61,113 nt of DNA from Deltaproteobacteria bacterium (GTDB taxonomy: Bacteria; Desulfobacterota; Syntrophobacteria; Syntrophobacterales; Syntrophobacteraceae): contig JAKAJS010000197.1 in assembly GCA_021813685.1 (NCBI GenBank), positions 1 to 61,113 of the forward strand, written 5' to 3'. The notes beneath the pieces were generated by a model. That model ran no database searches and was not told the origin of the DNA. It worked only from the letters and a program-made list of their open reading frames with translations. Made by a program: the position numbers and the translations under genes. Below, piece after piece: positions 1-61,113 of this stretch (position 1 is the first letter of the stretch; each line of letters opens with the position of its first letter).

Positions 1-608
1 GTGTGCGAGGAGATGAGAGGCCCCTCGTGGATTCGGACCAGGTCGCGGAAGCCTGGCTCGGCAAGATGAGCCGCATCGAAGGCGAAGCCCTCGCCCCCGA
101 GTTCCTGAACGAGCTTTTTACCCTGTTCGCTCAACCCTTCCGGGAAGGGGACCGCGTTGCCGTCGCCGAGCCGGTTTTTCCCCATATGCGTGAGGCCGGC
201 AACCCTTACGCCTGCCTCGGCGAGTGCCCTACGATCGAACTCGATCAGGCCGTCGGCGTTTTCGACCAGAAAGATCATGCCCGGCCGTTTCAACCGTATG
301 CACTCGTTCAGGTCTTCGGCCGATCTGATGTGAAAAAGCCCCGTGAGGTGTCGTTTTGCGTATGCCAGAAGATAGGAGAGGTACTCTTTGGAGCCGTTTC
401 CGTCATATTCATCCGGACAGTACAGTGCAAATACCGCGGCAATGACGTTTGCGCTCTTCATCTTCTCGGTGGTGACCGCCAGATCGGGCAATTCCTCCAG
501 AGGGACGTCGCGGTGCGATTCCACCATTTCATACAAAACATCGACGTGCCCGTCCATTCGGGCGGCCGTCTCGGGTGGGGCAGCTTCGGTGCGGGGATTC
601 CCGTTCAT
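1..608 (-). CDS. Peptidase family M19 (membrane dipeptidase), truncated by the window edge
   Basis: Reading the minus strand from an ATG at 608 gives an uninterrupted frame of about 202 codons to position 1, where the window ends. Seen in the translation: an early DGHVDVLYEM segment (M19 enzymes start the catalytic barrel with a DGHxD metal motif), then VAGLTHMGKNRLGDG, a GLSEQGKKLV helix, FAFDAAHL (normally DxSH), and the final ISSH. The order and spacing match renal dipeptidase/M19 zinc dipeptidases, which hydrolyse dipeptides and some D-amino-acid-containing peptides. The C-terminal part is missing because of the window edge, not a mutation. It lies on the same strand as, and downstream of, the radical SAM/peptide pair, but a terminator hairpin separates them, so co-transcription is uncertain. 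An AAGAGG lies 13 nt upstream of the chosen ATG, a rather long spacing. Confidence 0.8.
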   Translation of the reverse strand, partial: MNGNPRTEAAPPETAARMDGHVDVLYEMVESHRDVPLEELPDLAVTTEKMKSANVIAAVFALYCPDEYDGNGSKEYLSYLLAYAKRHLTGLFHIRSAEDLNECIRLKRPGMIFLVENADGLIEFDRRALAEAGVRVAGLTHMGKNRLGDGNAVPFPEGLSEQGKKLVQELGGEGFAFDAAHLAEPGFRDLVRIHEGPLISSH

Positions 609-639
609 CGTATCAGGCAAACCTCTTGAGATAAAATGA

Positions 640-675
640 CAAAAGAACCGGGGAACACATTTCTGTGCTCCCCGG
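640..675 (-). terminator. Rho-independent terminator after the peptide gene
   Basis: The arms CCGGGGAACACA (648-659) and TGTGCTCCCCGG (664-675) pair over 11 of 12 positions with a 4-nt loop. On the minus strand the hairpin is followed by a T-rich stretch (TTCTTTTGTCATTTT). It would end the transcript carrying the radical SAM gene and the small peptide gene, before the dipeptidase. Confidence 0.7.
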
Positions 676-731
676 AATGTGGACAGGTTACTGGTTCCTT
701 ATCTCCGAACCGGAGATTCCGATGGAGCGTG

Positions 732-815
732 TCAGGTAGGCACGACATAAGTCGTCGGCGCCTCATCGACAGCGGTTACGAGTATCTTTTTCTCGATATC
801 CTTCACCTGAAGCAT
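732..815 (-). CDS. 27-residue peptide, candidate RiPP precursor
   Basis: A 27-codon frame begins at ATG 815, 28 bp after the stop of the radical SAM gene. An AGGAGG lies 8 nt before the ATG, inside a purine-rich GGAGAGGAGG run, which is one of the strongest ribosome binding sites in the window; a GTG at 824 is an alternative in-frame start. The peptide starts MLQVKDIEKKILVTA and ends EAPTTYVVPT. It has no cysteine, is charged in its first half and rich in Val, Thr and Pro in its second half, an arrangement that fits a leader followed by a core. Size and position next to an enzyme with a PqqD-like domain recall PqqA. That it is a substrate of the enzyme is inference; no family was recognised from the peptide itself. 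Confidence 0.62.
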   Translation of the reverse strand: MLQVKDIEKKILVTAVDEAPTTYVVPT

Positions 816-843
816 TCTTTTCACCTCCTCTCCTTTCGTGATT

Positions 844-2844
844 TCACTGCGCAAGAAGCTCCATGCCGGCAAGAATCCCGGCGGCCTCCGCGCAGGAGGC
901 GGCGAATTCGCCGCGCTCTTTATCCACACCGTATTTGAGGTACAGTCGGTCTGTAATATCCCCTAAGGTGTTTTTCCCGTCGCACAATTCGAGAAAATCG
1001 ACCCCGAATTCGTTAATCTCCCGCACTTTCGTTCCACCCGGCGCCCGGGTGAAGGTGAGGAATACCGGCCTTTTGGCGCACGTGTCCGGGATTTGTCCGG
1101 ATTTAAAAGGCAAGATAAGACTCGGGATGTCGTATGTGAACCGCTCGAGGGCAACCTTTCGGTTGCGCCGCGGTCGCAGACTGTCTACGCCGGCTGAATC
1201 GATGGCAAACGTTGAATCGGAACCGCTTCCGCCTGACTGGAACAGGCAGGTTTCATACCGAATGAGTTCGGGAAGAAAGTCGGCAGTGATCGTTTCGCGT
1301 CCGGTGAGCCACAGGTGCACAAATTCTTCGAAATGGGTGAGGCAGGCCTTGGCAGAGATCTCTTTTTCCTTTTCTAAAACTCTATTCAGAAAATTGAAAA
1401 AAAGATCGATCACGGGCATGCCCAACTCGCTGCCAAGCAGTAGAAAACTCCTCGGATACAGGGCCGCGATGACGGTAAAGTAGATTGCCGTCTGGTTCAG
1501 TCGTTCGAAGGAGGCGGCCGGGCAGGGCAGGTTGTGGAAACTGCTGAAAATCTCAGGTTCCGAATCGATCAGCAGGTCATCGGAGGCAAGGCGTTTGCCC
1601 GCGTCGAACTCGATTCCCAGCGAGAAATAGGTGTCGACTTGTCGAACCAGCAGTTGCCGATATTTGCTGTATAGCTCGGTTCCCGGCAAAATGGTCGCCA
1701 TCTGCACCAGGATGTTCGTATTTCCCGTGGCCGCAGAGCGCAGCGCAAGCCGGAGCGTTTCCTCCAGATCCTGCCTTTGCTCCTCGGGAAACCCGATCAC
1801 GAAGCTCAAGGTGGGGACGATTCCCGCCTCCGTTGTCTCCCGGACTCTCTCGAAGAGAATTTCGCGGTCGATTTCCTTGCGAATGAAGGCGAGCGTTTTT
1901 TTCGACCCCGAGTCGATCCCGTAGCACATCGTCTCGCATCCGGCCGTGCGCATCAGGGTGAGAAGCTCTTTATCGACGGTATCGAGCCTGGAGATGCAGT
2001 ACCAGGGAAGGTGCGAAAGACCCGCATCCAGCAGCGCCCGGCAGAAGTTTTCCGCAAAGCCCCTCCGTGCTGTAAACTGGTCGAAGGCGAGAAGAAAGCA
2101 CTCGGCGCCGAAATTTCCCGCCAGATTTTTCATCTCTTCGACGATTCTGGGCACCGAAAACGTTCTCGGCCTTCTTCTCCACATGATCGACTGCGAACAG
2201 TAGACGCACCGGTGCGGACACCCCCTTCCCACCTCCAGAATGGCGATCGAGCGCCCGATGCCGCACACATCACGGTACTCACTAAAAGGAGGAACGAACG
2301 AATAATCGCTTACCGGCAGGGAATCGAGATCTTCTATGAGCTCCCGGTCGGGATTTCGCACAATGCTCTCCGATGCGCGAAATGTCACCCCCGGAACCGA
2401 GTTCAACTCTCCCCGCCCTTCGAACGCTTCGATCAATTCCGGAAAAGTGATCTCTCCCTCACCACGAACGATCGCGTCCAGAAACGGGAATCGCGAAAGG
2501 ATACGTTCATCGATCGACGATACGTTGGGGCCCCCAAAGACGATCCTGATCTGCGGGGCGAGCTTCTTTAACTCGCGGGCAATGCCTACGGCCGGAGGCA
2601 GCGTTGTGCACTGCACCGAAAACCCGGCCAGGTCGGGTGCGAAATCAAGGATCTCTTTCGCGCACTGCCTATAGATATTCCTGTCCATCGACAGGGATTT
2701 GCGGCGGATATCGAGCGGAAAATCGAATATTTTGACACTGTTTCCGGTGGGTTTTAGAACCGTGGCAAGATTGATCAGTCCAAGCGGAGGCAAGTTGTAC
2801 ATAGGCTCGAAATAAAACGGGGGAAAGACAAGCGCTATGTTCAT
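844..2844 (-). CDS. B12-binding radical SAM protein with C-terminal PqqD-like (RRE) domain, candidate RiPP maturase
   Basis: About 666 residues. Residues 1-140 form a cobalamin-binding-type Rossmann domain (MNIALVFPP start, VFGGPNVSS, VRGEGEITFPEL). A radical SAM core follows with the cluster motif CPHRCVYC (Cys 209, 213, 216) and later GIDSGS and IGFPEE segments. Residues 592-666 look like PqqD: the INEFGVDFLELCDGKNTLGD segment and the following helices match the fold that binds leader peptides in RiPP pathways. B12-dependent radical SAM enzymes typically methylate unactivated carbons or make related radical changes. Start chosen at 2844 because GGAG lies 5 nt upstream and the domain begins there; an ATG at 2874 is also in frame. 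The small peptide gene follows directly. The domain reading is firm; the substrate is inferred from context. Confidence 0.85.
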   Translation of the reverse strand: MNIALVFPPFYFEPMYNLPPLGLINLATVLKPTGNSVKIFDFPLDIRRKSLSMDRNIYRQCAKEILDFAPDLAGFSVQCTTLPPAVGIARELKKLAPQIRIVFGGPNVSSIDERILSRFPFLDAIVRGEGEITFPELIEAFEGRGELNSVPGVTFRASESIVRNPDRELIEDLDSLPVSDYSFVPPFSEYRDVCGIGRSIAILEVGRGCPHRCVYCSQSIMWRRRPRTFSVPRIVEEMKNLAGNFGAECFLLAFDQFTARRGFAENFCRALLDAGLSHLPWYCISRLDTVDKELLTLMRTAGCETMCYGIDSGSKKTLAFIRKEIDREILFERVRETTEAGIVPTLSFVIGFPEEQRQDLEETLRLALRSAATGNTNILVQMATILPGTELYSKYRQLLVRQVDTYFSLGIEFDAGKRLASDDLLIDSEPEIFSSFHNLPCPAASFERLNQTAIYFTVIAALYPRSFLLLGSELGMPVIDLFFNFLNRVLEKEKEISAKACLTHFEEFVHLWLTGRETITADFLPELIRYETCLFQSGGSGSDSTFAIDSAGVDSLRPRRNRKVALERFTYDIPSLILPFKSGQIPDTCAKRPVFLTFTRAPGGTKVREINEFGVDFLELCDGKNTLGDITDRLYLKYGVDKERGEFAASCAEAAGILAGMELLAQ

Positions 2845-2898
2845 CCCGTCTCCAATGCTCGCAACAACATGCATTTGAAAAACCCTTGCCGATAAGAT

Positions 2899-2927
2899 AC
2901 TCTAGCAGACGATCGTATTTAATTCAA
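2899..2927 (-). promoter_or_regulatory. Sigma-70-type promoter for the radical SAM/peptide transcript
   Basis: On the minus strand TTGAAT (2927-2922) and TAGAGT (2904-2899) are separated by exactly 17 nt. Transcription would start near 2892, leaving about 48 nt of leader before the ATG at 2844. Predicted from sequence only. Confidence 0.45.
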
Positions 2928-2944
2928 CGGCACAAAAAAGCGCG

Positions 2945-3042
2945 GGTGAATCGGTGAATGGAGAAAACGAAGTCTTTTCGATTTACCGATTTATCGTTCC
3001 TAAAAAAGTGAAAGCCAGGAGGAGGGAGGGGGGCCTGGCTTT
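2945..3042. repeat. GGTGAATCGGTGAATGG repeat followed by a long hairpin
   Basis: Positions 2945-2961 carry GGTGAATCGGTGAATGG, identical to 8278-8294. At 3011-3042 AAAGCCAGG and CCTGGCTTT form a 9-bp stem around a G-rich 14-nt loop; on the minus strand it is followed by CACTTTTTTAG. It lies between divergent genes, so it ends no obvious transcript and may be part of a dispersed repeat. Confidence 0.45.
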
Positions 3043-3178
3043 CTGGGGAATTAGGTTTTCAAGAAACCAACTCTATTGGCCCTAAATATCCTGCTTTTGA
3101 GGGCAAAAAACAATCGGGTGAAGACAGTAATAGCGACTACAGCAAAGCAGTATTTCCCTGCGTAATGGATTTTGGGTC

Positions 3179-4003
3179 ATGACACACAACATCTTCGAGG
3201 CCGTGACAAACGGTCGTCTGATAGCCGCACACCGAGGGGCGCGCTCCCTGGCGCCGGAAAACACCCTGGCCGCGGCGCGCGCCGGTCTTGCGGCGGGGGC
3301 GGGAATGTGGGAAATCGACATCCGGTTGAGTAGAGACGGAGAGCCTGTACTGGCCCACGACGAGAGTCTCGAAAAAACCTCCGATGCAAAGGCTGTATTC
3401 CCTGAGCGAAGCCCGTGGCTTGTAGACGAATTTAGTCTGCAGGAACTGAAAACCCTCGACTGCGGCTCCTGGTTCGAAAAAGCAGATCCTTTCGGACTGG
3501 TTGGCGCGGGTCGGGTATCGGTACGCGAACTCCAAAGATATTGCGGCGAAAAGATCGTTACACTGCAAGAAGCGCTCCGGTTTACGGTCGAAAACGACTG
3601 GCTCGTCAATATCGAGATAAAGGACCTGACGGGGCGCCCCGGCCATGAGGCGGTTGTCGGAAAAGTCGTTTCCGCGGTGCACCGGGAGGGCGCGGCCGAA
3701 AGGGTTCTTGTTTCCTCTTTTCATCATCCCTACCTTGCGCAGGTGCGCAGTTTGGACGCAAAAATTCCAACGGGGGTTCTCACAGACAGGTATCATCCCG
3801 ACCCTTCGGCTCTCATGGCCGAACTGGGCTCTTTCACCTTCCATCCTTCGCCGGGCGCTTTTCGTCCGATGCAGGCGCGCAGATTGAAAAAAGAAGGGTT
3901 CGGCGTGCTGGTCTGGGTCTTGAACAACCCGTTCATCGCGCGGGCTCTTTTCGCCATGGGTGTAAATGGAATCTTTACGGATTTTCCCCAGAGATTTTTA
4001 TGA
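3179..4003 (+). CDS. Glycerophosphodiester phosphodiesterase
   Basis: 274 residues of the GDPD family, which hydrolyses glycerophosphodiesters to glycerol 3-phosphate and an alcohol. Seen: the N-terminal IAAHRGARSLAPENT catalytic motif with HR and EN, WEIDIRLSRDGEPVLAHDE with the metal-binding E-x-D and the second catalytic His, NIEIKD in the middle, and a C-terminal GVLVWVLNN...GVNGIFTDFP, all in family order. There is no signal peptide, so it is probably cytoplasmic. Its last codon overlaps the next gene by ATGA, so the two are translationally coupled. No good ribosome binding site precedes the ATG, but the only other nearby ATG runs into a stop. Membrane phospholipid turnover is a plausible role beside hopanoid lipid genes. 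Confidence 0.88.
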   Translation: MTHNIFEAVTNGRLIAAHRGARSLAPENTLAAARAGLAAGAGMWEIDIRLSRDGEPVLAHDESLEKTSDAKAVFPERSPWLVDEFSLQELKTLDCGSWFEKADPFGLVGAGRVSVRELQRYCGEKIVTLQEALRFTVENDWLVNIEIKDLTGRPGHEAVVGKVVSAVHREGAAERVLVSSFHHPYLAQVRSLDAKIPTGVLTDRYHPDPSALMAELGSFTFHPSPGAFRPMQARRLKKEGFGVLVWVLNNPFIARALFAMGVNGIFTDFPQRFL

Positions 4004-4764
4004 GAATAATCATTTTATCGGCTCTCCCGCAGGAATACGCACCTCTTAAAAAACGCTTCCAGGCTTTTCGCGCCGTGTGCAAAAGGCCATACAGAAAATT
4101 TGCGCTGAACCTGGCGGGCAAAGAGATAGGTCTGATCGAAACAGGTATGGGAGACAGGGCGGTACGAGAAGCGCTTCGGAGTGAACCGGCGGCGGATCTT
4201 CTCCTGTTTGCCGGGTTTGCCGGAGCACTTCATCCGGATCTTTGCACCGGATCGGTCTGCTTTGCGGCGAGTGCCCGCCGAATCGAGACCGGCGTCTCCT
4301 ATGCTTTCAGGTTTTCACACGAGTTGAGTGATTTTCTGGCCAAACAAGGGGTACAACCGGTAGTTGCGCTCAGCGCCGATGGGCCGAAAGATAAAAGGGC
4401 GCTCTCGGCCCTTGCCGACGGGGCGCCGGCGGTTTTGGACATGGAAACAGCGACTGTTGCCGAGGAGGCTTTGCTTCGTCATATCCCTTTCCTCTGTTTC
4501 AGGGCGGTAAGCGATGCGATCGACCACGAACTGGGGTTCGACCTGCAAGACATTTGCGACGACCAGTGGAGGGTGAAACCCCTGCGGGTGATTGCGACGA
4601 TACTCAAAAAGCCCTCTACTCTGATGGCCTTCTATCGTTTGTGGCACAACTCGAGCCTTGCGGCAAAAAACCTTTGCGATCCGGTCGCGGCTTTTCTGAA
4701 CCTTCCGGCCGCCCAGCTGGAGAGGATGGCAGCGGGGATCGGGATCGAGATCGAGCGAGACTGA
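4000..4764 (+). CDS. hpnG: Hopanoid-associated phosphorylase/nucleosidase, HpnG-type
   Basis: 254 residues of the purine nucleoside phosphorylase/MTA-SAH nucleosidase superfamily. Seen: MRIIILSALPQEYAPLKKRF start, IETGMGDRAV, LLLFAGFAGAL, and LDMETATVAEEALLRHIP with the catalytic Met-Glu pair, followed by CFRAVSDAIDHEL. The general form is that of HpnG, proposed to act on adenosylhopane to release adenine and give ribosylhopane (known for the family, not shown here). Genes for HpnH, which makes adenosylhopane, and HpnA lie about 2 kb away on the other strand, which supports the assignment. It overlaps the GDPD stop by 4 bp. A generic nucleoside phosphorylase is the alternative. Confidence 0.72.
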   Translation: MRIIILSALPQEYAPLKKRFQAFRAVCKRPYRKFALNLAGKEIGLIETGMGDRAVREALRSEPAADLLLFAGFAGALHPDLCTGSVCFAASARRIETGVSYAFRFSHELSDFLAKQGVQPVVALSADGPKDKRALSALADGAPAVLDMETATVAEEALLRHIPFLCFRAVSDAIDHELGFDLQDICDDQWRVKPLRVIATILKKPSTLMAFYRLWHNSSLAAKNLCDPVAAFLNLPAAQLERMAAGIGIEIERD

Positions 4765-4772
4765 GACCAGAT

Positions 4773-4789
4773 TGACCACCTCATGGTCA
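4773..4789. promoter_or_regulatory. Palindromic operator candidate for the toxin-antitoxin operon
   Basis: TGACCA (4773-4778) and TGGTCA (4784-4789) form a perfect inverted repeat with a 5-nt spacer, ending 32 bp before the antitoxin ATG. RelB-family antitoxins usually repress their own promoter by binding such palindromes. The assignment is from position only; it could also be a small hairpin ending the upstream gene. Confidence 0.45.
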
Positions 4790-4821
4790 TGGGCTACGAT
4801 AGGGCCTGGGAGGTAATTTAA

Positions 4822-5103
4822 ATGGCTGCAAAATATGTTGTGCGTGCGCGAATAGACGGGCAAGTCAAAGCGGAGGCTGAAGCTGTGCTTGCTTCCATAG
4901 GGCTTACGGTTTCAGACGCCTTTCGTTTGATGATGATGCGTATCGCCAAAGAAAAGAAATTGCCTTTTGAGCCACTTACTCCAAATGGGGAAACAATTGA
5001 GGCTATGAGGGCCGCTCGACGCGGTGAGTTCGAATGGGAAGGCTCTTCAGATAAACTCCTTGAGCATCTGAATGCGAATTGTCAGGACAACACATCGATT
5101 TGA
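4822..5103 (+). CDS. RelB/DinJ-family antitoxin
   Basis: 93 residues. The N-terminal half has the ribbon-helix-helix form of DinJ/RelB (VVRARIDGQVKAEAEAVLAS, then GLTVSDAFRLMMMRIA), and the C-terminal half LPFEPLTPNGETIEAM is the toxin-wrapping tail typical of DinJ. GGGAGG lies 8 nt before the ATG. It overlaps the toxin gene by 32 bp, the usual arrangement for this pair. It is expected to neutralise the YafQ-type toxin and autoregulate the operon. The module sits between two groups of hopanoid-related genes transcribed toward each other and shares no strand logic with the minus-strand group, suggesting insertion. Confidence 0.88.
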   Translation: MAAKYVVRARIDGQVKAEAEAVLASIGLTVSDAFRLMMMRIAKEKKLPFEPLTPNGETIEAMRAARRGEFEWEGSSDKLLEHLNANCQDNTSI

Positions 5104-5353
5104 CCGTGACTATAAACGCGAAAAATCAGGGCGACACGGCAAAATGCTTGATACACTCCTTATGGAGGTTGTCGATAGGCTTGTCGCCGACAAGCCTCTG
5201 CCTCCGAACAAATTCGGCCACCCTCTTGTTGGTGACTGGGCCGATCACCCGGACTGCCACATCAAACCAGACCTGGTTCTGATCCATCGGAAACCTGACA
5301 TCGATCACCTGGAACTCGTGCGCCTCGGTTCTCATAGCGAACTCAATCTTTAG
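5072..5353 (+). CDS. YafQ-family mRNA interferase toxin
   Basis: 93 residues, the normal YafQ length. YafQ toxins are ribosome-dependent endoribonucleases. Residues corresponding to the catalytic set of E. coli YafQ are visible: His50 (KFGHPL), His63 and Asp67 (CHIKPD), and His88 in the C-terminal LGSHSEL segment. The start ATG at 5072 lies inside the antitoxin gene, giving coupled translation. No frameshift or loss of key residues is seen, so the toxin is probably functional. The product is preceded and followed by genes of unrelated function. Confidence 0.87.
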   Translation: MRIVRTTHRFDRDYKREKSGRHGKMLDTLLMEVVDRLVADKPLPPNKFGHPLVGDWADHPDCHIKPDLVLIHRKPDIDHLELVRLGSHSELNL

Positions 5354-5387
5354 TCTCCGCAATGCTTGCCATCCCCTCAGGGCGCAC

Positions 5388-6227
5388 TCAAATCCCCGGT
5401 TGCGCAAAAGCCTCCTTCGCCTCCGCGCCGGTGTGGCCGAGCTTGTAGAGCGTGAAGAAGACCATCGGTACGGTGAGGGTTGCCAGGAGCAGAAGGTCCA
5501 CCAGGCCCAGGAGCATTTCCCGGATGTAGAAGGTGATCGAAATATTGAACACCAGGACCGAGAAGTAGAGAATGGGGCCAAGAAGCCTCAGCCACGACGC
5601 ACGGCCCCCCGGGGAATGCGGTGTTGCCCCTTCGGGGTCGAACCGTTCGAGAGCCTGCAGGGCAGCCGTCAAAACCAGGCCTACCACCAGCCAGCCTCCG
5701 AAATTACTCATCGGAATCCCGAAGTAGAACCCCTCGTGGCGGTAGCCGTAAATGAGGCCCAGAAACCATTTGCTGCCCTGAAGAGCGACCGGGTCGATCA
5801 CAATGTCGAGCAGCACGAAAAGAAAGGCCCCCAGAAAGAGCGTGGACCACGAACGCCGTATCCGGCGGGTTTCATAGGTGACAAGATTTCCCGATCGGAG
5901 CGCAAGCGGGCTCATCAGCAAAACTGCCAGCGAGTAGCTGCAATAGGAGAGGAAAACGTAGGAAAGGGAGTCCATGAAGGGGACCCCCCAAACCCACAGT
6001 TCTTTGTTTGCGGTGGTGTGAATGTAGAAATAGTCGCCGTAGGGAAATCCCCAGTGGATCGAGCAAAACTCGGAGAGCCACGCCAGCCCGTAGCCCAGGG
6101 GGATGTAGGCAAGCGTCTTTTTCCACCCGAAATGGGAGATGCCTGCGACAACATAGACGGCCAGGAAGGCGAACACATAGGGGCGTAAAACCAGGGTCCC
6201 CCAGAAAAGCCTCAGAAACTCATGCAT
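5388..6227 (-). CDS. Carotenoid biosynthesis membrane protein, CruF/DUF422 family
   Basis: 279 residues with about seven hydrophobic segments (for example VLRPYVFAFLAVYVVAG, LFLGAFLFVLLDIVIDPVAL, WLVVGLVLTAAL, ILYFSVLVFNISITFY). The segment around SIHWGFPYGDYFY, the IDPVALQ motif and the PMSNFGGW motif are characteristic of the CruF family, bacterial gamma-carotene 1',2'-hydratase-like proteins of isoprenoid metabolism. It starts inside the last codons of hpnH (8-bp overlap), so it is translated with it. The partnership with hopanoid genes suggests action on a C30 isoprenoid or squalene-derived lipid rather than a classical carotenoid, but the substrate cannot be read from the sequence. Confidence 0.75.
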   Translation of the reverse strand: MHEFLRLFWGTLVLRPYVFAFLAVYVVAGISHFGWKKTLAYIPLGYGLAWLSEFCSIHWGFPYGDYFYIHTTANKELWVWGVPFMDSLSYVFLSYCSYSLAVLLMSPLALRSGNLVTYETRRIRRSWSTLFLGAFLFVLLDIVIDPVALQGSKWFLGLIYGYRHEGFYFGIPMSNFGGWLVVGLVLTAALQALERFDPEGATPHSPGGRASWLRLLGPILYFSVLVFNISITFYIREMLLGLVDLLLLATLTVPMVFFTLYKLGHTGAEAKEAFAQPGI

Positions 6228-7218
6228 CGATGTTCCACTTAACCATTCGCCAAAGATCTTTTATCCCCATCTGGCGCACGATGGTCGGCTCGAAGCCGCA
6301 GTGCACCATGCACTGGGCGCACCTGGGGTCGGCCCCCGAAGCGTAGTGCTCCCAATCGGTACGTTCCATGAGTTCGGCGAACGTGGGGTAATGCGTATCC
6401 GTAATGAGGTAGCAGGGCGATTTCCACCCTCGCGGGTTGCGTGTCGGGTTTCCCCAGGGCGTGCACTTGAGCGAGCGTTTCCCGGCGACGAATTCCAGGT
6501 AAAGCGGATTGCTGATGATCGGGTACTTGCGGCCCCAGGTGCTGATTTCGCGAAATTTTTCCACGATCTCGTTTTTGTCGGTCAAAAAGACATCCCGAAC
6601 GACTTCTTCGTAGCTAAACCCCGGGGCCACGAGGATGCCGTCCACCCCGGCGCGGGTAAGCTGGGCAAAAAGGCTCGCGAGGTCTTCCACCGAGCTTTCC
6701 TTAAAGACGGTGGTGTTGGTGCTTACGCGAAAGCCGCGTTCTTTGGCGGCGCGAACGGCGGCAAGAGCTTTTTTAAACCCTCCCGGCCTTCCGATTATGG
6801 CGTCGTGAACCGGCTCTGTCCCATCGAAATGGACGTTCCAGGTAAAATGCGGGCTGGGCTTGAAAAGATGCAAAGACTCTTCGAGCAGAAGGCCGTTTGT
6901 GCAAAAGTAGATGTGTTTTCCGCGGGCGAGGGTTTCTTCGACCAGTTCCGAGATTTTGGAGTAGAGCAGGGGTTCTCCGCCCGTAATCGTCACCACCGGG
7001 GTTTTCGCCTCCTCGATGGCTGTGAGACACTCCTGGAGAGTCATTTCCTGTGAGAGCGTGTCGTGATATTCCCGAATTCTTCCACAGCCGGAACAGGTCA
7101 GATTGCACCTGTGAGTTGGCTCGAGCATCAATACGAGTGGAAATCGCTCGACTCCGCGAAATTTATTCCCGGCGAGCCAGCCGACCATCGAAACATAAAG
7201 ACTGATTGGAAAACGCAT
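6220..7218 (-). CDS. hpnH: Adenosyl-hopene transferase HpnH (radical SAM)
   Basis: 332 residues. The N-terminus MRFPISLYVSMVGWLAGNK and the PTHRCNLTCSGCGRI cluster motif (Cys 38, 42, 45) are diagnostic of HpnH, which adds a 5'-deoxyadenosyl radical to diploptene to form adenosylhopane. Other visible family features are VVTITGGEPLLY, FTWNVHFDGTEPVHD, and a cysteine-rich C-terminus (CTPWGNPTRNP, then CAQCMVHCGFEP). The start at 7218 is chosen because it matches the family N-terminus; the frame runs further upstream without a recognisable sequence. It is 44 bp downstream of hpnA and overlaps the CruF-like gene by 8 bp, so the three form an operon. Confidence 0.93.
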   Translation of the reverse strand: MRFPISLYVSMVGWLAGNKFRGVERFPLVLMLEPTHRCNLTCSGCGRIREYHDTLSQEMTLQECLTAIEEAKTPVVTITGGEPLLYSKISELVEETLARGKHIYFCTNGLLLEESLHLFKPSPHFTWNVHFDGTEPVHDAIIGRPGGFKKALAAVRAAKERGFRVSTNTTVFKESSVEDLASLFAQLTRAGVDGILVAPGFSYEEVVRDVFLTDKNEIVEKFREISTWGRKYPIISNPLYLEFVAGKRSLKCTPWGNPTRNPRGWKSPCYLITDTHYPTFAELMERTDWEHYASGADPRCAQCMVHCGFEPTIVRQMGIKDLWRMVKWNIDA

Positions 7219-7262
7219 CCGAACCTCGATTCTCCCGGGTAGAGTGCAACGCGCTGCCGCTT

Positions 7263-8255
7263 CTACCCCTTTTTGACATATCCGTTTTGTGTGAACCAGT
7301 CGACCGCATCCGAAAGAGCGGTCTCCACCGGGGTCTGCGGCAGCCCCAGTTCCCGTACCGCCCTGGAACTGTCGAAAAACATTCGTTTTGCCGCCATCCT
7401 TACCCCCTCGTAGGGAATCATGGGCTCGCGGCGGGTAATGAAGGAGGCAAGCTGAAAAAATCGGGCGAGCCATAAAATGGGGGTATAGGGCAGCTTTACC
7501 GTCGGTGCCTTCACCCCGGAAATCTTTTCCAGCATGGAAAAGATTTGGGCAAGCGTCAGGTTGCGGTTGCCCAGGATGTATTTTTCCCCAACTTTCCCTT
7601 TTTCCAAGGCGAGCCGGTGCCCTTCGGCAACGTCTCGTACATCCACGATATTGAGACCGGTCTCCAGATAGGCGGGCATCTTCCTGTTCAGAAAATCGAC
7701 GATGATCTTCCCGGTCGGCGTCGGTTTGTGGTCTCCCGGACCCACCGGGGTGCTCGGGTGGACAAACACCACCGGGAGCCCCTCCTGCAGGAATTTTTCC
7801 GCCTCGCGCTCGGCGAGAAATTTCGATCTTTTGTAATGTCCCACCATGTCTTCCAGGCAGACGGGTGTATGTTCATCGGCCGGCGTCCCGTCATGGTGCA
7901 ACCCGAGAGCCCCCACACTGCTCGTGTAAACGACCCTCTCGACTCCTGCGGTCAAAGCCGCCTGCATGACGTTGATCGTCCCGGTGACGTTGCTTTCGTA
8001 AATCTCCCGCGGGTCTTTTGCCCATAACCGGTAATCGGCCGCGACATGGAAGACCGCCTGCGCCCCGCTCATCGCCTCGACTACCCTGCCAGGATTGCGG
8101 ATGTCGCCGGTAAACCATTCCAGGCCGGGCGCCTCCAAGCACCGAGGCGAACGCGTGCGGCAAAGAGCCCGCACCTCCCAGCCATTTTGAAGCAGAACGG
8201 TTGCGACATGACGTCCGACAAATCCTGTTGCTCCCGTAAGAAAGGCTACGGGCAT
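7263..8255 (-). CDS. hpnA: Hopanoid-associated sugar epimerase HpnA
   Basis: 330 residues of the extended SDR/NAD-dependent epimerase family. Seen: the nucleotide-binding FLTGATGFVGRHVA at the start, YTSSVGALGL, the catalytic Y-x3-K in VGHYKRSKFLAE, and HPSTPVGPGDHKPTPTGKII, which is typical of HpnA proteins in hopanoid clusters. Its position directly before hpnH supports the name. The exact reaction of HpnA is not firmly known; a role in side-chain sugar processing is assumed. GGAGG lies 5 nt before the ATG at 8255; an ATG one codon earlier is also possible. Confidence 0.88.
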   Translation of the reverse strand: MPVAFLTGATGFVGRHVATVLLQNGWEVRALCRTRSPRCLEAPGLEWFTGDIRNPGRVVEAMSGAQAVFHVAADYRLWAKDPREIYESNVTGTINVMQAALTAGVERVVYTSSVGALGLHHDGTPADEHTPVCLEDMVGHYKRSKFLAEREAEKFLQEGLPVVFVHPSTPVGPGDHKPTPTGKIIVDFLNRKMPAYLETGLNIVDVRDVAEGHRLALEKGKVGEKYILGNRNLTLAQIFSMLEKISGVKAPTVKLPYTPILWLARFFQLASFITRREPMIPYEGVRMAAKRMFFDSSRAVRELGLPQTPVETALSDAVDWFTQNGYVKKG

Positions 8256-8277
8256 CATTTCCTCCGCAAGTAGAAAC

Positions 8278-8531
8278 GGTGAATCGGTGAATGGGAAAAA
8301 AACTTAGGCGGACGGGTGAATCGGAAAATCGGCGAGTGTGTGAATGGGGGAATGGGTGAATCGGAAAAGCCAAAACCCATGCACTCACCTTTTGCCATTT
8401 TTCCTTCGCCAGGGGAAACCTCTCACCGATCCATTTACCACCGAGCCGCCCTGCTATAACAGAATCCTGCAGAAATGGGAACTCCATTTGCCTTTTGCGA
8501 TTCACCCACTCACCCACTCGCCGATTCACCC
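8278..8531. repeat. Cluster of GGGTGAATCGG repeats, partly inverted
   Basis: Copies of a GGTGAATCGG/GTGAATGGG unit lie at 8278-8294, 8314-8324 and 8339-8368 in direct orientation and at 8498-8507 and 8521-8531 inverted. The 128 bp between the two groups shows no gene. The stop codon of the next minus-strand gene (8526-8528) lies inside the last copy. The first copy is identical to 2945-2961. Confidence 0.7.
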
Positions 8532-10502
8532 AAGTTCTTTTATTTTTTTGCGCACCGCGTCGATGTCCACAGCTTCCAGGCGTTGAAGAATGGACTCCCA
8601 CCGGTCGCGGATTCCCCCTTGTCCCGTGGGGCGGTCGTCGAAAAGCGAGCGAAGATCCGATGAAGGGGAAAGCACGGCCTGCCTGGTTTCGTGGAGCTTG
8701 TTACAGAGCGCGTCGGCGAAAAGGGATACCGACCTTTTGATCGCATGGGGGCGAACACCGCTGGAGACGGCTTTTTCCAGTTGGAGCGCAAAGCGGTCGA
8801 GGCATTGCGGGAGAAGATCGGCTATGGGCGTTGTCCAGTCGGTAAAAGATCCGGTGGTCTCGATGATTACCAGGCGCGCGGGGATGGAGTTCAGATCGAA
8901 TTGTATCAATTCGTCTCCGTCATCGAAGTAGACTTTCCCGGTGCGAAAACTGACTCTACCCAAAACGAGGGTGAAAGCGGCGGCAAGGCCCAACAGGCCG
9001 GAGAGCTTCTCTATGAACGCCGGGTTTTTGTAGCACGAAAGGGGGATTTTGTCGGAGACCACCCCGGTTACGTAGGGGCGTTCGAAAAAGAAGGATGGGA
9101 CCGGACCCAGTCCGGGCACCTTCTGTTCGAGCTGGATCTCGCGGTAGGTGAGGATCGGAAATCCCAGTTTGGCTGCGGCATGGAGCCTGTCGAAAATGTA
9201 GTCGCGATACTTGAAAGTCTCCTCGATAGCCTGCTCCAGGGGGATTCCCATCTTTATCCGGTGTATGACGTCCCATTTCATGAGCCGCAGAAGGCTGATC
9301 GAATCCTTTCCCTCCCGGTTCGTCACGGATACCAGGTAGACTTCCCTTTCCTCTCCGGAAATGTCCCGTGAACTCAGCGACTCCTGTATCTGCCCGATAT
9401 TGATCGAAAGGAGCCCCCCCGAATGCTCCCAGAAATGCGATATGAGCCCATGGATGCGGGGATGAGCGCTCGAGTCGAAGCGAAGTTCATCGCCTTCGAC
9501 GGAGGCCCCCGGCAGCCATTTGACATTGAGGTGGAATTCCGGGCTGAGTTTTAGTGCCAACTCTTCCATCTCGCCTTCGTTAATATCGAGGAGGCGGCAG
9601 AACATAGTCCTTCGCCACACCGGGTCGTGGTAGTCGTCATGGGAGAGTTCGGGACCCGCTGCGGCGGCGAAAAGGGAGGAAAAACGGTCGAATGCTCTCA
9701 AAACGCTTTCTGTGCTCTTTGAACCCGGGAGAGATTCGAGCAGCGATACGGCCTTTTCCAGTTCGGTAAATTCAACCTGTTTGCCGTCGGGCAGAAGCAG
9801 GCTCAATTCACGGCTCCCCGACCTATTGGTACACCGGGAAAGCTTGAGTATTTCCTTTAGCCGAGCCAGAGCTTCCGGGCGGTCGTGTTCGATGAGGGGT
9901 CTTATTCGCATGAATTCGTCGCAGGTGAGAAATCTGCCACCGGTCGGTTGATTGTAGTAGACGGAAAGCCCGGTGCTCACCTGGACCTTGCTCGCCCGTA
10001 CGTAGCGACGGATTTCCTCGCCCGATCGCGGCGTGGGAGACATGCGCCAGCATTCGCCCCTGCGGCGCAGAAGCATTCTGATCTCAGGGATATGCAATCC
10101 AGTAAACTGGATACGCTCCTTGGGGAAAAAAGCCTGCAGCATCCGGTCGGCGGCAAAGACGTTTTCCATTGCCGAAGGGTCGGAGCGAACGATTATCAGA
10201 TCGCCGCGAAAAAGCAGTGCTACCGCGTCCATGCATAACTGGTATTCGAGTTCGCAGGGTTCGGGCAGCGCCTCTTTGGGGGTAGTCGCCTTCAGAAACT
10301 CGCTCATGATGGAGACATGGCAGGCGTGAATGCCGCGCACCGTCACGATGGCGCGATGAGCGGGAAATACCGAACCGATATGGCTCGAAAGCTCCCCGTT
10401 TTCCTCGACGGCGAAAAAATCGGGGCCGATGAAAGTCACGCCCATCTTTTCGCGGGGTTTAAGAGGACCGTCCAGTGAAATAGTATCGGAGAAAAGTGTC
10501 AT
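8526..10502 (-). CDS. Large protein of unknown function (658 residues)
   Basis: Not recognised. The frame is long, intact and in the same codon style as its neighbours. There is no signal peptide or membrane segment. The first 260 residues look like a globular domain (for example EYQLCMDAVALLFRGDLIIV). The second half includes LLRLMKWDVIHRIKMGIPLE, FFFERPYVTGVVSDKIPLSC and GRVSFRTGKVYFDDGDELIQ, followed by LVIIETTGSFTDW. This last part has the feel of a kinase-like catalytic loop (an acidic DDGDE strand, then a later acidic residue), but no P-loop or clear kinase motif is seen, so no function is claimed. It diverges from the CBS protein gene; the 134 bp between them must hold both promoters. 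Confidence 0.75.
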   Translation of the reverse strand: MTLFSDTISLDGPLKPREKMGVTFIGPDFFAVEENGELSSHIGSVFPAHRAIVTVRGIHACHVSIMSEFLKATTPKEALPEPCELEYQLCMDAVALLFRGDLIIVRSDPSAMENVFAADRMLQAFFPKERIQFTGLHIPEIRMLLRRRGECWRMSPTPRSGEEIRRYVRASKVQVSTGLSVYYNQPTGGRFLTCDEFMRIRPLIEHDRPEALARLKEILKLSRCTNRSGSRELSLLLPDGKQVEFTELEKAVSLLESLPGSKSTESVLRAFDRFSSLFAAAAGPELSHDDYHDPVWRRTMFCRLLDINEGEMEELALKLSPEFHLNVKWLPGASVEGDELRFDSSAHPRIHGLISHFWEHSGGLLSINIGQIQESLSSRDISGEEREVYLVSVTNREGKDSISLLRLMKWDVIHRIKMGIPLEQAIEETFKYRDYIFDRLHAAAKLGFPILTYREIQLEQKVPGLGPVPSFFFERPYVTGVVSDKIPLSCYKNPAFIEKLSGLLGLAAAFTLVLGRVSFRTGKVYFDDGDELIQFDLNSIPARLVIIETTGSFTDWTTPIADLLPQCLDRFALQLEKAVSSGVRPHAIKRSVSLFADALCNKLHETRQAVLSPSSDLRSLFDDRPTGQGGIRDRWESILQRLEAVDIDAVRKKIKELG

Positions 10503-10636
10503 GTCCGCCGTCTGGTTGAAAAAATAAGGCCCTTAACCTCTCACGCAGTGCAAAGTAACATGAAATCCATATATTTTGTATAGCACAAACGTTGGAAAGA
10601 AGGTATTTGTCTGTCTCGAAACGCGGGAAAAAGACG

Positions 10637-11176
10637 ATGAAGCGTGTCAAGGAACTGATGACAGGAGTTTCGGCAATCCCTGTTGTAGAGGAAAACGCCA
10701 CCCTGTTCGAAGTGGTGCTCGAAATCGGCGGCGCCGGGACCAAGCGTGCGGCAGGCGCCGCGTTCCCTGCCGTACTGGTAGTGGATAAGGACAAAAGGTT
10801 CGCAGGCTTTCTGGAGTTGGGGAAGATTCTCCTGGCCTTGGATCCCGGCTACGGCGAATTAGCCGAATCTGCGAGAAAAAGGGGACTGTCTTTCGATACG
10901 ATCCGGTCGGAACTGCAAAGATTCGGACCGCTTGAAGACGCCCTCGAGGACTTGTGTAAAAAAGCCGCGGACATTTCGATCAAATCCGTCATGAGCATCC
11001 CGGGGCAGGACCGGATAACCGGGGGCGAGGTCTCCATAAGTGAGGCCGCCTACCGGATGGCCGTCTCCGGAATGGACTACCTGTTTGTTCTGAAGGGAAC
11101 ACTATTGGAAGGCATAATAAGCCTGTCCGATGTCATGGGTCATATTTGCGAAACGGTTAGGGCGTGCAGGCTGTAG
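10637..11176 (+). CDS. CBS-domain protein
   Basis: 179 residues resembling a pair of CBS motifs: MKRVKELMTGVSAIPVVEEN with an alpha-beta start typical of CBS domains, PAVLVVDKDKRFAGFLELGK as the beta strand pair, a helical insertion (residues 75-115), then IKSVMSIPGQDRITGGEVSI and MDYLFVLKGTLLEGIISLSD as the second motif. CBS pairs usually bind adenosine nucleotides and act as sensors. No fused effector is present. An upstream TTG at 10592 is in frame but less likely than the ATG. The DsbC-like gene follows after 55 bp on the same strand. Confidence 0.75.
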   Translation: MKRVKELMTGVSAIPVVEENATLFEVVLEIGGAGTKRAAGAAFPAVLVVDKDKRFAGFLELGKILLALDPGYGELAESARKRGLSFDTIRSELQRFGPLEDALEDLCKKAADISIKSVMSIPGQDRITGGEVSISEAAYRMAVSGMDYLFVLKGTLLEGIISLSDVMGHICETVRACRL

Positions 11177-11231
11177 TTTCTACAATCTTGTCCCGGCGGC
11201 ATTTTGCTCCCGGATACACGGAAGGAATGGA

Positions 11232-11951
11232 ATGAAGAAAAAACTGTTGGTGTTGATGATTGCCATCCTGATGGTTCCAGGTGCTCTTTTGGCAGATAAC
11301 GTCCTCAAGAAGGTAGAGAGCTTTCCGATCCTCAAGAGCCTCTTTCCCCCGCAGGTGAAGGTTGTCGGCGCGAAAGACCTGGGTGATATTTACGAACTGG
11401 TGGTTCAGCAACAACAAGGGACCAAGCGGATATACTACACGACTAAAGATGGCGCATACGTTCTTGCGGGAAGCCTCTACAACAAAGACAAGATCAATCT
11501 CACCCAGGTTCAGATGGAGAAGCTAAACCGCGTCGATGTTTCCACGCTGCCCCTGAAGGAAGCTCTCAAGATCACCAAAGGTAACGGGGCCAAAGAACTC
11601 ATCATGTTTGCCGACGTCGACTGCCCGTTTTGCCAAAGGGCTTACTCGTGGCTGAAGACCCAGAACAACTACACTCTCTATGTCTTTTTCTACCCCTTGA
11701 ACATTCATCCCCAGTCCAAAGGCAAAACCGTTGCGATCCTTTGTTCGAAGGATCCTCTTACGTCGTTTGAGAACGCCATATCCGGCCAGGCGGTCGGCAA
11801 CGCGAGCTGCAGCGCAGGGACCAGCCTGGTGGAAAAGGAAGAAGCGCTTGGAAACCGGGTGGGAGTTGACGGAACCCCGCTTTTCATAACGGCTTCCGGT
11901 GACAGAATAGTGGGCATGGATATCCCGAAGCTGGAAGCATACTTGAAATAG
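11232..11951 (+). CDS. DsbC/DsbG-like periplasmic thiol-disulfide protein
   Basis: 239 residues with an N-terminal signal peptide (KKK, then LLVLMIAILMVPGALLADN). The thioredoxin-fold part has DVDCPFCQRAY with the redox pair Cys131-Pro-Phe-Cys134, and VDGTPLFITASGDRIVG carrying the cis-Pro loop near the C-terminus. DsbC proteins isomerise wrong disulfides in the periplasm. A third and fourth cysteine (AILCSKDP, NASCSAGT) are present, as in several DsbC members. The ATG at 11232 has GAAGGAATGG upstream. It converges on the sensor kinase gene with 65 bp between the stops. Confidence 0.82.
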   Translation: MKKKLLVLMIAILMVPGALLADNVLKKVESFPILKSLFPPQVKVVGAKDLGDIYELVVQQQQGTKRIYYTTKDGAYVLAGSLYNKDKINLTQVQMEKLNRVDVSTLPLKEALKITKGNGAKELIMFADVDCPFCQRAYSWLKTQNNYTLYVFFYPLNIHPQSKGKTVAILCSKDPLTSFENAISGQAVGNASCSAGTSLVEKEEALGNRVGVDGTPLFITASGDRIVGMDIPKLEAYLK

Positions 11952-12016
11952 CCGCCACGTTTACACCGGGGAGCCATGAAATGGGGCGTCTATCTTCCCG
12001 CTTCCTGCTTCTCCTC

Positions 12017-13291
12017 TCAGACCGGAGTGAGGGGCCATTGAGCGCGGACCATGGTCCCTTTCCGCGGGTTCGAGCTGATGGTAAGGTATCCGCCGGAAAG
12101 CTCCGCCCGCTCTTTCATGCCGGCGAGTCCGAACCGCTGCTCGCCGCCTGTTTTCAAAAGAGCCGCCGCGACATCAAATCCCGCTCCATTATCCTCTATT
12201 TCGAGCGTTATGGTGTCGTTTCGCTTGAGCAGAGAAATGCCCACACGGTTCGCCCGGCTGTGTTTGGCGATGTTGTGAAAGGCCTCCTGGGCAATCCGAA
12301 AGATCACTATTCTCAAGTTCTCGTGGATATCCCGCTCCTCGATGTCGATTTCCACCTCTATCCGAATACCGGGATAAGTCGTTCGGAATTGCCGGAAAAA
12401 CCATTGCAGGGCCGCGATTGCGCCCATATCGTCGATGACCGGGGGGCGGAGTTCGGCCATAAGCCTGCGCACCTCGTCGATTGCAAGCTGGGTCCAGGCA
12501 AGAGGCGGGTCGAGCAGTTCGGCGCTTGACTTGCCGCGATCGACCCTGGCGCGGGCATTTTCGATACCCATCTTGATTGCCGTAAGAGATGACCCGAGGC
12601 TGTCGTGAAGCTCCGCGGCGATTCTTTTTCGCTCCTCCTCCTGGGCGGACAGGAGTTTGGCGGAAAGGTCGCGCAGCTTACGCTCGTTTTGAATCAGCGC
12701 ATTTTCGGCGAGCTTTCTTTCGGTTATGTCGCTTAGCACCATGCGGCAGACCGGCGCATCCTCTTCCCGGTTGACGATCGATTCGATGCGCGCCCAAAAC
12801 GAGCCCCCGTTTTTTGTGACCACCCGCAATTCGCACACCTGCCGCCGGCCGCTCTCGAAAAGGTTCCTCAAGTGGAGGTAGTAGATGTCCTGGTCTTCTT
12901 TGTGTATGAAGCGGGAAAGGCGCGATTTGACCAGGGCGCCTCTGGGTGCATCAAGCAATGTGGAAGCGGTAAGGTTTGCATGGAGAATCATCCCGTTGGG
13001 GGAAAGGGTGCAGTAGCCAATCGGAGCCAGGTCGTAGAGGGCGAAATAGTGGGCACGGGAAAGATCGAGGGCCGCTTGGGCGCCTCGCAGCTCTTCGTTT
13101 TGCATCTCGAGTTCGATATGGTGTACGCGCAGTTCATGGAGCAGTTCGTGCGCTTCTTCCAGGGAAAGCGTCTTTGCGTCCAACGCTTCGAGCGACTTCA
13201 ACTTCTCCTCCGCCCTGGCGCGCAACGGGTGTGTTTCGTGCAAGGCATCGGGATTGCTCTTGCGGCCGCTCTCGGGTTCGAACGAGTTCAT
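12017..13291 (-). CDS. PAS-domain sensor histidine kinase of the NarX/DesK type
   Basis: 424 residues. An N-terminal coiled coil (LSLEEAHELLHELRVHHIEL and the following ELRGAQAAL) leads into a PAS domain (LAPIGYCTLSPNGMILHANL ... VVTKNGGSFWARIESI), then a HisKA_3 dimerisation domain with the phospho-acceptor in KRIAAELHDSLGSSLTAIKM, and an ATPase domain (EIEDNGAGFD, RFGLAGMKERAELSGG). There is no membrane segment, so it is a cytoplasmic sensor. It begins 8 bp after the stop of the CheB-CheR fusion, so the two are co-transcribed. No response regulator lies in this operon; the partner may be elsewhere. The ATG at 13291 avoids overlap with the upstream gene. Confidence 0.87.
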   Translation of the reverse strand: MNSFEPESGRKSNPDALHETHPLRARAEEKLKSLEALDAKTLSLEEAHELLHELRVHHIELEMQNEELRGAQAALDLSRAHYFALYDLAPIGYCTLSPNGMILHANLTASTLLDAPRGALVKSRLSRFIHKEDQDIYYLHLRNLFESGRRQVCELRVVTKNGGSFWARIESIVNREEDAPVCRMVLSDITERKLAENALIQNERKLRDLSAKLLSAQEEERKRIAAELHDSLGSSLTAIKMGIENARARVDRGKSSAELLDPPLAWTQLAIDEVRRLMAELRPPVIDDMGAIAALQWFFRQFRTTYPGIRIEVEIDIEERDIHENLRIVIFRIAQEAFHNIAKHSRANRVGISLLKRNDTITLEIEDNGAGFDVAAALLKTGGEQRFGLAGMKERAELSGGYLTISSNPRKGTMVRAQWPLTPV

Positions 13292-13299
13292 ATCGCGGT

Positions 13300-16200
13300 C
13301 TACTCCTTTGTGAACGGTTTGCCTTCGGCGCAGTTTGTCTTTCCCTGCGCGCGCATCTCCGCCTCCCGGCTCGCGGTGACATCCCTTGCGGTTCCCAGCC
13401 ACTCGACGATCTCCCCGTCGTCATCGAGTATCGGTACCGCACGCGAAAAGGCCCACCCAGCGCTTCCGTCCAGGCGAATGACCCGGTGCTCCAATTCGAA
13501 AATATTCCTGTCTCTGATAGCGCGGCGAATGGCTTGCTTCACATGCTCCTGGTCGTCGGAGTGAATGTATTTTTCGAGCCAGGTAGAGCTCGGCCCATCA
13601 GTGTTCGCCATAAAATCCCGGCCGTGGAGATGGCGCATTTCGCTCCAATCGGCACTCATGCGGTAGACCACATCGGCGCTCGCCATCACAAAGGCTTTAT
13701 AAATGTGAAGTCCCACTCTCTGGCGCAATTCTTCCTGCGCCAGTTTTAGAGAGGTGATCTCCACGAAAGTGACCACCGCCCCCTCGATGACATTTTCCAG
13801 GGTCCGGTAGGGAAGGATTCGCATGGCGTACCAGGCATCCGTTTTCGAGTGCACCTCGACCTCTTTGGGAATGAGGGTGTCCAGCACCGACCGGATGTCC
13901 TCCGCCAGACGGTCGTAGCCGATGAGGTTGGAGACGATATGGTCTACGGGCCGGCCGATGTCCGTCTGGATCAGGTTGATGATCTTTGTGGCAGCAGGGG
14001 TGAAGCGCAGGATCCTCAGGCTGTGATCGACAAAAATGGTGCCGATGCCTGTGCCGGCCAAAAGGTTGTTCATGTCGTTATTGGCCCGTGTCAGGTCGAC
14101 CACCTTGGTCTGCAGCTCGGAGTTCACCGTCGCGAGTTCCTCGTTTACCGATTGGAGTTCCTCCTTGGAAGTTTCGAGTTCCTCGTTTGTGGACTGTAGT
14201 TCCTCGTTTACCGACTGCATTTCCTCGTTGGAGGACTTTAGCTCCTCGTTTGCGGTTTCGAGCTCTTCATTGGTGGTCTGGAGATATTCTTCCTTGGCGC
14301 GCAGCTGCTGCTCGAGAGCTGCTATCCTGGCGTCGACGTCGGTATCGGGGGAGCCCTCCCCGTCCCTGGAAGCGGCATGGACGGCGGCCTCATCTTCGTA
14401 AGCGCCTTGTTGCACCTGTTCGAAAACCACCAGGTAGAGGGGAGTCTCCTGGCTTTCGGCAGGACCCATTCCCACCGGAGTGACGGTCAGGTTTGCCGTG
14501 ATGAAATCACCATTTGTCCTTACCCGCAGGTTCGCAGCGCGTGCAACCTGCCTGCCGACCGCCGCCCTGTGCAGGGCCACGGAGAGGTCGCGGCGCAATC
14601 CTTCGCGGGCCATCTTGAGGATGTTGTTGACGCCGGATTCTCCCGGTGCGGGTTCCAGGTACATCCCGGTGCGGCCGTGCAGATAGAGAATATCGCCGCT
14701 GCCGCTCACCAGGGCGGCGGAAGGAACGGCCTGGATAAGAAGGGCTCGCTCCGTCAACTCGCGCAGGGACGCTTTGCCGGGGGCGGCCATCGCCCCCCGT
14801 CCGGCAGTCGCGGCCGCATCGGGCGCCGACATGGGAGGCAGAAATGTTATGAGTCCGGCGTACCTGTTCGAGTTCACATCCTGCCTGCGCTGGAAAATTT
14901 TGTTTTTTCGGTCCACTGTGGCGAACAGGTCGCCGAATTCCCCAATGGTCTCCGAAGTTCCCAAAAGCAGGAAGCCTCCGGGATTGAGCGCGTAGTGGAA
15001 CAGGGGAATGAGTTTTTTTTGCAGATCCGCATTCATGTAGATCAGCAGGTTGCGGCAGCAGATGAGGTCGAGCCGGGAAAAGGGCGGATCCTTGATGACA
15101 TCCTGCTCGGAGAAGACCAGCAGGTCACGCACTGCCTTGTGGATGCGAAAGGTGCTCCCATCGGCCTCGGCGGAAAAAAAGCGGGCCAGCCGCTCCGAAG
15201 AAACGTCGGCGGCAATGCTTGCGGGATAGATGCCGGTACGGGCCGTGGAAATGGCCTGGCTGTCGATATCGGTGGCAAATACCTGGATGTGGAATCTGCG
15301 CCTAAGCGCCTCCTGGTGTTCGGCCAGCAGGATGGCCAGCGAATAGGCTTCCTCTCCCGTCGCGCACCCCGGCGACCAGACGCGTATGGCGTCGTCCGTC
15401 GATTTGTCGGCGAAAAGTTTGGGAACGATCTCGGTTTCGAGGGCCATAAAAGCCGGAGCATCCCGAAAGAAGCTGGTAACGCCGATCAGCATATCGCGGA
15501 ATAGAGCGTCGACCTCCGAGGGCGTTTGCTGCAGATACCGGACATAGCCGTCCATTCCTTCGATCTGGTGGAGGGCCATGCGTCTTTCTATTCGGCGCTG
15601 CGTGGTAGTGAGCTTGTACTGGGAAAAGTCGTGCCCCGTCTTGGCGCGCACCAGGACAAAGATTTTTTTGATAGCGCTTTCCGCCTTTGCGGGCAGGATA
15701 GGAGCGGGCCGTGCGCCTTTCAGAAAAGCATGGGCCACGTAAGCTATGAGCTGTTCGGGCATCTTAGCTGGCGGCAGCTGGTAGTCCACCATGCCCGTGG
15801 CGATGGCGCTTCGCGGCATGCCGTCATACTCGGTGGTGTCAGGGTCCTGGACCATGACCATGCCCCCTTCGCCCTTTATGGCCCGCACGCCAAGCGTTCC
15901 GTCGCTGCCCGTTCCCGAAAGCACGATTCCTATGGCCCGCTCCCGCTGGTCCTGCGCAAGCGAGCGGAAGAAAAAGTCGATCGGCAGCCGCTGCCCTCTT
16001 GGGGCGGAGGGCTTCAGCAACTGGAGGCTTCCGCCCAGAAAGGCCATGTCGCGTCCCGGCGGGATGATGTAGGCGCAGTTGGGGCGTACCTCCATTCCGT
16101 CCTCGACCTCGTAGACCTGCATGCGCGTGTAACGCCGGATCAGATCGGTGAGAATGCTCTTGTGGTCCGGCGAAAGATGCTGCACCAAAACGAAGGCCAT

Positions 16201-16386
16201 CCCCGGGTCGGTATCGGCGGGCATTCCGGAAAAAAAGGCTTCGAAGGCCGAAACCCCGCCCGCCGAGGCGCCGATCCCCACGATCGGAAAACTCTCGGGT
16301 GGACTGGGCCTTTGCTGCGATACGTTTGCCATGGGGACCTCGGGAGCACCCGAAGCAGGTATGTCGCCCTTTTTCCTTCTCGCCAT
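13300..16386 (-). CDS. CheB-CheR fusion with coiled coil and two PAS domains
   Basis: 1028 residues. Domains in order: CheB methylesterase with GIGASAGGV (catalytic Ser) and LVQHLSPDHKS (catalytic His); CheR methyltransferase with DMLIGVTSFFRD, WSPGCATGEEAYSLA (SAM binding) and FSRLDLICCRNLLIYM; a coiled coil of NEEL heptads around the two-thirds point (for example TTNEELETANEELKSSNEE); a PAS domain (GIGTIFVDHSLRILRFTP); and a final PAS domain ending VEWLGTARDVT. There is no receiver domain. Such fusions are found in complex chemosensory or redox-light signalling systems and are usually followed by a kinase, as here. AGGAG lies 7 nt before the ATG at 16386; a GTG at 16434 is in frame. Confidence 0.9.
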   Translation of the reverse strand: MARRKKGDIPASGAPEVPMANVSQQRPSPPESFPIVGIGASAGGVSAFEAFFSGMPADTDPGMAFVLVQHLSPDHKSILTDLIRRYTRMQVYEVEDGMEVRPNCAYIIPPGRDMAFLGGSLQLLKPSAPRGQRLPIDFFFRSLAQDQRERAIGIVLSGTGSDGTLGVRAIKGEGGMVMVQDPDTTEYDGMPRSAIATGMVDYQLPPAKMPEQLIAYVAHAFLKGARPAPILPAKAESAIKKIFVLVRAKTGHDFSQYKLTTTQRRIERRMALHQIEGMDGYVRYLQQTPSEVDALFRDMLIGVTSFFRDAPAFMALETEIVPKLFADKSTDDAIRVWSPGCATGEEAYSLAILLAEHQEALRRRFHIQVFATDIDSQAISTARTGIYPASIAADVSSERLARFFSAEADGSTFRIHKAVRDLLVFSEQDVIKDPPFSRLDLICCRNLLIYMNADLQKKLIPLFHYALNPGGFLLLGTSETIGEFGDLFATVDRKNKIFQRRQDVNSNRYAGLITFLPPMSAPDAAATAGRGAMAAPGKASLRELTERALLIQAVPSAALVSGSGDILYLHGRTGMYLEPAPGESGVNNILKMAREGLRRDLSVALHRAAVGRQVARAANLRVRTNGDFITANLTVTPVGMGPAESQETPLYLVVFEQVQQGAYEDEAAVHAASRDGEGSPDTDVDARIAALEQQLRAKEEYLQTTNEELETANEELKSSNEEMQSVNEELQSTNEELETSKEELQSVNEELATVNSELQTKVVDLTRANNDMNNLLAGTGIGTIFVDHSLRILRFTPAATKIINLIQTDIGRPVDHIVSNLIGYDRLAEDIRSVLDTLIPKEVEVHSKTDAWYAMRILPYRTLENVIEGAVVTFVEITSLKLAQEELRQRVGLHIYKAFVMASADVVYRMSADWSEMRHLHGRDFMANTDGPSSTWLEKYIHSDDQEHVKQAIRRAIRDRNIFELEHRVIRLDGSAGWAFSRAVPILDDDGEIVEWLGTARDVTASREAEMRAQGKTNCAEGKPFTKE

Positions 16387-16524
16387 CGTTGGCTCCTGAG
16401 AATGACTATTTTTGCGTTTGGCCACGGACCGCACAGTGGGTTTAGGAGATTAGATAGGACACAACTCATATTGCCGCTACCGGTAAATTATATGCAAGAA
16501 ACGGGGAATTGCAAATCGATGAAA

Positions 16525-17388
16525 TCACTTACCTGCCGTAGGGACGACAAGTGATCTCAGCACCCGCAGGTTTTCCATATCTTCTTTCAGATCTTTTCCT
16601 TTCGGAGTCTCCAGGACCATCGGGTGGCGCCCGAACCGCGGATCGTTTACGAGCAGTCGAAATCCTTCGAGGCCGATGTTGCCTTTTCCGATGTGTTCAT
16701 GTCTGTCGACGCGCGAGCCTGCCTCGCGCTTTGAATCGTTTAGATGAAAAAACCTGAGGCTGTCGAGACCGATTTGTGCGTCGAATTTTTCGAAAGTGAG
16801 GCTGTAGGCTCTTTCGCCCCGAATGTCGTAGCCGGCGGCAAAGCCGTGGGCGGTGTCGTAGCAGACCCCCATCGTGCTTCCGAAGGAGGAAGTCTGCAAA
16901 ACGAAGGCGAGTTCCTCGAAGCTCGACCCAAGGCTCGATCCCTGCCCGGCGGTATTTTCGATGAGAACCGAGACCGATTCGACACGAGAGATCTCGATGG
17001 CAAGATCGAGATTTTCCACCAGCCGTGCGAGTCCGCGCTCGATCCCCTCGCCCCCGTGCGCTCCCGGGTGCATCACCAGGTAGGCGATTCCAAGCTCTTC
17101 GCACCGTCTCAGTTCTTCGGCAAAAGCTGCCACCGACTGCTGTCGTATCCGTTCATCCGCGGCGGCAAGATTTATCAGGTACGAGTCGTGGGCGGCAATG
17201 GGAGGCCTTCCGCTTTCCAGCCATCGCGACCTGAAAAGCGCGATCCCTTCGGCACCGAGATTTCCCGCACGCCACTGACGCTGGTTCGCAGTAAAGATCT
17301 GGAGGGCTTTCCCCCCGATTTTTTCCATCCGGTCGAAGGCGAGGTGAATCCCGCCGGCGATGGACGTATGGGCGCCGAAGTAAGGCAT
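16525..17388 (-). CDS. nfo: Endonuclease IV (AP endonuclease)
   Basis: 287 residues, the usual Nfo length. The enzyme cleaves DNA 5' of abasic sites using three metals. Visible motifs: GAHTSIAGGI at the start, AHDSYLINLA, YLVMHPGAH, VLIENTAGQGSSLG, VCYDTAHGFAAGYD, FHLNDSKREAGSRVDRHEHI with GKGNIG, and the final MVLETPKG, together giving the expected His, Glu and Asp metal ligands. The frame starts at ATG 17388. It is transcribed in the same direction as the CheB-CheR gene, 138 bp ahead of that gene's ATG, so readthrough is possible but no functional link is apparent. Confidence 0.95.
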   Translation of the reverse strand: MPYFGAHTSIAGGIHLAFDRMEKIGGKALQIFTANQRQWRAGNLGAEGIALFRSRWLESGRPPIAAHDSYLINLAAADERIRQQSVAAFAEELRRCEELGIAYLVMHPGAHGGEGIERGLARLVENLDLAIEISRVESVSVLIENTAGQGSSLGSSFEELAFVLQTSSFGSTMGVCYDTAHGFAAGYDIRGERAYSLTFEKFDAQIGLDSLRFFHLNDSKREAGSRVDRHEHIGKGNIGLEGFRLLVNDPRFGRHPMVLETPKGKDLKEDMENLRVLRSLVVPTAGK

Positions 17389-17436
17389 CTAGAGATCTTC
17401 CTTTCCGATCTGAGAGCAGAATCCACCGTAGCGGCA

Positions 17437-17572
17437 TCCATCCGGAAACTCTGGAGCGCGATTCGAGCCCAAGTCCCCCTTTGAAAAAGGGGGATTTAGG
17501 GGGATTTTATAAATAAATCAGTTGTATGCACCCTTGAAATCCCCCCCGCCCCCCTTTTGCAAAGGGGGGATT
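17437..17572. repeat. Composite palindromic repeat between nfo and purB
   Basis: The 328 bp between the genes contain no coding sequence. Positions 17437-17485 resemble the hairpin at 59925-59977: both have CCATCCGGAAAC, then GATTCGAGCCC or GATTCGAACCC, then GTCCCCCTTTG. From 17474 a second, longer inverted repeat follows: CCCCCTTTGAAAAAGGGGG with GGGGGATTTTATAAATAAATC on one side and AAATCCCCC and a CCCCCCTTTTGCAAAGGGGG hairpin on the other (to 17572). A related sequence ends the U32 gene near 21100. Confidence 0.7.
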
Positions 17573-17716
17573 ACAGCCCGACCCGGCTTCCTCTGCGCTC
17601 TCTACCGGCTCTGCGGTGAACCGTTCTTCACGCGTTTGCCTTTCGCCCGAATATACATTATTCTCCATTGTCGAAAATTCGGGCGACAAGTTCACAATAC
17701 CTCATGGGAGGATCGA

Positions 17717-19015
17717 ATGATAGATCGTTACAGCAATCCGGCAATGGCCCGCATCTGGACAATCGAAAACAAATACCGCAAGTGGCTCGATGTCGAGCTT
17801 GCGGTATGCGAGATTCTTTGCGAAAGGGGTGCCATCCCGCCGGACGACTTCCAGGCAATCAGGGAAAAGGCCAATTTCGACGTCGTAAGGATCGATGAAA
17901 TCGAGCGGGAGACCCAGCACGACATCATAGCGTTTCTCACCTGCGTGGCGGAATATGTTGGTCCGCCGTCGCGCTTCATCCATGAGGGACTCACCTCCTC
18001 GGACGTTTTGGATACCTCCTTCGGACTCCTTCTGACCGAAGCCGCGGACCTCCTTCTCGAAGACATCGACAAGCTGCTTGCCGTATTGAGAAAGAGGGCG
18101 TTTGAGTTCAAGGATGCCGTGCAGATGGGGCGCTCGCACAACATCCATGCCGAGCCCATAACCTTCGGGTTGAAACTGGCCATCTGGTATTCGGAGATGG
18201 AGCGCAACCGGGAACGGCTGCTGCAGGCCCGGGAAACGATTCGAGTGGGAAAGATTTCCGGCGCTGTGGGCACCTTCGCAAATACCGCCCCTGAAATCGA
18301 GGAGGCGGTCTGCAAGCGCCTCGGGCTCAAAAATGCCGCCGTAAGCACCCAGATCATTCAGCGCGACCGCCATGCGCAGTTTTTTTCGACCCTTGCCATA
18401 ATCGGCTGCTCGATCGAAAAGATCGCCACCCAGATCCGGCTGCTCCAGCACACGGAGATCCGAGAGGTGGAAGAGTATTTTTCGCCCGGCCAAAAAGGGT
18501 CCTCGGCGATGCCGCACAAGAGAAACCCGATCTCCTCGGAAAACCTCTCGGGGCTTGCCCGCGTGCTTCGCGGGAACGCCATGGCTGCCATGGAAAACGT
18601 CGCCCTGTGGCACGAGCGGGACATCAGCCACTCCTCGGTCGAACGCGTTATCGGCCCGGATTCGACGATACTTCTCGACTACATGCTGGTGCGTCTCACC
18701 AGAGTCGTCGAGCGTCTCGTAGCTTTTCCCGATAACATGAAACGCAACATGGCGGCTTCCGGCAATCTTTTCTTTTCCCAGCAGGTATTGCTTGCCCTCA
18801 TCCAGAAGGGGGTAAGCCGCGAAGATGCCTACCGGCTGGTCCAGCAAAACGCCATGGAGGTCTGGGCAGATCGCGGGGATCTTAAGGAACGGCTTAAAAC
18901 CGACAGCCGCGTGACCGACCTGCTGAACGCACAGGAAATCGACTCGATATTCGATCTTGGCTATCATTTGAAAAATGTCGATGTGATATTCCAGCGGGTC
19001 TTCGGGGAGAAATAA
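17717..19015 (+). CDS. purB: Adenylosuccinate lyase
   Basis: 432 residues. It catalyses two fumarate-releasing steps of purine synthesis (SAICAR to AICAR and adenylosuccinate to AMP). Seen: the N-terminal [20 protein letters not shown] typical of the short bacterial Pur[41 protein letters not shown] with the catalytic His, and the fumarase-superfamily signature [18 protein letters not shown] lies 6 nt before the ATG. The frame extends upstream of 17717 into the repeat but that part is not family-like. The next gene starts at the base after its stop codon. Confidence 0.95.
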
Positions 19016-21136
19016 GTGAGTCGAAAACCCGAACTGCTCGCCCCCGCGGGAAATGTGGAATCCTTTTTCGCAGCCGTAGAAAACGGCGCCGACGCGGTTT
19101 ACCTCGGCCTCAAAAAATTCAGCGCCAGGGCTACGGCGTCCAATTTTACCCCGGGCGAGCTGCAAACGATCCTCCCCTTTGCCCATAAGCGGGGAGTGCG
19201 CGTCTACACGGCCGTCAACAGCCAGGTCGCTTCCGGCGAACTCTCGGAACTGGTCGATACGCTCGATGCTCTCGCATCGGTTGGCCCGGATGCGGTGATC
19301 GCCCAGGATGCAGCCGTTTTCCATCTTGTTCGGCGCCGATTCCCCGGCTTGAAGCTCCATGCGGGCACCCTTGCCGCCGCCATGAATTCGGCGGGTGTAA
19401 AAACCCTCCAGGCGATGGGCGCCTCCCGCGTGGTGCTCGCCCGCGAGTTGAGCCTCGAGGAGGTGGAAAAAATTTACGAAAACACCCGGGCCGATCTCGA
19501 GGTGTTCATTCACGGCGCGCTTTGCTACTCCTACTCGGGGCTGTGCCTGGCCAGCAGCTTTCGCGGAGGCCGTAGCGGCCTTCGCGGCGAGTGCGTCCAG
19601 CCCTGCCGCCTCCAGTTTCGCCAAGGCAATAAGGAGGGGTTTTTTCTTTCGTGCGGCGATCTTTGCGCACTGCCGCTCATGGTGAGGCTCAAGGCCGCGC
19701 CGGTCGCAGCGCTTAAAATTGAAGGCCGCATGAAACCCGCCTCCTGGGTCGCCGCCGTCGTAAAGGCCTATCGGCTCGTCTTGGATGCCCGTTCGCCCGA
19801 GGAGGAAAAAAACGCCCTGGCCGAAGCCGGGGAGTTGCTTGCGCTGAACCCGTCGAGGCGACTGAGTTCCGGATGCCTGGGCAGGGCAGGCGCATCGGAA
19901 ATTCTCTCGCCTCACCGCTCCGGGTCAAACGGCCTGTGGTCTGCCACGGTAAAATCGGTTTCCGAAACGCGCGTTCTCCTCGATTTGCGCCGCCCGCTTG
20001 CAACCGGTGACCGGCTTCGCCCCGAATCCTCGTCGGGAAAAGAGGAGGAGGCCTTTACCGTTTTGCAACTTTTCGACACTTCCGGAAACTCCATGCAATC
20101 GGCTCAGGCGGGAACCCGTGCATACCTTTCCTGCTCCAAGCCCCTGAAATCCGGCGAAAGACTCTTTAAGCTCGGAACAAAAACCGAACCCGCCGCAGCG
20201 ATCTGGAAAAAGATAAAAGATGAAGCGGGGGCCGGTGCGGGCATAAAACGCGGCCGCTCCAGAAAGCGGGAAATCCTGGAAGAGTATGAACGTCCCGCAG
20301 ATTCGGGCACACGGGAAGAAGAGGCACTCCTGGTCAGGGTGAACTCGCCGGGAGATCTGGGGCAGGCGATGCAATCTTCTGCGGCTATGGTGTTTCTCGA
20401 CGCGACCAAGGCCAATCTCGAACGGATCGCCAAGCAGAGGTTTTCTGCCTCGCTCATGAAAAAAGTGGGCTTCTCCCTGCCCCCCGTTCTTCTCGAAAAG
20501 GACATGGATTATTTCCGGGCGGCTGTGGGGTGGTTCATAAAGAAAGGTTTTCTGCTCTGGGAACTGAACAACTGGGGACATTTCGACCTGGTGGGAAAGG
20601 GCAGGGGCCTTCGCCTCGTCGCCGGCTCGCGGCTTAACCTGAGAAACAGCGCGGCTTTTGCACAGGCCTTCGACATGGGGTGCGAATCGGCGGTCCTCTC
20701 ACTCGAAGTCACGAGGGAGGAACTGGCTGCACTGGCGGCGCTCAAACTCCGCTCCCGCCTCGCGGTGACGGTCTACTCCTTTCCGCCCCTCTTTACCTCG
20801 TGCCTCGTTCCGCCCGTGTATACGGAGCGTCCGCTGCTCAGCCCCCGAAAAGAGGTCTACTACGCGACGACCAAGGCCGGTCGGGCTGAAATTTACGCCG
20901 ACCGGCCCGTAAGCTGGTTCGAACATCTCCCGGATCTGAGGGCCATGGGCTATCGACGGTTCCTGGTCGATGCGGCGGAAGGCCCCGCCCGCCGACCGGG
21001 TCTTGCCGAAATCCTAAAAGGGTTTGCCGTCTCGAAAACCCGCTGCGACTACTCGCTTTTCAACTTCGAGCGAAGAGCTGTCAGTGACCCGGACCGGCTC
21101 CCACCCCTTTCCCAAAGGGGGAAGGGGGGATTGTAA
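19016..21136 (+). CDS. U32-family peptidase/RNA-modification-type protein
   Basis: 706 residues starting at a GTG immediately after the purB stop. The N-terminal 300 residues carry the U32 hallmarks: ELLAPAGNVESFFAAVENGA, VYLGLKKFSARA, and EVFIHGALCYSYSGLCLASS followed by GECVQPCRL with the conserved cysteines. Members such as RlhA and TrhP act in tRNA or rRNA hydroxylation rather than proteolysis, so the peptidase label is historical. A long variable middle and a C-terminal beta/alpha region follow, giving the long form of the family. The last 14 codons (after FNFERRAVSD) are contributed by a CCCCTTTCCCAAAGGGGG repeat, which probably replaced the original stop. Confidence 0.88.
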   Translation: MSRKPELLAPAGNVESFFAAVENGADAVYLGLKKFSARATASNFTPGELQTILPFAHKRGVRVYTAVNSQVASGELSELVDTLDALASVGPDAVIAQDAAVFHLVRRRFPGLKLHAGTLAAAMNSAGVKTLQAMGASRVVLARELSLEEVEKIYENTRADLEVFIHGALCYSYSGLCLASSFRGGRSGLRGECVQPCRLQFRQGNKEGFFLSCGDLCALPLMVRLKAAPVAALKIEGRMKPASWVAAVVKAYRLVLDARSPEEEKNALAEAGELLALNPSRRLSSGCLGRAGASEILSPHRSGSNGLWSATVKSVSETRVLLDLRRPLATGDRLRPESSSGKEEEAFTVLQLFDTSGNSMQSAQAGTRAYLSCSKPLKSGERLFKLGTKTEPAAAIWKKIKDEAGAGAGIKRGRSRKREILEEYERPADSGTREEEALLVRVNSPGDLGQAMQSSAAMVFLDATKANLERIAKQRFSASLMKKVGFSLPPVLLEKDMDYFRAAVGWFIKKGFLLWELNNWGHFDLVGKGRGLRLVAGSRLNLRNSAAFAQAFDMGCESAVLSLEVTREELAALAALKLRSRLAVTVYSFPPLFTSCLVPPVYTERPLLSPRKEVYYATTKAGRAEIYADRPVSWFEHLPDLRAMGYRRFLVDAAEGPARRPGLAEILKGFAVSKTRCDYSLFNFERRAVSDPDRLPPLSQRGKGGL

Positions 21137-21153
21137 TCTGATTGATTTACTTT
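21098..21153. repeat. G/C-run palindromic repeat at the U32 gene end
   Basis: CCCCTTTCCCAAAGGGGGAAGGGGGGATT followed by an ATCTGATTGATTTAC segment. It resembles the 17474-17572 repeat (CCCCCTTTG hairpin plus an AAATCAG stretch in inverse order). It overlaps the last codons of the U32 gene and may act as its terminator. Confidence 0.6.
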
Positions 21154-21190
21154 CATAATCTCCCAATTATAGAAAGCGCATGGGAGCCCA

Positions 21191-21721
21191 TTACGCCGCC
21201 TTGTCTCGAACCTTCTCCAGCATCTTGAGACACGCTTCAACAAAAGCGGGAATGTCGGAAGGTTGCCTGCTCGTAACCAGGTTCCCGTCCACGACTACCT
21301 CTTTATCTTCAAACTCCGCTCCCGCATATTTGATATCGCAGGTAAGCGATTTCCACCCGGTAGCCTTGCGCCCTTCGAGTTTACCGGCCGATATGAGCAA
21401 CTGGGGGCCATGGCAGATGGCGAAAACCGGTTTTTCACTTTCCATGAAATGTTTGACAAAACGTATCGGACCCTTGTGCGCCCGCAAATTATCCGGCGAA
21501 TACCCTCCGGGGATGAGCAGCGCGTCGAAGTCGTCCGGATTGGCGGCGTCGACTTCCATATCTATTCGCACCGGCGTGTTCTGCTTTTTGCCCGTTACTA
21601 TCTCGTCCTTCTTTAAACCCAGGTGGACCAGATCAAACCCGGCCTGTTTGAAAGCCTGAGCGGGCTGGCTGTACTCGGAGTCCTCGAAATCTTTGCCGAT
21701 CAAAACCGCAATCTTGGTCAT
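21191..21721 (-). CDS. DJ-1/PfpI-family protein
   Basis: 176 residues of the class I glutamine amidotransferase-like superfamily, PfpI branch. The nucleophile elbow is FAICHGPQLL with Cys103; the acidic partner is in LIGKDFEDSEY; ALLIPGGYSPDNLR is the usual glycine-rich segment. PfpI-like proteins have been described as intracellular peptidases, deglycases or chaperones; the sequence does not decide. An AGGAGG precedes the ATG by 7 nt. It is transcribed alone, away from the ABC transporter by 101 bp on the same strand. Confidence 0.9.
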   Translation of the reverse strand: MTKIAVLIGKDFEDSEYSQPAQAFKQAGFDLVHLGLKKDEIVTGKKQNTPVRIDMEVDAANPDDFDALLIPGGYSPDNLRAHKGPIRFVKHFMESEKPVFAICHGPQLLISAGKLEGRKATGWKSLTCDIKYAGAEFEDKEVVVDGNLVTSRQPSDIPAFVEACLKMLEKVRDKAA

Positions 21722-21822
21722 CGTTTTCCTCCTGAATTCCGTATCTTACATTTAAATATCCGACGTCGCGGAGGAATTTTCAAGAGGCGGGAGCCAAGTC
21801 TGCGTCTGGTACTCCGGGAACC

Positions 21823-22617
21823 TCAACTGATGAGTCTTTTGCGCATCACCATCAGGGCGACGGGGAAAAGCAGGACGAAAAGGGCCGTGATGTAGAGGAC
21901 GCTCCAGGCGAGATCGGGCGCGGATTTTCCCAGAAAAAAAGCGCGGCAGAGGTTTACGAGATGCGTAAGAGGAAGAGCGAGGGCAAGTTTTTGCGCCCAG
22001 CCGGGAAGGGTGGAAACGGGGAAAAAAGTCCCGCTGAACAAAAACATCGGGGTGATAAAAAGAAAGATCGGAAGGTTGAACATATCGATAGACGGCACGA
22101 TGCCCGTAAAAATCATTCCTATGGTCCCAAAGGCCAGCCCGCCCAGGAAGGAAAGCGGCAGGACCAGAAGTCCCTGTGGAAATTGGACCAGTCCGAAGCA
22201 GCTTATCACGATCAGCATAATCGCTGTGGCAATGACCGATTTTGTTGCGCCCCAGAGGATTTCCCCTGCGATGATGTCTTCCAGAGAAAGCGGGGTGGCG
22301 AGCATGGCATCGAAGGTCTTCTGGTAATACATGCGGACAAAGGATGTATAGGTGTTTTCGAAAAAGGCGTTGTACATGATGGTTATGGCGACAAGAGCCG
22401 GGGCGATAAAGAGCACATAGGACACGGGCGCCCCCTGGTAGTTCACCTGTTTTATGAGAACTCCGAGGCCAATTCCGAAAGCCGCCAGGTATAGGATGGG
22501 TTCGAAAAGCGGTACCAGAAAGTTTATGAACCAGATCTTGCGGTAGACCACAAAGTTGCGGCTCCAGACGCGAATAAGCCGCCAGGAGAGATTTCCGATG
22601 CGAAGCCTGTCGATCAT
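21823..22617 (-). CDS. ABC-2-type transporter permease (NodJ-like)
   Basis: 264 residues with six hydrophobic segments (for example NFLVPLFEPILYLAAFGIGL, SYVLFIAPALVAITIMYNAF, LPLSFLGGLAFGTIGMIFTG). The sequence around YTSFVRMYYQKTFDAMLATP is typical of ABC-2 permeases of the NodJ/DRA group, which export polysaccharide-like or lipid substrates or drugs. Its ATG overlaps the stop of the ATPase gene (ATGA), so the two form an operon with the ATPase first. The substrate cannot be inferred. Confidence 0.87.
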   Translation of the reverse strand: MIDRLRIGNLSWRLIRVWSRNFVVYRKIWFINFLVPLFEPILYLAAFGIGLGVLIKQVNYQGAPVSYVLFIAPALVAITIMYNAFFENTYTSFVRMYYQKTFDAMLATPLSLEDIIAGEILWGATKSVIATAIMLIVISCFGLVQFPQGLLVLPLSFLGGLAFGTIGMIFTGIVPSIDMFNLPIFLFITPMFLFSGTFFPVSTLPGWAQKLALALPLTHLVNLCRAFFLGKSAPDLAWSVLYITALFVLLFPVALMVMRKRLIS

Positions 22618-23537
22618 TCCCGAAGCTCCCTTCCCGTGAGTCGCAGGAAAACGTCTTCGAGGGTGGCCAGCCTCTTAATGCACCGGTCCTTGCAAAGCCG
22701 TTCCCCGATTAGGTCGAAAAGCCCGTCGCCCTCAACTCCGTAGAGGATGATTCTGCGGTCCAGGACATCGTTCAGGAAGCCGTGGCCATTTACGAATTCC
22801 CTCACCTCGTCATCGGGGTCCTCAATTTCCACTACGTAGTCGCCCGCATGGGAGTGGATGAGCTCTGCGGGCTTTCCTTCCACGAGAATCTTGCCGTGGT
22901 CCATCAGGATCAGCCTGTCGCAAAGCCGTGACGCCTCGTCCATGTAATGGGTGGTGAGAAGAATCGAAATGCCGTTTGCCTGAAGCAGTTCCAGCCTTTC
23001 CCACAACTGGTGCCGCGCCTGGGGATCGAGGCCGGTCGTGGGTTCGTCGAGAATGATAAGCTCCGGATTGTTTATAAGCGCTCGTGCCAGCACGAGCCTT
23101 CGCACCATCCCTCCCGAAAGGCTCGTTACCTTGTCGTCCTTTCGGCTCTCAAGGGCTATGAACTTGAGCAGTTGCAGCGATCGATCCCTCGCCTCTTTTC
23201 GCCTAAGATCGAAATAGCGTGCGAATACTTCCAGGTTCTGGAGTACGGTAAGATCCGGGTCGAGGTTGTTATCCTGCTGGCAGACGCCGATTTTGGCCCG
23301 TATCCGACGCCACCGGGTCTTGATATCCAGGCCGAAGACTTCGAGCCTGCCGGAGCTGATCGGAGAAAACCCGTAGACCATCCGTATGGTGGATGTCTTT
23401 CCGGCGCCGTTGGGGCCAAGAAGCCCCAGGCATTCGCCCGGCGAAAGAGTAAAGGAGACGTCGTCGACAGCCCGCAGATTCCCGAATTTCTTCACCAGGT
23501 TCGCAGCACGGATTACATGTCTGTTGTCGTTGTTCAT
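22614..23537 (-). CDS. ABC transporter ATP-binding protein (NodI-like)
   Basis: 307 residues. Walker A is GLLGPNGAGKTSTIRM, the signature is SLSGGMVRRLVLARAL, Walker B is LIILDEPTTGLDPQARHQLW, and the H-loop is ILLTTHYMDEA. Length and the C-terminal 80-residue regulatory part fit the DrrA/NodI group that drives ABC-2 permeases. It is the first gene of a two-gene exporter operon with the permease at 21823-22617. A 245-bp region upstream contains a purine-rich repeat and no coding sequence. Confidence 0.92.
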   Translation of the reverse strand: MNNDNRHVIRAANLVKKFGNLRAVDDVSFTLSPGECLGLLGPNGAGKTSTIRMVYGFSPISSGRLEVFGLDIKTRWRRIRAKIGVCQQDNNLDPDLTVLQNLEVFARYFDLRRKEARDRSLQLLKFIALESRKDDKVTSLSGGMVRRLVLARALINNPELIILDEPTTGLDPQARHQLWERLELLQANGISILLTTHYMDEASRLCDRLILMDHGKILVEGKPAELIHSHAGDYVVEIEDPDDEVREFVNGHGFLNDVLDRRIILYGVEGDGLFDLIGERLCKDRCIKRLATLEDVFLRLTGRELRE

Positions 23538-23582
23538 TCACGCAGAATAAATTGTAATGCGATGAAGCTCAACTGAAAAAAA

Positions 23583-23612
23583 CGGAAGCAGGAAGCGGGA
23601 AGCAGGAAGCGC
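23583..23612 (+). repeat. GGAAGC purine-rich repeat
   Basis: Consecutive GGAAGCAGGAAGCGGGAAGC-type units. An inverted relative lies at 25976-26010, so the two bracket the segment holding the OYE, Uma2 and dCMP deaminase genes. Just downstream, TTGGGG and CCCCAA arms enclose a 13-nt spacer (about 23618-23643). Confidence 0.6.
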
Positions 23613-23782
23613 GCGTGTTGGGGGTCGCTGCGCTCACCCCAACTTTGTGCAAGACAAACCGGCCACGAAAAAAACACCAGCAAGGCCTCGGGTGGCTCCG
23701 GTTGAGTGCGCTTGACGGCCATGCTTTGAAGATGTTACTGGTGAGGCTGGATTGAGTTCAGTAAAAAAGGAGGGTCGGCAAT

Positions 23783-24892
23783 ATGAGCGGTGTTTTTGAA
23801 AGTGGTGAGATTTCGGGAATGCGTCTTTCCAACCGGTTCGTCAGGTCGGCGACCTGGGAGGGGTTGGCTTCTGAAGAGGGCGCCGTTACGCCCGCGCTCA
23901 TCGAGACGATGCGCCGACTGGCAAACGGGGGCGTGGGGCTGATAATCAGCGGGCATGCCTATGTGAGCCCCGAAGGGAAGGCCGGTCCCTGGCAGCTGGG
24001 AGTCTACGGCGACGAACTGGTTTCCGGACTTAAAACGATGTCGGAGGCAGTCCACGACGTGGGTGGAAAAATCGTGATGCAGCTCGCGCATGCCGGCCGG
24101 TTTGCACCCAAAGCGCTCACCGGATGCCCCCCTCTTGTGGTCTCCGATTTCGAGGGGCTTTCCAAATCGCCGCGAACGGAGATTGCGTCCCAAGAGATCG
24201 AAAAACTCGTCAGGTCATTTGCCGATGCAGCGGCACGAGCCAAGGCGGCGGGCTTTGACGGGGTTCAGATTCACTCCGCCCACGGGTATCTTCTTAGCCA
24301 GTTTCTTTCTCCGATCTACAACCGGCGAAGCGACGAATACGGGGGAAGTGTCGAAAATCGCGCCCGAATTCACCTCGAAGTGCTGAGGGCGATTCGCAAC
24401 GCGGTCGGAGTGGATTTTCCTGTGCTGATGAAGCTAAACTGCCGCGATTTTGCTGAAAACGGGCTTAGCCTCGAGGATTCGGTTCAGGCCGCATCCCTTT
24501 TTGCCAGGGGAGGTCTCCACGCTATCGAGGTGAGCGGAGGCATGCTCGATGGCGGAAAACTATCGCCCAGCCGCCCGGGAATCGATTCGGAGGAAAAGGA
24601 GGCCTATTTTTCAGAGGAACTCAAAGCCTTCCGAAAAGCAGTCGATATCCCGTTGATCCTGGTTGGCGGCGTAAGGTCCCTGGAGGTTGCCGAGAGGCTT
24701 ACCCGCAGCGGACAGGCCGATTACATCTCGATGAGCCGCCCGTTTATATGGGAGCCGGATCTGGTGAACCGCTGGAAATCGGGAGATACCCGCCGGGCCA
24801 ACTGCCGCTCCGATAATCTTTGCTTCAAACCCGGCCTTGACGGCGAAGGGGTACAGTGTGTGACCGCGAAGCGGCTGCAGGCTAAAAACTGA
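23783..24892 (+). CDS. NADH:flavin oxidoreductase, Old Yellow Enzyme family
   Basis: 369 residues, a single TIM-barrel FMN domain without the fused iron-sulfur/pyridine nucleotide domain of 2,4-dienoyl-CoA reductase. Motifs: NRFVRSATWEGLASEEGAV, IVMQLAHAGR, GFDGVQIHSAHGYLLSQFLS with the substrate-binding His pair, YNRRSDEYGGSVENRAR, and ISMSRPFIWEP for phosphate binding. Three cysteines near the C-terminus (ANCRSDNLCFKP and VQCVT) recall the start of the FeS-binding part of the larger enzymes but a complete four-cysteine site is not visible. It reduces enones or related alkenes. AGGAGGG lies 9 nt before the ATG. Its stop overlaps the convergent Uma2 gene by 11 bp. Confidence 0.9.
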   Translation: MSGVFESGEISGMRLSNRFVRSATWEGLASEEGAVTPALIETMRRLANGGVGLIISGHAYVSPEGKAGPWQLGVYGDELVSGLKTMSEAVHDVGGKIVMQLAHAGRFAPKALTGCPPLVVSDFEGLSKSPRTEIASQEIEKLVRSFADAAARAKAAGFDGVQIHSAHGYLLSQFLSPIYNRRSDEYGGSVENRARIHLEVLRAIRNAVGVDFPVLMKLNCRDFAENGLSLEDSVQAASLFARGGLHAIEVSGGMLDGGKLSPSRPGIDSEEKEAYFSEELKAFRKAVDIPLILVGGVRSLEVAERLTRSGQADYISMSRPFIWEPDLVNRWKSGDTRRANCRSDNLCFKPGLDGEGVQCVTAKRLQAKN

Positions 24893-25367
24893 TCTCTATG
24901 CGTTCGGGGAACTCGGCGAAGAGTTCACTTTTCTGCAACTCTCCTTGAGGGGTGAAGAAGTGCATGGTACCGTCTTCATCGCAGAACCATACCTCTTTTG
25001 CCCCCGCTTCAAAATAGAGTTGTTTCTTTCCCTGTATTCTTTTGAGGCTGTTCGAGGGAGATTTTACTTCTACAACGACTTCGGGCGATCGGGCAAAAAG
25101 AGTAACGCGAAAACCGTGTTTTTTAAAGAAGGCGCTACTGCCCCATGCGACGTCGGCCACCTTCGTTCCCGCAGAAGTCTCAATGGGGCATTCGGGAAGG
25201 ACGTTGTCTTCTTCCCCCAGGCGATTGAACCATTTGATTATGCGCCCCTGGTAGAGTCCGTGCGTGCCCGTTGCCGGCGTCATCACGATTTCACCCCACT
25301 CATTTGTCTCGATCTTGAAGGGCAGATCCTGAAGGCTTGGATGTTCGATCACTTCACGCCATTGCAT
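24882..25367 (-). CDS. Uma2-family (DUF820) restriction-endonuclease-like protein
   Basis: 161 residues. The PD-(D/E)xK fold is visible as VADVAWGSSAFFKKHGF, then PEVVVEVKSPSNSLKRIQGK (the E-x-K core) and YFEAGAKEVWFCDEDG. Uma2 proteins are abundant in cyanobacteria and some anaerobes and are often linked with mobile elements; their biological role is unclear. GGAGG lies 5 nt before the ATG. The gene stands alone between convergent and same-strand neighbours. Confidence 0.87.
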   Translation of the reverse strand: MQWREVIEHPSLQDLPFKIETNEWGEIVMTPATGTHGLYQGRIIKWFNRLGEEDNVLPECPIETSAGTKVADVAWGSSAFFKKHGFRVTLFARSPEVVVEVKSPSNSLKRIQGKKQLYFEAGAKEVWFCDEDGTMHFFTPQGELQKSELFAEFPERIEISF

Positions 25368-25473
25368 ATGCGCCTCCTTCCGTGCGAACAGCCCCGCGGA
25401 ACCCGAAGTGGGGAGTTCCCGTTTCCCCTACTATAGGAGTTGCCGACCGATCTGCCAATGCGGAGGAACTCTC

Positions 25474-25965
25474 CTACGACTGTTCTTCGGTGCGGCAGGA
25501 TATTCTGTCCTCAATGGCCCAGTCGGAAACGTCGATGTATTTGAAAGCGCCCGAGCCGTCGGGAAGAATAACGCGGCTGATTCCCGCGTTTATGATCACT
25601 CGCTTGCAGAGAAGGCAGGGAATGACCGGGGAGGCCAGTTGTCCCGTCGCCACTTCCACGCCCGTCAGGTAGAGATCCGCGTCTGTCATGTCCAGCCGCG
25701 AGGCATGGATAACGGCGTTCATCTCCGCATGAACCGCCCGGCACAGTTCATAATTCTGCCCGGAGGGAATGTTTCTTTGCTGCCGGATGCAGTAGCCGAG
25801 ATCGATGCAATTGGTAGTCAGACGCGGGGCGCCGTTATAGCCGGTGCTGATTATCTGGTCGTTTTTGACGATAACCGCTCCGAACCGCCTCCGTAAACAG
25901 GTGCTCCGCATCGCCACCGCCATGGCGATATCCAGGTAATACTGGCTTTTAGTCGGCCTTTTCAC
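25474..25965 (-). CDS. Deoxycytidylate deaminase family protein
   Basis: About 163 residues. Zinc-site motifs are ELCRAVHAEMNAVIHASR (His-Ala-Glu) and SPVIPCLLCKRVIINAG (Pro-Cys-x2-Cys), in the order and spacing of dCMP deaminase/ComEB. It converts dCMP to dUMP for thymidylate synthesis. A GTG at 25965 is preceded by GGAAGGGAG at 7 nt; an upstream in-frame ATG at 25992 falls in the GGAAGC repeat and is less likely. Confidence 0.87.
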   Translation of the reverse strand: MKRPTKSQYYLDIAMAVAMRSTCLRRRFGAVIVKNDQIISTGYNGAPRLTTNCIDLGYCIRQQRNIPSGQNYELCRAVHAEMNAVIHASRLDMTDADLYLTGVEVATGQLASPVIPCLLCKRVIINAGISRVILPDGSGAFKYIDVSDWAIEDRISCRTEEQS

Positions 25966-25975
25966 GTTTATCTCC

Positions 25976-26010
25976 CTTCCTGCTTCCTGCATCCCGCTTC
26001 CCGCTCCTGT
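25976..26010 (-). repeat. GGAAGC purine-rich repeat, inverted relative to 23583
   Basis: On the minus strand GGAGCGGGAAGCGGGATGCA then GGAAGCAGGAAGGGAG. It supplies the ribosome binding site of the dCMP deaminase gene. It is related to the direct copy at 23583-23612. Confidence 0.55.
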
Positions 26011-26171
26011 ATTTAGAACACCAACAGGCAGGAATTCAACCCGAAAATGAAAGCTATTTTCCCGTTGACTTTGAGCGGGCCATCACATAAGCATTCCACC
26101 ATGTGGTTTAATTATTTCGCATGCTGTGTGGCGCAGATCCGGAAATTCTTTGTCGACGAAAAGGCGTTCCA

Positions 26172-27122
26172 ATGGCTCAAAAAGAAATGTATGACGTTGT
26201 TATCATAGGAGGGGGGCCTGCGGGTCTTACGGCGGGAATCTATGCCAAACGGGCGGCCCTCGATGCGGTGCTTGTCGAAAAGGGCGTTCCTGGCGGGCAG
26301 GCCTCCATTACGAAGGGAGTGGAAAACTATCCCGGGTTTATCGAAATCGGGGGGTTCGAACTTTCCGATAAATTTTATCAGCATGCCCTGTCCTACGACC
26401 TGGAGACAATCCGCGATGAGGTCACAACGGTTGAACCGGGAAGCGAATTCCACTCGGTACGACTTGCCGGCGGGGAAGTGCTCCGGGCGCACAGTATAAT
26501 TCTTGCTGCAGGGGGAACAGCCCGAAAATTGAATGTCCCCGGCGAGCTCGAAAATTTCGGAAGGGGCGTTTCCTACTGCGCCACATGCGATGGTTTTTTC
26601 TTTCGCGACAAGGTCGTGTGCGTGATCGGGGGAGGCGACACTGCGCTCGAAGATGCGCTCTATCTGGCCAAGATCACCAAACACGTCTATCTGATTCATC
26701 GGCGCGACGAGTTTCGGGGAAGCAGGATTTTGCAGCAGCGCATATTCGCAGAACCTCGTGTTGAAATCATTTTGAATACGATTCCCACCTCGATTCTCTC
26801 CGATGACAACGGCGTGCGTGGTGTAGCCCTCAAAAACACCGTGACGGGGGAAGAAAAAGAACTCCCGGTGGACGGCGCCTTCATCTTCGTGGGCTTTTCG
26901 CCCAATAGCTCCCTCGTTCCTGCGGGGGTCAAAATGAGCGCCTCGGGCTATGTGGTGACCGACGACAAGCTCGAGACCACCATCCCCGGTATTTTTTGCG
27001 CCGGGGATCTGCGGGAAAATTTCGCCAAGCAGATTGTAATAGCCGCCTCCGAAGGGTGCATTGCCGCCCTGGCTGCGGCTCGCTACGTCGAGACAAGAAA
27101 GGGGCGCGCAAAGCTCGCTTAA
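26172..27122 (+). CDS. trxB: Thioredoxin reductase
   Basis: 316 residues. FAD-binding YDVVIIGGGPAGLTAGIYAK at the start, the redox-active CATCDGFFF (Cys-Ala-Thr-Cys), the NADPH site VCVIGGGDTALEDALYLA, and the C-terminal PGIFCAGDLRENFAKQIVIA with the ATGD-like flavin motif are all present in TrxB order. It keeps thioredoxin reduced in the cytoplasm. The ATG at 26172 starts the conserved region; upstream codons in frame are not family-like. A small membrane protein gene begins 11 bp after its stop. Confidence 0.94.
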   Translation: MAQKEMYDVVIIGGGPAGLTAGIYAKRAALDAVLVEKGVPGGQASITKGVENYPGFIEIGGFELSDKFYQHALSYDLETIRDEVTTVEPGSEFHSVRLAGGEVLRAHSIILAAGGTARKLNVPGELENFGRGVSYCATCDGFFFRDKVVCVIGGGDTALEDALYLAKITKHVYLIHRRDEFRGSRILQQRIFAEPRVEIILNTIPTSILSDDNGVRGVALKNTVTGEEKELPVDGAFIFVGFSPNSSLVPAGVKMSASGYVVTDDKLETTIPGIFCAGDLRENFAKQIVIAASEGCIAALAAARYVETRKGRAKLA

Positions 27123-27133
27123 GTTGCCGGCCA

Positions 27134-27505
27134 GTGAAGAAGCAAAGGGAAGCAACAGGGGCAAACAGCTCGCTTCGGACATGGTTCTATAGAAGCGCCA
27201 TGGCCGTTCTGATAGTTGGCCTTATCGGTGCGGCGCTTATCTTCTACAAGTCCTCGGCAGACCGTTTGCAGGAATACCCGGACAGGGCAGGGCAGGTTCT
27301 GCCCTCGCCTGATAATTCGAAGCAGTATCTTCGCCAAATGGAGCTCTACGGCGGCACGGCGAACGTGCTCGCCTACAAGTTCAGAACCTGGTTTATCGGC
27401 TTGTGGCGGGGGACCACACTTGCTTACACGATAATCTTTCTGACCCTCCTGGTGTCTTCGGGGCTCTTCTATGTGGCTTCCTGTCTGCCTCGGGATAAAC
27501 CCTGA
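27134..27505 (+). CDS. Small membrane protein of unknown function
   Basis: About 123 residues from a GTG at 27134, 11 bp after trxB; an ATG at 27200 would give 101 residues. Two hydrophobic segments (MAVLIVGLIGAALIF near the start, TLAYTIIFLTLLVSSGLFYV near the end) flank a hydrophilic loop of about 60 residues, so both termini are probably on the same side. No family was recognised. It is likely co-transcribed with trxB. Confidence 0.6.
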   Translation: MKKQREATGANSSLRTWFYRSAMAVLIVGLIGAALIFYKSSADRLQEYPDRAGQVLPSPDNSKQYLRQMELYGGTANVLAYKFRTWFIGLWRGTTLAYTIIFLTLLVSSGLFYVASCLPRDKP

Positions 27506-27547
27506 TTGCATCCGGGCGGAAGGCTTTTCCTGTGCGGCGCGTTGCGC

Positions 27548-27553
27548 TATAAT
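27548..27553 (+). promoter_or_regulatory. Possible -10 element before the HlyD operon
   Basis: TATAAT, 180 bp before the HlyD start, with only a weak TTTTCC 17 nt upstream. A GCGTAGT/ACTACGC hairpin lies in the leader near 27639-27666. The 227 bp between the genes hold no coding sequence. Confidence 0.3.
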
Positions 27554-27732
27554 GAGCGCAATTCAATGGAAAAACGTGAATTTGTTTTGCGGGGCCTGTT
27601 TAGCTCTTAATTTCGATAAAAACCGAACCACCGAGGGGCGTAGTTCTCCAAACGCGGGACTACGCATCCTCGACGCAGGGTTGAGGTGGAGGGGGTATCC
27701 CCTTGCCGACTCGATCCGGAGGTCGCGGAATA

Positions 27733-28791
27733 GTGTCACCATTCTTGAGAAAATACAAAATTGCCGCCCTTGCCGCCCTTGCGGTACTCATTGTCGGATG
27801 TATCGTCTACCGGGTAACCAGCCGCCCGCAGTCGCTGGTGCTCACGGGAATAGTCGATACCGACGAGGTGCAGGTGGGCCCCCTTGTGCAGGGGCGTATC
27901 GAAAAACTTCTGGTTCAGCGGGGCGATTCGGTCAAAAAAGGCCAGTTGCTTGCCGTGATCCAGCCACAGGAATTACAGGCGGACTCGGCCTTTTATGTGA
28001 ACAGCGAAAAGGAGTATGCGGCGCAGAAAGAGCAGGCGCAGGCCGAGCTGCAGTATCTGGAGGCGCAGACGCGCGAGCAGATCCGGCAGGCAAAGGCGAG
28101 TCTTGCGATGCACAACGCCGATGTAGTTCAGGCGAAAGCCGATCTCGATTTTGCCAAACACAACCTGGACCGAGCCAAAACGCTTCGGGCGAGCAACGCC
28201 AATTCGGTTCAGGATCTGGATCAGGCGCGCACCAATTACGATGCGGCAAGAGCGCACGTCAGTTCGCTTCTCGAACAGGTGAGGGCCTCGCAGGCCGCAC
28301 TGGCCCTGGCGGAAGCCAATAAGGTGCAAATAGCCGCGAGAAAAGCGGCTCTGGCCTCCAGTCTTCATCATCTGGCCGCGGCCCGCGCGCAGACCGAGAA
28401 GGCCAATGTGGTTCTGGGCTACACGGAGGTGCGCGCGCCCATTAACGGCATAGTCGACGTTCGCGTTTCCCTGCAGGGCGAGGTGGTGAGCCCCGGCCAG
28501 ACGATCGTCACTCTGATCGATCCGAACGACCTGTGGGTGCGGGCCGATGTTCCCGAGAGCTACATCGACCGTATCCGTCTGGGCCAAAAGCTGACCGTGC
28601 GTCTTCCCTCCGGCGCCACACGGGTGGGGACCGTGATTTACCGGGGCGTTGACGCAGGCTATGCGACCCAGCGTGATGTGAGCCAGACCAAGCGCGACAT
28701 CAAAACCTTTGAAATCCGTTTGCGCTGCGACAACCACGATCGCAGCCTGGCCCTGGGGATGACCGCCTATGTCGTCCTTCCGGTGAGGTAG
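27733..28791 (+). CDS. HlyD/YbhG-type membrane fusion protein
   Basis: 352 residues from a GTG at 27733 with GGAGG 10 nt upstream. One N-terminal membrane anchor (KIAALAALAVLIVGCIVYRV) is followed by the barrel-lipoyl half motif GPLVQGRIEKLLVQRGDSVK, a long coiled-coil hairpin (residues 80-200, rich in Ala, Gln and Lys), the second lipoyl half YTEVRAPINGIVDVRVSLQG, and a beta-barrel DLWVRADVPESY. The form is that of the periplasmic adaptor of a YbhFSR-type ABC exporter. It is the first gene of a three-gene operon with 5-6 bp spacing to the next genes. Confidence 0.9.
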   Translation: MSPFLRKYKIAALAALAVLIVGCIVYRVTSRPQSLVLTGIVDTDEVQVGPLVQGRIEKLLVQRGDSVKKGQLLAVIQPQELQADSAFYVNSEKEYAAQKEQAQAELQYLEAQTREQIRQAKASLAMHNADVVQAKADLDFAKHNLDRAKTLRASNANSVQDLDQARTNYDAARAHVSSLLEQVRASQAALALAEANKVQIAARKAALASSLHHLAAARAQTEKANVVLGYTEVRAPINGIVDVRVSLQGEVVSPGQTIVTLIDPNDLWVRADVPESYIDRIRLGQKLTVRLPSGATRVGTVIYRGVDAGYATQRDVSQTKRDIKTFEIRLRCDNHDRSLALGMTAYVVLPVR

Positions 28792-28796
28792 GGCAA

Positions 28797-29822
28797 ATGG
28801 CGGTTTGCGCATCTCCTGGTGTTTCCCGTCCGGATTGTGCTGTCGCAGTCGAAGAGCTCACCAAGTCTTTCGGCAATTTTGTGGCAGTCGATCATTTGAG
28901 CTTTACGGTGGGCCACGGCGAGGTATTCGGCCTGCTTGGGCCAAACGGCGCAGGCAAATCCACGCTCATCCGCATGCTCACGACTCTTGTGACTCCAACT
29001 TCGGGCAGCGCCCGCATAGCGGGCTTCGACGTGGTCAGTTGCCCCAAAGAGGTGCGGCGCGCCATCGGGGTGATCCCGCAGGCGATGACCTCCGATCTCG
29101 ACTTGAGCGCGGAGGAAAACATGTCGATATTCGCCAAGTTCTACAACATTCCGCGCGACAGGCGCCGCAAAATCATTGCGAAGCTCCTGGAAGCTGTCGA
29201 TCTGGCCCAGTGGGCCGATAAACCCGTGAAGATGTTTTCCGGCGGCATGCGGCGAAGACTCGAAATTGCGCGCGGGCTGGTAAATGAACCGAAAGTCTTC
29301 TTTCTCGACGAACCCACTACCGGACTCGACCCCGTCTCGCGGGTCTCCGTGTGGGAGATGCTTGCGCGTCTGAAAGAAGAGGGCGATCTTACGATCCTCA
29401 TAACCACCCATTACATGGACGAAGCCGATAGACTCTGTGACCGCATCGCCATTGTGGATCACGGCAAACTCGTGGCCCTCGATTCACCGCTCAAGCTCAA
29501 GGCGTCGGTGCCGGGAACAAACGTGATCGAGGTGAGTTTTTCAAAGACCCCCGACGGCTGGCTTCAGGTGCTCGAGGCGCTCCCCGATGTTGCCGAGGTG
29601 AAGGCCGAAGACCATATCTATCGAATCGCCTCGCATAACGGCTCGCGCACCGCAGTCGCCCTCATGGACGCGGCCCGGAGCGCCGATACGGCCATTGCGT
29701 CTCTTTCCGTGCAAAGCACAACCCTTGACGACGTCTTCGTCCACTACACCGGCAGACAGCTTCGCGACGGGCTGCAGGCTCCCGTGGCCAGCGACAGCCC
29801 GTTTATCATGAGAAGGGAATGA
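28797..29822 (+). CDS. ABC exporter ATP-binding protein (DrrA/YbhF-type)
   Basis: 341 residues. Walker A FGLLGPNGAGKSTLIRML, Q-loop GVIPQAMTSDLDLSAEENM, signature MFSGGMRRRLEIARGL, Walker B KVFFLDEPTTGLDPVSRVSV, and H-loop ILITTHYMDEADRLCDR are complete. It has a single nucleotide-binding domain followed by a C-terminal DrrA-like part, so it must dimerise. It begins 5 bp after the adaptor gene and is followed 6 bp later by its permease. The substrate is unknown; a drug or lipid is usual for this group. Confidence 0.93.
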   Translation: MAVCASPGVSRPDCAVAVEELTKSFGNFVAVDHLSFTVGHGEVFGLLGPNGAGKSTLIRMLTTLVTPTSGSARIAGFDVVSCPKEVRRAIGVIPQAMTSDLDLSAEENMSIFAKFYNIPRDRRRKIIAKLLEAVDLAQWADKPVKMFSGGMRRRLEIARGLVNEPKVFFLDEPTTGLDPVSRVSVWEMLARLKEEGDLTILITTHYMDEADRLCDRIAIVDHGKLVALDSPLKLKASVPGTNVIEVSFSKTPDGWLQVLEALPDVAEVKAEDHIYRIASHNGSRTAVALMDAARSADTAIASLSVQSTTLDDVFVHYTGRQLRDGLQAPVASDSPFIMRRE

Positions 29823-29828
29823 TCGTTT

Positions 29829-30953
29829 ATGAAAGATGCCTGGAGCCGTATATGGGCACTCATCGAACGGGACCTGCGCCGTTTTCGGCGAAGCCCCACG
29901 CTGATGGTGGTCTCGATGATCCTGCCCCTCGTCCAGCTCATTGTTCTGGGAAATGCGTTCGGAGGAAAGATAAAGAACCTGAAACTCGGCGTGGTCGACC
30001 AGGATTACCGACAGCCCGCCGTGAGGCTGAAGGGAATGCTAAACGCCGTGACGGTCAATGCCCAGACCTTCCGGCCCGTTCCCTATTCCGACATGGGACA
30101 GGCCATGCGCGACCTGAAAAACGGTAAACTCAACGCGGTCCTGAACATCCCCCCCGATTTTTCGCGCTACGACCTCTCGGGCCAAAACCCTACGGTTGCC
30201 CTGATCGTCGATAACACCGACCAGTTCAGCTCTTCGGCCCTTACCACGAGTCTCACCGATCTGCTTCAAGCCTACGACGCCAAACCCTCTTTTTCGCGCC
30301 AGAACCATGACGCGACACTTTCAGTCGTCGAAGTCTACCCTTATGTGCCTTATATCCAGTTTTTTCTGCCCGGAACCATCGTGCTCGCCGTCTTTATTTC
30401 CTGCATGATCGGAGGCGGCATAATGTACATAGACGATAAGGCGCGGGGCCTGCACGAAGGATACCTCACAACGCCTCTCACCAAATTCGATCTCATCATG
30501 GGATTTAATCTCTCGGGGGCAATGAAGGCCATGCTCTCCGGCCTCGTGCTCATAACCATCGGCTCTCTTATCGCAGGGATTCCACACCCGCTCGATCCGC
30601 TGCGGCTCGCCAGAATGCTGGTCCTGGTCGCCTTCACCTCACTTGCGCTCATCAGCATGATGTTTCTCATCATGGTGCGGGTAAACGATCCTCTCGTGCC
30701 CCGGGCCATTTTCGGGGTCTTAAACGTCGTGCTGTTTTTCCCGAGCGGCGCCGTTTACCCCATACAAGCCTTTCCTGCCTGGATGAGGGACTTTAGCGTC
30801 GTCAACCCCTTTACCTATGCCGTAGACGGATTCAAATCGCTCGTGTTGAAAAATACCGGCCTTGCCGCCATCTCGGGCGACATCCTGTTTCTCGCCGCCT
30901 TCGCCGTCCTGTCCATGGCGGCGGCTACGCGGCTGTTCCGGCGAACTATCTAG
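29829..30953 (+). CDS. ABC-2 exporter permease (YhhJ/YbhS-type)
   Basis: 374 residues. One N-terminal membrane segment (PTLMVVSMILPLVQLIVLG), a large periplasmic domain of about 150 residues beginning NLKLGVVDQDYRQPAVRLKG, then five hydrophobic segments from YIQFFLPGTIVLAVFISCMI onward, with LRLARMLVLVAFTSLALISM and the FFPSGAVYPIQAFPAWM re-entrant region. This is the organisation of YbhS/YbhR-like permeases. Last gene of the HlyD/ABC operon; the large palindrome at 30970 follows its stop and probably terminates the transcript. Confidence 0.9.
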   Translation: MKDAWSRIWALIERDLRRFRRSPTLMVVSMILPLVQLIVLGNAFGGKIKNLKLGVVDQDYRQPAVRLKGMLNAVTVNAQTFRPVPYSDMGQAMRDLKNGKLNAVLNIPPDFSRYDLSGQNPTVALIVDNTDQFSSSALTTSLTDLLQAYDAKPSFSRQNHDATLSVVEVYPYVPYIQFFLPGTIVLAVFISCMIGGGIMYIDDKARGLHEGYLTTPLTKFDLIMGFNLSGAMKAMLSGLVLITIGSLIAGIPHPLDPLRLARMLVLVAFTSLALISMMFLIMVRVNDPLVPRAIFGVLNVVLFFPSGAVYPIQAFPAWMRDFSVVNPFTYAVDGFKSLVLKNTGLAAISGDILFLAAFAVLSMAAATRLFRRTI

Positions 30954-30969
30954 GGGAAGAGAAAAGCGG

Positions 30970-31142
30970 AAAAGCGCGGGGGCTTGTGCCCCCTGCACCC
31001 CCACGCCGCTGCGCGGCTCAGTTTGGCGCTTGCGGCGTCGGCCTTTGGCCGGCGCCGCAAGCGCCAAGCGGTCGGTCCTCACACGCGTTGCGCGTGAGGA
31101 CCGAATCCCGGGGGTGCAGGGGGCGAAAGCCCCCGCGCTTTT
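30970..31142. repeat. Multi-arm palindrome of 173 bp between convergent genes
   Basis: The outer arms 30970-31002 and 31110-31142 are complementary apart from a TTGT/GAAA internal loop: AAAAGCGCGGGGGC and GCCCCCTGCACCCCC pair with GGGGGTGCAGGGGGC and GCCCCCGCGCTTTT. Each outer arm can also fold alone (GGGGGC-TTGT-GCCCCC; GGGGGC-GAAA-GCCCCC). Inside are three further hairpins: GCCGC/GCGGC (near 31005), a perfect 15-bp stem TTGGCGCTTGCGGCG (31023-31037) with 31053-31067 plus GGCC/GGCC at its tip, and a CGGTCCTC/GAGGACCG stem with ACGCG/CGCGT at its tip (31073-31103). Part of it recurs at 36787 and 60980. Confidence 0.85.
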
Positions 31143-31161
31143 AGCTCCTGCGCTCTTCCTC

Positions 31162-32109
31162 TTACAAAGGAGCGCGATCTGCGCTCAGGCGTACAGACTG
31201 CGCGCTGTTCGTCGAGGCCGCTCCGAATTCCTGCGCCCAATAGTAGCGATAGGCTGTTGCTCCGTTTTCGGCATCGCCCACGCCGGTCTGGGTGAAGGTG
31301 GAGTTCATGATGTTAGCGCGGTGGCCCGGGCTGCTGAAGAGGCATTCGAACGCCTCGGCCGGTGTCGAGACCCCGGCGGCCAGATTTTCTCCTACCACCG
31401 AAACCGGGTAGCCGCAGTCGAAGACATTCTGCCAGAACTGTTCGCCATCGCTTAGTTCATGCGCAAAATAGTTGTGGCTTGCCATGTCCGTTGCATGGCG
31501 TCGGGCGGCTTCGGCGAGCTGGTCGCTGTATTCCAGGCTCTGCAGTCCGTCGGCCTCCCGCTCGAGATTCACCAGCTCGAGGAGTCTGCGTGCATCCGAG
31601 GTCGCTCCGGCCCCCCTGTCCAATCCGCCGGTACCCGACTGGCATGCTATTTCCCGGATGATATAGTCCCGGGGATCACTCGACACGGGATTTTTCATCA
31701 CTGAGACGGGGCGAATCTGGATTATGGACGAGGGCAGATAGACCGAGCCGAAAATGAGACCGTCCCGCACAACCAGGACCACCCGGCCCCCTTGTACTCC
31801 CTCGATTGCGCCCGTCCACATCAAAAAGCCGTCAGGTCCGTGTACATCTTGTTTTTGAAGGGCCGTCAGATGCAGGTTGCCAAAGAGTTGGAGCTGAATC
31901 GAATTCACGCTCGACCGGTATAAAAGCTTGTCCGGACTCAGTTGCGCAATGCGTTGCCTGAGGACCACGCGGCTTAGCGGCTGCAAGGTCGCGAGGGCTC
32001 CCTGAGTTGTTCCGGAAGACTCGCTGACCAGCAGCACCGAAGAGTGCGCAACAGGCGCCAGAAACAGCAGGCTACAAAAAACGATGGCCGCACAAAATCT
32101 CGATTTCAT
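31162..32109 (-). CDS. Secreted CAP (SCP/PR-1-like) domain protein
   Basis: 315 residues with a signal peptide (FCAAIVFCSLLFLAPVAHSS). Residues 30-170 form a beta-rich N-terminal region not recognised (it includes GFLMWTGAIEGVQGGRVVLV). The C-terminal CAP domain has LLELVNLEREADGLQSLEYS, AARRHATDMASHNYFAHE, VVGENLAAGVSTPAEAF and SSPGHRANIMN, including the His and Glu residues of the CAP cavity. Bacterial CAP proteins are secreted and of largely unknown function. It is transcribed toward the ABC exporter operon, with the palindrome between. Confidence 0.85.
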   Translation of the reverse strand: MKSRFCAAIVFCSLLFLAPVAHSSVLLVSESSGTTQGALATLQPLSRVVLRQRIAQLSPDKLLYRSSVNSIQLQLFGNLHLTALQKQDVHGPDGFLMWTGAIEGVQGGRVVLVVRDGLIFGSVYLPSSIIQIRPVSVMKNPVSSDPRDYIIREIACQSGTGGLDRGAGATSDARRLLELVNLEREADGLQSLEYSDQLAEAARRHATDMASHNYFAHELSDGEQFWQNVFDCGYPVSVVGENLAAGVSTPAEAFECLFSSPGHRANIMNSTFTQTGVGDAENGATAYRYYWAQEFGAASTNSAQSVRLSADRAPL

Positions 32110-32419
32110 GGTCGTTTCCCCCGCATCCGCATCGGCTTGATGGGCCCTTCGGCCCCTTACCGGTTTTGGGTTGGGACTCCCCTTGTTTTACAGGGAGTCA
32201 TCGGGAAATGAGGCAAACGCCATGCCTGCCGGGACTTTTGGATACACAATCAATTTATGCTGATATATCAGTACTATAATTTCGGACTGCAATGGACGCA
32301 CCCATAGCGCTTGCCTTGGTTGACTCCGAGTGCGAGATTTAAATGTCACTTTCGTAATTGGAGGTCGTAATTAAAAATTCTGTTTCTCTCTGATTGGAAA
32401 AGTTAGGCAGGCGATTCGC
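32110..32419. other. 310-bp AT-richer gap; leader of the CAP gene
   Basis: No coding sequence. Two small hairpins lie in the CAP gene leader: GGGCC/GGCCC (32142-32155) and GACTCCC/GGGAGTC (32175-32199). The rest (32220-32410) is AT-richer than the surroundings and shows no feature I can name. Confidence 0.5.
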
Positions 32420-32629
32420 TCACGTCAAGCGTGCATATATTCTGGCGCCTTCGGTCAATGCGCCCTCGAGTCCCACGGCGAAGCCGTATTGGTCTACGAC
32501 GAGGACCTGCCCGGCCATCGCGGCGGTGTAGAGGCTCTGATCGCAGGCGAGGAGGGCATGCTTCACCGTCATGCCCTGGTAGATGGTAACCTTTCGATCG
32601 TTTACGAAAACTTCGATCCGCTCGTTCAC
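32420..32629 (-). CDS. Small protein with ubiquitin/ThiS-like appearance
   Basis: 69 residues from a GTG at 32629, 17 bp after the 5'-nucleotidase stop, so probably the last gene of that operon. The start MNERIEVFVNDRKVTIYQGM then TVKHALLACD resembles the first hairpin and helix of beta-grasp proteins (the NG-K-V-x-x-x-x-G-x-T-x-x-x-A pattern of ThiS and 2Fe-2S domains), but there are no cluster cysteines and no C-terminal Gly-Gly. Function unknown. Coding status is supported by position and pattern only. Confidence 0.55.
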   Translation of the reverse strand: MNERIEVFVNDRKVTIYQGMTVKHALLACDQSLYTAAMAGQVLVVDQYGFAVGLEGALTEGARIYARLT

Positions 32630-32646
32630 TGTAACCCTTCCCGGGG

Positions 32647-34191
32647 TCAGTTTCTGATGATGATCCTGCTCGGGTGTGCGGCTCCTACGGGTGAGTTTTT
32701 TCGTATGTATTCGACGACCGCGTCGCGCAGCGACTGTTCGGTAGAAATGTTTCGTCCGTGTTTGAAAACATCGAACCGATCGCCTCCGGTCGCCAGAAAA
32801 TCGTTTGTGGCGACCCGGTAGGAAGCGCGGTCATCGAGTGGTTTGCCGGCCACTTCCACCGATACGATTCTTTCTCCGGTGGGTTTCGACAGATCGTAGA
32901 CCACGCGCAGCCCGGAGACCTGGAGATTGACATCGCCGTAGGAAACGCTTTTCTCCAGGGCTTTTCGGACCTGGCGTCCCGTCAGATCCATGCAGACGAT
33001 GTTGTCATCGAAGGGCAGGGCGGTAAAGACTTCATTAAGGGTTATCGGTCCTGCGGCGATACCCGCGCGGATACCGCCCCGGTTTTGAAAGGCGATGCGA
33101 GCCCCCGATGCGCTCCGCATGGCGTCGGCCACCAGGTCGCCCATGGCGGACTCCCCTGTCGAACTCCTCTTGAGATCGGCCGATGCGGTTCCGATGGTCT
33201 TGGAGAATTCAGCTTTTATTTTCGATTCATACTTATCGACTATACGGGCCACCACGGGATCGGGTGGGGCGGACTCGGGCGAAACGGGCAGCAGTTCGTC
33301 TTTTCGGGTAAAGCTTACGATTTTCTTCGTCTGTGTGTCGAAGCCGATTTTCATGACGCCCAGGTAGAGACCGTAGGACCCTGCCTGCACAATGACCGTG
33401 CCCGATTGCACAATTGGGTCCTTTATCGCTGTGTGGCTGTGTCCGCCGACAATCAGATCGATTCCCTTTACCTCCTTTGCCAGCCGCTCGTCGTCGTAGA
33501 GGCCGAGATGCGTAAGAGCTATGACTATTGAAGCCCCCTTGGCTCTGACACTTCTTATGAGAGAGGGCATGACCTCTCGGGGCCAGCCAAAGGTCAATCC
33601 TGTCAGGTTTTCGGCCTTTGTCGTGTAGCGTGTCTGGGGGGTGGTCAGGCCGATCACGCCGATCCGAACACCCTTTCTTTTGAGGATTATGTACGGCTGG
33701 ACTCCTTTTATAGGTGCTCCCCCGGTGGTTAGAACATTTGCCGAAAGCACCGGAAAGGAAGCCCTGGAAATGATCGAGTGGAGCACGTCCTGTCCCCAGT
33801 CGAACTCGTGATTTCCCAGGGTCATTGCGTCGAAATGGAGGTAATTCATGATATCTTCCACAGGTTTGCCGTGGAAGATATTGGAAACCGGCGTCCCCTG
33901 GAACATGTCGCCCGCCGAGAGAAGAATCGTGCCTTCCGGATTTGCCGCCCTTTCTCTTTCGATCATCGTGGCCAGGTACGCTGCTCCGCCGACCTCGCGT
34001 GCATGGTCGAAAATCTTGTTGCTCAACGGGGCAAACGGAACGATATGCCCGTGGGTATCGTTTATGTGGAGGATGGTGAGATTGACTACAGGGGTTCGGG
34101 CTGCGAGAGCGCCCGGGCAGGAAGACAGCAAAAAGAGGGTCGCCGCAAAGATCGTGAAGGTTACACGTTTCAATCCGGGTGGCATTCGCAT
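32647..34191 (-). CDS. Bifunctional metallophosphatase/5'-nucleotidase
   Basis: 514 residues with a signal peptide (FTIFAATLFLLSSCPGALAA). The metallophosphatase domain has LTILHINDTHGHIVPF, ILLSAGDMFQGTP, MTLGNHEFDWGQD, IVIALTHLG and IVGGHSHTAI, the five blocks of metal ligands. The C-terminal 5'-nucleotidase domain follows (GDLVADAMRSASGARIAFQN with RGGIRAG, TALPFDDNIV, YRVATNDFLATGGDRF). UshA-type enzymes release nucleosides and phosphate from nucleotides in the periplasm. The signal sequence contains a Cys but no clear lipobox. It diverges from the SDR gene. Confidence 0.92.
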   Translation of the reverse strand: MRMPPGLKRVTFTIFAATLFLLSSCPGALAARTPVVNLTILHINDTHGHIVPFAPLSNKIFDHAREVGGAAYLATMIERERAANPEGTILLSAGDMFQGTPVSNIFHGKPVEDIMNYLHFDAMTLGNHEFDWGQDVLHSIISRASFPVLSANVLTTGGAPIKGVQPYIILKRKGVRIGVIGLTTPQTRYTTKAENLTGLTFGWPREVMPSLIRSVRAKGASIVIALTHLGLYDDERLAKEVKGIDLIVGGHSHTAIKDPIVQSGTVIVQAGSYGLYLGVMKIGFDTQTKKIVSFTRKDELLPVSPESAPPDPVVARIVDKYESKIKAEFSKTIGTASADLKRSSTGESAMGDLVADAMRSASGARIAFQNRGGIRAGIAAGPITLNEVFTALPFDDNIVCMDLTGRQVRKALEKSVSYGDVNLQVSGLRVVYDLSKPTGERIVSVEVAGKPLDDRASYRVATNDFLATGGDRFDVFKHGRNISTEQSLRDAVVEYIRKNSPVGAAHPSRIIIRN

Positions 34192-34365
34192 CTATTTTTC
34201 CCTTTCGATCCGGGCGGAGGGCGAACAGCGCAGCGGTTTTCTTCCTGCTTTCCGCTTCTTCTGGCAACCTGGGGCCGTGCTTGACAGGCGATCGGTTGCC
34301 AAGTATTTTCAGTAAGCGCGACGTAAAGGTGCGCTGGTACCATACCATATTGGAAGGTGATTGCA

Positions 34366-35193
34366 TTGGAAAAGATGCTGCAGGATAGAGTGGCCGTCAT
34401 AACGGGGGCAGGAAGAGGCATCGGGCGGGCGACGGCTCTATTGTTTGCGCGCGAGGGCGCAAAGGTCGCCGTGAGCGATATCGATGAGGCTCCGGCACAG
34501 CAGACCGTAGCGGAGATACTGGGAGCGGGCGGCGAGGCGATTGCCTGTGTGGGCGACGTAACGGCCGCGGGGTTTGCCGAGACTCTGCTTGCCGCAGCGG
34601 CTACGAGGTGGGGAGCGGTGCACATCCTTATAAACAACGCGGGCTTCACCTGGGACGGCCTCATTTCCGGGATGAGCGACGAGCAGTGGGACAAAATAGT
34701 CGATCTGCACCTCAAGGCTCCGTTCCGCATGATCCGGGCGGCAGCGCCTCATTTTGTCGAAGCCGCCAAAAGGGAGATGGAGGCGGGAGGTGTTCCCGTT
34801 GCCCGAAAGATTGTCAACATTTCCTCGGTTGCCGGAGTCTCCGGAAACCCGGGCCAGGCGAATTATTCGTCGGCCAAGTCGGGGGTGATCGGTCTCACCA
34901 GGACTGTTTGCAAGGAGTGGGCGCGCTATAACGTCCAGTCCAACTGTGTGGCTTTCGGTTTTATAGAAACGCGTCTTACGGCAGAAAAGGAAAAAGGAGT
35001 AGACGTTGAAATAGACGGCAGAAAAATTGCCGTGGGTGTTCCGGAAAAGCTTCGGCAGGGGTTCATACAGATGATTCCCGCGGGACGTCCGGGTACGCCC
35101 GAGGAAGCGGCAAGGGCGCTTCTTTTCTTTGCCTCACCGCTTTCCGACTATGTTTCGGGCCAGCTTCTCGTCGTAGGCGGCGGCTTGACGTAA
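34366..35193 (+). CDS. Short-chain dehydrogenase/reductase, FabG-like
   Basis: 275 residues if the TTG at 34366 (GGAAGG 8 nt upstream) is used; a GTG at 34357 and an ATG at 34375 are alternatives. NAD(P)-binding AVITGAGRGIGRATALLFAR, LINNAGFTWDG, the catalytic Ser in IVNISSVAG and Tyr-x3-Lys in NYSSAKSGVIGLTR are present. The family reduces 3-oxoacyl groups or oxidises hydroxyacyl groups. The adjacent acyl-CoA synthetase (73 bp downstream) suggests a CoA-ester substrate rather than ACP. It has an insertion near residues 135-150 (REMEAGGVPVARK) seen in several acyl-CoA dehydrogenase-linked SDRs. Confidence 0.87.
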   Translation: MEKMLQDRVAVITGAGRGIGRATALLFAREGAKVAVSDIDEAPAQQTVAEILGAGGEAIACVGDVTAAGFAETLLAAAATRWGAVHILINNAGFTWDGLISGMSDEQWDKIVDLHLKAPFRMIRAAAPHFVEAAKREMEAGGVPVARKIVNISSVAGVSGNPGQANYSSAKSGVIGLTRTVCKEWARYNVQSNCVAFGFIETRLTAEKEKGVDVEIDGRKIAVGVPEKLRQGFIQMIPAGRPGTPEEAARALLFFASPLSDYVSGQLLVVGGGLT

Positions 35194-35266
35194 CACTCTC
35201 CACCAACCAGTCGCCGGCGCCGGGAAAACGCGTTGCACGCTCCTCTACACTGATTGGAGGCGTCCC

Positions 35267-36796
35267 ATGAACGTCGGTCACTATCTTGCCCTGAACGCCA
35301 GGCGGCATCCTGAAAAATCCGCCCTGACCCATGAGGATCGAACCTACACCTATGACGAGCTAAACTGCGCGGTAAACCGTGTGGCCAACGGGCTCAAGGA
35401 TCTCGGGATCAAAAAGGGCGAAAATGTCGCCCTGTTGCTGACCAATACGGATGCTTTCCCGATAAGCTATTACGCCCTGGCCAAAATCGGCGCGGTCATC
35501 GTCCCCATGAATTTTCGGCTCGTAGCAGCCGAGGTCGGCTATATTTTCAACCAGTCCGAAAGCGTGGCGGTGATCGCCGACAACGCTTTCGAACCGATCG
35601 TCGCGCAGGCCCGAAAAGAGGCGCCCTCTCTCAGGCACGTGATCGCAGTTCCCGCCGCGAAGCTCGAAGGGCACCTGTCGTTTGAAGACATCTTTTCAGC
35701 AGATCAAGCCGAACCCGGTATAGCCGTTCATCCCGAAGACGACCTGCAGATCCTCTACACTTCCGGCACCACGGGGCGCCCCAAGGGGGCACTGTTCGAC
35801 CATCTGCGCACGGTCAAAGGAAACTTTGCCTTTACGGGGTCTTTGGGGTTGAGCGTCGAGGACCGACTCCTCCACGTCGCACCTCTTTTCCATTCGGCCC
35901 AGTTGAATATTTTCCTCAATCCCGGAATCTTTCTCGGCGCCTCCCATTTCCTTATGCGCGAGTTCCATCCGGTTAAGGTGCTCGAAGCGATCGAGAAATA
36001 CCGGATCACCTACTTTTTCGGCGTGCCCACCATGTACAACATGATGGTGCAGGCCGCAAAGCCCGGGGAGTTCGATCTCTCCTCGATCCGTCACTGCGCC
36101 TATGGGGCTGCTCCCATGGCGGCGCCTCTGGTGCGCCGGAGCATGGATCTATTCAAAACGGAGCAGTTCTACAGCCTCGCCGGGCTCACCGAAGGCGGAC
36201 CGAGCGGAGTCTATCTATCCCCCGAGGACCACCGGACCAAACTCGGATGCTCGGGAAAACGGCCTTTGCTCATGACCGAAGCAAAGCTTGTCGGCTATGA
36301 CGGCGCTCCTGTGGCTGCGGGCGTTCACGGCGAACTGCTGCTCCGCAGCGAGATCATGATGAAGGGCTATTACAAAAAGCCTGCCGAAACGGCCGAAACC
36401 TTCGTTGACGGGTGGCTGCACACCGGGGATGTGGCCGTAAGGGACGAGGACGGCTTTCTAACGCTGGTCGACCGGCTAAAGGATATGATCATTTCGGGGG
36501 GCGAAAATATCTATTCGGTGGAAGTGGAAAACGCCCTCTACAAACTCCCGAAAATCCTGGAGGCCGCCGTGGTCGGCACCCCCGATCCCGACTGGGGCGA
36601 AAGGGTAAACGCCGTCGTAGTGTTAAAGCCGGGGGAGAGTGCAGAGGCGCGTGAAATCCAGGAATTCTGCCGCGTCCACATGGCCGGCTATAAAATCCCC
36701 CGCAATGTGTACTTCGTGGATTCGCTGCCCCGAAATGCGTCGGGAAAGCTTCTCAAATACGAGATCCGAAGGCAGCTGAGCAAGCCCGCCAACTGA
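35267..36796 (+). CDS. AMP-dependent acyl-CoA synthetase
   Basis: 509 residues of the ANL superfamily. Seen: LYTSGTTGRPKGALFDH (P-loop), FFGVPTMYNMM, YSLAGLTEGGPSG in place of the usual Y-G-x-T-E, DGWLHTGDVAVRDEDGFLTL, DRLKDMIISGGENIYSVEVE, and the catalytic Lys in PRNASGKLLKYEI. It makes an acyl-CoA from a carboxylic acid, ATP and CoA; the substrate is not evident. A GGAGG-like site precedes the ATG. The final codons and stop lie inside a dispersed repeat also found at 60980, so the end of the protein was reshaped by it. Confidence 0.9.
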   Translation: MNVGHYLALNARRHPEKSALTHEDRTYTYDELNCAVNRVANGLKDLGIKKGENVALLLTNTDAFPISYYALAKIGAVIVPMNFRLVAAEVGYIFNQSESVAVIADNAFEPIVAQARKEAPSLRHVIAVPAAKLEGHLSFEDIFSADQAEPGIAVHPEDDLQILYTSGTTGRPKGALFDHLRTVKGNFAFTGSLGLSVEDRLLHVAPLFHSAQLNIFLNPGIFLGASHFLMREFHPVKVLEAIEKYRITYFFGVPTMYNMMVQAAKPGEFDLSSIRHCAYGAAPMAAPLVRRSMDLFKTEQFYSLAGLTEGGPSGVYLSPEDHRTKLGCSGKRPLLMTEAKLVGYDGAPVAAGVHGELLLRSEIMMKGYYKKPAETAETFVDGWLHTGDVAVRDEDGFLTLVDRLKDMIISGGENIYSVEVENALYKLPKILEAAVVGTPDPDWGERVNAVVVLKPGESAEAREIQEFCRVHMAGYKIPRNVYFVDSLPRNASGKLLKYEIRRQLSKPAN

Positions 36797-36845
36797 GCCG
36801 CGAAGCGGCGTGGGGGTGCAGGGGGCGAAAGCCCCCCGCTCTTTT
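36787..36845 (+). repeat. Dispersed palindromic repeat acting as terminator
   Basis: Consists of CGCCAACTGA, a GCCGC-GAA-GCGGC hairpin, GGGGGTGCA, then a GGGGGC-GAAA-GCCCCC hairpin followed by CGCTCTTTTATT, which makes a good rho-independent terminator. The same order is found reversed in 30976-31030 and, cut short, at 60980-61014. Confidence 0.8.
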
Positions 36846-36910
36846 ATTGACTGCCCCTCGTTCCAATGTTATAAAAAAAAGTTATGCGAAGCTGCTCATC
36901 GATATTTTAC

Positions 36911-36938
36911 TTGTTTTCCACCCCGTGTGGATTATATA
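36911..36938 (+). promoter_or_regulatory. Possible prfC promoter
   Basis: TTGTTT (36911-36916) and TATATA (36933-36938) are 16 nt apart; the spacer contains a TCCAC/GTGGA palindrome. The 235 bp between the repeat and prfC hold no other feature I can see. Confidence 0.35.
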
Positions 36939-37080
36939 TCCCTTCCCGGCTCACGCCGCCCTGAGAGATTCCTTTCTATCGTCTATTACCAGGCCTGAAG
37001 CGATATAGATCGAGCGAAATGCTTTTGTCGGTCGCCCCCGATCCGATCATGATTTTTTTGCTTTCCCGGAGGAAGCTCAC

Positions 37081-38673
37081 GTGCACAACAATCTTTACAA
37101 AAAAGAAATCAAACGGCGCAGGACCTTTGGAATCATCAGCCATCCCGACGCCGGCAAGACAACGCTCACCGAAAAACTGCTCCTTTTCGGCGGGGCGATA
37201 CAGATAGCGGGGGCCGTCAAGGCGCGCAAGGCCGCGCGTCACGCCACCAGCGACTGGATGTCCATCGAGAGGGAGCGGGGCATTTCGGTCACCACCTCCG
37301 TTATGAAATTCAATTATCGCGATTTCGAGATGAACCTTCTCGATACGCCCGGCCACCAGGATTTTTCCGAAGACACCTACCGGGTGCTTACCGCCGTCGA
37401 CAGCGCCCTCATGGTGATCGACAGCGGCAAGGGCGTAGAATCCCAGACAGAGAAGCTGATGGAGGTCTGCCGGATGCGAAATACCCCCATCATCTCTTTC
37501 ATCAACAAGCTGGACCGGGAAGGCTTATCGCCCCTGGATATTTTGAGCGAGATAGAGGATAAGCTCCAGATCGAGTGTACGCCTCTCTCCTGGCCCGTGG
37601 GCATGGGGAAGAATTTTAAGGGCGTCTACAATCTCTACCGCAGGCAGCTCCACCTTTTCACCCCCGGGCTGGAAACCGGGAGGCAGGATGGAATCGTGAT
37701 AGAAAACCTTGCCGACCCGGAACTCGACAGGCTTCTCGGCCGACAGGCCGACGATCTGCGCGGTGATGTCGAACTTCTCGAAGGGGCGGCAAATCCTTTC
37801 GAACTCGATCACTATCTTCGGGGAAACCAGTCGCCGGTGTTCTTCGGAAGCGCTCTCAATAACTTCGGGGTACGGGAGCTTCTCGATGCGATCGTTGAAA
37901 TGGCTCCGACCCCCGGAGTGCGTCCCACGGCGACACGGGATGTCCATCCGGCCGAGGAGTCTTTTTCCGGGTTTGTTTTCAAGATCCAGGCGAATATGGA
38001 CCCGGCTCACCGCGACCGCATCGCCTTCCTGCGGATCTGCTCCGGAAAGTTCACGCGGGGAATGAAGGTTTTTCACCATCGGCTGGGCAAGGAAATCACC
38101 CTGGCAAACGCCACCATCTTCATGGCCCAGGACAGGACCAATGTCGAGGAGGCCTATGCGGGGGATATCATCGGCATCTACAATCACGGGACCATCAAGA
38201 TAGGGGATACCTTCACCGAAAAAGAGCCCCTGCACTTTACGGGAATCCCGAACTTTGCGCCCGAGCATTTCCGGCGCGTACTTCTCAAGAATCCGTTCAA
38301 GATGAAGCAGCTTCAAAAAGGGTTGACCCAGTTGGCAGAGGAGGGTGCCGTGCAGTATTTTCGCCCGCTCATCGGCTCGGATTACATCCTGGGGGCCGTC
38401 GGAGTCCTGCAGTTCGACGTGACGATCGCGAGGCTGAAGGATGAATACGGCGTGGATGCGGCCTATGAGCCCGTGGGGTATTCCGCCGCGCGCTGGATCG
38501 GGTGTGAGGACAAAAAGAAGCTCGACGAGTTCGAAAGCAAACACCTGGGGAATCTGGCCCATGATTCGGAGGGGCATCTGGCCTATCTTGCCCCCAACGC
38601 ATGGCGCCTCGATTTCGTGATGGAAGATTGGCCCGCGGTTACGTTCAAAAAAACCCGGGAACACAACCTGTGA
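37081..38673 (+). CDS. prfC: Peptide chain release factor 3
   Basis: 530 residues from a GTG with GGAGGAAG 8 nt upstream, the normal RF3 length. The GTPase releases RF1/RF2 from the ribosome after peptide release. Motifs: [20 protein letters not shown] (G1), [15 protein letters not shown] (G2), [16 protein letters not shown] (G3), FINKLDREG (G4), and the RF3-specific [20 protein letters not shown] and [15 protein letters not shown] segments. It lies between unrelated genes, with ADP-ribosylglycohydrolase 34 bp downstream on the same strand. Confidence 0.95.
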
Positions 38674-38707
38674 GAGCCGAAATCAGGGCCAAGGAGGTTT
38701 TGCCGCC

Positions 38708-39505
38708 GTGCTTGGAGCGATTGCCGGTGACATCATCGGCTCGGTCTATGAACAGCGCCCGATAAAGACGGCGCAATTTCCCCTGTTTCAAGACCGTTCC
38801 CGGTTTACCGACGACTCGGTGCTGACTCTTGCCGTCGCCTGCTCCATTATGGAAAAATCCGACTATGCGGAGACCCTCAAAACATTCGGCCGCAACTACC
38901 CGGACGCAGGCTACGGGGCGGCCTTCCATAAGTGGCTCGATTCTTCCGAACCCCGGCCCTACAACAGTTGGGGAAATGGGGCGGCAATGCGGGTGAGCCC
39001 GGTGGGGTTCGCCTTCGATAGCCGCGAAGAAGTGTTGCTCGAGGCAAAAAAAACCGCAGCGGTCACTCACGACCACCCCGAAGGGATCAAAGGGGCGCAG
39101 GCCACAGCACTCGCCGTATTTCTCGCCCGCACCGGCTCGACCAAAGAGGAAATCCGTGGGGAAATCACCCGTCGCTTCGGCTACGATCTCGAGCGCACGA
39201 TCGATCAGATAAGGCCCGGCTACAGTTTTGACGTCTCCTGCCAGGGAACGGTGCCCCAAGCCATAACAGCTTTTCTCGACTCCCACGATTTTGAAGATGC
39301 CGTGAGGCTCGCCGTCTCGCTAGGCGGGGACTCCGACACGCTCGCCTGCATTGCCGGAGCGATCTCTCAGGCCTTCTACAGGCAGATCCGCCCGGAGATA
39401 GTTTTGGAGGTGCGGCGAAGACTTCCCGGTGAATTCCTGGATATTCTCGACAGGTTCAGCGCTCTTTTTCCCTCAGGAAGGCTGGAGTACGAAGGCAATG
39501 GGTGA
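38708..39505 (+). CDS. ADP-ribosylglycohydrolase family protein
   Basis: 265 residues from a GTG with AAGGAGG upstream. Starts LGAIAGDIIGSVYE, and the two metal-binding motifs FTDDSVLTLAVA and GGDSDTLACIAGAISQAF are intact, as in DraG and bacterial ARH enzymes. It would remove ADP-ribose from protein, nucleic acid or a small molecule; no matching transferase is visible nearby. Its stop overlaps the start of the kinase gene (ATGGGTGA). A frameshifted fragment of a paralogue lies at 55585-55745. Confidence 0.9.
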   Translation: MLGAIAGDIIGSVYEQRPIKTAQFPLFQDRSRFTDDSVLTLAVACSIMEKSDYAETLKTFGRNYPDAGYGAAFHKWLDSSEPRPYNSWGNGAAMRVSPVGFAFDSREEVLLEAKKTAAVTHDHPEGIKGAQATALAVFLARTGSTKEEIRGEITRRFGYDLERTIDQIRPGYSFDVSCQGTVPQAITAFLDSHDFEDAVRLAVSLGGDSDTLACIAGAISQAFYRQIRPEIVLEVRRRLPGEFLDILDRFSALFPSGRLEYEGNG

Positions 39506-41009
39506 AACGAGAACATTGGACTGGGAAGACATAATACTGGGGTTTAGGCGTACAACGAAAGATTTTCTTGAAACTGTTGTAGAAAACCTGAGTGAATCCT
39601 TTGTTGTCACTGATCTGGACGGAAAAATTGTATACTACAACAAGGGATCCGAGAAGTTGTACCAGTATAAACCTGAGGAGATAAGGGGACAAAACATTGT
39701 AACCCTGGGAGTCAGGAAACCCAATGTCCTTTCAGAGATGAGGAAAGGAAACACTTTCCGGGGAGAGGTCCTGTGCAGAAAAAAATCAGGTGAGATATTT
39801 CCTGCATATATAATCTGTATCCCTTTGCGCGACCGGAAAGGCCGTCCCATGGCAATGGTTGGAGCGGCCAGGGACTTGACTGAGGAAAAAGAGATAAGCA
39901 GGCTCAAGGAATTCAATGAAAATATCGTTACATCCCTGAATGATGGCATCCAGGTCATCTCTAGGGATGGATATGTAACCTTTATAAACAGGCGCTTCGA
40001 GGAAATCCTCGGATACAGCAAAGATGAGATAATAGGTAAACATTACCGGACTTTTATTGAAGACGATGCCCTGGAAATGTTTAAAAAGAATGAAAACAAA
40101 CAATGTGAGGACATAAGAATTGATGCTTTCGAGGCCACATATGTCACAAAATTCAATAAAAAAGTACCAGTCCTCGTCAGCTCATCGTATCTCTACAAAG
40201 ATGGTAACTATGATGGAATGATCAACGCCATAACTGATCTGACCGAGATTAAGCTGCTGAAGGAAGAGCTCTATCAGTCGGAAAAATTGACCGTTCTTGG
40301 AACCCTGGCGGGCGAAATAGCTCATGAAGTAAATAACCCGCTCAGTGGGCTCCTCCTGGCTGTTCAAATGCTCATCGAAGACGCAAAATCGGAAAATATC
40401 GATCGTAAGGAACTCCTGCGGGAACTTCGGGACATCGAGAAGGATGCAGTTCGCTGTAAGAAATTCATAGAAAAAATTCTCGGGTTCACCAGAATGGTAC
40501 CGGAAGAAAAATGTCCACTCGATATTAATGAAACCATTAACGATGCTTTGATGTTGGTGCAGCGGCAGGTAAAACTCGAGAATATATCAATCGTAAAAAC
40601 ATTTGCATCGGAGAAGCTTCATGTCTTCGGCAACTCCAACCAACTCCAGCAGGTGATTATAAATATAGTAAATAACGCACGAGATGCCCTTTCACTATCA
40701 GGAGGGACGATCACCTTAAAAACATGCGCCAAAGTTGAAAAAGGGAAAAAAATCGTATCCATTGAGATCAACGACACGGGAGAAGGAATCCCCGATGGCG
40801 TACTATCCAAATTGTTCGATTCTTTTGTTACAACAAAAGCAACAGGCACGGGGTTGGGCTTGTCGGTCAGCAAGAAAATCATAGAGGATCATGGAGGAAC
40901 GATTTCGGCGGCGAATCTTAACAATGAGGGGGCATCCTTTATAATCACCCTGCCGCGAAGTTTAAAAAAGCGCTCAGGTCGCAGAGGTCGAGATGAACCG
41001 CAAATTTGA
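39498..41009 (+). CDS. PAS-domain sensor histidine kinase (partner of the sigma-54 regulator)
   Basis: 503 residues. Two PAS domains (about 25-130 with VVTDLDGKIVYYNKG, and 145-250 with VISRDGYVTFINRR), then a HisKA domain with the phospho-acceptor His276 in TLAGEIAHEVNNPLSGLLLA, and an ATPase domain (NIVNNARDALSLSGG, EINDTGEGIPDGV, TGLGLSVSKKI). There is no membrane segment. The base composition is clearly AT-richer than the genes before it, a sign of separate origin. It overlaps the regulator gene by 17 bp. Position just before the hcr-like genes suggests it senses an aromatic compound or its CoA ester. Confidence 0.88.
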   Translation: MGETRTLDWEDIILGFRRTTKDFLETVVENLSESFVVTDLDGKIVYYNKGSEKLYQYKPEEIRGQNIVTLGVRKPNVLSEMRKGNTFRGEVLCRKKSGEIFPAYIICIPLRDRKGRPMAMVGAARDLTEEKEISRLKEFNENIVTSLNDGIQVISRDGYVTFINRRFEEILGYSKDEIIGKHYRTFIEDDALEMFKKNENKQCEDIRIDAFEATYVTKFNKKVPVLVSSSYLYKDGNYDGMINAITDLTEIKLLKEELYQSEKLTVLGTLAGEIAHEVNNPLSGLLLAVQMLIEDAKSENIDRKELLRELRDIEKDAVRCKKFIEKILGFTRMVPEEKCPLDINETINDALMLVQRQVKLENISIVKTFASEKLHVFGNSNQLQQVIINIVNNARDALSLSGGTITLKTCAKVEKGKKIVSIEINDTGEGIPDGVLSKLFDSFVTTKATGTGLGLSVSKKIIEDHGGTISAANLNNEGASFIITLPRSLKKRSGRRGRDEPQI

Positions 41010-42390
41010 AGTGCTGGTTGTCGACGATGACGCAAGCATACGGAAAAGGTGTGTACAACTTCTCCACAAAAAAGGATATGCAGTCGAAGGCGTAAACTCC
41101 GGAGAAGCCGCACTTTCCATGGTAGAGAAAAAGTATTTCGCCCTGGTGATTGCCGACATCCGGATGCCGGGACTTGGTGGCATAGAATTGCTTGAAAAAG
41201 TAAAAGGACTAAGTCCCCAGACCGAGATGGTCATGATTACGGGCTACGCTACCGTGGAAAGCGCCGTAAAGGCCATCAAACTCGGGGCCTATGATTACCT
41301 CACCAAACCTTTCGATATCGACCGGATGTTGAAAGTGGTGGAAAACGTCCAGGCAAAATTTTCTCTCGGAGAGGAGGTCCGGTTTTTAAGGGAGAAGCTC
41401 GATACCTACTCGGAGTCGAGCCACATTGTGAGCGTCAGCGAGAAAATGGTCCAGATTTTCAAACTCATTGAGAAGGTGGCGCCAATAGACTGCAATGTCC
41501 TCATTCAGGGCGAAAGTGGGACGGGAAAAGGTCTGATAGCACAAGAGATCCACTGGAAGAGCCCAAGGAGTGCGAAACAATTTGTCGTGGTGGACTGTGC
41601 CTCCCTGAGCGAAACATTGCTCGAAAGCGAGTTGTTCGGCTACCAGAAAGGTGCGTTTACCGGTGCTTATGCCCACAAAGACGGTTTTTTCAAAGTCGCA
41701 AATCACGGCACCATCTTCCTCGATGAAATAGCCGAACTGCCCATGCCGCTCCAGGGAAAGCTCCTGCGCATGACCCAGGACCATGAAATAGTACCTGTGG
41801 GAAGCACCAAACCCGTTAGAATCGATGCCCGGATAATCGCCGCAACGAATAAGGACCTTGAAGGACTGGTCCGGCAGAACCGCTTCAGAGAAGATCTCTT
41901 CTTTCGCCTGAACGTGGTCGGGATTCATGTGCCTCCTTTGAGAGACAGGCGTGAGGATATACTTTTCCTGGCGCGTTCCTTCCTCGAAAGATTCAAGCTG
42001 AAGTATCAGAAAGCGGACTTGACGATGGGCCCTGAGGTTCTGTCTGCAATGCAGACCTATGACTGGCCGGGAAACGTGAGGGAATTGGAGAACCTGGTGC
42101 AGTACCTCGCCGCCGTCTCTGAAGGTGATACGGTCAGGACTGAATCGCTGCCGGAAAAAATGAAGAGTGCATCCGTCTGCAGTGGGATCGACAACAGTCT
42201 GTCTTCGGATGACGACTTTAACGCAGTCAGAAAGAAATATTTGGACGACTTTACCCGGCGTTACCTGCTCAAGGCCCTCCGCCAGAATAAGGGGAATATC
42301 TCCGGCACCGCGAAGCAGATCAACATCCGCCGATCGTCTCTGCAGAGAATGATCAAAAGGTTGGGTATCACCGATACGGAATCAAATTAA
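40993..42390 (+). CDS. Sigma-54-dependent response regulator (NtrC family)
   Basis: 465 residues. Receiver domain with DDD at 11-13, phospho-acceptor Asp55 in VIADIRMPG, and MITGYA; AAA+ domain with Walker A QGESGTGKGLIAQ, the sigma-54-contacting GAFTGA loop, FLDEIAELPMPLQGKLLRM, and RFREDLFFRLNV; C-terminal Fis-type helix-turn-helix (NKGNISGTAKQINIRRSSLQ). All parts needed for activation at a -24/-12 promoter are intact, and such a promoter lies 226 bp downstream, in front of the hcr-like genes. It is translated with the kinase. Confidence 0.93.
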   Translation: MNRKFEVLVVDDDASIRKRCVQLLHKKGYAVEGVNSGEAALSMVEKKYFALVIADIRMPGLGGIELLEKVKGLSPQTEMVMITGYATVESAVKAIKLGAYDYLTKPFDIDRMLKVVENVQAKFSLGEEVRFLREKLDTYSESSHIVSVSEKMVQIFKLIEKVAPIDCNVLIQGESGTGKGLIAQEIHWKSPRSAKQFVVVDCASLSETLLESELFGYQKGAFTGAYAHKDGFFKVANHGTIFLDEIAELPMPLQGKLLRMTQDHEIVPVGSTKPVRIDARIIAATNKDLEGLVRQNRFREDLFFRLNVVGIHVPPLRDRREDILFLARSFLERFKLKYQKADLTMGPEVLSAMQTYDWPGNVRELENLVQYLAAVSEGDTVRTESLPEKMKSASVCSGIDNSLSSDDDFNAVRKKYLDDFTRRYLLKALRQNKGNISGTAKQINIRRSSLQRMIKRLGITDTESN

Positions 42391-42394
42391 CGGT

Positions 42395-42414
42395 ATGCCT
42401 CCCTGGAGAGGCAT
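42395..42414 (+). terminator. Hairpin after the regulator gene
   Basis: ATGCCTC (42395-42401) and GAGGCAT (42408-42414) form a 7-bp stem. There is no clear T-run after it, so it is a weak terminator candidate. The next 200 bp upstream of the sigma-54 promoter hold no gene and should contain the enhancer sites. Confidence 0.4.
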
Positions 42415-42615
42415 GACACGCCCCCTGCGATCCTAACCCGGGCCGGGCCCTCAATGGTCCGATTTATGGCGTTATTTCAAGGTGCAGATCCGCTCTCTCG
42501 CCTGTCCTTTTTTATTCTCACCTTTTTTCAACCGCCTCTTCACGGTAGCATCACGGGCCGCGCGGGAAACATGAAATACTCATCCTTTCAAGATGTTACC
42601 TATAAAACCCGGCTC

Positions 42616-42631
42616 TGGCCAATTTGTTGCA
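42616..42631 (+). promoter_or_regulatory. Sigma-54 (-24/-12) promoter of the hcr-like operon
   Basis: TGGCCAATTTGTTGCA matches the consensus TGGCAC-N5-TTGCA in length and in the invariant GG and GC, with the full TTGCA at -12. Transcription would start near 42642, 27 nt before the hcrB ATG. It faces the operon and follows a sigma-54-dependent regulator gene. Confidence 0.75.
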
Positions 42632-42668
42632 AATTATCGGGTCCAAACAAAATTGCCAGGAGGACTAC

Positions 42669-43661
42669 ATGAGACTACCCCGTTTCGATTTCCGCGAGCC
42701 ATCGGTGGTTGAAGAGGCACTTTCCCTGCTGGAGGAGTTCAAAGGTAGTGTAATTCCGCTGGCAGGGGGTACAGATCTTATTCCCATCATGAAATATGGT
42801 CTCGAGACACCCTCAACCGTCGTCGGGCTCAAGAGAGTGAGCGCTTTAAGGGGCATTTCGCTAAATAGCGGCAACGTCCATATCGGAGCAATGACTCTAT
42901 TGGTGGATATGCTATCTTCTCGTACCCTGCTTGACAATTTTCCGGGTCTGATTCAGGCGGTCAAAGCGGTGGCCGCTCCCCCCCTATGGAATGTCGCCAC
43001 GATCGGCGGGAACATCTGCCAGAACAGCCGTTGCCTGTACTACAATCAATCCAAAACATGGCGGCTCGAAAGACCGGCGTGTTTTAAGGCAAAAGGCGAT
43101 GTCTGCCATGCTGTCCCCGCGGGAAGGAAGTGTTTTAGCGTCTATTCGAGCGATCTGGCACCGGCCCTGACTGCTTTGGGCGCCACGATCACCATCCGGA
43201 GGAAAGGACAATCGAGGACCATTCCTCTCCAGGATCTGTTCAGCGGCAATGGCCTATCTCCTTTTACTATGGAGAAGAGCGAGCTTCTGACCGGTGTGGA
43301 GATTCCTCTCCCACAGAAACGAAGCAACTCAAGCTACATAAAAAAGCGGATGCGATCCGCGGTGGATTATCCGCTCATTTCCGCCTCGGCTTCAATTGTT
43401 TGCAACGAGGACAACAGGATAAAGCAAATACGGCTCGTCCTGGGGGCCGTGGGATCAAAACCAGTGATAGTCGGCAGTGCGGATCAGATTTTTGCGGGTA
43501 AAACCATCGATGAAATCGACTTCGATGCTCTCGGCGACAATGTCAGGAAAGAGACCCGTATGGTGGATAATCTGATGCTCCCCGGATCGTACAGGAGACA
43601 AATGCTGCCCGTCATCGCAAGGGATGCCGTAAGGGCTGCCTTCCCTTCAATTGTGGAATAG
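42669..43661 (+). CDS. hcrB: 4-Hydroxybenzoyl-CoA reductase-type FAD subunit (HcrB-like)
   Basis: 330 residues of the FAD-binding subunit of the xanthine oxidase family. VIPLAGGTDLIPIMKYGLET and NVATIGGNICQNS are the flavin-binding motifs. Four cysteines at 122, 138, 146 and 155 form the insertion that, in Thauera 4-hydroxybenzoyl-CoA reductase, binds an extra [4Fe-4S] cluster; as I recall, the Thauera ligands carry the same numbers. Ordinary CO or xanthine dehydrogenase subunits lack them, which argues for a reductase of phenolic CoA esters. AGGAGG lies 5 nt before the ATG. First gene of the operon behind the sigma-54 promoter. Confidence 0.87.
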   Translation: MRLPRFDFREPSVVEEALSLLEEFKGSVIPLAGGTDLIPIMKYGLETPSTVVGLKRVSALRGISLNSGNVHIGAMTLLVDMLSSRTLLDNFPGLIQAVKAVAAPPLWNVATIGGNICQNSRCLYYNQSKTWRLERPACFKAKGDVCHAVPAGRKCFSVYSSDLAPALTALGATITIRRKGQSRTIPLQDLFSGNGLSPFTMEKSELLTGVEIPLPQKRSNSSYIKKRMRSAVDYPLISASASIVCNEDNRIKQIRLVLGAVGSKPVIVGSADQIFAGKTIDEIDFDALGDNVRKETRMVDNLMLPGSYRRQMLPVIARDAVRAAFPSIVE

Positions 43662-43669
43662 GAGATCAC

Positions 43670-44158
43670 ATGGAAAGACCAGCTAAGCGGTTAATTTCAT
43701 TACACATAAATGGACAGGAATATGACCTGGCCGTTTCCGCCAACCGGACACTACTTGAGCTTCTGCGGGAAGATCTCATGCTCACCGGGACAAAGGAAGG
43801 TTGCGACGATGGGTCTTGCGGCGCCTGTACGGTGTTGTTGGACGGCGCTCCGGTAAGATCGTGCCTCCTGCTGGCAATGGAGGCGGAAGGCAGGGAAGTC
43901 ACCACCATTGAAGGGCTTGCGAAAAAAGATAAGCTCCATCCCATACAACAGTCTTTCATCGATCACGGGGCCATCCAGTGCGGGTATTGTTCCCCCGGTA
44001 TGATTCTGACCACAAAAGCGCTGCTCGATCAAAATCCCAATCCATCGGAGCATGAAATCAAGGTCGCCATTTCGGGGAATTTCTGCCGGTGTACAGGCTA
44101 CAACAAGATTGTTTCCGCAATTGGGGCAGTCCGTCAGAATTCGAAGGGAGATGAGTAG
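43670..44158 (+). CDS. hcrC: 4-Hydroxybenzoyl-CoA reductase-type [2Fe-2S] subunit (HcrC-like)
   Basis: 162 residues. The plant-type [2Fe-2S] site is EGCDDGSCGACTVLLDG with a fourth Cys in VRSCLL, and the second [2Fe-2S] site is IQCGYCSPGMI with NFCRCTGYNKI, the normal arrangement in the small subunit of molybdenum hydroxylases. It passes electrons between the flavin/[4Fe-4S] subunit and the molybdenum subunit. AGGAG precedes the ATG. It lies 8 bp after hcrB and 2 bp before hcrA. Confidence 0.9.
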   Translation: MERPAKRLISLHINGQEYDLAVSANRTLLELLREDLMLTGTKEGCDDGSCGACTVLLDGAPVRSCLLLAMEAEGREVTTIEGLAKKDKLHPIQQSFIDHGAIQCGYCSPGMILTTKALLDQNPNPSEHEIKVAISGNFCRCTGYNKIVSAIGAVRQNSKGDE

Positions 44159-44160
44159 AC

Positions 44161-46503
44161 ATGGACGACCTTCTGTATATAGGCAAATCGGTCCCCAGGA
44201 AGGATGGCCCCATTAAAGCCACTGGAAGGGCGAAATATACGGTCGACATATCGCTTCCGGGAATGCTCGTGGGCAAGATCTTGAGGAGTCCCCATCCCCA
44301 TGCGCGGATCGTCAGAATTGATACGGGTAAAGCGCAGAAGTTGCCGGGAGTAAAAGCGATAGTGACTTCGGCCGATTCGCTCAAAATCAAACACGGCTTT
44401 GTGGAAACCCCCCGCTACCCGGCGGACCAGTATCCGATTGCGGTGGATCGGGTACGCCATGTGGGAGAGGATATCGCAGGAGTCGCTGCAATAGACGAGG
44501 ATACGGCCGAACAGGCAATTTCTCTCATAGAGGTTGAATACGAGATACTCCCGGCGGTTTTTGACCCTGAAGAAGCTATGAAACCTGGTGCCCCGGAAAT
44601 CCATCCCAACCACCCAAGGGTGGATGAGCCGTACCGCAACATCGGAGGCAAGACCGCCACTTCGTGGGGAGACGTGGAGAAGGCCTTTGCGGAATCGTAC
44701 CTGGTCCGTGAGGACAAGTTCTACTGCCAGATGCGCGCTCACGCCTATCTTGAACCTCAAGCCACGGTGGCCCACTTCGATTATTCCGGAAAATTGAATG
44801 TATGGACCTCGAGCATGGGGGTGTTCCTCAAAAGGGCGAAACTTGCAAAGACTCTGGGGCTGCCCTACGGGAATGTGCGAGTTTTGAAGAGCTATGTAGG
44901 CGGTGCTTTCGGCGGCAAAATAGACCTTTTTCACCACGAGTACATAGCTTCTTTACTCTCCATGAAATGTTACCTGCCTGTGAAGATCGTATACAGCCGG
45001 GAAGAGGTCTTCAAGGCGGCCCGGCCGGCTCAGCCCCTGATTGTGGAACTTAAGACCGGCGTGGCAAAAGACGGCACGATCCTGGGACAGCAAATCCGCA
45101 CAACAAACGACAGCGGCGCCTACCATGGAAGCGGCGTGGTGGTAATTTTCCTGGCCTGGGGATTTGCAATGACTCCCTACCATGTGCCGAATATGCGGTA
45201 CGAGGGCTATTCGATCTATACCAACAACCTTGTGCATTCTCCGCAACGGGGGCACGGGGCGCCGAAGATGAGGTTCGCAGTAGAGTCCCAGTTTGACATG
45301 ATCGCTGAAGAACTCGGCATGGACCCGATCGAATTTCGTCTCAAAAATGCCAGAAGGCCGGGCGATAAGCTCCCGAACGGGGACTCCGTCAAAAACTTCG
45401 GACTGATGGAATGCATTTCCCGGGTGGCCGAGCGTACTGATTTCAGGGAAAAACACGAAAGGGCCACACGCGAGCGCAACTCCAACTCTAAAATCAAACG
45501 CGGCATCGGTATTGGAACGACGGCCTACTTTGGCGGCTCTCTCATTTATCCGAACAGTTCCACGGTAATAGTGAAACTAAATGACGACGGCAGCGCTTCG
45601 CTCCAAACCGGTGCTCTCGATATCGGGCAGGGCTGCGAGACCGTTCTTTCCCAGATTGTGGCCGAAGAGCTGCGCATCCCGTATGAGGAGGTGCAGGTCT
45701 ATGCGGCTGATACGGAGTTATGCCCGGTGGATATCGGGTCGTGGATCAGCGGGCTCACCTTTGTAACCGGTAATGCAGCAAAGAAAGCGGCCGCTGCGGC
45801 CATGAGAAAGCTCCTCGAGGTTGCCGCCATGGAACTGGGTGAGAATGTTAACGACCTCACTGCGTGTGACAAAAAGATATTCGTGAGCTATGCACCCGAG
45901 AGAAGGATTTCCTATGCAAAGGCGATCGCGGCAAGCATCGCCAGAAACAGGGGCGATTCCATAATCGGCGAGGGCCATTTCCGAACCATGAAAGATGAAC
46001 CGACTCACCCGAGTCTCGCTACGGCAAAGGGCCGCTGGTCGGAAAACTATTCCAACTATGCTCAGGTTGCCGAAGTTGAGGTGAATACCGAAACGGGCGA
46101 GGTGAAAATAGTCAAGGCAACTACGGCCCATGACTGCGGATTTCCGATAAATCCCCAACTCGTTGAGGGACAGATCGACGGGCAGGTTTCCATGGGGCAG
46201 GGCCACATGCTGGGTGAGGAAATGAGGATTGAAAACGGATACGTCATCAATCCCTCATTTCTCGAGTACAAGATCCCCTGCGCACTCGACATGGTTGAGA
46301 CCGACTACATCGATGTGATCACGGAAAAGTATGAACGAGGCCATCACTATAACACAAAAGAGGTGGGGGAGGGCTACGTTTCGGGAACTGTCTCATCTGT
46401 GGCAAACGCTGTCTACAACGCGACCGGGGTGCGCGTTAAAAGAACGCCCATCTATCCGCAGGACATTCTGGCGGGACTGGAAAGGGTTCGCAGGGCGGAG
46501 TGA
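44161..46503 (+). CDS. hcrA: 4-Hydroxybenzoyl-CoA reductase-type molybdenum subunit (HcrA-like)
   Basis: 780 residues, the normal length. It starts with IGKSVPRKDGPIKATGRAKY, then GKILRSPHPHARI, VGGAFGGKIDLFHHEYIA (molybdopterin binding), PQRGHGAPKMRFAVESQFDM, the QTGALDIGQGCETVLSQIVA motif and the C-terminal KEVGEGYVSGTVSSVANAVY, which carries the conserved active-site Glu. It houses the molybdopterin-cytosine dinucleotide site that removes the phenolic hydroxyl. The preferred ring position (para or meta) cannot be read. The stop is 41 bp before the ligase start. Confidence 0.9.
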   Translation: MDDLLYIGKSVPRKDGPIKATGRAKYTVDISLPGMLVGKILRSPHPHARIVRIDTGKAQKLPGVKAIVTSADSLKIKHGFVETPRYPADQYPIAVDRVRHVGEDIAGVAAIDEDTAEQAISLIEVEYEILPAVFDPEEAMKPGAPEIHPNHPRVDEPYRNIGGKTATSWGDVEKAFAESYLVREDKFYCQMRAHAYLEPQATVAHFDYSGKLNVWTSSMGVFLKRAKLAKTLGLPYGNVRVLKSYVGGAFGGKIDLFHHEYIASLLSMKCYLPVKIVYSREEVFKAARPAQPLIVELKTGVAKDGTILGQQIRTTNDSGAYHGSGVVVIFLAWGFAMTPYHVPNMRYEGYSIYTNNLVHSPQRGHGAPKMRFAVESQFDMIAEELGMDPIEFRLKNARRPGDKLPNGDSVKNFGLMECISRVAERTDFREKHERATRERNSNSKIKRGIGIGTTAYFGGSLIYPNSSTVIVKLNDDGSASLQTGALDIGQGCETVLSQIVAEELRIPYEEVQVYAADTELCPVDIGSWISGLTFVTGNAAKKAAAAAMRKLLEVAAMELGENVNDLTACDKKIFVSYAPERRISYAKAIAASIARNRGDSIIGEGHFRTMKDEPTHPSLATAKGRWSENYSNYAQVAEVEVNTETGEVKIVKATTAHDCGFPINPQLVEGQIDGQVSMGQGHMLGEEMRIENGYVINPSFLEYKIPCALDMVETDYIDVITEKYERGHHYNTKEVGEGYVSGTVSSVANAVYNATGVRVKRTPIYPQDILAGLERVRRAE

Positions 46504-46544
46504 TCGAACCGGACACCATTTACGGGAAAAACAAGGAGATGGTT

Positions 46545-47849
46545 ATGGCAATGATGTGGAAGCCCGAGCTGGAGACATTGTCCAGAGAGGAGTTGGAACG
46601 AAGGCAGCTCAAACTCTTCAGGAAACAAATGCACCATGTTATGGAAGAGAGCCCTTTTTACCGGCGCAAATTTGCCGGAATTCATCCAAGTGACATTAAG
46701 ACGGTCGACGATGTCCGGAATGTTCCTTTTACCACCAAGCAGGAGCTTCTGGATTCCCAGCAGGAATACCCGATCTATGGAGACTTTCCGTGTATCCGGC
46801 CGCATCAGGCAACACGGGTCTTTCAAACATCGGGCACAACAGGAACTCCGCTACGGATATCCTGGACCAAAAAAGACTGGTTCGAAACATTCTACGACCA
46901 GTTCAGCTATTTCCTTTACGGATACGGGGTAAGCCCCGCCGATGTGGCTTTTTTCCCGTTCATGTATGGGCTGTTCGTAGCCTGGTGGGGTATGCAGGCG
47001 ACCATGGAACTCCATGGCGTCACTATTGTTCCCGGAGGCGGCCAGACTTCGGAAAACAGGCTGCGAAGCATTATCGACTGGGGAGCGACAGTTGTTTGCG
47101 GGACCCCCACATACATCATTTTTCTCGGCGAATTGGCCGAAAAAATAGGAATTGACCTGCCTGGTTCCAAAGTGCGGATCGTGATTACGGCTGGCGAACC
47201 GGGAGCGCAGGTGCCATCTACGAAACAATTGATAGAAAGGCTCTGGGGGGCCAAAAACTACGACGATATAGGAAGCACTGAAATTTCCAATTTCGGGTTC
47301 GAGTGTGTTGCGCAGCAGGGAACGCACCTGATCGAAAGCATGTTTCTGCCCGAGTCGCTTGATCTGGAGACGGGAAAACAGGTCGGGCAGGGAGAAATCG
47401 GGGAATTGGTTCTAACGAACCTGTGCTGCGAGAGCATGCCCCTTTTACGGTACAAAACCAAGGACCTGGTCAGGTTCAACTATGACGCGTGCGAATGCGG
47501 CAGAACTTTTCTGCGTATGGAAGGTGGAGTGCTTGGAAGGGCCGACGATATGTTCCATTTCGGGGGGGTGAATATCTATCCATCTGCGATCGAAAATTTC
47601 ATCAGAGGGGTTCCCGAATTCGCCAGCGAATACCAGTTGGTGGTCCCGCCCCAAGGCTCGGGGGAGAAATTGCTGATAAAGGTCGAACCGGCTACCACTG
47701 ATATATCTGAAGATAGGATGCACGAAGCGGTAAGCAGGTTCGTCAAAGACGTGAACTACAATGTGAAGATCACGCCGCGGGTGGAAATAGTTGAGTCGGG
47801 GAGCCTCACCCGCTTCGAGGGGAAAGCCCGAAGAATCATCAGACTGTAA
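46545..47849 (+). CDS. Phenylacetate-CoA ligase-family aryl-CoA ligase
   Basis: 434 residues of the PaaK branch. The opening ETLSREELERRQLKLFRKQM, then FQTSGTTGTPLRISWTKKDW (P-loop), VVCGTPTYIIFL, NYDDIGSTEIS, LRYKTKDLVRF, a CECGRTF segment, and the hinge LGRADDMFHFGGVNIYPSAI fit the family. AAGGAG lies 7 nt before the ATG at 46545; the frame is open back to a GTG at 46500 overlapping hcrA. By position it supplies the CoA ester reduced by the HcrABC-like enzyme, so a hydroxybenzoate is the likely substrate, but phenylacetate or another aryl acid is possible. Confidence 0.87.
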   Translation: MAMMWKPELETLSREELERRQLKLFRKQMHHVMEESPFYRRKFAGIHPSDIKTVDDVRNVPFTTKQELLDSQQEYPIYGDFPCIRPHQATRVFQTSGTTGTPLRISWTKKDWFETFYDQFSYFLYGYGVSPADVAFFPFMYGLFVAWWGMQATMELHGVTIVPGGGQTSENRLRSIIDWGATVVCGTPTYIIFLGELAEKIGIDLPGSKVRIVITAGEPGAQVPSTKQLIERLWGAKNYDDIGSTEISNFGFECVAQQGTHLIESMFLPESLDLETGKQVGQGEIGELVLTNLCCESMPLLRYKTKDLVRFNYDACECGRTFLRMEGGVLGRADDMFHFGGVNIYPSAIENFIRGVPEFASEYQLVVPPQGSGEKLLIKVEPATTDISEDRMHEAVSRFVKDVNYNVKITPRVEIVESGSLTRFEGKARRIIRL

Positions 47850-48165
47850 TTCAGAGAGTTTTAATGAACGCACAGAGGGTAATCATTGTTGAATCGGACG
47901 GAGCAGCGGAGCGTCTCATTAAGGCCCCTGCTCCTCCGGTTCAGGCCATCCCTTGCAACCGTGGAAGTGTCGGGCACACGGGCATTCACCGGGATCTTGA
48001 CACTTTGGCCGATTACCTCGCCCTCCAAGACGGATGGAAAGCGATTCCGACCCGCACATGCCCTGGAAACCGAAATTGTTGAGTTCCTTATAATTTCCAA
48101 CTTGAGAGGTGCACCATGATCTTACACGATTTTTTCTTCCTTGCCCAAACCCTCTGAGACTCCTG
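47850..48165. other. 316-bp gap after the aromatic operon
   Basis: A 72-codon frame from ATG 47864 is open but has no usual ribosome binding site or recognisable sequence, so it is not called. A G/C-rich inverted stretch near 47919-47945 could form a weak hairpin. Nothing else seen. Confidence 0.4.
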
Positions 48166-48579
48166 CTATTCCTTAATTTCGGGGACCTTGTACTCGTCGC
48201 CCCCGTGTATTTTGAACCGGAACACCACCCTGTCGGTTGCGCCGAAAGCCGGATGGTAGGGCTCATCGACATGATATCTGCCATTCGGGGGGATGTCGCC
48301 AATAACGATGGTCTTGCTCCAATAAACTCTCATTTCGTCCCTGTCCATCGTGTACATATCCAGCGCCAACCCCCGCACGGGCCGATCCGATTTATTTACG
48401 ATATAGCCGGTGATGCGACCATCGGGAGTAAGCTTGAAGTCCCTGTAAAACAGGACATCGCTTCTCGTTCCACAGGTGTTGTGCACCCGGCCGTTGCTGA
48501 AAAAGGAATCGGCCCGGGCGAAAACGGGAAAGAAAAGCAGACCCAGCAAAACGCATCCGGCAGCTCGTTTCATCATCAT
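48166..48579 (-). CDS. Small secreted protein with FxLYD-like beta domain
   Basis: 137 residues. AGGAG lies 6 nt before the first of three consecutive ATG codons, and a signal peptide follows (RAAGCVLLGLLFFPVFARAD). The mature part has ITGYIVNKSDRPVRGLALDM, then VYWSKTIVIGDIPPNGRYHV and FRFKIHGGDEY, the alternating pattern of the FxLYD/immunoglobulin-like fold seen in small periplasmic proteins. Function unknown. The frame continues upstream through the TGTCCCCATG repeats, but that part is a product of the repeat, not protein. Confidence 0.72.
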   Translation of the reverse strand: MMMKRAAGCVLLGLLFFPVFARADSFFSNGRVHNTCGTRSDVLFYRDFKLTPDGRITGYIVNKSDRPVRGLALDMYTMDRDEMRVYWSKTIVIGDIPPNGRYHVDEPYHPAFGATDRVVFRFKIHGGDEYKVPEIKE

Positions 48580-48696
48580 TTTCTTCTCCTGCGGTTGAAT
48601 CCGTGCACCTTTTTCGGTGGATCTCAAAAAAAAGTACCGAGGCTTATACACCGAGGATTTGCCTGACGCAAGCGAAAGCGAAACGAGCCGGGGAGC

Positions 48697-48938
48697 TGTC
48701 CCCATGTATGTCCCCATGTAACGGACGAGTGTCGGGCAGGAAGGTTTGCAGACGCACCCCGGATCCGAGAGGATAAAATCGATCTGTGCCGAGCCCGATT
48801 TAGGGTCGGAAACCGAATGGAACCCGAGCTGGATTGCCAGCCCGTTCCGGAACCCGGAGGAGATGCCATGCATGTCCCCATGCAAACCGTTGCATGTCCC
48901 CATGCATGTCCCCATGCAAATCGCTGCATGTCCCCATG
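48697..48938. repeat. TGTCCCCATG repeat array with a 34-bp tandem unit
   Basis: TGTCCCCATG occurs at 48697, 48709, 48873, 48895, 48907 and 48929. Positions 48867-48900 and 48901-48934 are two 34-bp tandem units differing at 2 positions. Within each unit TGCATG and CATGCA flank TCCC, forming a palindrome. A near copy, TGTGCCCATG, lies just before the transposase-like ATG. The 412 bp between the divergent genes hold nothing else recognisable. Confidence 0.85.
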
Positions 48939-48991
48939 TCAGTGACATTTTTTTCTTTACTATTCCAACCTTATCCTATATTGATGTGCCC

Positions 48992-50749
48992 ATGTATATA
49001 GCGACTGTCCCCAATCGAAATTCGAAGCCGACTGTCTTGCTGCGCGAAACGTGGCGCGAGGGCAAGAAAGTCCACAAACGCACCCTGGCCAACCTTACCA
49101 GTTGGCCCGAGGGGAAAATCGAGGCGTTGCGCAAGCTGCTCAAAGACGAGCTGCCCGTCGATAGCGAGCGCACCGTTGTGGTCGAGCGCTCCATTCCTCA
49201 CGGCCATGTCGAAGCGGTACTTACCGCAATAAGAAAGACGGGACTGGAGACGATGATTTCCTCCCGCAGACGCCGCGAGGAGGACCTGGTAATCGCAATG
49301 CTTGCCACGCGACTGCTTCACCCCGACTCCGAGCCGCACACCGCCGGGCTCTGGCGCACGACCACCCTGGCTGAAGAACTCGGGGTCGATCGAGGCGAAG
49401 AAGGGGACTTTCACGCAACCCTTGACTGGCTGCTCGCCAAACAGGGCAGGGTCGAAAAGATTTTGGCTGCCCAACGCCTGAGCGAGGGGGGGACGGCGTT
49501 TTACTACGTGACCGGCAACACCTATGACGGTCTTCCCCGTGCATTTTCAAAATCCCTCCAGGCCCAGACGCGAATCGAAGACAGGCCTACTTTGGTATGC
49601 GGCATGCTCACCGACCCGAAAGGCTGTCCGGTCGCGGTGGATGCCTATCCGGGAACTACCGGCGACCTGAGTCTAGTGCCGCACATGGTGGAAAAACTAA
49701 GGGCGCGTTTTGGCCTCGAACATGTCGTCATTATCGGGGATCGCAGAACGCTCAACCATTTGCAGATCGAAAGACTGAAAGATTTTCCGCATATTGGGTG
49801 GATATCGGCACTGCGGTTCCAGGCGATTCGAAAGCTGGTCCAGGGTGAAAACGCATGTTCGTTTGTCTTCGATGGAAAAGATCTGGCGGAGACCGATTCG
49901 GCGGGTTTTCCGGGAGAACGGCTGATCGCCTGCTTGCGTAAAGCCCTTGGCGAGGAACGCAGTCTGGAAAGGCAGGAACTGCTGAGAGCTACTGAGGAGG
50001 AGCTCTCAAAGATAGCTCATGAGGTATCCCAACGGGCGTGGCGGCCGCTGCCCAAGGTCGAGATTGCAAGGAAGGTCGGAAAGGTGCTCAGTCGTTTCCG
50101 GATGGGCAAGTATTTTGTCCTGACGATTGAAGATGGAGCCTTCTCCTATGCCCGTAAATACGAGGCGGTAGAATGCGACGCGCGACTCGATGGGCTCAAT
50201 GTCATCCGAACCAGTGAGCCGAGTTGGAAGATTTCCGCAGAAGACGCCGTACGGGGGTACAAGGATTACGCCCGGGTGGAGCGCGCACTGCAGGGGCCCA
50301 AAGGGCCTGACTTGTTGGTGAGGCCGATCCGCCAGCGCTCCGAGGACCACGTGCGTGGCCACCTTTTTCTATCCCTGCTGGCCTATTACGTAGAGTGGCA
50401 CATGCGACAGGCCTTGGCGCCGCTTGTCTCCGAGGAGGAGCCGTTCGAAACTCTTCGAGGAAGGTCGGAGTTTTCGGCCCCGGTCGAGGCGACCGAAAAG
50501 CAGATTTTCGAAGAAACCTTCGAGGGCCTGCCGGCGCGGAGCTTTAAAGCGCTTTTGGCGGAAATGGGCACCCTGTGTCGGAACAGGTGCCGAATCGGCC
50601 CAAGCTCGGATGGCGTCCTGTTCTGTTGTGCAACCGAGCAAACCGAGCTCCAGAAAAAGGCCTTCGACCTCCTGGAGGCCTATGAACCAAATAGTGGCGA
50701 GACCTTTGCCGGAAACATCGGTCTGAGCGAAGGTGGCTACAGGCCATGA
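48992..50749 (+). CDS. IS1634-like transposase homologue lacking conserved catalytic residues
   Basis: 585 residues, full length for IS1634-type transposases, no frameshift. The C-terminal block KDYARVERALQGPKGPDLLV followed by RPIRQRSEDHVRGHLFLSLL and AYYVEWHMRQALAPL identifies the family. In active relatives the first catalytic Asp sits in an LYDVT-like motif; here it reads FYYVTGNTYDG, so Tyr172 replaces Asp. The GYSRDGK motif is lost (KSLQAQT), DRGM is DRRT (Asp250 kept), and AFRSLK after the catalytic Glu is ALQGPK. No terminal inverted repeats were found on either side. The start is ATG 48992; the frame extends upstream only through the repeat array. It may be a decaying or domesticated protein. 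Confidence 0.75.
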   Translation: MYIATVPNRNSKPTVLLRETWREGKKVHKRTLANLTSWPEGKIEALRKLLKDELPVDSERTVVVERSIPHGHVEAVLTAIRKTGLETMISSRRRREEDLVIAMLATRLLHPDSEPHTAGLWRTTTLAEELGVDRGEEGDFHATLDWLLAKQGRVEKILAAQRLSEGGTAFYYVTGNTYDGLPRAFSKSLQAQTRIEDRPTLVCGMLTDPKGCPVAVDAYPGTTGDLSLVPHMVEKLRARFGLEHVVIIGDRRTLNHLQIERLKDFPHIGWISALRFQAIRKLVQGENACSFVFDGKDLAETDSAGFPGERLIACLRKALGEERSLERQELLRATEEELSKIAHEVSQRAWRPLPKVEIARKVGKVLSRFRMGKYFVLTIEDGAFSYARKYEAVECDARLDGLNVIRTSEPSWKISAEDAVRGYKDYARVERALQGPKGPDLLVRPIRQRSEDHVRGHLFLSLLAYYVEWHMRQALAPLVSEEEPFETLRGRSEFSAPVEATEKQIFEETFEGLPARSFKALLAEMGTLCRNRCRIGPSSDGVLFCCATEQTELQKKAFDLLEAYEPNSGETFAGNIGLSEGGYRP

Positions 50750-50795
50750 ATCTTCCGGCTCTTTAGGCAATGAATCCCGATTTGGAGTGGCAGCT

Positions 50796-51242
50796 ATGAA
50801 GAGAAAGATAGCGATTTCATTTGGGATACCATTCTGTGCCGCTCTGTTTTTGCTCTTTGCCGCACTCTCGTTTGCGGGGTCCGGGCCTGCCGGATTGCCG
50901 CAGAGCAATTCCCTTCGAACCTTTTCCGTTCAGGAGTGTTCCCGAACGGAGCCGGCCGTCGGGATCAGGGGGGATTTCGCCTACCCTGACGGGGCTTTGC
51001 GCACAACAGTCATTGTCCCCGAAAGCCTTCCGGCCGGGAAATACGTGGTCGGGGCTGCTCCCGGGATTGCAGGCCGAACAGCCTTTTTTCAGGATGAAGT
51101 TGCTCTATCCTGCGACTATCCGACAGCTTGGGAAACAAGCATCAACGTTACCCGGCTCCTTTCCCTCACTGCTCCCCCCCCTCCGTCCGCCCTGCCCGGG
51201 CCGGGCGGCCCCCGGGCACCTCCCGCACCCTTTGAGCTTTGA
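50796..51242 (+). CDS. Small secreted protein of unknown function
   Basis: 148 residues with a signal peptide (SFGIPFCAALFLLFAALSFA). The mature part has three cysteines (VQECSRTEPA, LSCDYPT) and a Pro/Ala-rich C-terminus (TAPPPPSALPGPGGPRAPPA). Long C and G runs in the last 60 bases make a frame error there possible. GGAG lies 8 nt before the ATG. No family recognised. It precedes the TSUP permease gene by 170 bp. Confidence 0.55.
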   Translation: MKRKIAISFGIPFCAALFLLFAALSFAGSGPAGLPQSNSLRTFSVQECSRTEPAVGIRGDFAYPDGALRTTVIVPESLPAGKYVVGAAPGIAGRTAFFQDEVALSCDYPTAWETSINVTRLLSLTAPPPPSALPGPGGPRAPPAPFEL

Positions 51243-51412
51243 TACATGAGAGAAACTTGAAGGGTTCAATCCTCCCCTTCGACCCGACCGGAAGCGAACA
51301 CTGGTTTGCGCGCCGGGAGGAAGATGGGGGTATTGGCAAACGCAGGGGTCCGGGAGATCGCGAAAGTGTCCCGGCTTCCGCGTAACATCCAACGCTCGGG
51401 AGGTAAATTAGA

Positions 51413-52252
51413 ATGAATGTCTCCTTATTCTCTTCCATGGTCTTCGTCGGCTCCCTGCTTGCCGGTTTTTTAGGGGCTCTCACCGGTCTGGGAGGCGGTA
51501 TTGTCATCGTCCCGATGCTTGCGCTGCTTTTCGGCGTGAGCATTCGTTATGCGATCGGGGCCTCTTTGGTTTCCGTAATAGCCACATCCTCGGGGGCCGC
51601 GGCCGCCTATGTCAAGGAAGGGTACTCGAATATCCGTCTGGGCATGTTTCTGGAAGTGGCCACAACAGTGGGAGCGGTTGTCGGCGCAGGGGTTGCCGCC
51701 TTCATCTCCACCAAGGCAATAGCCATCATATTCGGTCTCGTTCTTTTGTACTCGTCCTATCTTTCCATAAAAGGGAAAAAATCCACCCCCGCAGAGGATG
51801 CTCCGGCCAACTACTTCGGTAAATGGCTGCATCTGGATGACTGCTATCCGGAAGGAGACGGAACGGTTTCCTATCATGTGCACTCGATTCCGACCGGCTT
51901 CGGGCTGATGTGGGTGGCCGGAGCGCTTTCGGGTCTATTGGGCATCGGGTCCGGGGCGGTCAAAGTGTTGGCGATGGACCAGGCCATGCGTGTCCCTTTC
52001 AAGGTTTCCACGACGACGAGCAACTTCATGATCGGCGTCACAGCGGCAGCCAGTGCAGGCGTTTACCTCGCGCGCGGCTACATCGATCCGCTTTTGGCCA
52101 TGCCGGTCATGCTTGGCGTGGTTTTCGGCTCCTATTTCGGTTCGAAGGTGCTTGTCAACTCCGAGGTCAAGATGCTTCGCATCATCTTTGCGGTCGTCAT
52201 CGTGGTGCTCGGTGTGGAAATGATCTATAGCGGCATGACAGGGAGGCTTTAG
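51413..52252 (+). CDS. TSUP-family permease (TauE/SafE), copy 1
   Basis: 279 residues with about eight membrane segments. GFLGALTGLGGGIVIVPMLA at the start and SGLLGIGSGAVKVLAMDQAM in the second half are the paired glycine-rich TauE/SafE motifs. The family exports sulfite, sulfoacetate and similar anions or moves small acids. A 60-residue cytoplasmic loop (KGKKSTPAEDAPANYFGKWL and onward) separates the halves. GGGAGG precedes the ATG. It lies 2 bp before the DUF1634 gene. A homologous pair in opposite orientation is found at 58549-59780. Confidence 0.9.
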   Translation: MNVSLFSSMVFVGSLLAGFLGALTGLGGGIVIVPMLALLFGVSIRYAIGASLVSVIATSSGAAAAYVKEGYSNIRLGMFLEVATTVGAVVGAGVAAFISTKAIAIIFGLVLLYSSYLSIKGKKSTPAEDAPANYFGKWLHLDDCYPEGDGTVSYHVHSIPTGFGLMWVAGALSGLLGIGSGAVKVLAMDQAMRVPFKVSTTTSNFMIGVTAAASAGVYLARGYIDPLLAMPVMLGVVFGSYFGSKVLVNSEVKMLRIIFAVVIVVLGVEMIYSGMTGRL

Positions 52253-52254
52253 CC

Positions 52255-52704
52255 ATGAGCAATGAAAAGACCATAAACATCTCCGAGGGCGCCGGCGCTA
52301 TCGATTTCCAGCCGGGCGAAAAGAAACCGCCGGTCATTACCGATCAAATGCTTGATCAAATAGTGGGCAACCTGCTGCGGATAGGTGTGATCGTAGCCTC
52401 GGTGGTCGTTGCCATCGGCGCCGCCGTGTTTTTTGCAAAACATGGAGCGAGCCATGAGCATTACCACGTTTTCAGGAGCGAGCCGGGACCTTTGCGCAAC
52501 GTCATCGGAGTGGTCAAAGACTCGCTTACGTTTTCGGGCCGGGGAATAATGCAACTGGGCCTGCTCCTGATGATCGCAACACCGATCATGCGGGTTATCT
52601 TCACACTGGGTTCTTTCATAGTTCTCAAGGACAAGGCCTACATTGTGATCACGATCATTGTTCTTACCGTGCTGCTGATAAGCCTGACAGGAGTGCGCTG
52701 GTAG
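52255..52704 (+). CDS. DUF1634 membrane protein, copy 1
   Basis: 149 residues with three membrane segments (LLRIGVIVASVVVAIGAAVF, QLGLLLMIATPIMRVIFTLG, VITIIVLTVLLISLTG). The GRGIMQLGLLLMIATPIMRV motif is the family hallmark. DUF1634 proteins are usually encoded beside TauE/SafE permeases and may be an accessory subunit. It starts 2 bp after the permease stop. Confidence 0.88.
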   Translation: MSNEKTINISEGAGAIDFQPGEKKPPVITDQMLDQIVGNLLRIGVIVASVVVAIGAAVFFAKHGASHEHYHVFRSEPGPLRNVIGVVKDSLTFSGRGIMQLGLLLMIATPIMRVIFTLGSFIVLKDKAYIVITIIVLTVLLISLTGVRW

Positions 52705-52731
52705 GGTTGCGGAACGATTGGAGGTTTGTAG

Positions 52732-52763
52732 CGGGGCGATGCTGCAGGTGCAGGGTCGCCCCG
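52732..52763. terminator. Bidirectional terminator hairpin
   Basis: CGGGGCGA (52732-52739) pairs with TCGCCCCG (52756-52763), with an inner CTGCA/TGCAG stem. It lies between the convergent DUF1634 and cytidylate-kinase-like genes. No long T-run on either strand. Confidence 0.6.
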
Positions 52764-52812
52764 ACTGCATTATGGGGTCTTTTAGACAGCGTGGGGCACT
52801 GTGCCCGCGCGA

Positions 52813-53634
52813 TCAGGAAAAATAGGGTCGTCCCTTGACTGTCTCCAGGGCCTTCATCCTGACATCTGTAACGCCGGGAACGGCTTTTACCAACTTCTCG
52901 ACCTGCTTATCCAGGCCGACTTTTTTTTCATCGATGGAGACCTTCATCTCGACGGTTACCAGGCCGTCATCGGCCTGTATCCGCGCATCCGGTTTTATGC
53001 CGATAACAGCCGCGCCGACCTCGGCCGCAAGAGCCATATCGCTTAAGGTCTTCTGTGACTCCGGCGTGGTCCGAAACCGGGCCGATGAGGCGACTGCACA
53101 GATTATCTCTGCCGCACTCTCCACCGTAATGTCCCTGATGTGAATGACGAGATCGTAGAGGCTGGGATCGGCTGTGTCGATTCCGTAAAGGTTCTGGCTC
53201 CATTTCCTGCGCTCCTCATCATCGGCTTTCAAGACACGCAAGGCTTCCTCCCGCGACACCTTCTCCCGATCCATTTCGGTCTTTACCCGATCTTCCATGT
53301 CGGAAATAATCCTCACCTTCAGCGCGTGAGCCACTCCTTCCAGGAAAAAGTGGCCGGCCAACCCATGGTAGACCACGTTGTCGGACACCAGTTGTTTCAG
53401 AAAAGCAGCTCTGAAAAAACCAACGTATTTTTCCTTGCCGTGTGTGAACCTTTCCAGTATGGACGGGGCGTCATGAATCGCCCGGATGAGCTGGACTTCA
53501 GGAATATTGAATTCTTTGCAGGCGTCGAGGATCACCTCGCGCGCCACGCAACGGTACCCCAGCTTCTGTGCTACCAGCGCGGCGACTTCTTTGCCCTTGC
53601 TGTACGAGCCTCTGGAAATCGTAATAACCGCCAT
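52813..53634 (-). CDS. Cytidylate kinase-like protein with BON-like domain, copy 1
   Basis: 273 residues. Starts MAVITISRGSYSKGKEVAAL, the cytidylate kinase-like family opening (usually ITISRxxGSGG), then LGYRCVAREVILDACKEFNI, HGLAGHFFLEGV and YDLVIHIRDITVE. The P-loop G-SYSK-GK lacks the following Ser/Thr. Residues 205-273 (IKPDARIQADDGLVTVEMKV then VPGVTDVRMKAL) look like a BON domain. The family phosphorylates nucleotides or binds them; the BON part suggests a membrane or protein contact. GGGAGG lies 8 nt before the ATG. The next two minus-strand genes upstream are close paralogues. Confidence 0.8.
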   Translation of the reverse strand: MAVITISRGSYSKGKEVAALVAQKLGYRCVAREVILDACKEFNIPEVQLIRAIHDAPSILERFTHGKEKYVGFFRAAFLKQLVSDNVVYHGLAGHFFLEGVAHALKVRIISDMEDRVKTEMDREKVSREEALRVLKADDEERRKWSQNLYGIDTADPSLYDLVIHIRDITVESAAEIICAVASSARFRTTPESQKTLSDMALAAEVGAAVIGIKPDARIQADDGLVTVEMKVSIDEKKVGLDKQVEKLVKAVPGVTDVRMKALETVKGRPYFS

Positions 53635-53798
53635 GACCGACTCCTCCCGTTTTCTCAAAGTGGCCGATCTCACCCGGTCACCGGAGGTAGGAATGTAAAT
53701 TAGAAAAAACATGGCTTTCCGGATATGCGACAATGAATCTAGCTGAACCGGCTCCCATTTGCCAGCCCAATCTTCATTGGCCCTTGAACGGTTCGAAC

Positions 53799-54623
53799 TC
53801 AAGGGAAAAAACGCCCGTCGCTCCATTTGACACGGTGAGCCACGTGCAAATCGAGCCGTTTTACGCCCGGAAGGGATTGCACGGTTTCCTTCAAGACCTT
53901 TGCGACATATTCTTCTTCCTCTACGGGGACTTTGACGTCGACCCGGACGAGGCCGTTATCGGCAAACACTTCGACATCGGGGCGGATGTCGACAAGGGTT
54001 GCCTTCACTTTGGCCGCAAGAGCCAGGTCCTCGATGGTTTTTCGGGATTGCGGGGTCGTGCGGAACCTTTCCAAACTGACGAAATTACATATTATATACG
54101 CCGCGTCCTGCACGCTCATTTCCGTGACGTGGATAACGAGGTCGTAGAGGTTGGGGTCGCCCGGGTCGATTCCGTACAGGTCGAGACTCCATTTTCTGCG
54201 CTCCTCATCGTCGTGTGTCAAGGTGAGAGACGCTTCTTCCCGGCTCACTCTCTCACGCTTCATCTCAAGGGTGATTCTGTCTTCCATATCGGCGATGATT
54301 CTGACTTTCAGAACATGTTCGACCCCTTCGACGAAAAAGTGTCCGGCAAGGCCGTGATAGACCACGTTATCAGTCCTCAGCCGGTCAAGCAGCGCCGCCC
54401 GGAAGTAGGCGATATATTTTTCCCTGCCATGGGTGAATCTTTCCAGAATGGAAGGGGCGTCGTGAATGGCCCGCTTGAGCCTGATTTCCGGAATATTGAA
54501 TTCTTTGCAGGCATCCAGGATCACCTCGCGCGCAATACACCGGTAGCCCAGTTCCCATGCGACTCTGCCCGCTATTTCCCTGCCCCGGCTGTAAAATCCC
54601 CTCGAAATCGTAATGATGGCCAT
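53799..54623 (-). CDS. Cytidylate kinase-like protein with BON-like domain, copy 2
   Basis: 274 residues, close paralogue of its neighbours: MAIITISRGFYSRGREIAGR, then LGYRCIAREVILDACKEFNI, HGLAGHFFVEGV, YDLVIHVTEMSVQ. Here the P-loop lysine is replaced by Arg (SRGRE), so ATP binding may differ from the other copies. The C-terminal BON-like part is DVEVFADNGLVRVDVKVPVE with LPGVKRLDLH. AGGAG lies 6 nt before the ATG. 164 bp separate it from copy 1 and 54 bp from copy 3. Confidence 0.8.
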   Translation of the reverse strand: MAIITISRGFYSRGREIAGRVAWELGYRCIAREVILDACKEFNIPEIRLKRAIHDAPSILERFTHGREKYIAYFRAALLDRLRTDNVVYHGLAGHFFVEGVEHVLKVRIIADMEDRITLEMKRERVSREEASLTLTHDDEERRKWSLDLYGIDPGDPNLYDLVIHVTEMSVQDAAYIICNFVSLERFRTTPQSRKTIEDLALAAKVKATLVDIRPDVEVFADNGLVRVDVKVPVEEEEYVAKVLKETVQSLPGVKRLDLHVAHRVKWSDGRFFP

Positions 54624-54677
54624 AAACTGCTCCTGGCGCGGCACCTGTAGATCGGAGTCCGGCTCTATCTTACCCGT

Positions 54678-55496
54678 TCATGAGAAATAGGGGACACCCT
54701 TCACGATTCGAGCTTCCAGGATTTCGACCCCTTTAACACCCGGAACGGCCTCTGCGGCTCTTTGTATTTCCATTGCCCGCTGCGCTTCTTCCTCCAGCGA
54801 GCCCCCGATGCTCACCTTCACAAACCCATCCTCGGCACGCACATCGACCTCGGGCGCGATGTTCATGAGACAGGCCCGCACTTTAGCCGCAAGAGCCATG
54901 TCAACGATCGTTTTTTGTGACTCTTCGGTCGTGCGAAATCTGTCCAATCCGACCACCTTGCATATCATATCGGCTATCTCGTCTGTGGAGGTCTTCCTGG
55001 TGCTGATGACCAGATCGTAGAGGCTGGGATCGCTCGGGTCGATTCCGTATCGGTCGAGGCTCCATTTTCTGCGCGCCGCATCATCGGCTTTCAAGTTTCG
55101 CAGAGCTTGCTCCCGCGACACCTTCTCCCGCTCCATCTCCACCTGTATGCGGTCTTCCATATTGGCGAGAATCCTGACCTTGAGAGCGTGCCTTACTCCT
55201 TTGAGGAAAAAGTGGCCGGCCAGCCCGTGATAGACCACATTGTCCTGCTGCAATTGTTTCAACAGGGCTGCCCTGAAATAGGCGATATATTTTTCCTTGC
55301 CGCTGCTATTTTTGTCCAGGAGGGAGGGAGCATCGTGAACGGCCCGTACAAGCCTGCTCTCGGGTATATTGAACTCTTTGGAGGCGTCCAGGACTACCTC
55401 ACGCGCAATGCACCGGTAGCCCAACCTTTGCGCCACACCGTTGGCTATCTCTTTGCCTCTGCTGTAGGGCCCCCTCGAGATCGTAATGATGGCCAT
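54678..55496 (-). CDS. Cytidylate kinase-like protein with BON-like domain, copy 3
   Basis: 272 residues: MAIITISRGPYSRGKEIANG, then LGYRCIAREVVLDASKEFNI, HGLAGHFFLKGV and YDLVISTRKTSTD. The Cys of the DACKEF segment in the other copies is Ser here. BON-like C-terminus: DVRAEDGFVKVSIGGSLEEE and VPGVKGVEIL. GAGGAG lies 5 nt before the ATG. It is the promoter-proximal copy of the tandem set. The three copies are clearly homologous but differ throughout, so the triplication is old and each may have its own role. Confidence 0.8.
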   Translation of the reverse strand: MAIITISRGPYSRGKEIANGVAQRLGYRCIAREVVLDASKEFNIPESRLVRAVHDAPSLLDKNSSGKEKYIAYFRAALLKQLQQDNVVYHGLAGHFFLKGVRHALKVRILANMEDRIQVEMEREKVSREQALRNLKADDAARRKWSLDRYGIDPSDPSLYDLVISTRKTSTDEIADMICKVVGLDRFRTTEESQKTIVDMALAAKVRACLMNIAPEVDVRAEDGFVKVSIGGSLEEEAQRAMEIQRAAEAVPGVKGVEILEARIVKGVPYFS

Positions 55497-55584
55497 ACGC
55501 TGCTCCTCTCATTCCCCTTCCCGTACCTGCTTACCGGACACGTTCATGGCGAATAAATAACTCCACCCTGTATTCGCAGCAAGG

Positions 55585-55745
55585 CCAATCGGGCAAATGG
55601 GGCGCCAATGCGTGTGAGCCCGGCGGGATTCGCCTTCGATACCCGTGAAGAGGAGTTGTCGGAGGGGAAAAAACCGGTGCGATCACTCACGACCACTCCG
55701 AAGAGATCAAAGGGGAGCAGGCGAGGGCTCTTGCCGCCTTTCGCG
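55585..55745 (+). pseudogene. Frameshifted fragment of ADP-ribosylglycohydrolase
   Basis: The sequence aligns with 38970-39130 of the intact gene. Frame 1 reads MRVSPAGFAFDTREEELSEG (intact: MRVSPVGFAFDSREEVLLEA), then a one-base loss within the A-run moves the frame, after which ITHDHSEEIKGEQARALAAF matches the intact VTHDHPEGIKGAQATALAVF. Neither the start nor the remaining two-thirds of the gene is present. It lies downstream of the convergent acyl-CoA ligase gene. It shows that a second copy once existed here. Confidence 0.82.
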
Positions 55746-55748
55746 CCA

Positions 55749-57305
55749 TTAAAAGGATTCTCCAAATTTATCCTGAGCGATCCGCCTCAAGGACATCTTC
55801 TCGAGCTTTCCCGTCGCAGTCTTAGGTAAAGAGTCAAGAAATAAGACGCATTTTGGCGCTTTATAGGCGGCAAGATTATCTCTGCAGTATTTAATAAGGT
55901 CATCTTCGCTAAGTGTATTTCCGGGTTTTAATGCTATACAGGCAACAACTTCTTCCCCCTTGACAAGATCTTTGATCCCGACAACTTGCGCTTCTGCAAC
56001 CGAGGGAATAGTATAGATCAAATCTTCTATTTCTTTCGGGTAGATATTGAAGCCGCCCCGTACAATCATGTCTTTAATTCTGTCTTTTATAAAACAGTAG
56101 CCGTCTTCATCGAAATAGGCCAGATCCCCGGAATGATACCAGCCGTTTTTCAGCGCTGCCTCCGTAGCCTCTTCCTTTCTCCAGTACCCTTTCATTACGA
56201 GGGGACCGCGGATAACCAGTTCTCCAATGTCCCCGGTCTTTACACGAGTGTCATCGAGATCGAAGACAGCGACCTCAATTTCGGGTACTATCGGAATGCC
56301 GCAGGAATTGGCTTTCTGAACACCTCGGCCCGGAAGCGGGTTCATGAGCACTACCGGCGACGCTTCGGTCGTTCCATATCCTTCGCTCAAAGGCGTAAAT
56401 TTTTCATTCCACGCCTTGAGGATTGGCTCCGGAGTCACTGCAGCTCCCGTCACACAATAGCGAAGTTTTATCCTCCCCGCATACTCGTCAACCTTCGGGT
56501 GGTTGACCAGAGCATGGTACATGGTTGCAACTCCATGAAAACAGGTTGCCCTGTATTTGGCGAGTGCTTCAAGAGTAAGTGTTGCGTCAAATCGTTTCTG
56601 CCATACGATAGTTGCCGCCGACATCCATAATTCGCCGATAACGTGAGTCAGGGCATAGGAGTGAAACAGCGGGAGCGAGGCGACCCCTATATCTTTGTAT
56701 GTCGTTTCGGCCCAATCGGCACAATGCCGGGCGTTTGTCCACAGGTTTTTATGTGTAAGCATTACCCCCTTGGGATAGCCGGTTGTGCCGGAGGTATAGA
56801 GAATTCCAGCGATATCGTCACTATTGACGGCCACCGAATCGAACGAGGTGGAATATTTGCGGATCCAATTTTCAAATCCTATAACATTATCCCCATCGGC
56901 TCCGTTTACAACGATCATTGTTTTTATTTTGTTCCCGGGGCTGCTGAAGATTTTAAGCGGCTCACCGCTTACTTCCTCTGCCGTTACCAGCAGTACAGGA
57001 CTACAGTCATTTGTTATATATTCCAGCTCCTTTTTCTTGAGCATCATATTTATTGGATTTACTATTGCCCCAATCTTCATGATTCCGAAATAAAAAAATA
57101 TCGCTTCGGCACAGTTTGGAAGGAACAGGGAAACTCTATCTCCATTTTTCACCCCAAGATCAATGAGTCCATTTGCGACCTGGTTTATTTTGTCATTCAG
57201 TTCCCTGAATGTCCATTGCCCCTGTCCTTCAAAGATCAGGGCCAATTTGTCAGGATGAGCCAACGTCGAGTTCTCTACATAATTTGATACGTTTTGAGAT
57301 CTCAT
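55749..57305 (-). CDS. Long-chain-type acyl-CoA ligase
   Basis: 518 residues of the ANL superfamily. Motifs: ILYTSGTTGYPKGVMLTHKN, CFHGVATMYHAL, LSEGYGTTEASPVVLMNP, NGWYHSGDLAYFDEDGYCFI, DRIKDMIVRGGFNIYPKEIE, and the catalytic Lys in KTATGKLEKMSL. GAGAGGAA lies 6 nt before the ATG. It is 17 bp after the thiolase gene and translated with it, so it probably feeds an acyl-CoA to, or takes one from, a beta-oxidation-like pathway. The base composition is AT-richer than neighbours, suggesting a different origin. Confidence 0.9.
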   Translation of the reverse strand: MRSQNVSNYVENSTLAHPDKLALIFEGQGQWTFRELNDKINQVANGLIDLGVKNGDRVSLFLPNCAEAIFFYFGIMKIGAIVNPINMMLKKKELEYITNDCSPVLLVTAEEVSGEPLKIFSSPGNKIKTMIVVNGADGDNVIGFENWIRKYSTSFDSVAVNSDDIAGILYTSGTTGYPKGVMLTHKNLWTNARHCADWAETTYKDIGVASLPLFHSYALTHVIGELWMSAATIVWQKRFDATLTLEALAKYRATCFHGVATMYHALVNHPKVDEYAGRIKLRYCVTGAAVTPEPILKAWNEKFTPLSEGYGTTEASPVVLMNPLPGRGVQKANSCGIPIVPEIEVAVFDLDDTRVKTGDIGELVIRGPLVMKGYWRKEEATEAALKNGWYHSGDLAYFDEDGYCFIKDRIKDMIVRGGFNIYPKEIEDLIYTIPSVAEAQVVGIKDLVKGEEVVACIALKPGNTLSEDDLIKYCRDNLAAYKAPKCVLFLDSLPKTATGKLEKMSLRRIAQDKFGESF

Positions 57306-57322
57306 GATAGTTCCTCTCCCGC

Positions 57323-58498
57323 TCAGTTTCTCTCCACAATCACGGCAAATCCCTGCCCTCCGCCTGCACAAAGAGTTGCGAGCCCCACACTAAGGTCTCT
57401 TTTTGCCATTTCGTGGACCAATGTGACGACAATCCTGGCGCCTGTTGCACCGACAGGGTGACCCAGGGCTATACCGCCTCCGTTTACATTCACAATGTCA
57501 CGATTCCACCCCATTTCTCTCTCACAGGCAAGGTATTGGGCGGCAAAGGCCTCATTTACTTCGATAAGCTCGACATCCTCCATCCTCATTCCCGCCTTCT
57601 TGAGTGCCAGCCGGGTGGCGGGCACGGGACCTATGCCCATGAATGAAGGGTCCACCCCGGCAACCGCATAGCTCACGATTTTGCAAAGGGGTTTTAGCCC
57701 CAATTCTTTGGCCCTGTCCGCCGCCGTCATCACAAGGGCCGCCGCTGCATCGTTGAGGCCACACGAATTGCCGGCCGTGACCGTTCCTCCCTCCTTGAAG
57801 GCTGCCGGCAAATTCGCAAGCTTTGCCAGGGTAACATCGGCCTTGGGGTGCTCATCGCCATCCACTATGCGGGGGGAGCCCCTTCTTTGGGCAAGTACGA
57901 CCTTCGTGATCTCGTCGCCGAATCGGCCCTCCTCTATCGCCCGGCACGCTCTCTCATGGCTCAGGAGAGCAAACCGGTCCTGCTCCTCCCTGGAAATATG
58001 GTATTTTTCCGCCAGATTTTCGGCCGTCATTCCCATGCCGTCTCCAATGGGATATTCCTGCATGCCCCTCCACAGAAGATCCACCATCTGCCCGTGTTGA
58101 AGGCGCTGTCCCCAACGGGCGGTCGTCAGCAGGTAGGGAGCCGAACTCATGCTTTCCGCACCTCCGGCTATAAGTGTTTGCACTTCGCCGTCACGGATGG
58201 ACTGAACCCCGCAAATTATCGCCTGCATCGCCGAGCCGCAGGTGCCAACTATCTGGAAGCCCGTCGTTTCGATCGGAAAACCGCTCTTGACACTGGCGAT
58301 GCGAGCCACGTTCTGGTCCAGGGGAGCAAAGCAGTTTCCAAAAATTACGCGTTCGACAACGCTTTTTTCGATACCTGCCTGCGCAGGCAAAGCATCAAGG
58401 ATTGTCCCCGCAAGAGAAACAGCCGATTGATCCCTCAGTCCACCGCCAAAAGAGCCTATAGGAGTGCGTGTTGCTCCTACAACGACTACCTCTTTCAT
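57323..58498 (-). CDS. Acetyl-CoA acetyltransferase (thiolase)
   Basis: 391 residues, the usual thiolase length. N-terminal [20 protein letters not shown], the catalytic Cys87 in [38 protein letters not shown] with the active-site His, and the C-terminal [10 protein letters not shown] with the second Cys are all present. It interconverts two acetyl-CoA with acetoacetyl-CoA or cleaves longer 3-oxoacyl-CoA. First gene of a two-gene operon with the acyl-CoA ligase. GAGGTGATGAGTGG precedes the ATG at 58498. Confidence 0.93.
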
Positions 58499-58548
58499 CC
58501 ACTCATCACCTCTTTTTGACAATTGAACACAGTAGTGCTCTCCCCGGC

Positions 58549-58935
58549 TCACCTCCCCCCCGCCAGGCTGAAAAGCAATACGGAAAGAACGATCAACGTA
58601 ACGCCTACGTAAACGCGGTCTTTTTGGAGCAGAAAGGAAAACACCGTGAAGGCTACTCGCATGATCGGTGTTGCGATGAGCAGGAGCAGGCCGAACTGGA
58701 TAATTCCTCGGCCGGAAAGCGTGGTGGCCTCCCGTACTACGCCCACAACGCTTCGAAGATCTGAGGGCTCGCCCCTGAAGATATGATAGGCGGGCACCTG
58801 GTGTCCGTGTCTTACAATGTAGAGCAGGGCGCCGCAGATCACTATGAGGGAAGAGATCACCACGCCGGCCCGGAGCAGAATGCTGATAATGGTATCGACC
58901 GTTTCATCGGAGATCGCGTGTTTTTGAACGAACAT
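58549..58935 (-). CDS. DUF1634 membrane protein, copy 2
   Basis: 128 residues, shorter at the N-terminus than copy 1, with the same three membrane segments and the GRGIIQFGLLLLIATPIMRV hallmark. It begins 2 bp after the permease stop, as in copy 1. Confidence 0.87.
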   Translation of the reverse strand: MFVQKHAISDETVDTIISILLRAGVVISSLIVICGALLYIVRHGHQVPAYHIFRGEPSDLRSVVGVVREATTLSGRGIIQFGLLLLIATPIMRVAFTVFSFLLQKDRVYVGVTLIVLSVLLFSLAGGR

Positions 58936-58937
58936 CT

Positions 58938-59780
58938 CTAAATCCTTCCCGTCATACCGTTGTAAATCATTTCGACCCCGAGGATCAGGATGATCAGGGC
59001 AAAAAGGATTCGAAGGGCCGTGGGCTTGGACTTGGTGAGAACCTTCGAGCCGAGAAGCGCCCCGGCGACAACTCCGAGCATGACCGGCATGGCGAGGCCG
59101 GGGTCGATGTACCCGCGGCTCAAATAGACGCCTGCGCTCGCAGCCGCAGTGACGCCGATCATGAAATTGCTCGTGGTCGTCGAAACCTTGAACGGTATGT
59201 GCATGGCCTGGTCCATGGCCAATACCTTCACCGCTCCGGACCCGATTCCCAGCAACCCCGAAAGCCCCCCGGCCAGAAACATGAGACTGAAGCCCGTCGG
59301 CACGTGATGGACGTGGTAGGGAATGACGGTCTTCCCGTCCGGATAGGAGCCGTCGAGGTGAAGGGAGTGTGCAAAAAAGTCGGGGGGGTCCTCCGCCTCT
59401 TCCGGGGCCGGTTCGTGGCCTCGAAACGAAAGATAGGCGGAGTAGAGAAGCACCAGCCCGAATATGACCGCTATGACCTTGGTGGATATGAGTGTTGCGA
59501 CGCCCGCGCCGAGAAAGGCGCCGAAAGTTGTGGCCATCTCCAGAAACATTCCAAGGCGGATATTGGAGAAGCCTTCCTTTACGTACGCTGCCGCGGCGCC
59601 CGAAGAGGTCGCTATTACCGAAACGAGTGAGGCCCCGATAGCGTAGCGGATGTCCACGCCGAATCCCAGGGTGAGAAGGGGAACGATTACGACTCCGCCC
59701 CCAAGCCCCGTAAGCGCTCCGAGAAACCCGGCGATCAGGGACCCCGAAAAAATGAGAGCCGAAAATATGGTGATATCCAT
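58938..59780 (-). CDS. TSUP-family permease (TauE/SafE), copy 2
   Basis: 280 residues from the ATG at 59780, which aligns with the start of copy 1; the frame continues 42 codons upstream without a clear start. GFLGALTGLGGGVVIVPLLT and SGLLGIGSGAVKVLAMDQAM are almost identical to copy 1, and the intervening loop also matches in length (GHEPAPEEAEDPPDFFAHSL). The two copies are in inverse orientation about 6 kb apart, with the kinase-like triplet and thiolase/ligase operon between. Expected role: export of a sulfur-containing or carboxylic anion. Confidence 0.88.
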   Translation of the reverse strand: MDITIFSALIFSGSLIAGFLGALTGLGGGVVIVPLLTLGFGVDIRYAIGASLVSVIATSSGAAAAYVKEGFSNIRLGMFLEMATTFGAFLGAGVATLISTKVIAVIFGLVLLYSAYLSFRGHEPAPEEAEDPPDFFAHSLHLDGSYPDGKTVIPYHVHHVPTGFSLMFLAGGLSGLLGIGSGAVKVLAMDQAMHIPFKVSTTTSNFMIGVTAAASAGVYLSRGYIDPGLAMPVMLGVVAGALLGSKVLTKSKPTALRILFALIILILGVEMIYNGMTGRI

Positions 59781-59924
59781 GACGCCATTTTCCGAATGAA
59801 CGGGTTCCTGGATCGAAAGGTCGCCTGTATCGTGACGCTCGCTTTCCATCCCTGCAAAACTTGAGACCCGGCAAAGGAGATTCTCCCAAGAAATCGGTTT
59901 GGTCAAGAATTTTTCTAAATAGTC

Positions 59925-59991
59925 TCCATCCGGAAACCCGGGGACGCGTAGGATGATTCGAACCCGGGTCCCCCTTTGGTTTCCGGATGGA
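59925..59991. repeat. Nested palindrome with a tRNA T-arm-like centre
   Basis: TCCATCCGGAAACC (59925-59938) and GGTTTCCGGATGGA (59978-59991) form a perfect 14-bp stem, extended by four more pairs after one mismatch. Inside, GGGGAC and GTCCCC form a second stem around 22 nt. On the minus strand the centre reads CCGGGTTCGAATCATCC, which looks like a tRNA T-arm. It lies between the pirin stop and the TSUP start and may end the pirin transcript. A partial relative lies at 17437-17485. Confidence 0.75.
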
Positions 59992-60025
59992 CACTAAATA
60001 GAATGTAGTGTTTTCGGACGGGACT

Positions 60026-60886
60026 CTACACTTTATGCTTTATAAAGGTTCCGCTCTGATACTCTTCGAAGGCCAGCCGCAGTTCTTCCTCGGTATTCAT
60101 CACGATGGGACCGTACCAGGCCACGGGCTCTCGTAGAGGTCTGCCCGAAACCAGCAGAAACCGCAGGGGCTCGCCTGCGCTCGAAACCGAAATGAACTGC
60201 CCGTCCTCATACAGGCAGACGCTGCCATTTGCAACCAACCGCTCCTTTTGTGCATCGAAACTCCCCCGGCCCTCGATGACATAAGCGAACACGGTATGAC
60301 CGGGTTTGGTGGGGTGGCGAAACTCTGCCCCCGCGGGAACCGTCACATCGAGATACTCGGGCTCGATTACGATGCCCCGGGCCGGACCTTCACGATCGTA
60401 GAGCTTGCCGGCTATAACCTTGACGCTCACGCCGTTTTCCAGTCCTACCTCCGGAACCTGTGCGCGCTTGATGTCGCGATAGCGGGGCGCCATCATTTTG
60501 TGAGACCTTGGAAGGTTGGCCCACAGTTGGAACCCTTCCATTCTGCCCTGCGGATCTCCCTGCGGCATTTCCTGGTGAATGATCCCGCTCCCGGCGGTCA
60601 TCCACTGCATATCGCCCGAAGAGATGACTCCCTCGTTTCCCATGCTGTCGCCGTGTTCGACCTCGCCCCGTAAAACGTAGGTGATCGTTTCGATCCCTCG
60701 ATGCGGATGCCAGGGAAATCCGGCGAGGTAGTGGGCGGGGGTGGCGGAGCGGAAATCGTCGAGCAGCAGGAAAGGATCGAAAAGTGCCGTCTCGTTATTG
60801 CCAAACACCCGGTTGAGGTGTACTCCCGCCCCCTCGATAGTCGGCTTGCTCCCGATCACCGTGCGGATCGCTCTTTGCTTTTCCAT
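60026..60886 (-). CDS. Pirin-family protein
   Basis: 286 residues of the bicupin pirin family. The N-terminal cupin has PFLLLDDFRS, FPWHPHRGIETITYVLRGEV and EHGDSMGNEGVISSGDMQWM, with the three His and one Glu that bind the metal, and SGIIHQEMPQ. The C-terminal cupin has VFAYVIEGRGSFD. Bacterial pirins have quercetinase-like activity or act as regulators; neither is decided by the sequence. GAGGAGAGG lies 4-5 nt before the ATG. Confidence 0.92.
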   Translation of the reverse strand: MEKQRAIRTVIGSKPTIEGAGVHLNRVFGNNETALFDPFLLLDDFRSATPAHYLAGFPWHPHRGIETITYVLRGEVEHGDSMGNEGVISSGDMQWMTAGSGIIHQEMPQGDPQGRMEGFQLWANLPRSHKMMAPRYRDIKRAQVPEVGLENGVSVKVIAGKLYDREGPARGIVIEPEYLDVTVPAGAEFRHPTKPGHTVFAYVIEGRGSFDAQKERLVANGSVCLYEDGQFISVSSAGEPLRFLLVSGRPLREPVAWYGPIVMNTEEELRLAFEEYQSGTFIKHKV

Positions 60887-60979
60887 GGACCTCTCCTCAC
60901 AATCGGCGTGTGGTTGTTAACGGTCGTTGGCTCTTTATTCTATGTCTGAGACCTTTGATGTGCAAGCGGGGGAAGGTTT

Positions 60980-61014
60980 CGCCAACTGAGCCGCGTAGCG
61001 GCGTGGGGGTGCAG
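60980..61014 (+). repeat. Truncated copy of the dispersed palindromic repeat
   Basis: CGCCAACTGAGCCGCG and AGCGGCGTGGGGGTGCAG match 36787-36821 with one difference, then the match stops abruptly at 61014, where the IS110-type sequence begins. The GGGGGC-GAAA-GCCCCC half is missing. Confidence 0.8.
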
Positions 61015-61113
61015 CAACTGTCTTGAAAGTCAAGGGAACATGTCAGTTATTCCATACGCTATCGTCCCTTACCATTGCATTCACAATGGTGAGAAGTTTT
61101 CTCATACAGGCGG
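61015..61113 (-). mobile_element. Right part of an IS110-family insertion sequence, cut by the window edge
   Basis: The minus-strand frame 61113-61043 ends with ACMRKLLTIVNAMVRDDSVW and a stop at 61045-61043, the characteristic C-terminus of IS110-family (DEDD) transposases. About 28 bp of non-coding sequence follow to the junction with the dispersed repeat. The element would be several hundred bases longer outside the window. Confidence 0.75.
61043..61113 (-). CDS. IS110-family transposase, C-terminal fragment
   Basis: Only the last 23 residues are inside the window. The MRKLLTIVNAM pattern followed by a short tail is the family ending. The gene is truncated by the window edge, so whether it is intact cannot be judged. 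Confidence 0.72.
   Translation of the reverse strand, partial: ACMRKLLTIVNAMVRDDSVWNN

What the first reader, a model, noticed from the sequence alone, without database searches (positions are those of the whole stretch)
732..2844. Candidate new RiPP system: B12 radical SAM enzyme with built-in PqqD-like domain and a 27-residue cysteine-free peptide
The enzyme combines a cobalamin-binding domain, a CPHRCVYC radical SAM core and a C-terminal PqqD-like leader-binding domain in one chain. A 27-codon gene with one of the strongest ribosome binding sites in the window follows 28 bp later, before a terminator. The peptide splits into a charged half and a Val/Thr/Pro-rich half ending PTTYVVPT. RRE domains fused to radical SAM enzymes are known in RiPP pathways; a B12 enzyme with a minimal single peptide of this kind is not one I can name. 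C-methylation of Val, Thr or Pro carbons is a plausible but unproven outcome.
Basis: partly seen in the sequence, partly recalled or inferred. Interest (0 to 1): 0.85.

Follow-up and report, generated by a model that had tools for sequence, protein, structure and literature searches.

The report
Selenocysteine peptide with B12 radical enzyme
A bacterial peptide that looked like an ordinary 27-residue peptide carries on through its apparent stop codon, which very probably encodes selenocysteine; with the vitamin-B12 radical enzyme encoded beside it, it belongs to a family of modified peptides that I found nowhere described and that may be a ribosomal, oxygen-free route to sulfur- or selenium-containing histidine.

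Summary
The enzyme (844-2844, minus) is a cobalamin radical-SAM protein ending in a genuine RRE (PqqD-like) domain. That architecture is known from ApyD. The peptide is real but was read too short. Its "stop" TGA (732-734) sits where a Cys codon lies in a CHAP repeat. The frame continues UHAPSESPVRR to TAA (699-701), and a SECIS-like hairpin (701-717) follows. Over 14 genomes the post-TGA codons show pN/pS 0.09, other frames 2.6 and 39, and conservation ends at the second stop. The genome carries tRNA-Sec, SelA and SelB. So the precursor is very probably a 38-residue selenopeptide.

Of 46 related loci, 43 carry such a precursor behind the enzyme. Elsewhere in the Desulfobacterota it is (xCHAP)n with several Cys. 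The Sec form arose once, in the window's clade. Twenty loci, all Cys-type, also carry a methyltransferase whose closest families are 5-thio-/5-selenohistidine N-methyltransferases; 26 loci, the window included, have an M19 dipeptidase. My favoured but unproven reading is conversion of Cys/Sec-His to thio-/selenohistidine; C-methylation, as by ApyD, is the main rival. No description of this family turned up. Sec-containing RiPPs themselves are known (selenobacteriocins, SbtM).

The parts
844..2844 (-). B12-binding radical SAM enzyme with C-terminal RRE, 666 aa
   Evidence: Pfam and NCBIfam; 45 further loci at 43-76% identity in named contigs; AlphaFold2 pLDDT 85; fold matches CysS Z 29.6, AprD4 29.4, OxsB, MgmA, TsrM, TokK
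2434..2799 (-). cobalamin-binding domain, residues 16-137
   Evidence: PF02310 1.7e-14
1744..2235 (-). radical SAM core, residues 204-367; CxxxCxxC at residues 209-216
   Evidence: PF04055 2.3e-21; the three Cys nearly invariant in 17 orthologues
847..1188 (-). RRE (PqqD-like) domain
   Evidence: PF05402 in 22 of 39 orthologues; model pLDDT 91; best structural matches are RRE-leader complexes TbiB1 Z 9.3 and lasso B1 Z 9.1, also MibB, PqqD, NisB, PbtF
699..815 (-). selenopeptide precursor, 38 aa: MLQVKDIEKKILVTAVDEAPTTYVVPT-U-HAPSESPVRR, stop TAA 699-701
783..815 (-). leader MLQVKDIEKKI (family motif roughly M-L-x-[VIL]-K-x-[VI]-E-[KR]-[KR])
   Evidence: shared by Sec and Cys precursors; pN/pS 0.14
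732..734 (-). TGA, selenocysteine codon (U28)
   Evidence: TGA in 14 of 14 family genomes that carry the motif although the pattern allowed TGN; aligns with Cys of CHAP repeats
701..717 (-). SECIS-like hairpin AUCUCC-GGUUC-GGAGAU, apical loop from 20 nt after UGA
   Evidence: nearly invariant stem in 14 genomes, -7.6 to -9.1 kcal/mol; satisfies the bSECIS model in PMC13188914
822..829 (-). ribosome binding site AGGAGGTG of the precursor gene
   Evidence: sequence; the motif (A)GGAGGTG recurs before nearly all relatives' precursors
648..675 (-). intrinsic terminator or attenuator between precursor and dipeptidase
3..608 (-). M19 dipeptidase, truncated by the contig end
   Evidence: PF01244 2.9e-20; full-length relative 1.6e-55; M19 lies downstream in 26 of 46 loci

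Best explanation
The locus encodes a RiPP-type pathway whose precursor is a 38-residue selenopeptide. Its leader MLQVKDIEKK is bound by the C-terminal RRE of the B12 radical-SAM enzyme (inferred from fold and conservation). SelB and tRNA-Sec decode UGA 732-734 as selenocysteine through the hairpin just downstream (strong comparative evidence, not shown biochemically). The enzyme then acts on the U-H-A-P unit, the Sec counterpart of the C-H-A-P units that recur up to 13 times in precursors of relatives. The favoured outcome is transfer of S or Se from Cys/Sec to the neighbouring His to give peptidyl 5-thio-/5-selenohistidine, which peptidases including the M19 enzyme would release (inferred from the OvoA/OvsM-like methyltransferase in Cys-type operons). 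The stated confidence is for a selenopeptide precursor modified at its [C/U]HAP unit; for the thio-/selenohistidine outcome I give about 0.33.
For: Coding after TGA: pN/pS 0.09 over 10 codons and 0.09 over the five codons before the hairpin, other frames 2.64 and 39, sequence after the second stop 0.91. TGA is fixed in 14 of 14 motif-bearing genomes. Cys homologues: CHAP repeats behind the orthologous enzyme. One Cys-to-Sec change on the enzyme tree. SECIS-like hairpin in all 14. In the window's genome: tRNA-Sec 74 bits, SelB 366 bits, SelA 622 bits; SelD of three relatives itself has an in-frame TGA. RRE fold. Co-occurrence: 43 of 46 loci, and 13 of 13 genomes found by the RRE domain. The Cys-type operon methyltransferase matches TIGR04345 ovoA_Cterm in 18 of 18 and solved OvsM 1.8e-32, OvoA 3.3e-32, OvoM 8.4e-32.
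Against: No expression, mass or selenium data. SelD is not found above cut-off in this fragmented MAG; SelB is missing from G001's assembly and a full tRNA-Sec from G021's. The stem has no compensatory changes, and 2.6% of all TGA triplets in the window have a hairpin that passes similar rules, so the hairpin alone is weak. No Sec locus has the methyltransferase nearby, and the known thiohistidine methyltransferases act on free amino acids (my knowledge). The best-matching characterised enzyme, ApyD, is a C-methylase.
Confidence: 0.7

Rival explanations
1. The precursor is a selenopeptide, but the enzyme C-methylates a residue of the core (for example Cbeta of His, or of the Tyr/Phe in TYVVP), as ApyD methylates Cbeta of Tyr. 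No selenohistidine is formed.
For: ApyD is the best NCBIfam hit (260 bits, next 163) and makes beta-methyltyrosine (PMC10635010); fold matches are largely methylases; an aromatic or His residue is kept near the eroded second repeat (HVP, HVVP, YVVP).
Against: 260 bits is far below ApyD's 750-bit cut-off; B12-rSAM enzymes also do other chemistry; it does not explain the OvoA/OvsM-type methyltransferase beside CHAP precursors.
Confidence: 0.35
2. The mature peptide stays whole and works as a metal-binding or redox peptide: the [C/U]-H-A-P units ligate a metal or reduce oxidants, and the enzyme only tunes them.
For: Regular Cys/His spacing and variable repeat number; UHxP is also the Sec motif of formate dehydrogenase (PMC13188914).
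Against: One Sec unit replaces up to 13 Cys units, odd for a metal-storage peptide; an operon dipeptidase suggests breakdown to small products; no transporter or metal gene stood out among recurrent neighbours.
Confidence: 0.2
3. TGA 732-734 is a real stop: the precursor is 27 residues and the downstream hairpin is only a 3' RNA structure.
For: This is the default reading; the hairpin stem is conserved as DNA.
Against: Third-position-only variation in H, A and P outside the hairpin, loss of conservation exactly at the second stop, and Cys homologues with the same HAP.
Confidence: 0.06
4. The short frame is a regulatory or chance ORF and the enzyme acts on something else.
For: The product has not been seen; L055 and L058 keep the enzyme without a recognisable precursor.
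Against: Conserved leader and ribosome binding site, selection on the frame, RRE in the enzyme, 43 of 46 co-occurrence.
Confidence: 0.03

Closest known systems
ApyD, aminopyruvatide pathway (B12-rSAM with RRE; PMC10635010)
   Same: B12-binding, radical SAM and RRE in one chain, acting on a short precursor; best NCBIfam match
   Different: Sequence far below the ApyD cut-off; no P450 or MNIO seen among recurrent neighbours; precursor unrelated (modified motif GYLYD in ApyA, no CHAP units, no Sec)
Selenobacteriocin / SbtM system (TIGR04081; thio(seleno)oxazole RiPPs, Lewis et al. 2021, as reviewed in PMC11002830 and PMC13188914)
   Same: Sec-containing RiPP precursor with a SECIS element after TGA, modified by a radical SAM enzyme; assayed with Cys and Sec substrates
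   Different: SbtM is an rSAM-SPASM enzyme, not a B12 enzyme; the precursor motif is SGUG, not UHAP; no NCBIfam hit for this precursor
Ovothiol and ovoselenol methyltransferases (OvoA C-terminal domain, OvoM, OvsM)
   Same: The methyltransferase of Cys-type operons belongs to this superfamily
   Different: Here fused to a Trm112-like domain and next to a radical SAM enzyme; absent from the window's clade
CefA, Cys-every-fifth RiPP peptide (NF038108)
   Same: Cys every fifth residue, as in (xCHAP)n
   Different: At most 21 bits against a cut-off of 30; none of 148 phylum genomes over cut-off; the match is to the repeat spacing

Membership tests
RiPP pathway | Ribosomal precursor with conserved leader and variable core beside a modifying enzyme | tested here: met
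   Leader M-L-x-[VIL]-K-x-[VI]-E shared by Cys and Sec precursors; cores vary; 43 of 46 loci
RiPP pathway | RRE domain with RRE fold | tested here: met
   PqqD Pfam; top structural matches RRE-leader complexes
RiPP pathway | Post-translational modification of the precursor | not testable with these tools
   Needs co-expression and MS
Selenoprotein | In-frame UGA with conserved coding sequence on both sides | tested here: met
   pN/pS 0.28 before, 0.09 after
Selenoprotein | Cys-containing homologues at the UGA position | tested here: met
   CHAP precursors of orthologous loci
[quoted passage not shown]
   14 of 14
Selenoprotein | Sec machinery in the genome | tested here: met
   tRNA-Sec, SelB and SelA in G000; SelD not found in this MAG but present in relatives
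Selenoprotein | Selenium in the product | not testable with these tools
   Needs 75Se label or MS
ApyD equivalog | Score above NF050148 cut-off (750 bits) | tested here: not met
   260 bits
ApyD-type B12-rSAM architecture | B12-binding, radical SAM and RRE in one chain | tested here: met
Selenobacteriocin TIGR04081 | Precursor matches the NCBIfam model | tested here: not met
   No NCBIfam match for the extended precursors up to E 10
CefA NF038108 | Score above cut-off | tested here: not met
   At most 21.2 of 30 bits for CHAP peptides; none for the window's peptide
Ovothiol-type pathway | Thio-/selenohistidine N-methyltransferase in the operon | tested here: inconclusive
   Superfamily member present in 20 Cys-type loci (18 ORFs scored; 87 and 102 bits for the two shown in full, cut-off 170); absent beside every Sec precursor

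The most novel reading that the evidence does not exclude
A ribosomal, oxygen-independent route to ovothiol-family amino acids: the B12 radical-SAM enzyme joins S (CHAP) or Se (UHAP) to the neighbouring His on a repeat peptide, a methyltransferase of the OvoM/OvsM type N-methylates it in Cys lineages, and M19 releases it. The window's clade would make 5-selenohistidine from a genetically encoded Sec-His pair.
Probability: 0.33. Interest if true: 0.95.

Novelty: new variant of a known kind. Interest (0 to 1): 0.86.

Why it matters
If right, this is a second kind of natural Sec-containing RiPP, with a different enzyme class from SbtM. It belongs to a Desulfobacterota-wide peptide family that I found in neither the libraries nor the papers searched. 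It gives a clean natural experiment, one Sec replacing many Cys in the same pathway, and a testable candidate for how strict anaerobes could make thiohistidines without O2. It also shows how Sec precursors hide from annotation: the gene is too short to call and is cut at TGA.

Tried and rejected
The 27-residue, Cys-free reading: rejected by the conserved post-TGA frame. Filing as ApyD, CefA or selenobacteriocin: below cut-off or no match. NF038108 in phylum genomes: L095 looks like a pentapeptide-repeat false match and L096 is a CHAP system of this family. Rfam for a known RNA at the post-TGA hairpin: nothing. Covariation in the hairpin: uninformative, the stem hardly varies. PADLOC: only a weak general radical SAM hit. 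Literature: no hit for CHAP-repeat RiPPs or for Sec RiPPs other than SbtM/selenobacteriocin; one review passage mentions an Entotheonella RiPP operon with SelA and SelB homologues. Subscription papers are mostly not held, and the SbtM and ovoselenol papers could not be read. The UHAP-hairpin pattern over 395 phylum genomes found only this clade plus chance-like matches.

Full report
OBSERVATION. The enzyme described is present: 844-2844 (minus), 666 residues, with B12-binding, radical SAM (CPHRCVYC, residues 209-216) and a C-terminal PqqD match. The short gene starts 28 bp further on behind AGGAGGTG. A terminator-like hairpin lies at 648-675, and behind it an M19 dipeptidase is cut by the contig end at 3-608. 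The window is G000:C221 of a 5.06 Mb MAG. Named relatives are Syntrophobacteraceae and other Desulfobacterota.

THE ENZYME. The best NCBIfam match is ApyD (260 bits, cut-off 750), and the C-terminal part matches the RRE protein ApyI. ApyD is described as an RRE-containing B12-rSAM enzyme that makes beta-methyltyrosine (PMC10635010), so the fused architecture is not new. An AlphaFold2 model (pLDDT 85) matches CysS (Z 29.6), AprD4, OxsB, MgmA, TsrM and TokK. The last 114 residues modelled alone (pLDDT 91) match RRE-leader complexes best (TbiB1 Z 9.3, lasso B1 Z 9.1), then MibB, PqqD, NisB and PbtF among others; Foldseek by itself gave only weak E-values. I take the domain as a true RRE.

THE PEPTIDE FAMILY. 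Orthologues were taken from whole genomes and from named contigs (45 loci at 43-76% identity). Of these 45 plus the window, 43 have a short gene directly behind the enzyme with a strong ribosome binding site and a leader like MLKIKKVEKK. L073 ends 90 bp after the enzyme; L055 and L058 lack it. An independent search of 395 phylum genomes with the RRE domain alone found 13, and all 13 have the peptide. Outside the window's clade the core is a repeat, for example SYAASCHAPSCHAPSCHAPACHAPA, with Cys every fifth residue and up to 13 units.

THE STOP CODON IS NOT THE END. In the window and 13 relatives the codons after TGA read CAY GCN CCN [AT]CN [GC]AR TCT CCN GTN CGG AGA and then a stop: H-A-P-[ST]-[EQ]-S-P-V-R-R. 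The TGA takes the place of Cys in a CHAP unit. Over these 14 sequences pN/pS is 0.09. It is also 0.09 in the five codons that precede the hairpin, where pS is 0.74, so RNA structure does not explain the pattern. The other two frames give 2.64 and 39, and sequence after the second stop gives 0.91. The second stop varies (TAA, TAG, TGA) at a fixed place. A pattern that allowed TGN found TGA in 14 of 14 motif-bearing family genomes, one copy each.

SECIS AND MACHINERY. AUCUCC-GGUNC-GGAGAU has its apical loop 20 nt after UGA, a 6-7 bp stem, G in the loop's first two positions and -7.6 to -9.1 kcal/mol in all 14. This meets the bSECIS rules quoted in PMC13188914. Hairpins of this sort follow 2.6% of all TGA triplets in the window, so it supports the case but would not make it alone; the stem shows no covariation. 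G000 has tRNA-Sec (95 nt, 74 bits), SelB (366 bits) and SelA (622 bits). SelD is above cut-off in G001, G015 and G021, each with an in-frame TGA, but not in G000. Full-length tRNA-Sec is present in all UHAP genomes but G021, and SelB in all but G001, which I put down to fragmented MAGs.

EVOLUTION. On the enzyme tree the Cys-repeat precursors are spread over the deep branches, and the Sec precursors form one nested group (supports 99/98, 96/80 and 100/100 on the path), needing a single change. Within it the remaining Cys erode stepwise: CHAP or CHES to HEAP to DEAP, and CHVP to SHVP, HVVP and YVVP. So 'cysteine-free' is a derived state that goes with one Sec.

THE OPERON. Within 2 kb downstream, 26 of the loci examined have an M19 dipeptidase and 20 a methyltransferase; seven have both. 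Every Sec locus with enough sequence has M19, and none has the methyltransferase. The methyltransferase has a Trm112-like N-terminus. All 18 ORFs tested match TIGR04345 ovoA_Cterm, and the profile's best solved relatives are OvsM (5-selenohistidine N-methyltransferase, 1.8e-32), OvoA (3.3e-32) and OvoM (5-thiohistidine, 8.4e-32), the next at 1.2e-13. The full-length M19 of L050 keeps the expected HxD, Glu and two His motifs (sequence; my knowledge of the family).

MECHANISM. Shown comparatively: an enzyme-precursor pair with an RRE, a Sec codon, and [C/U]HAP as the conserved unit. Inferred: the RRE binds the leader and the enzyme acts on [C/U]HAP. Two outcomes are close. C-methylation follows the nearest characterised enzyme and fold. 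Sulfur or selenium transfer to the neighbouring His follows the operon: Cys-His or Sec-His pairs in the units, a methyltransferase of the thio-/selenohistidine kind, and a dipeptidase that could free the amino acid. B12 radical-SAM enzymes are also stated to form thioethers (abstract of PMC13331322). I give the histidine route about 0.33. It must be kept in mind that the Sec clade lacks the methyltransferase nearby.

NOVELTY. Sec RiPPs are known: SbtM acts on a precursor with a SECIS element after TGA (PMC11002830), and 'selenobacteriocin TIGR04081, SGUG' is listed in PMC13188914, whose table gives UHxP for formate and formylmethanofuran dehydrogenases. No NCBIfam model matches this precursor, and no paper found in the held library described CHAP/UHAP precursors, though the library lacks most subscription journals. 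I therefore call it a new variant of a known kind, with a chance of a new pathway type if the histidine chemistry holds.

Noticed in passing
L055 (G002), 4470-4532: The enzyme's C-terminus runs directly into ...PPESPVRR-stop: a deletion seems to have removed leader and Sec codon and fused the enzyme to the precursor's tail.
   Followed up: partly
L056 (G005), 10109 and 10579: Two candidate precursors in tandem: one with CHAPGMT/CHAPGS units, one Sec form (VHEAPTIHVVPQ-U-HAPTESPVRR). The first may be a DNA repeat.
   Followed up: partly
window 4000-8258: Hopanoid genes lie upstream: HpnH 6220-7473 minus (424 bits), likely HpnG 4000-4764 plus and HpnA-like 7263-8258 minus (by eye); similar neighbours in close relatives only.
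   Followed up: no
window 3008-3045: Inverted repeat GAAAGCCAGG...CCTGGCTTTC in the divergent intergenic region between the enzyme and a GDPD gene; function unknown.
   Followed up: no
G001, G015, G021: SelD in these relatives has one in-frame TGA, so it is itself a likely selenoprotein; useful as an internal control for Sec decoding.
   Followed up: partly
UHAP unit (window 723-734): UHxP is also the Sec motif of formate dehydrogenase and formylmethanofuran dehydrogenase; convergence or shared metal ligation is untested.
   Followed up: no
L058 2215-4236: Sister of the Sec group on the enzyme tree, but no CHAP or UHAP precursor, methyltransferase or M19 within 1.7 kb downstream.
   Followed up: partly
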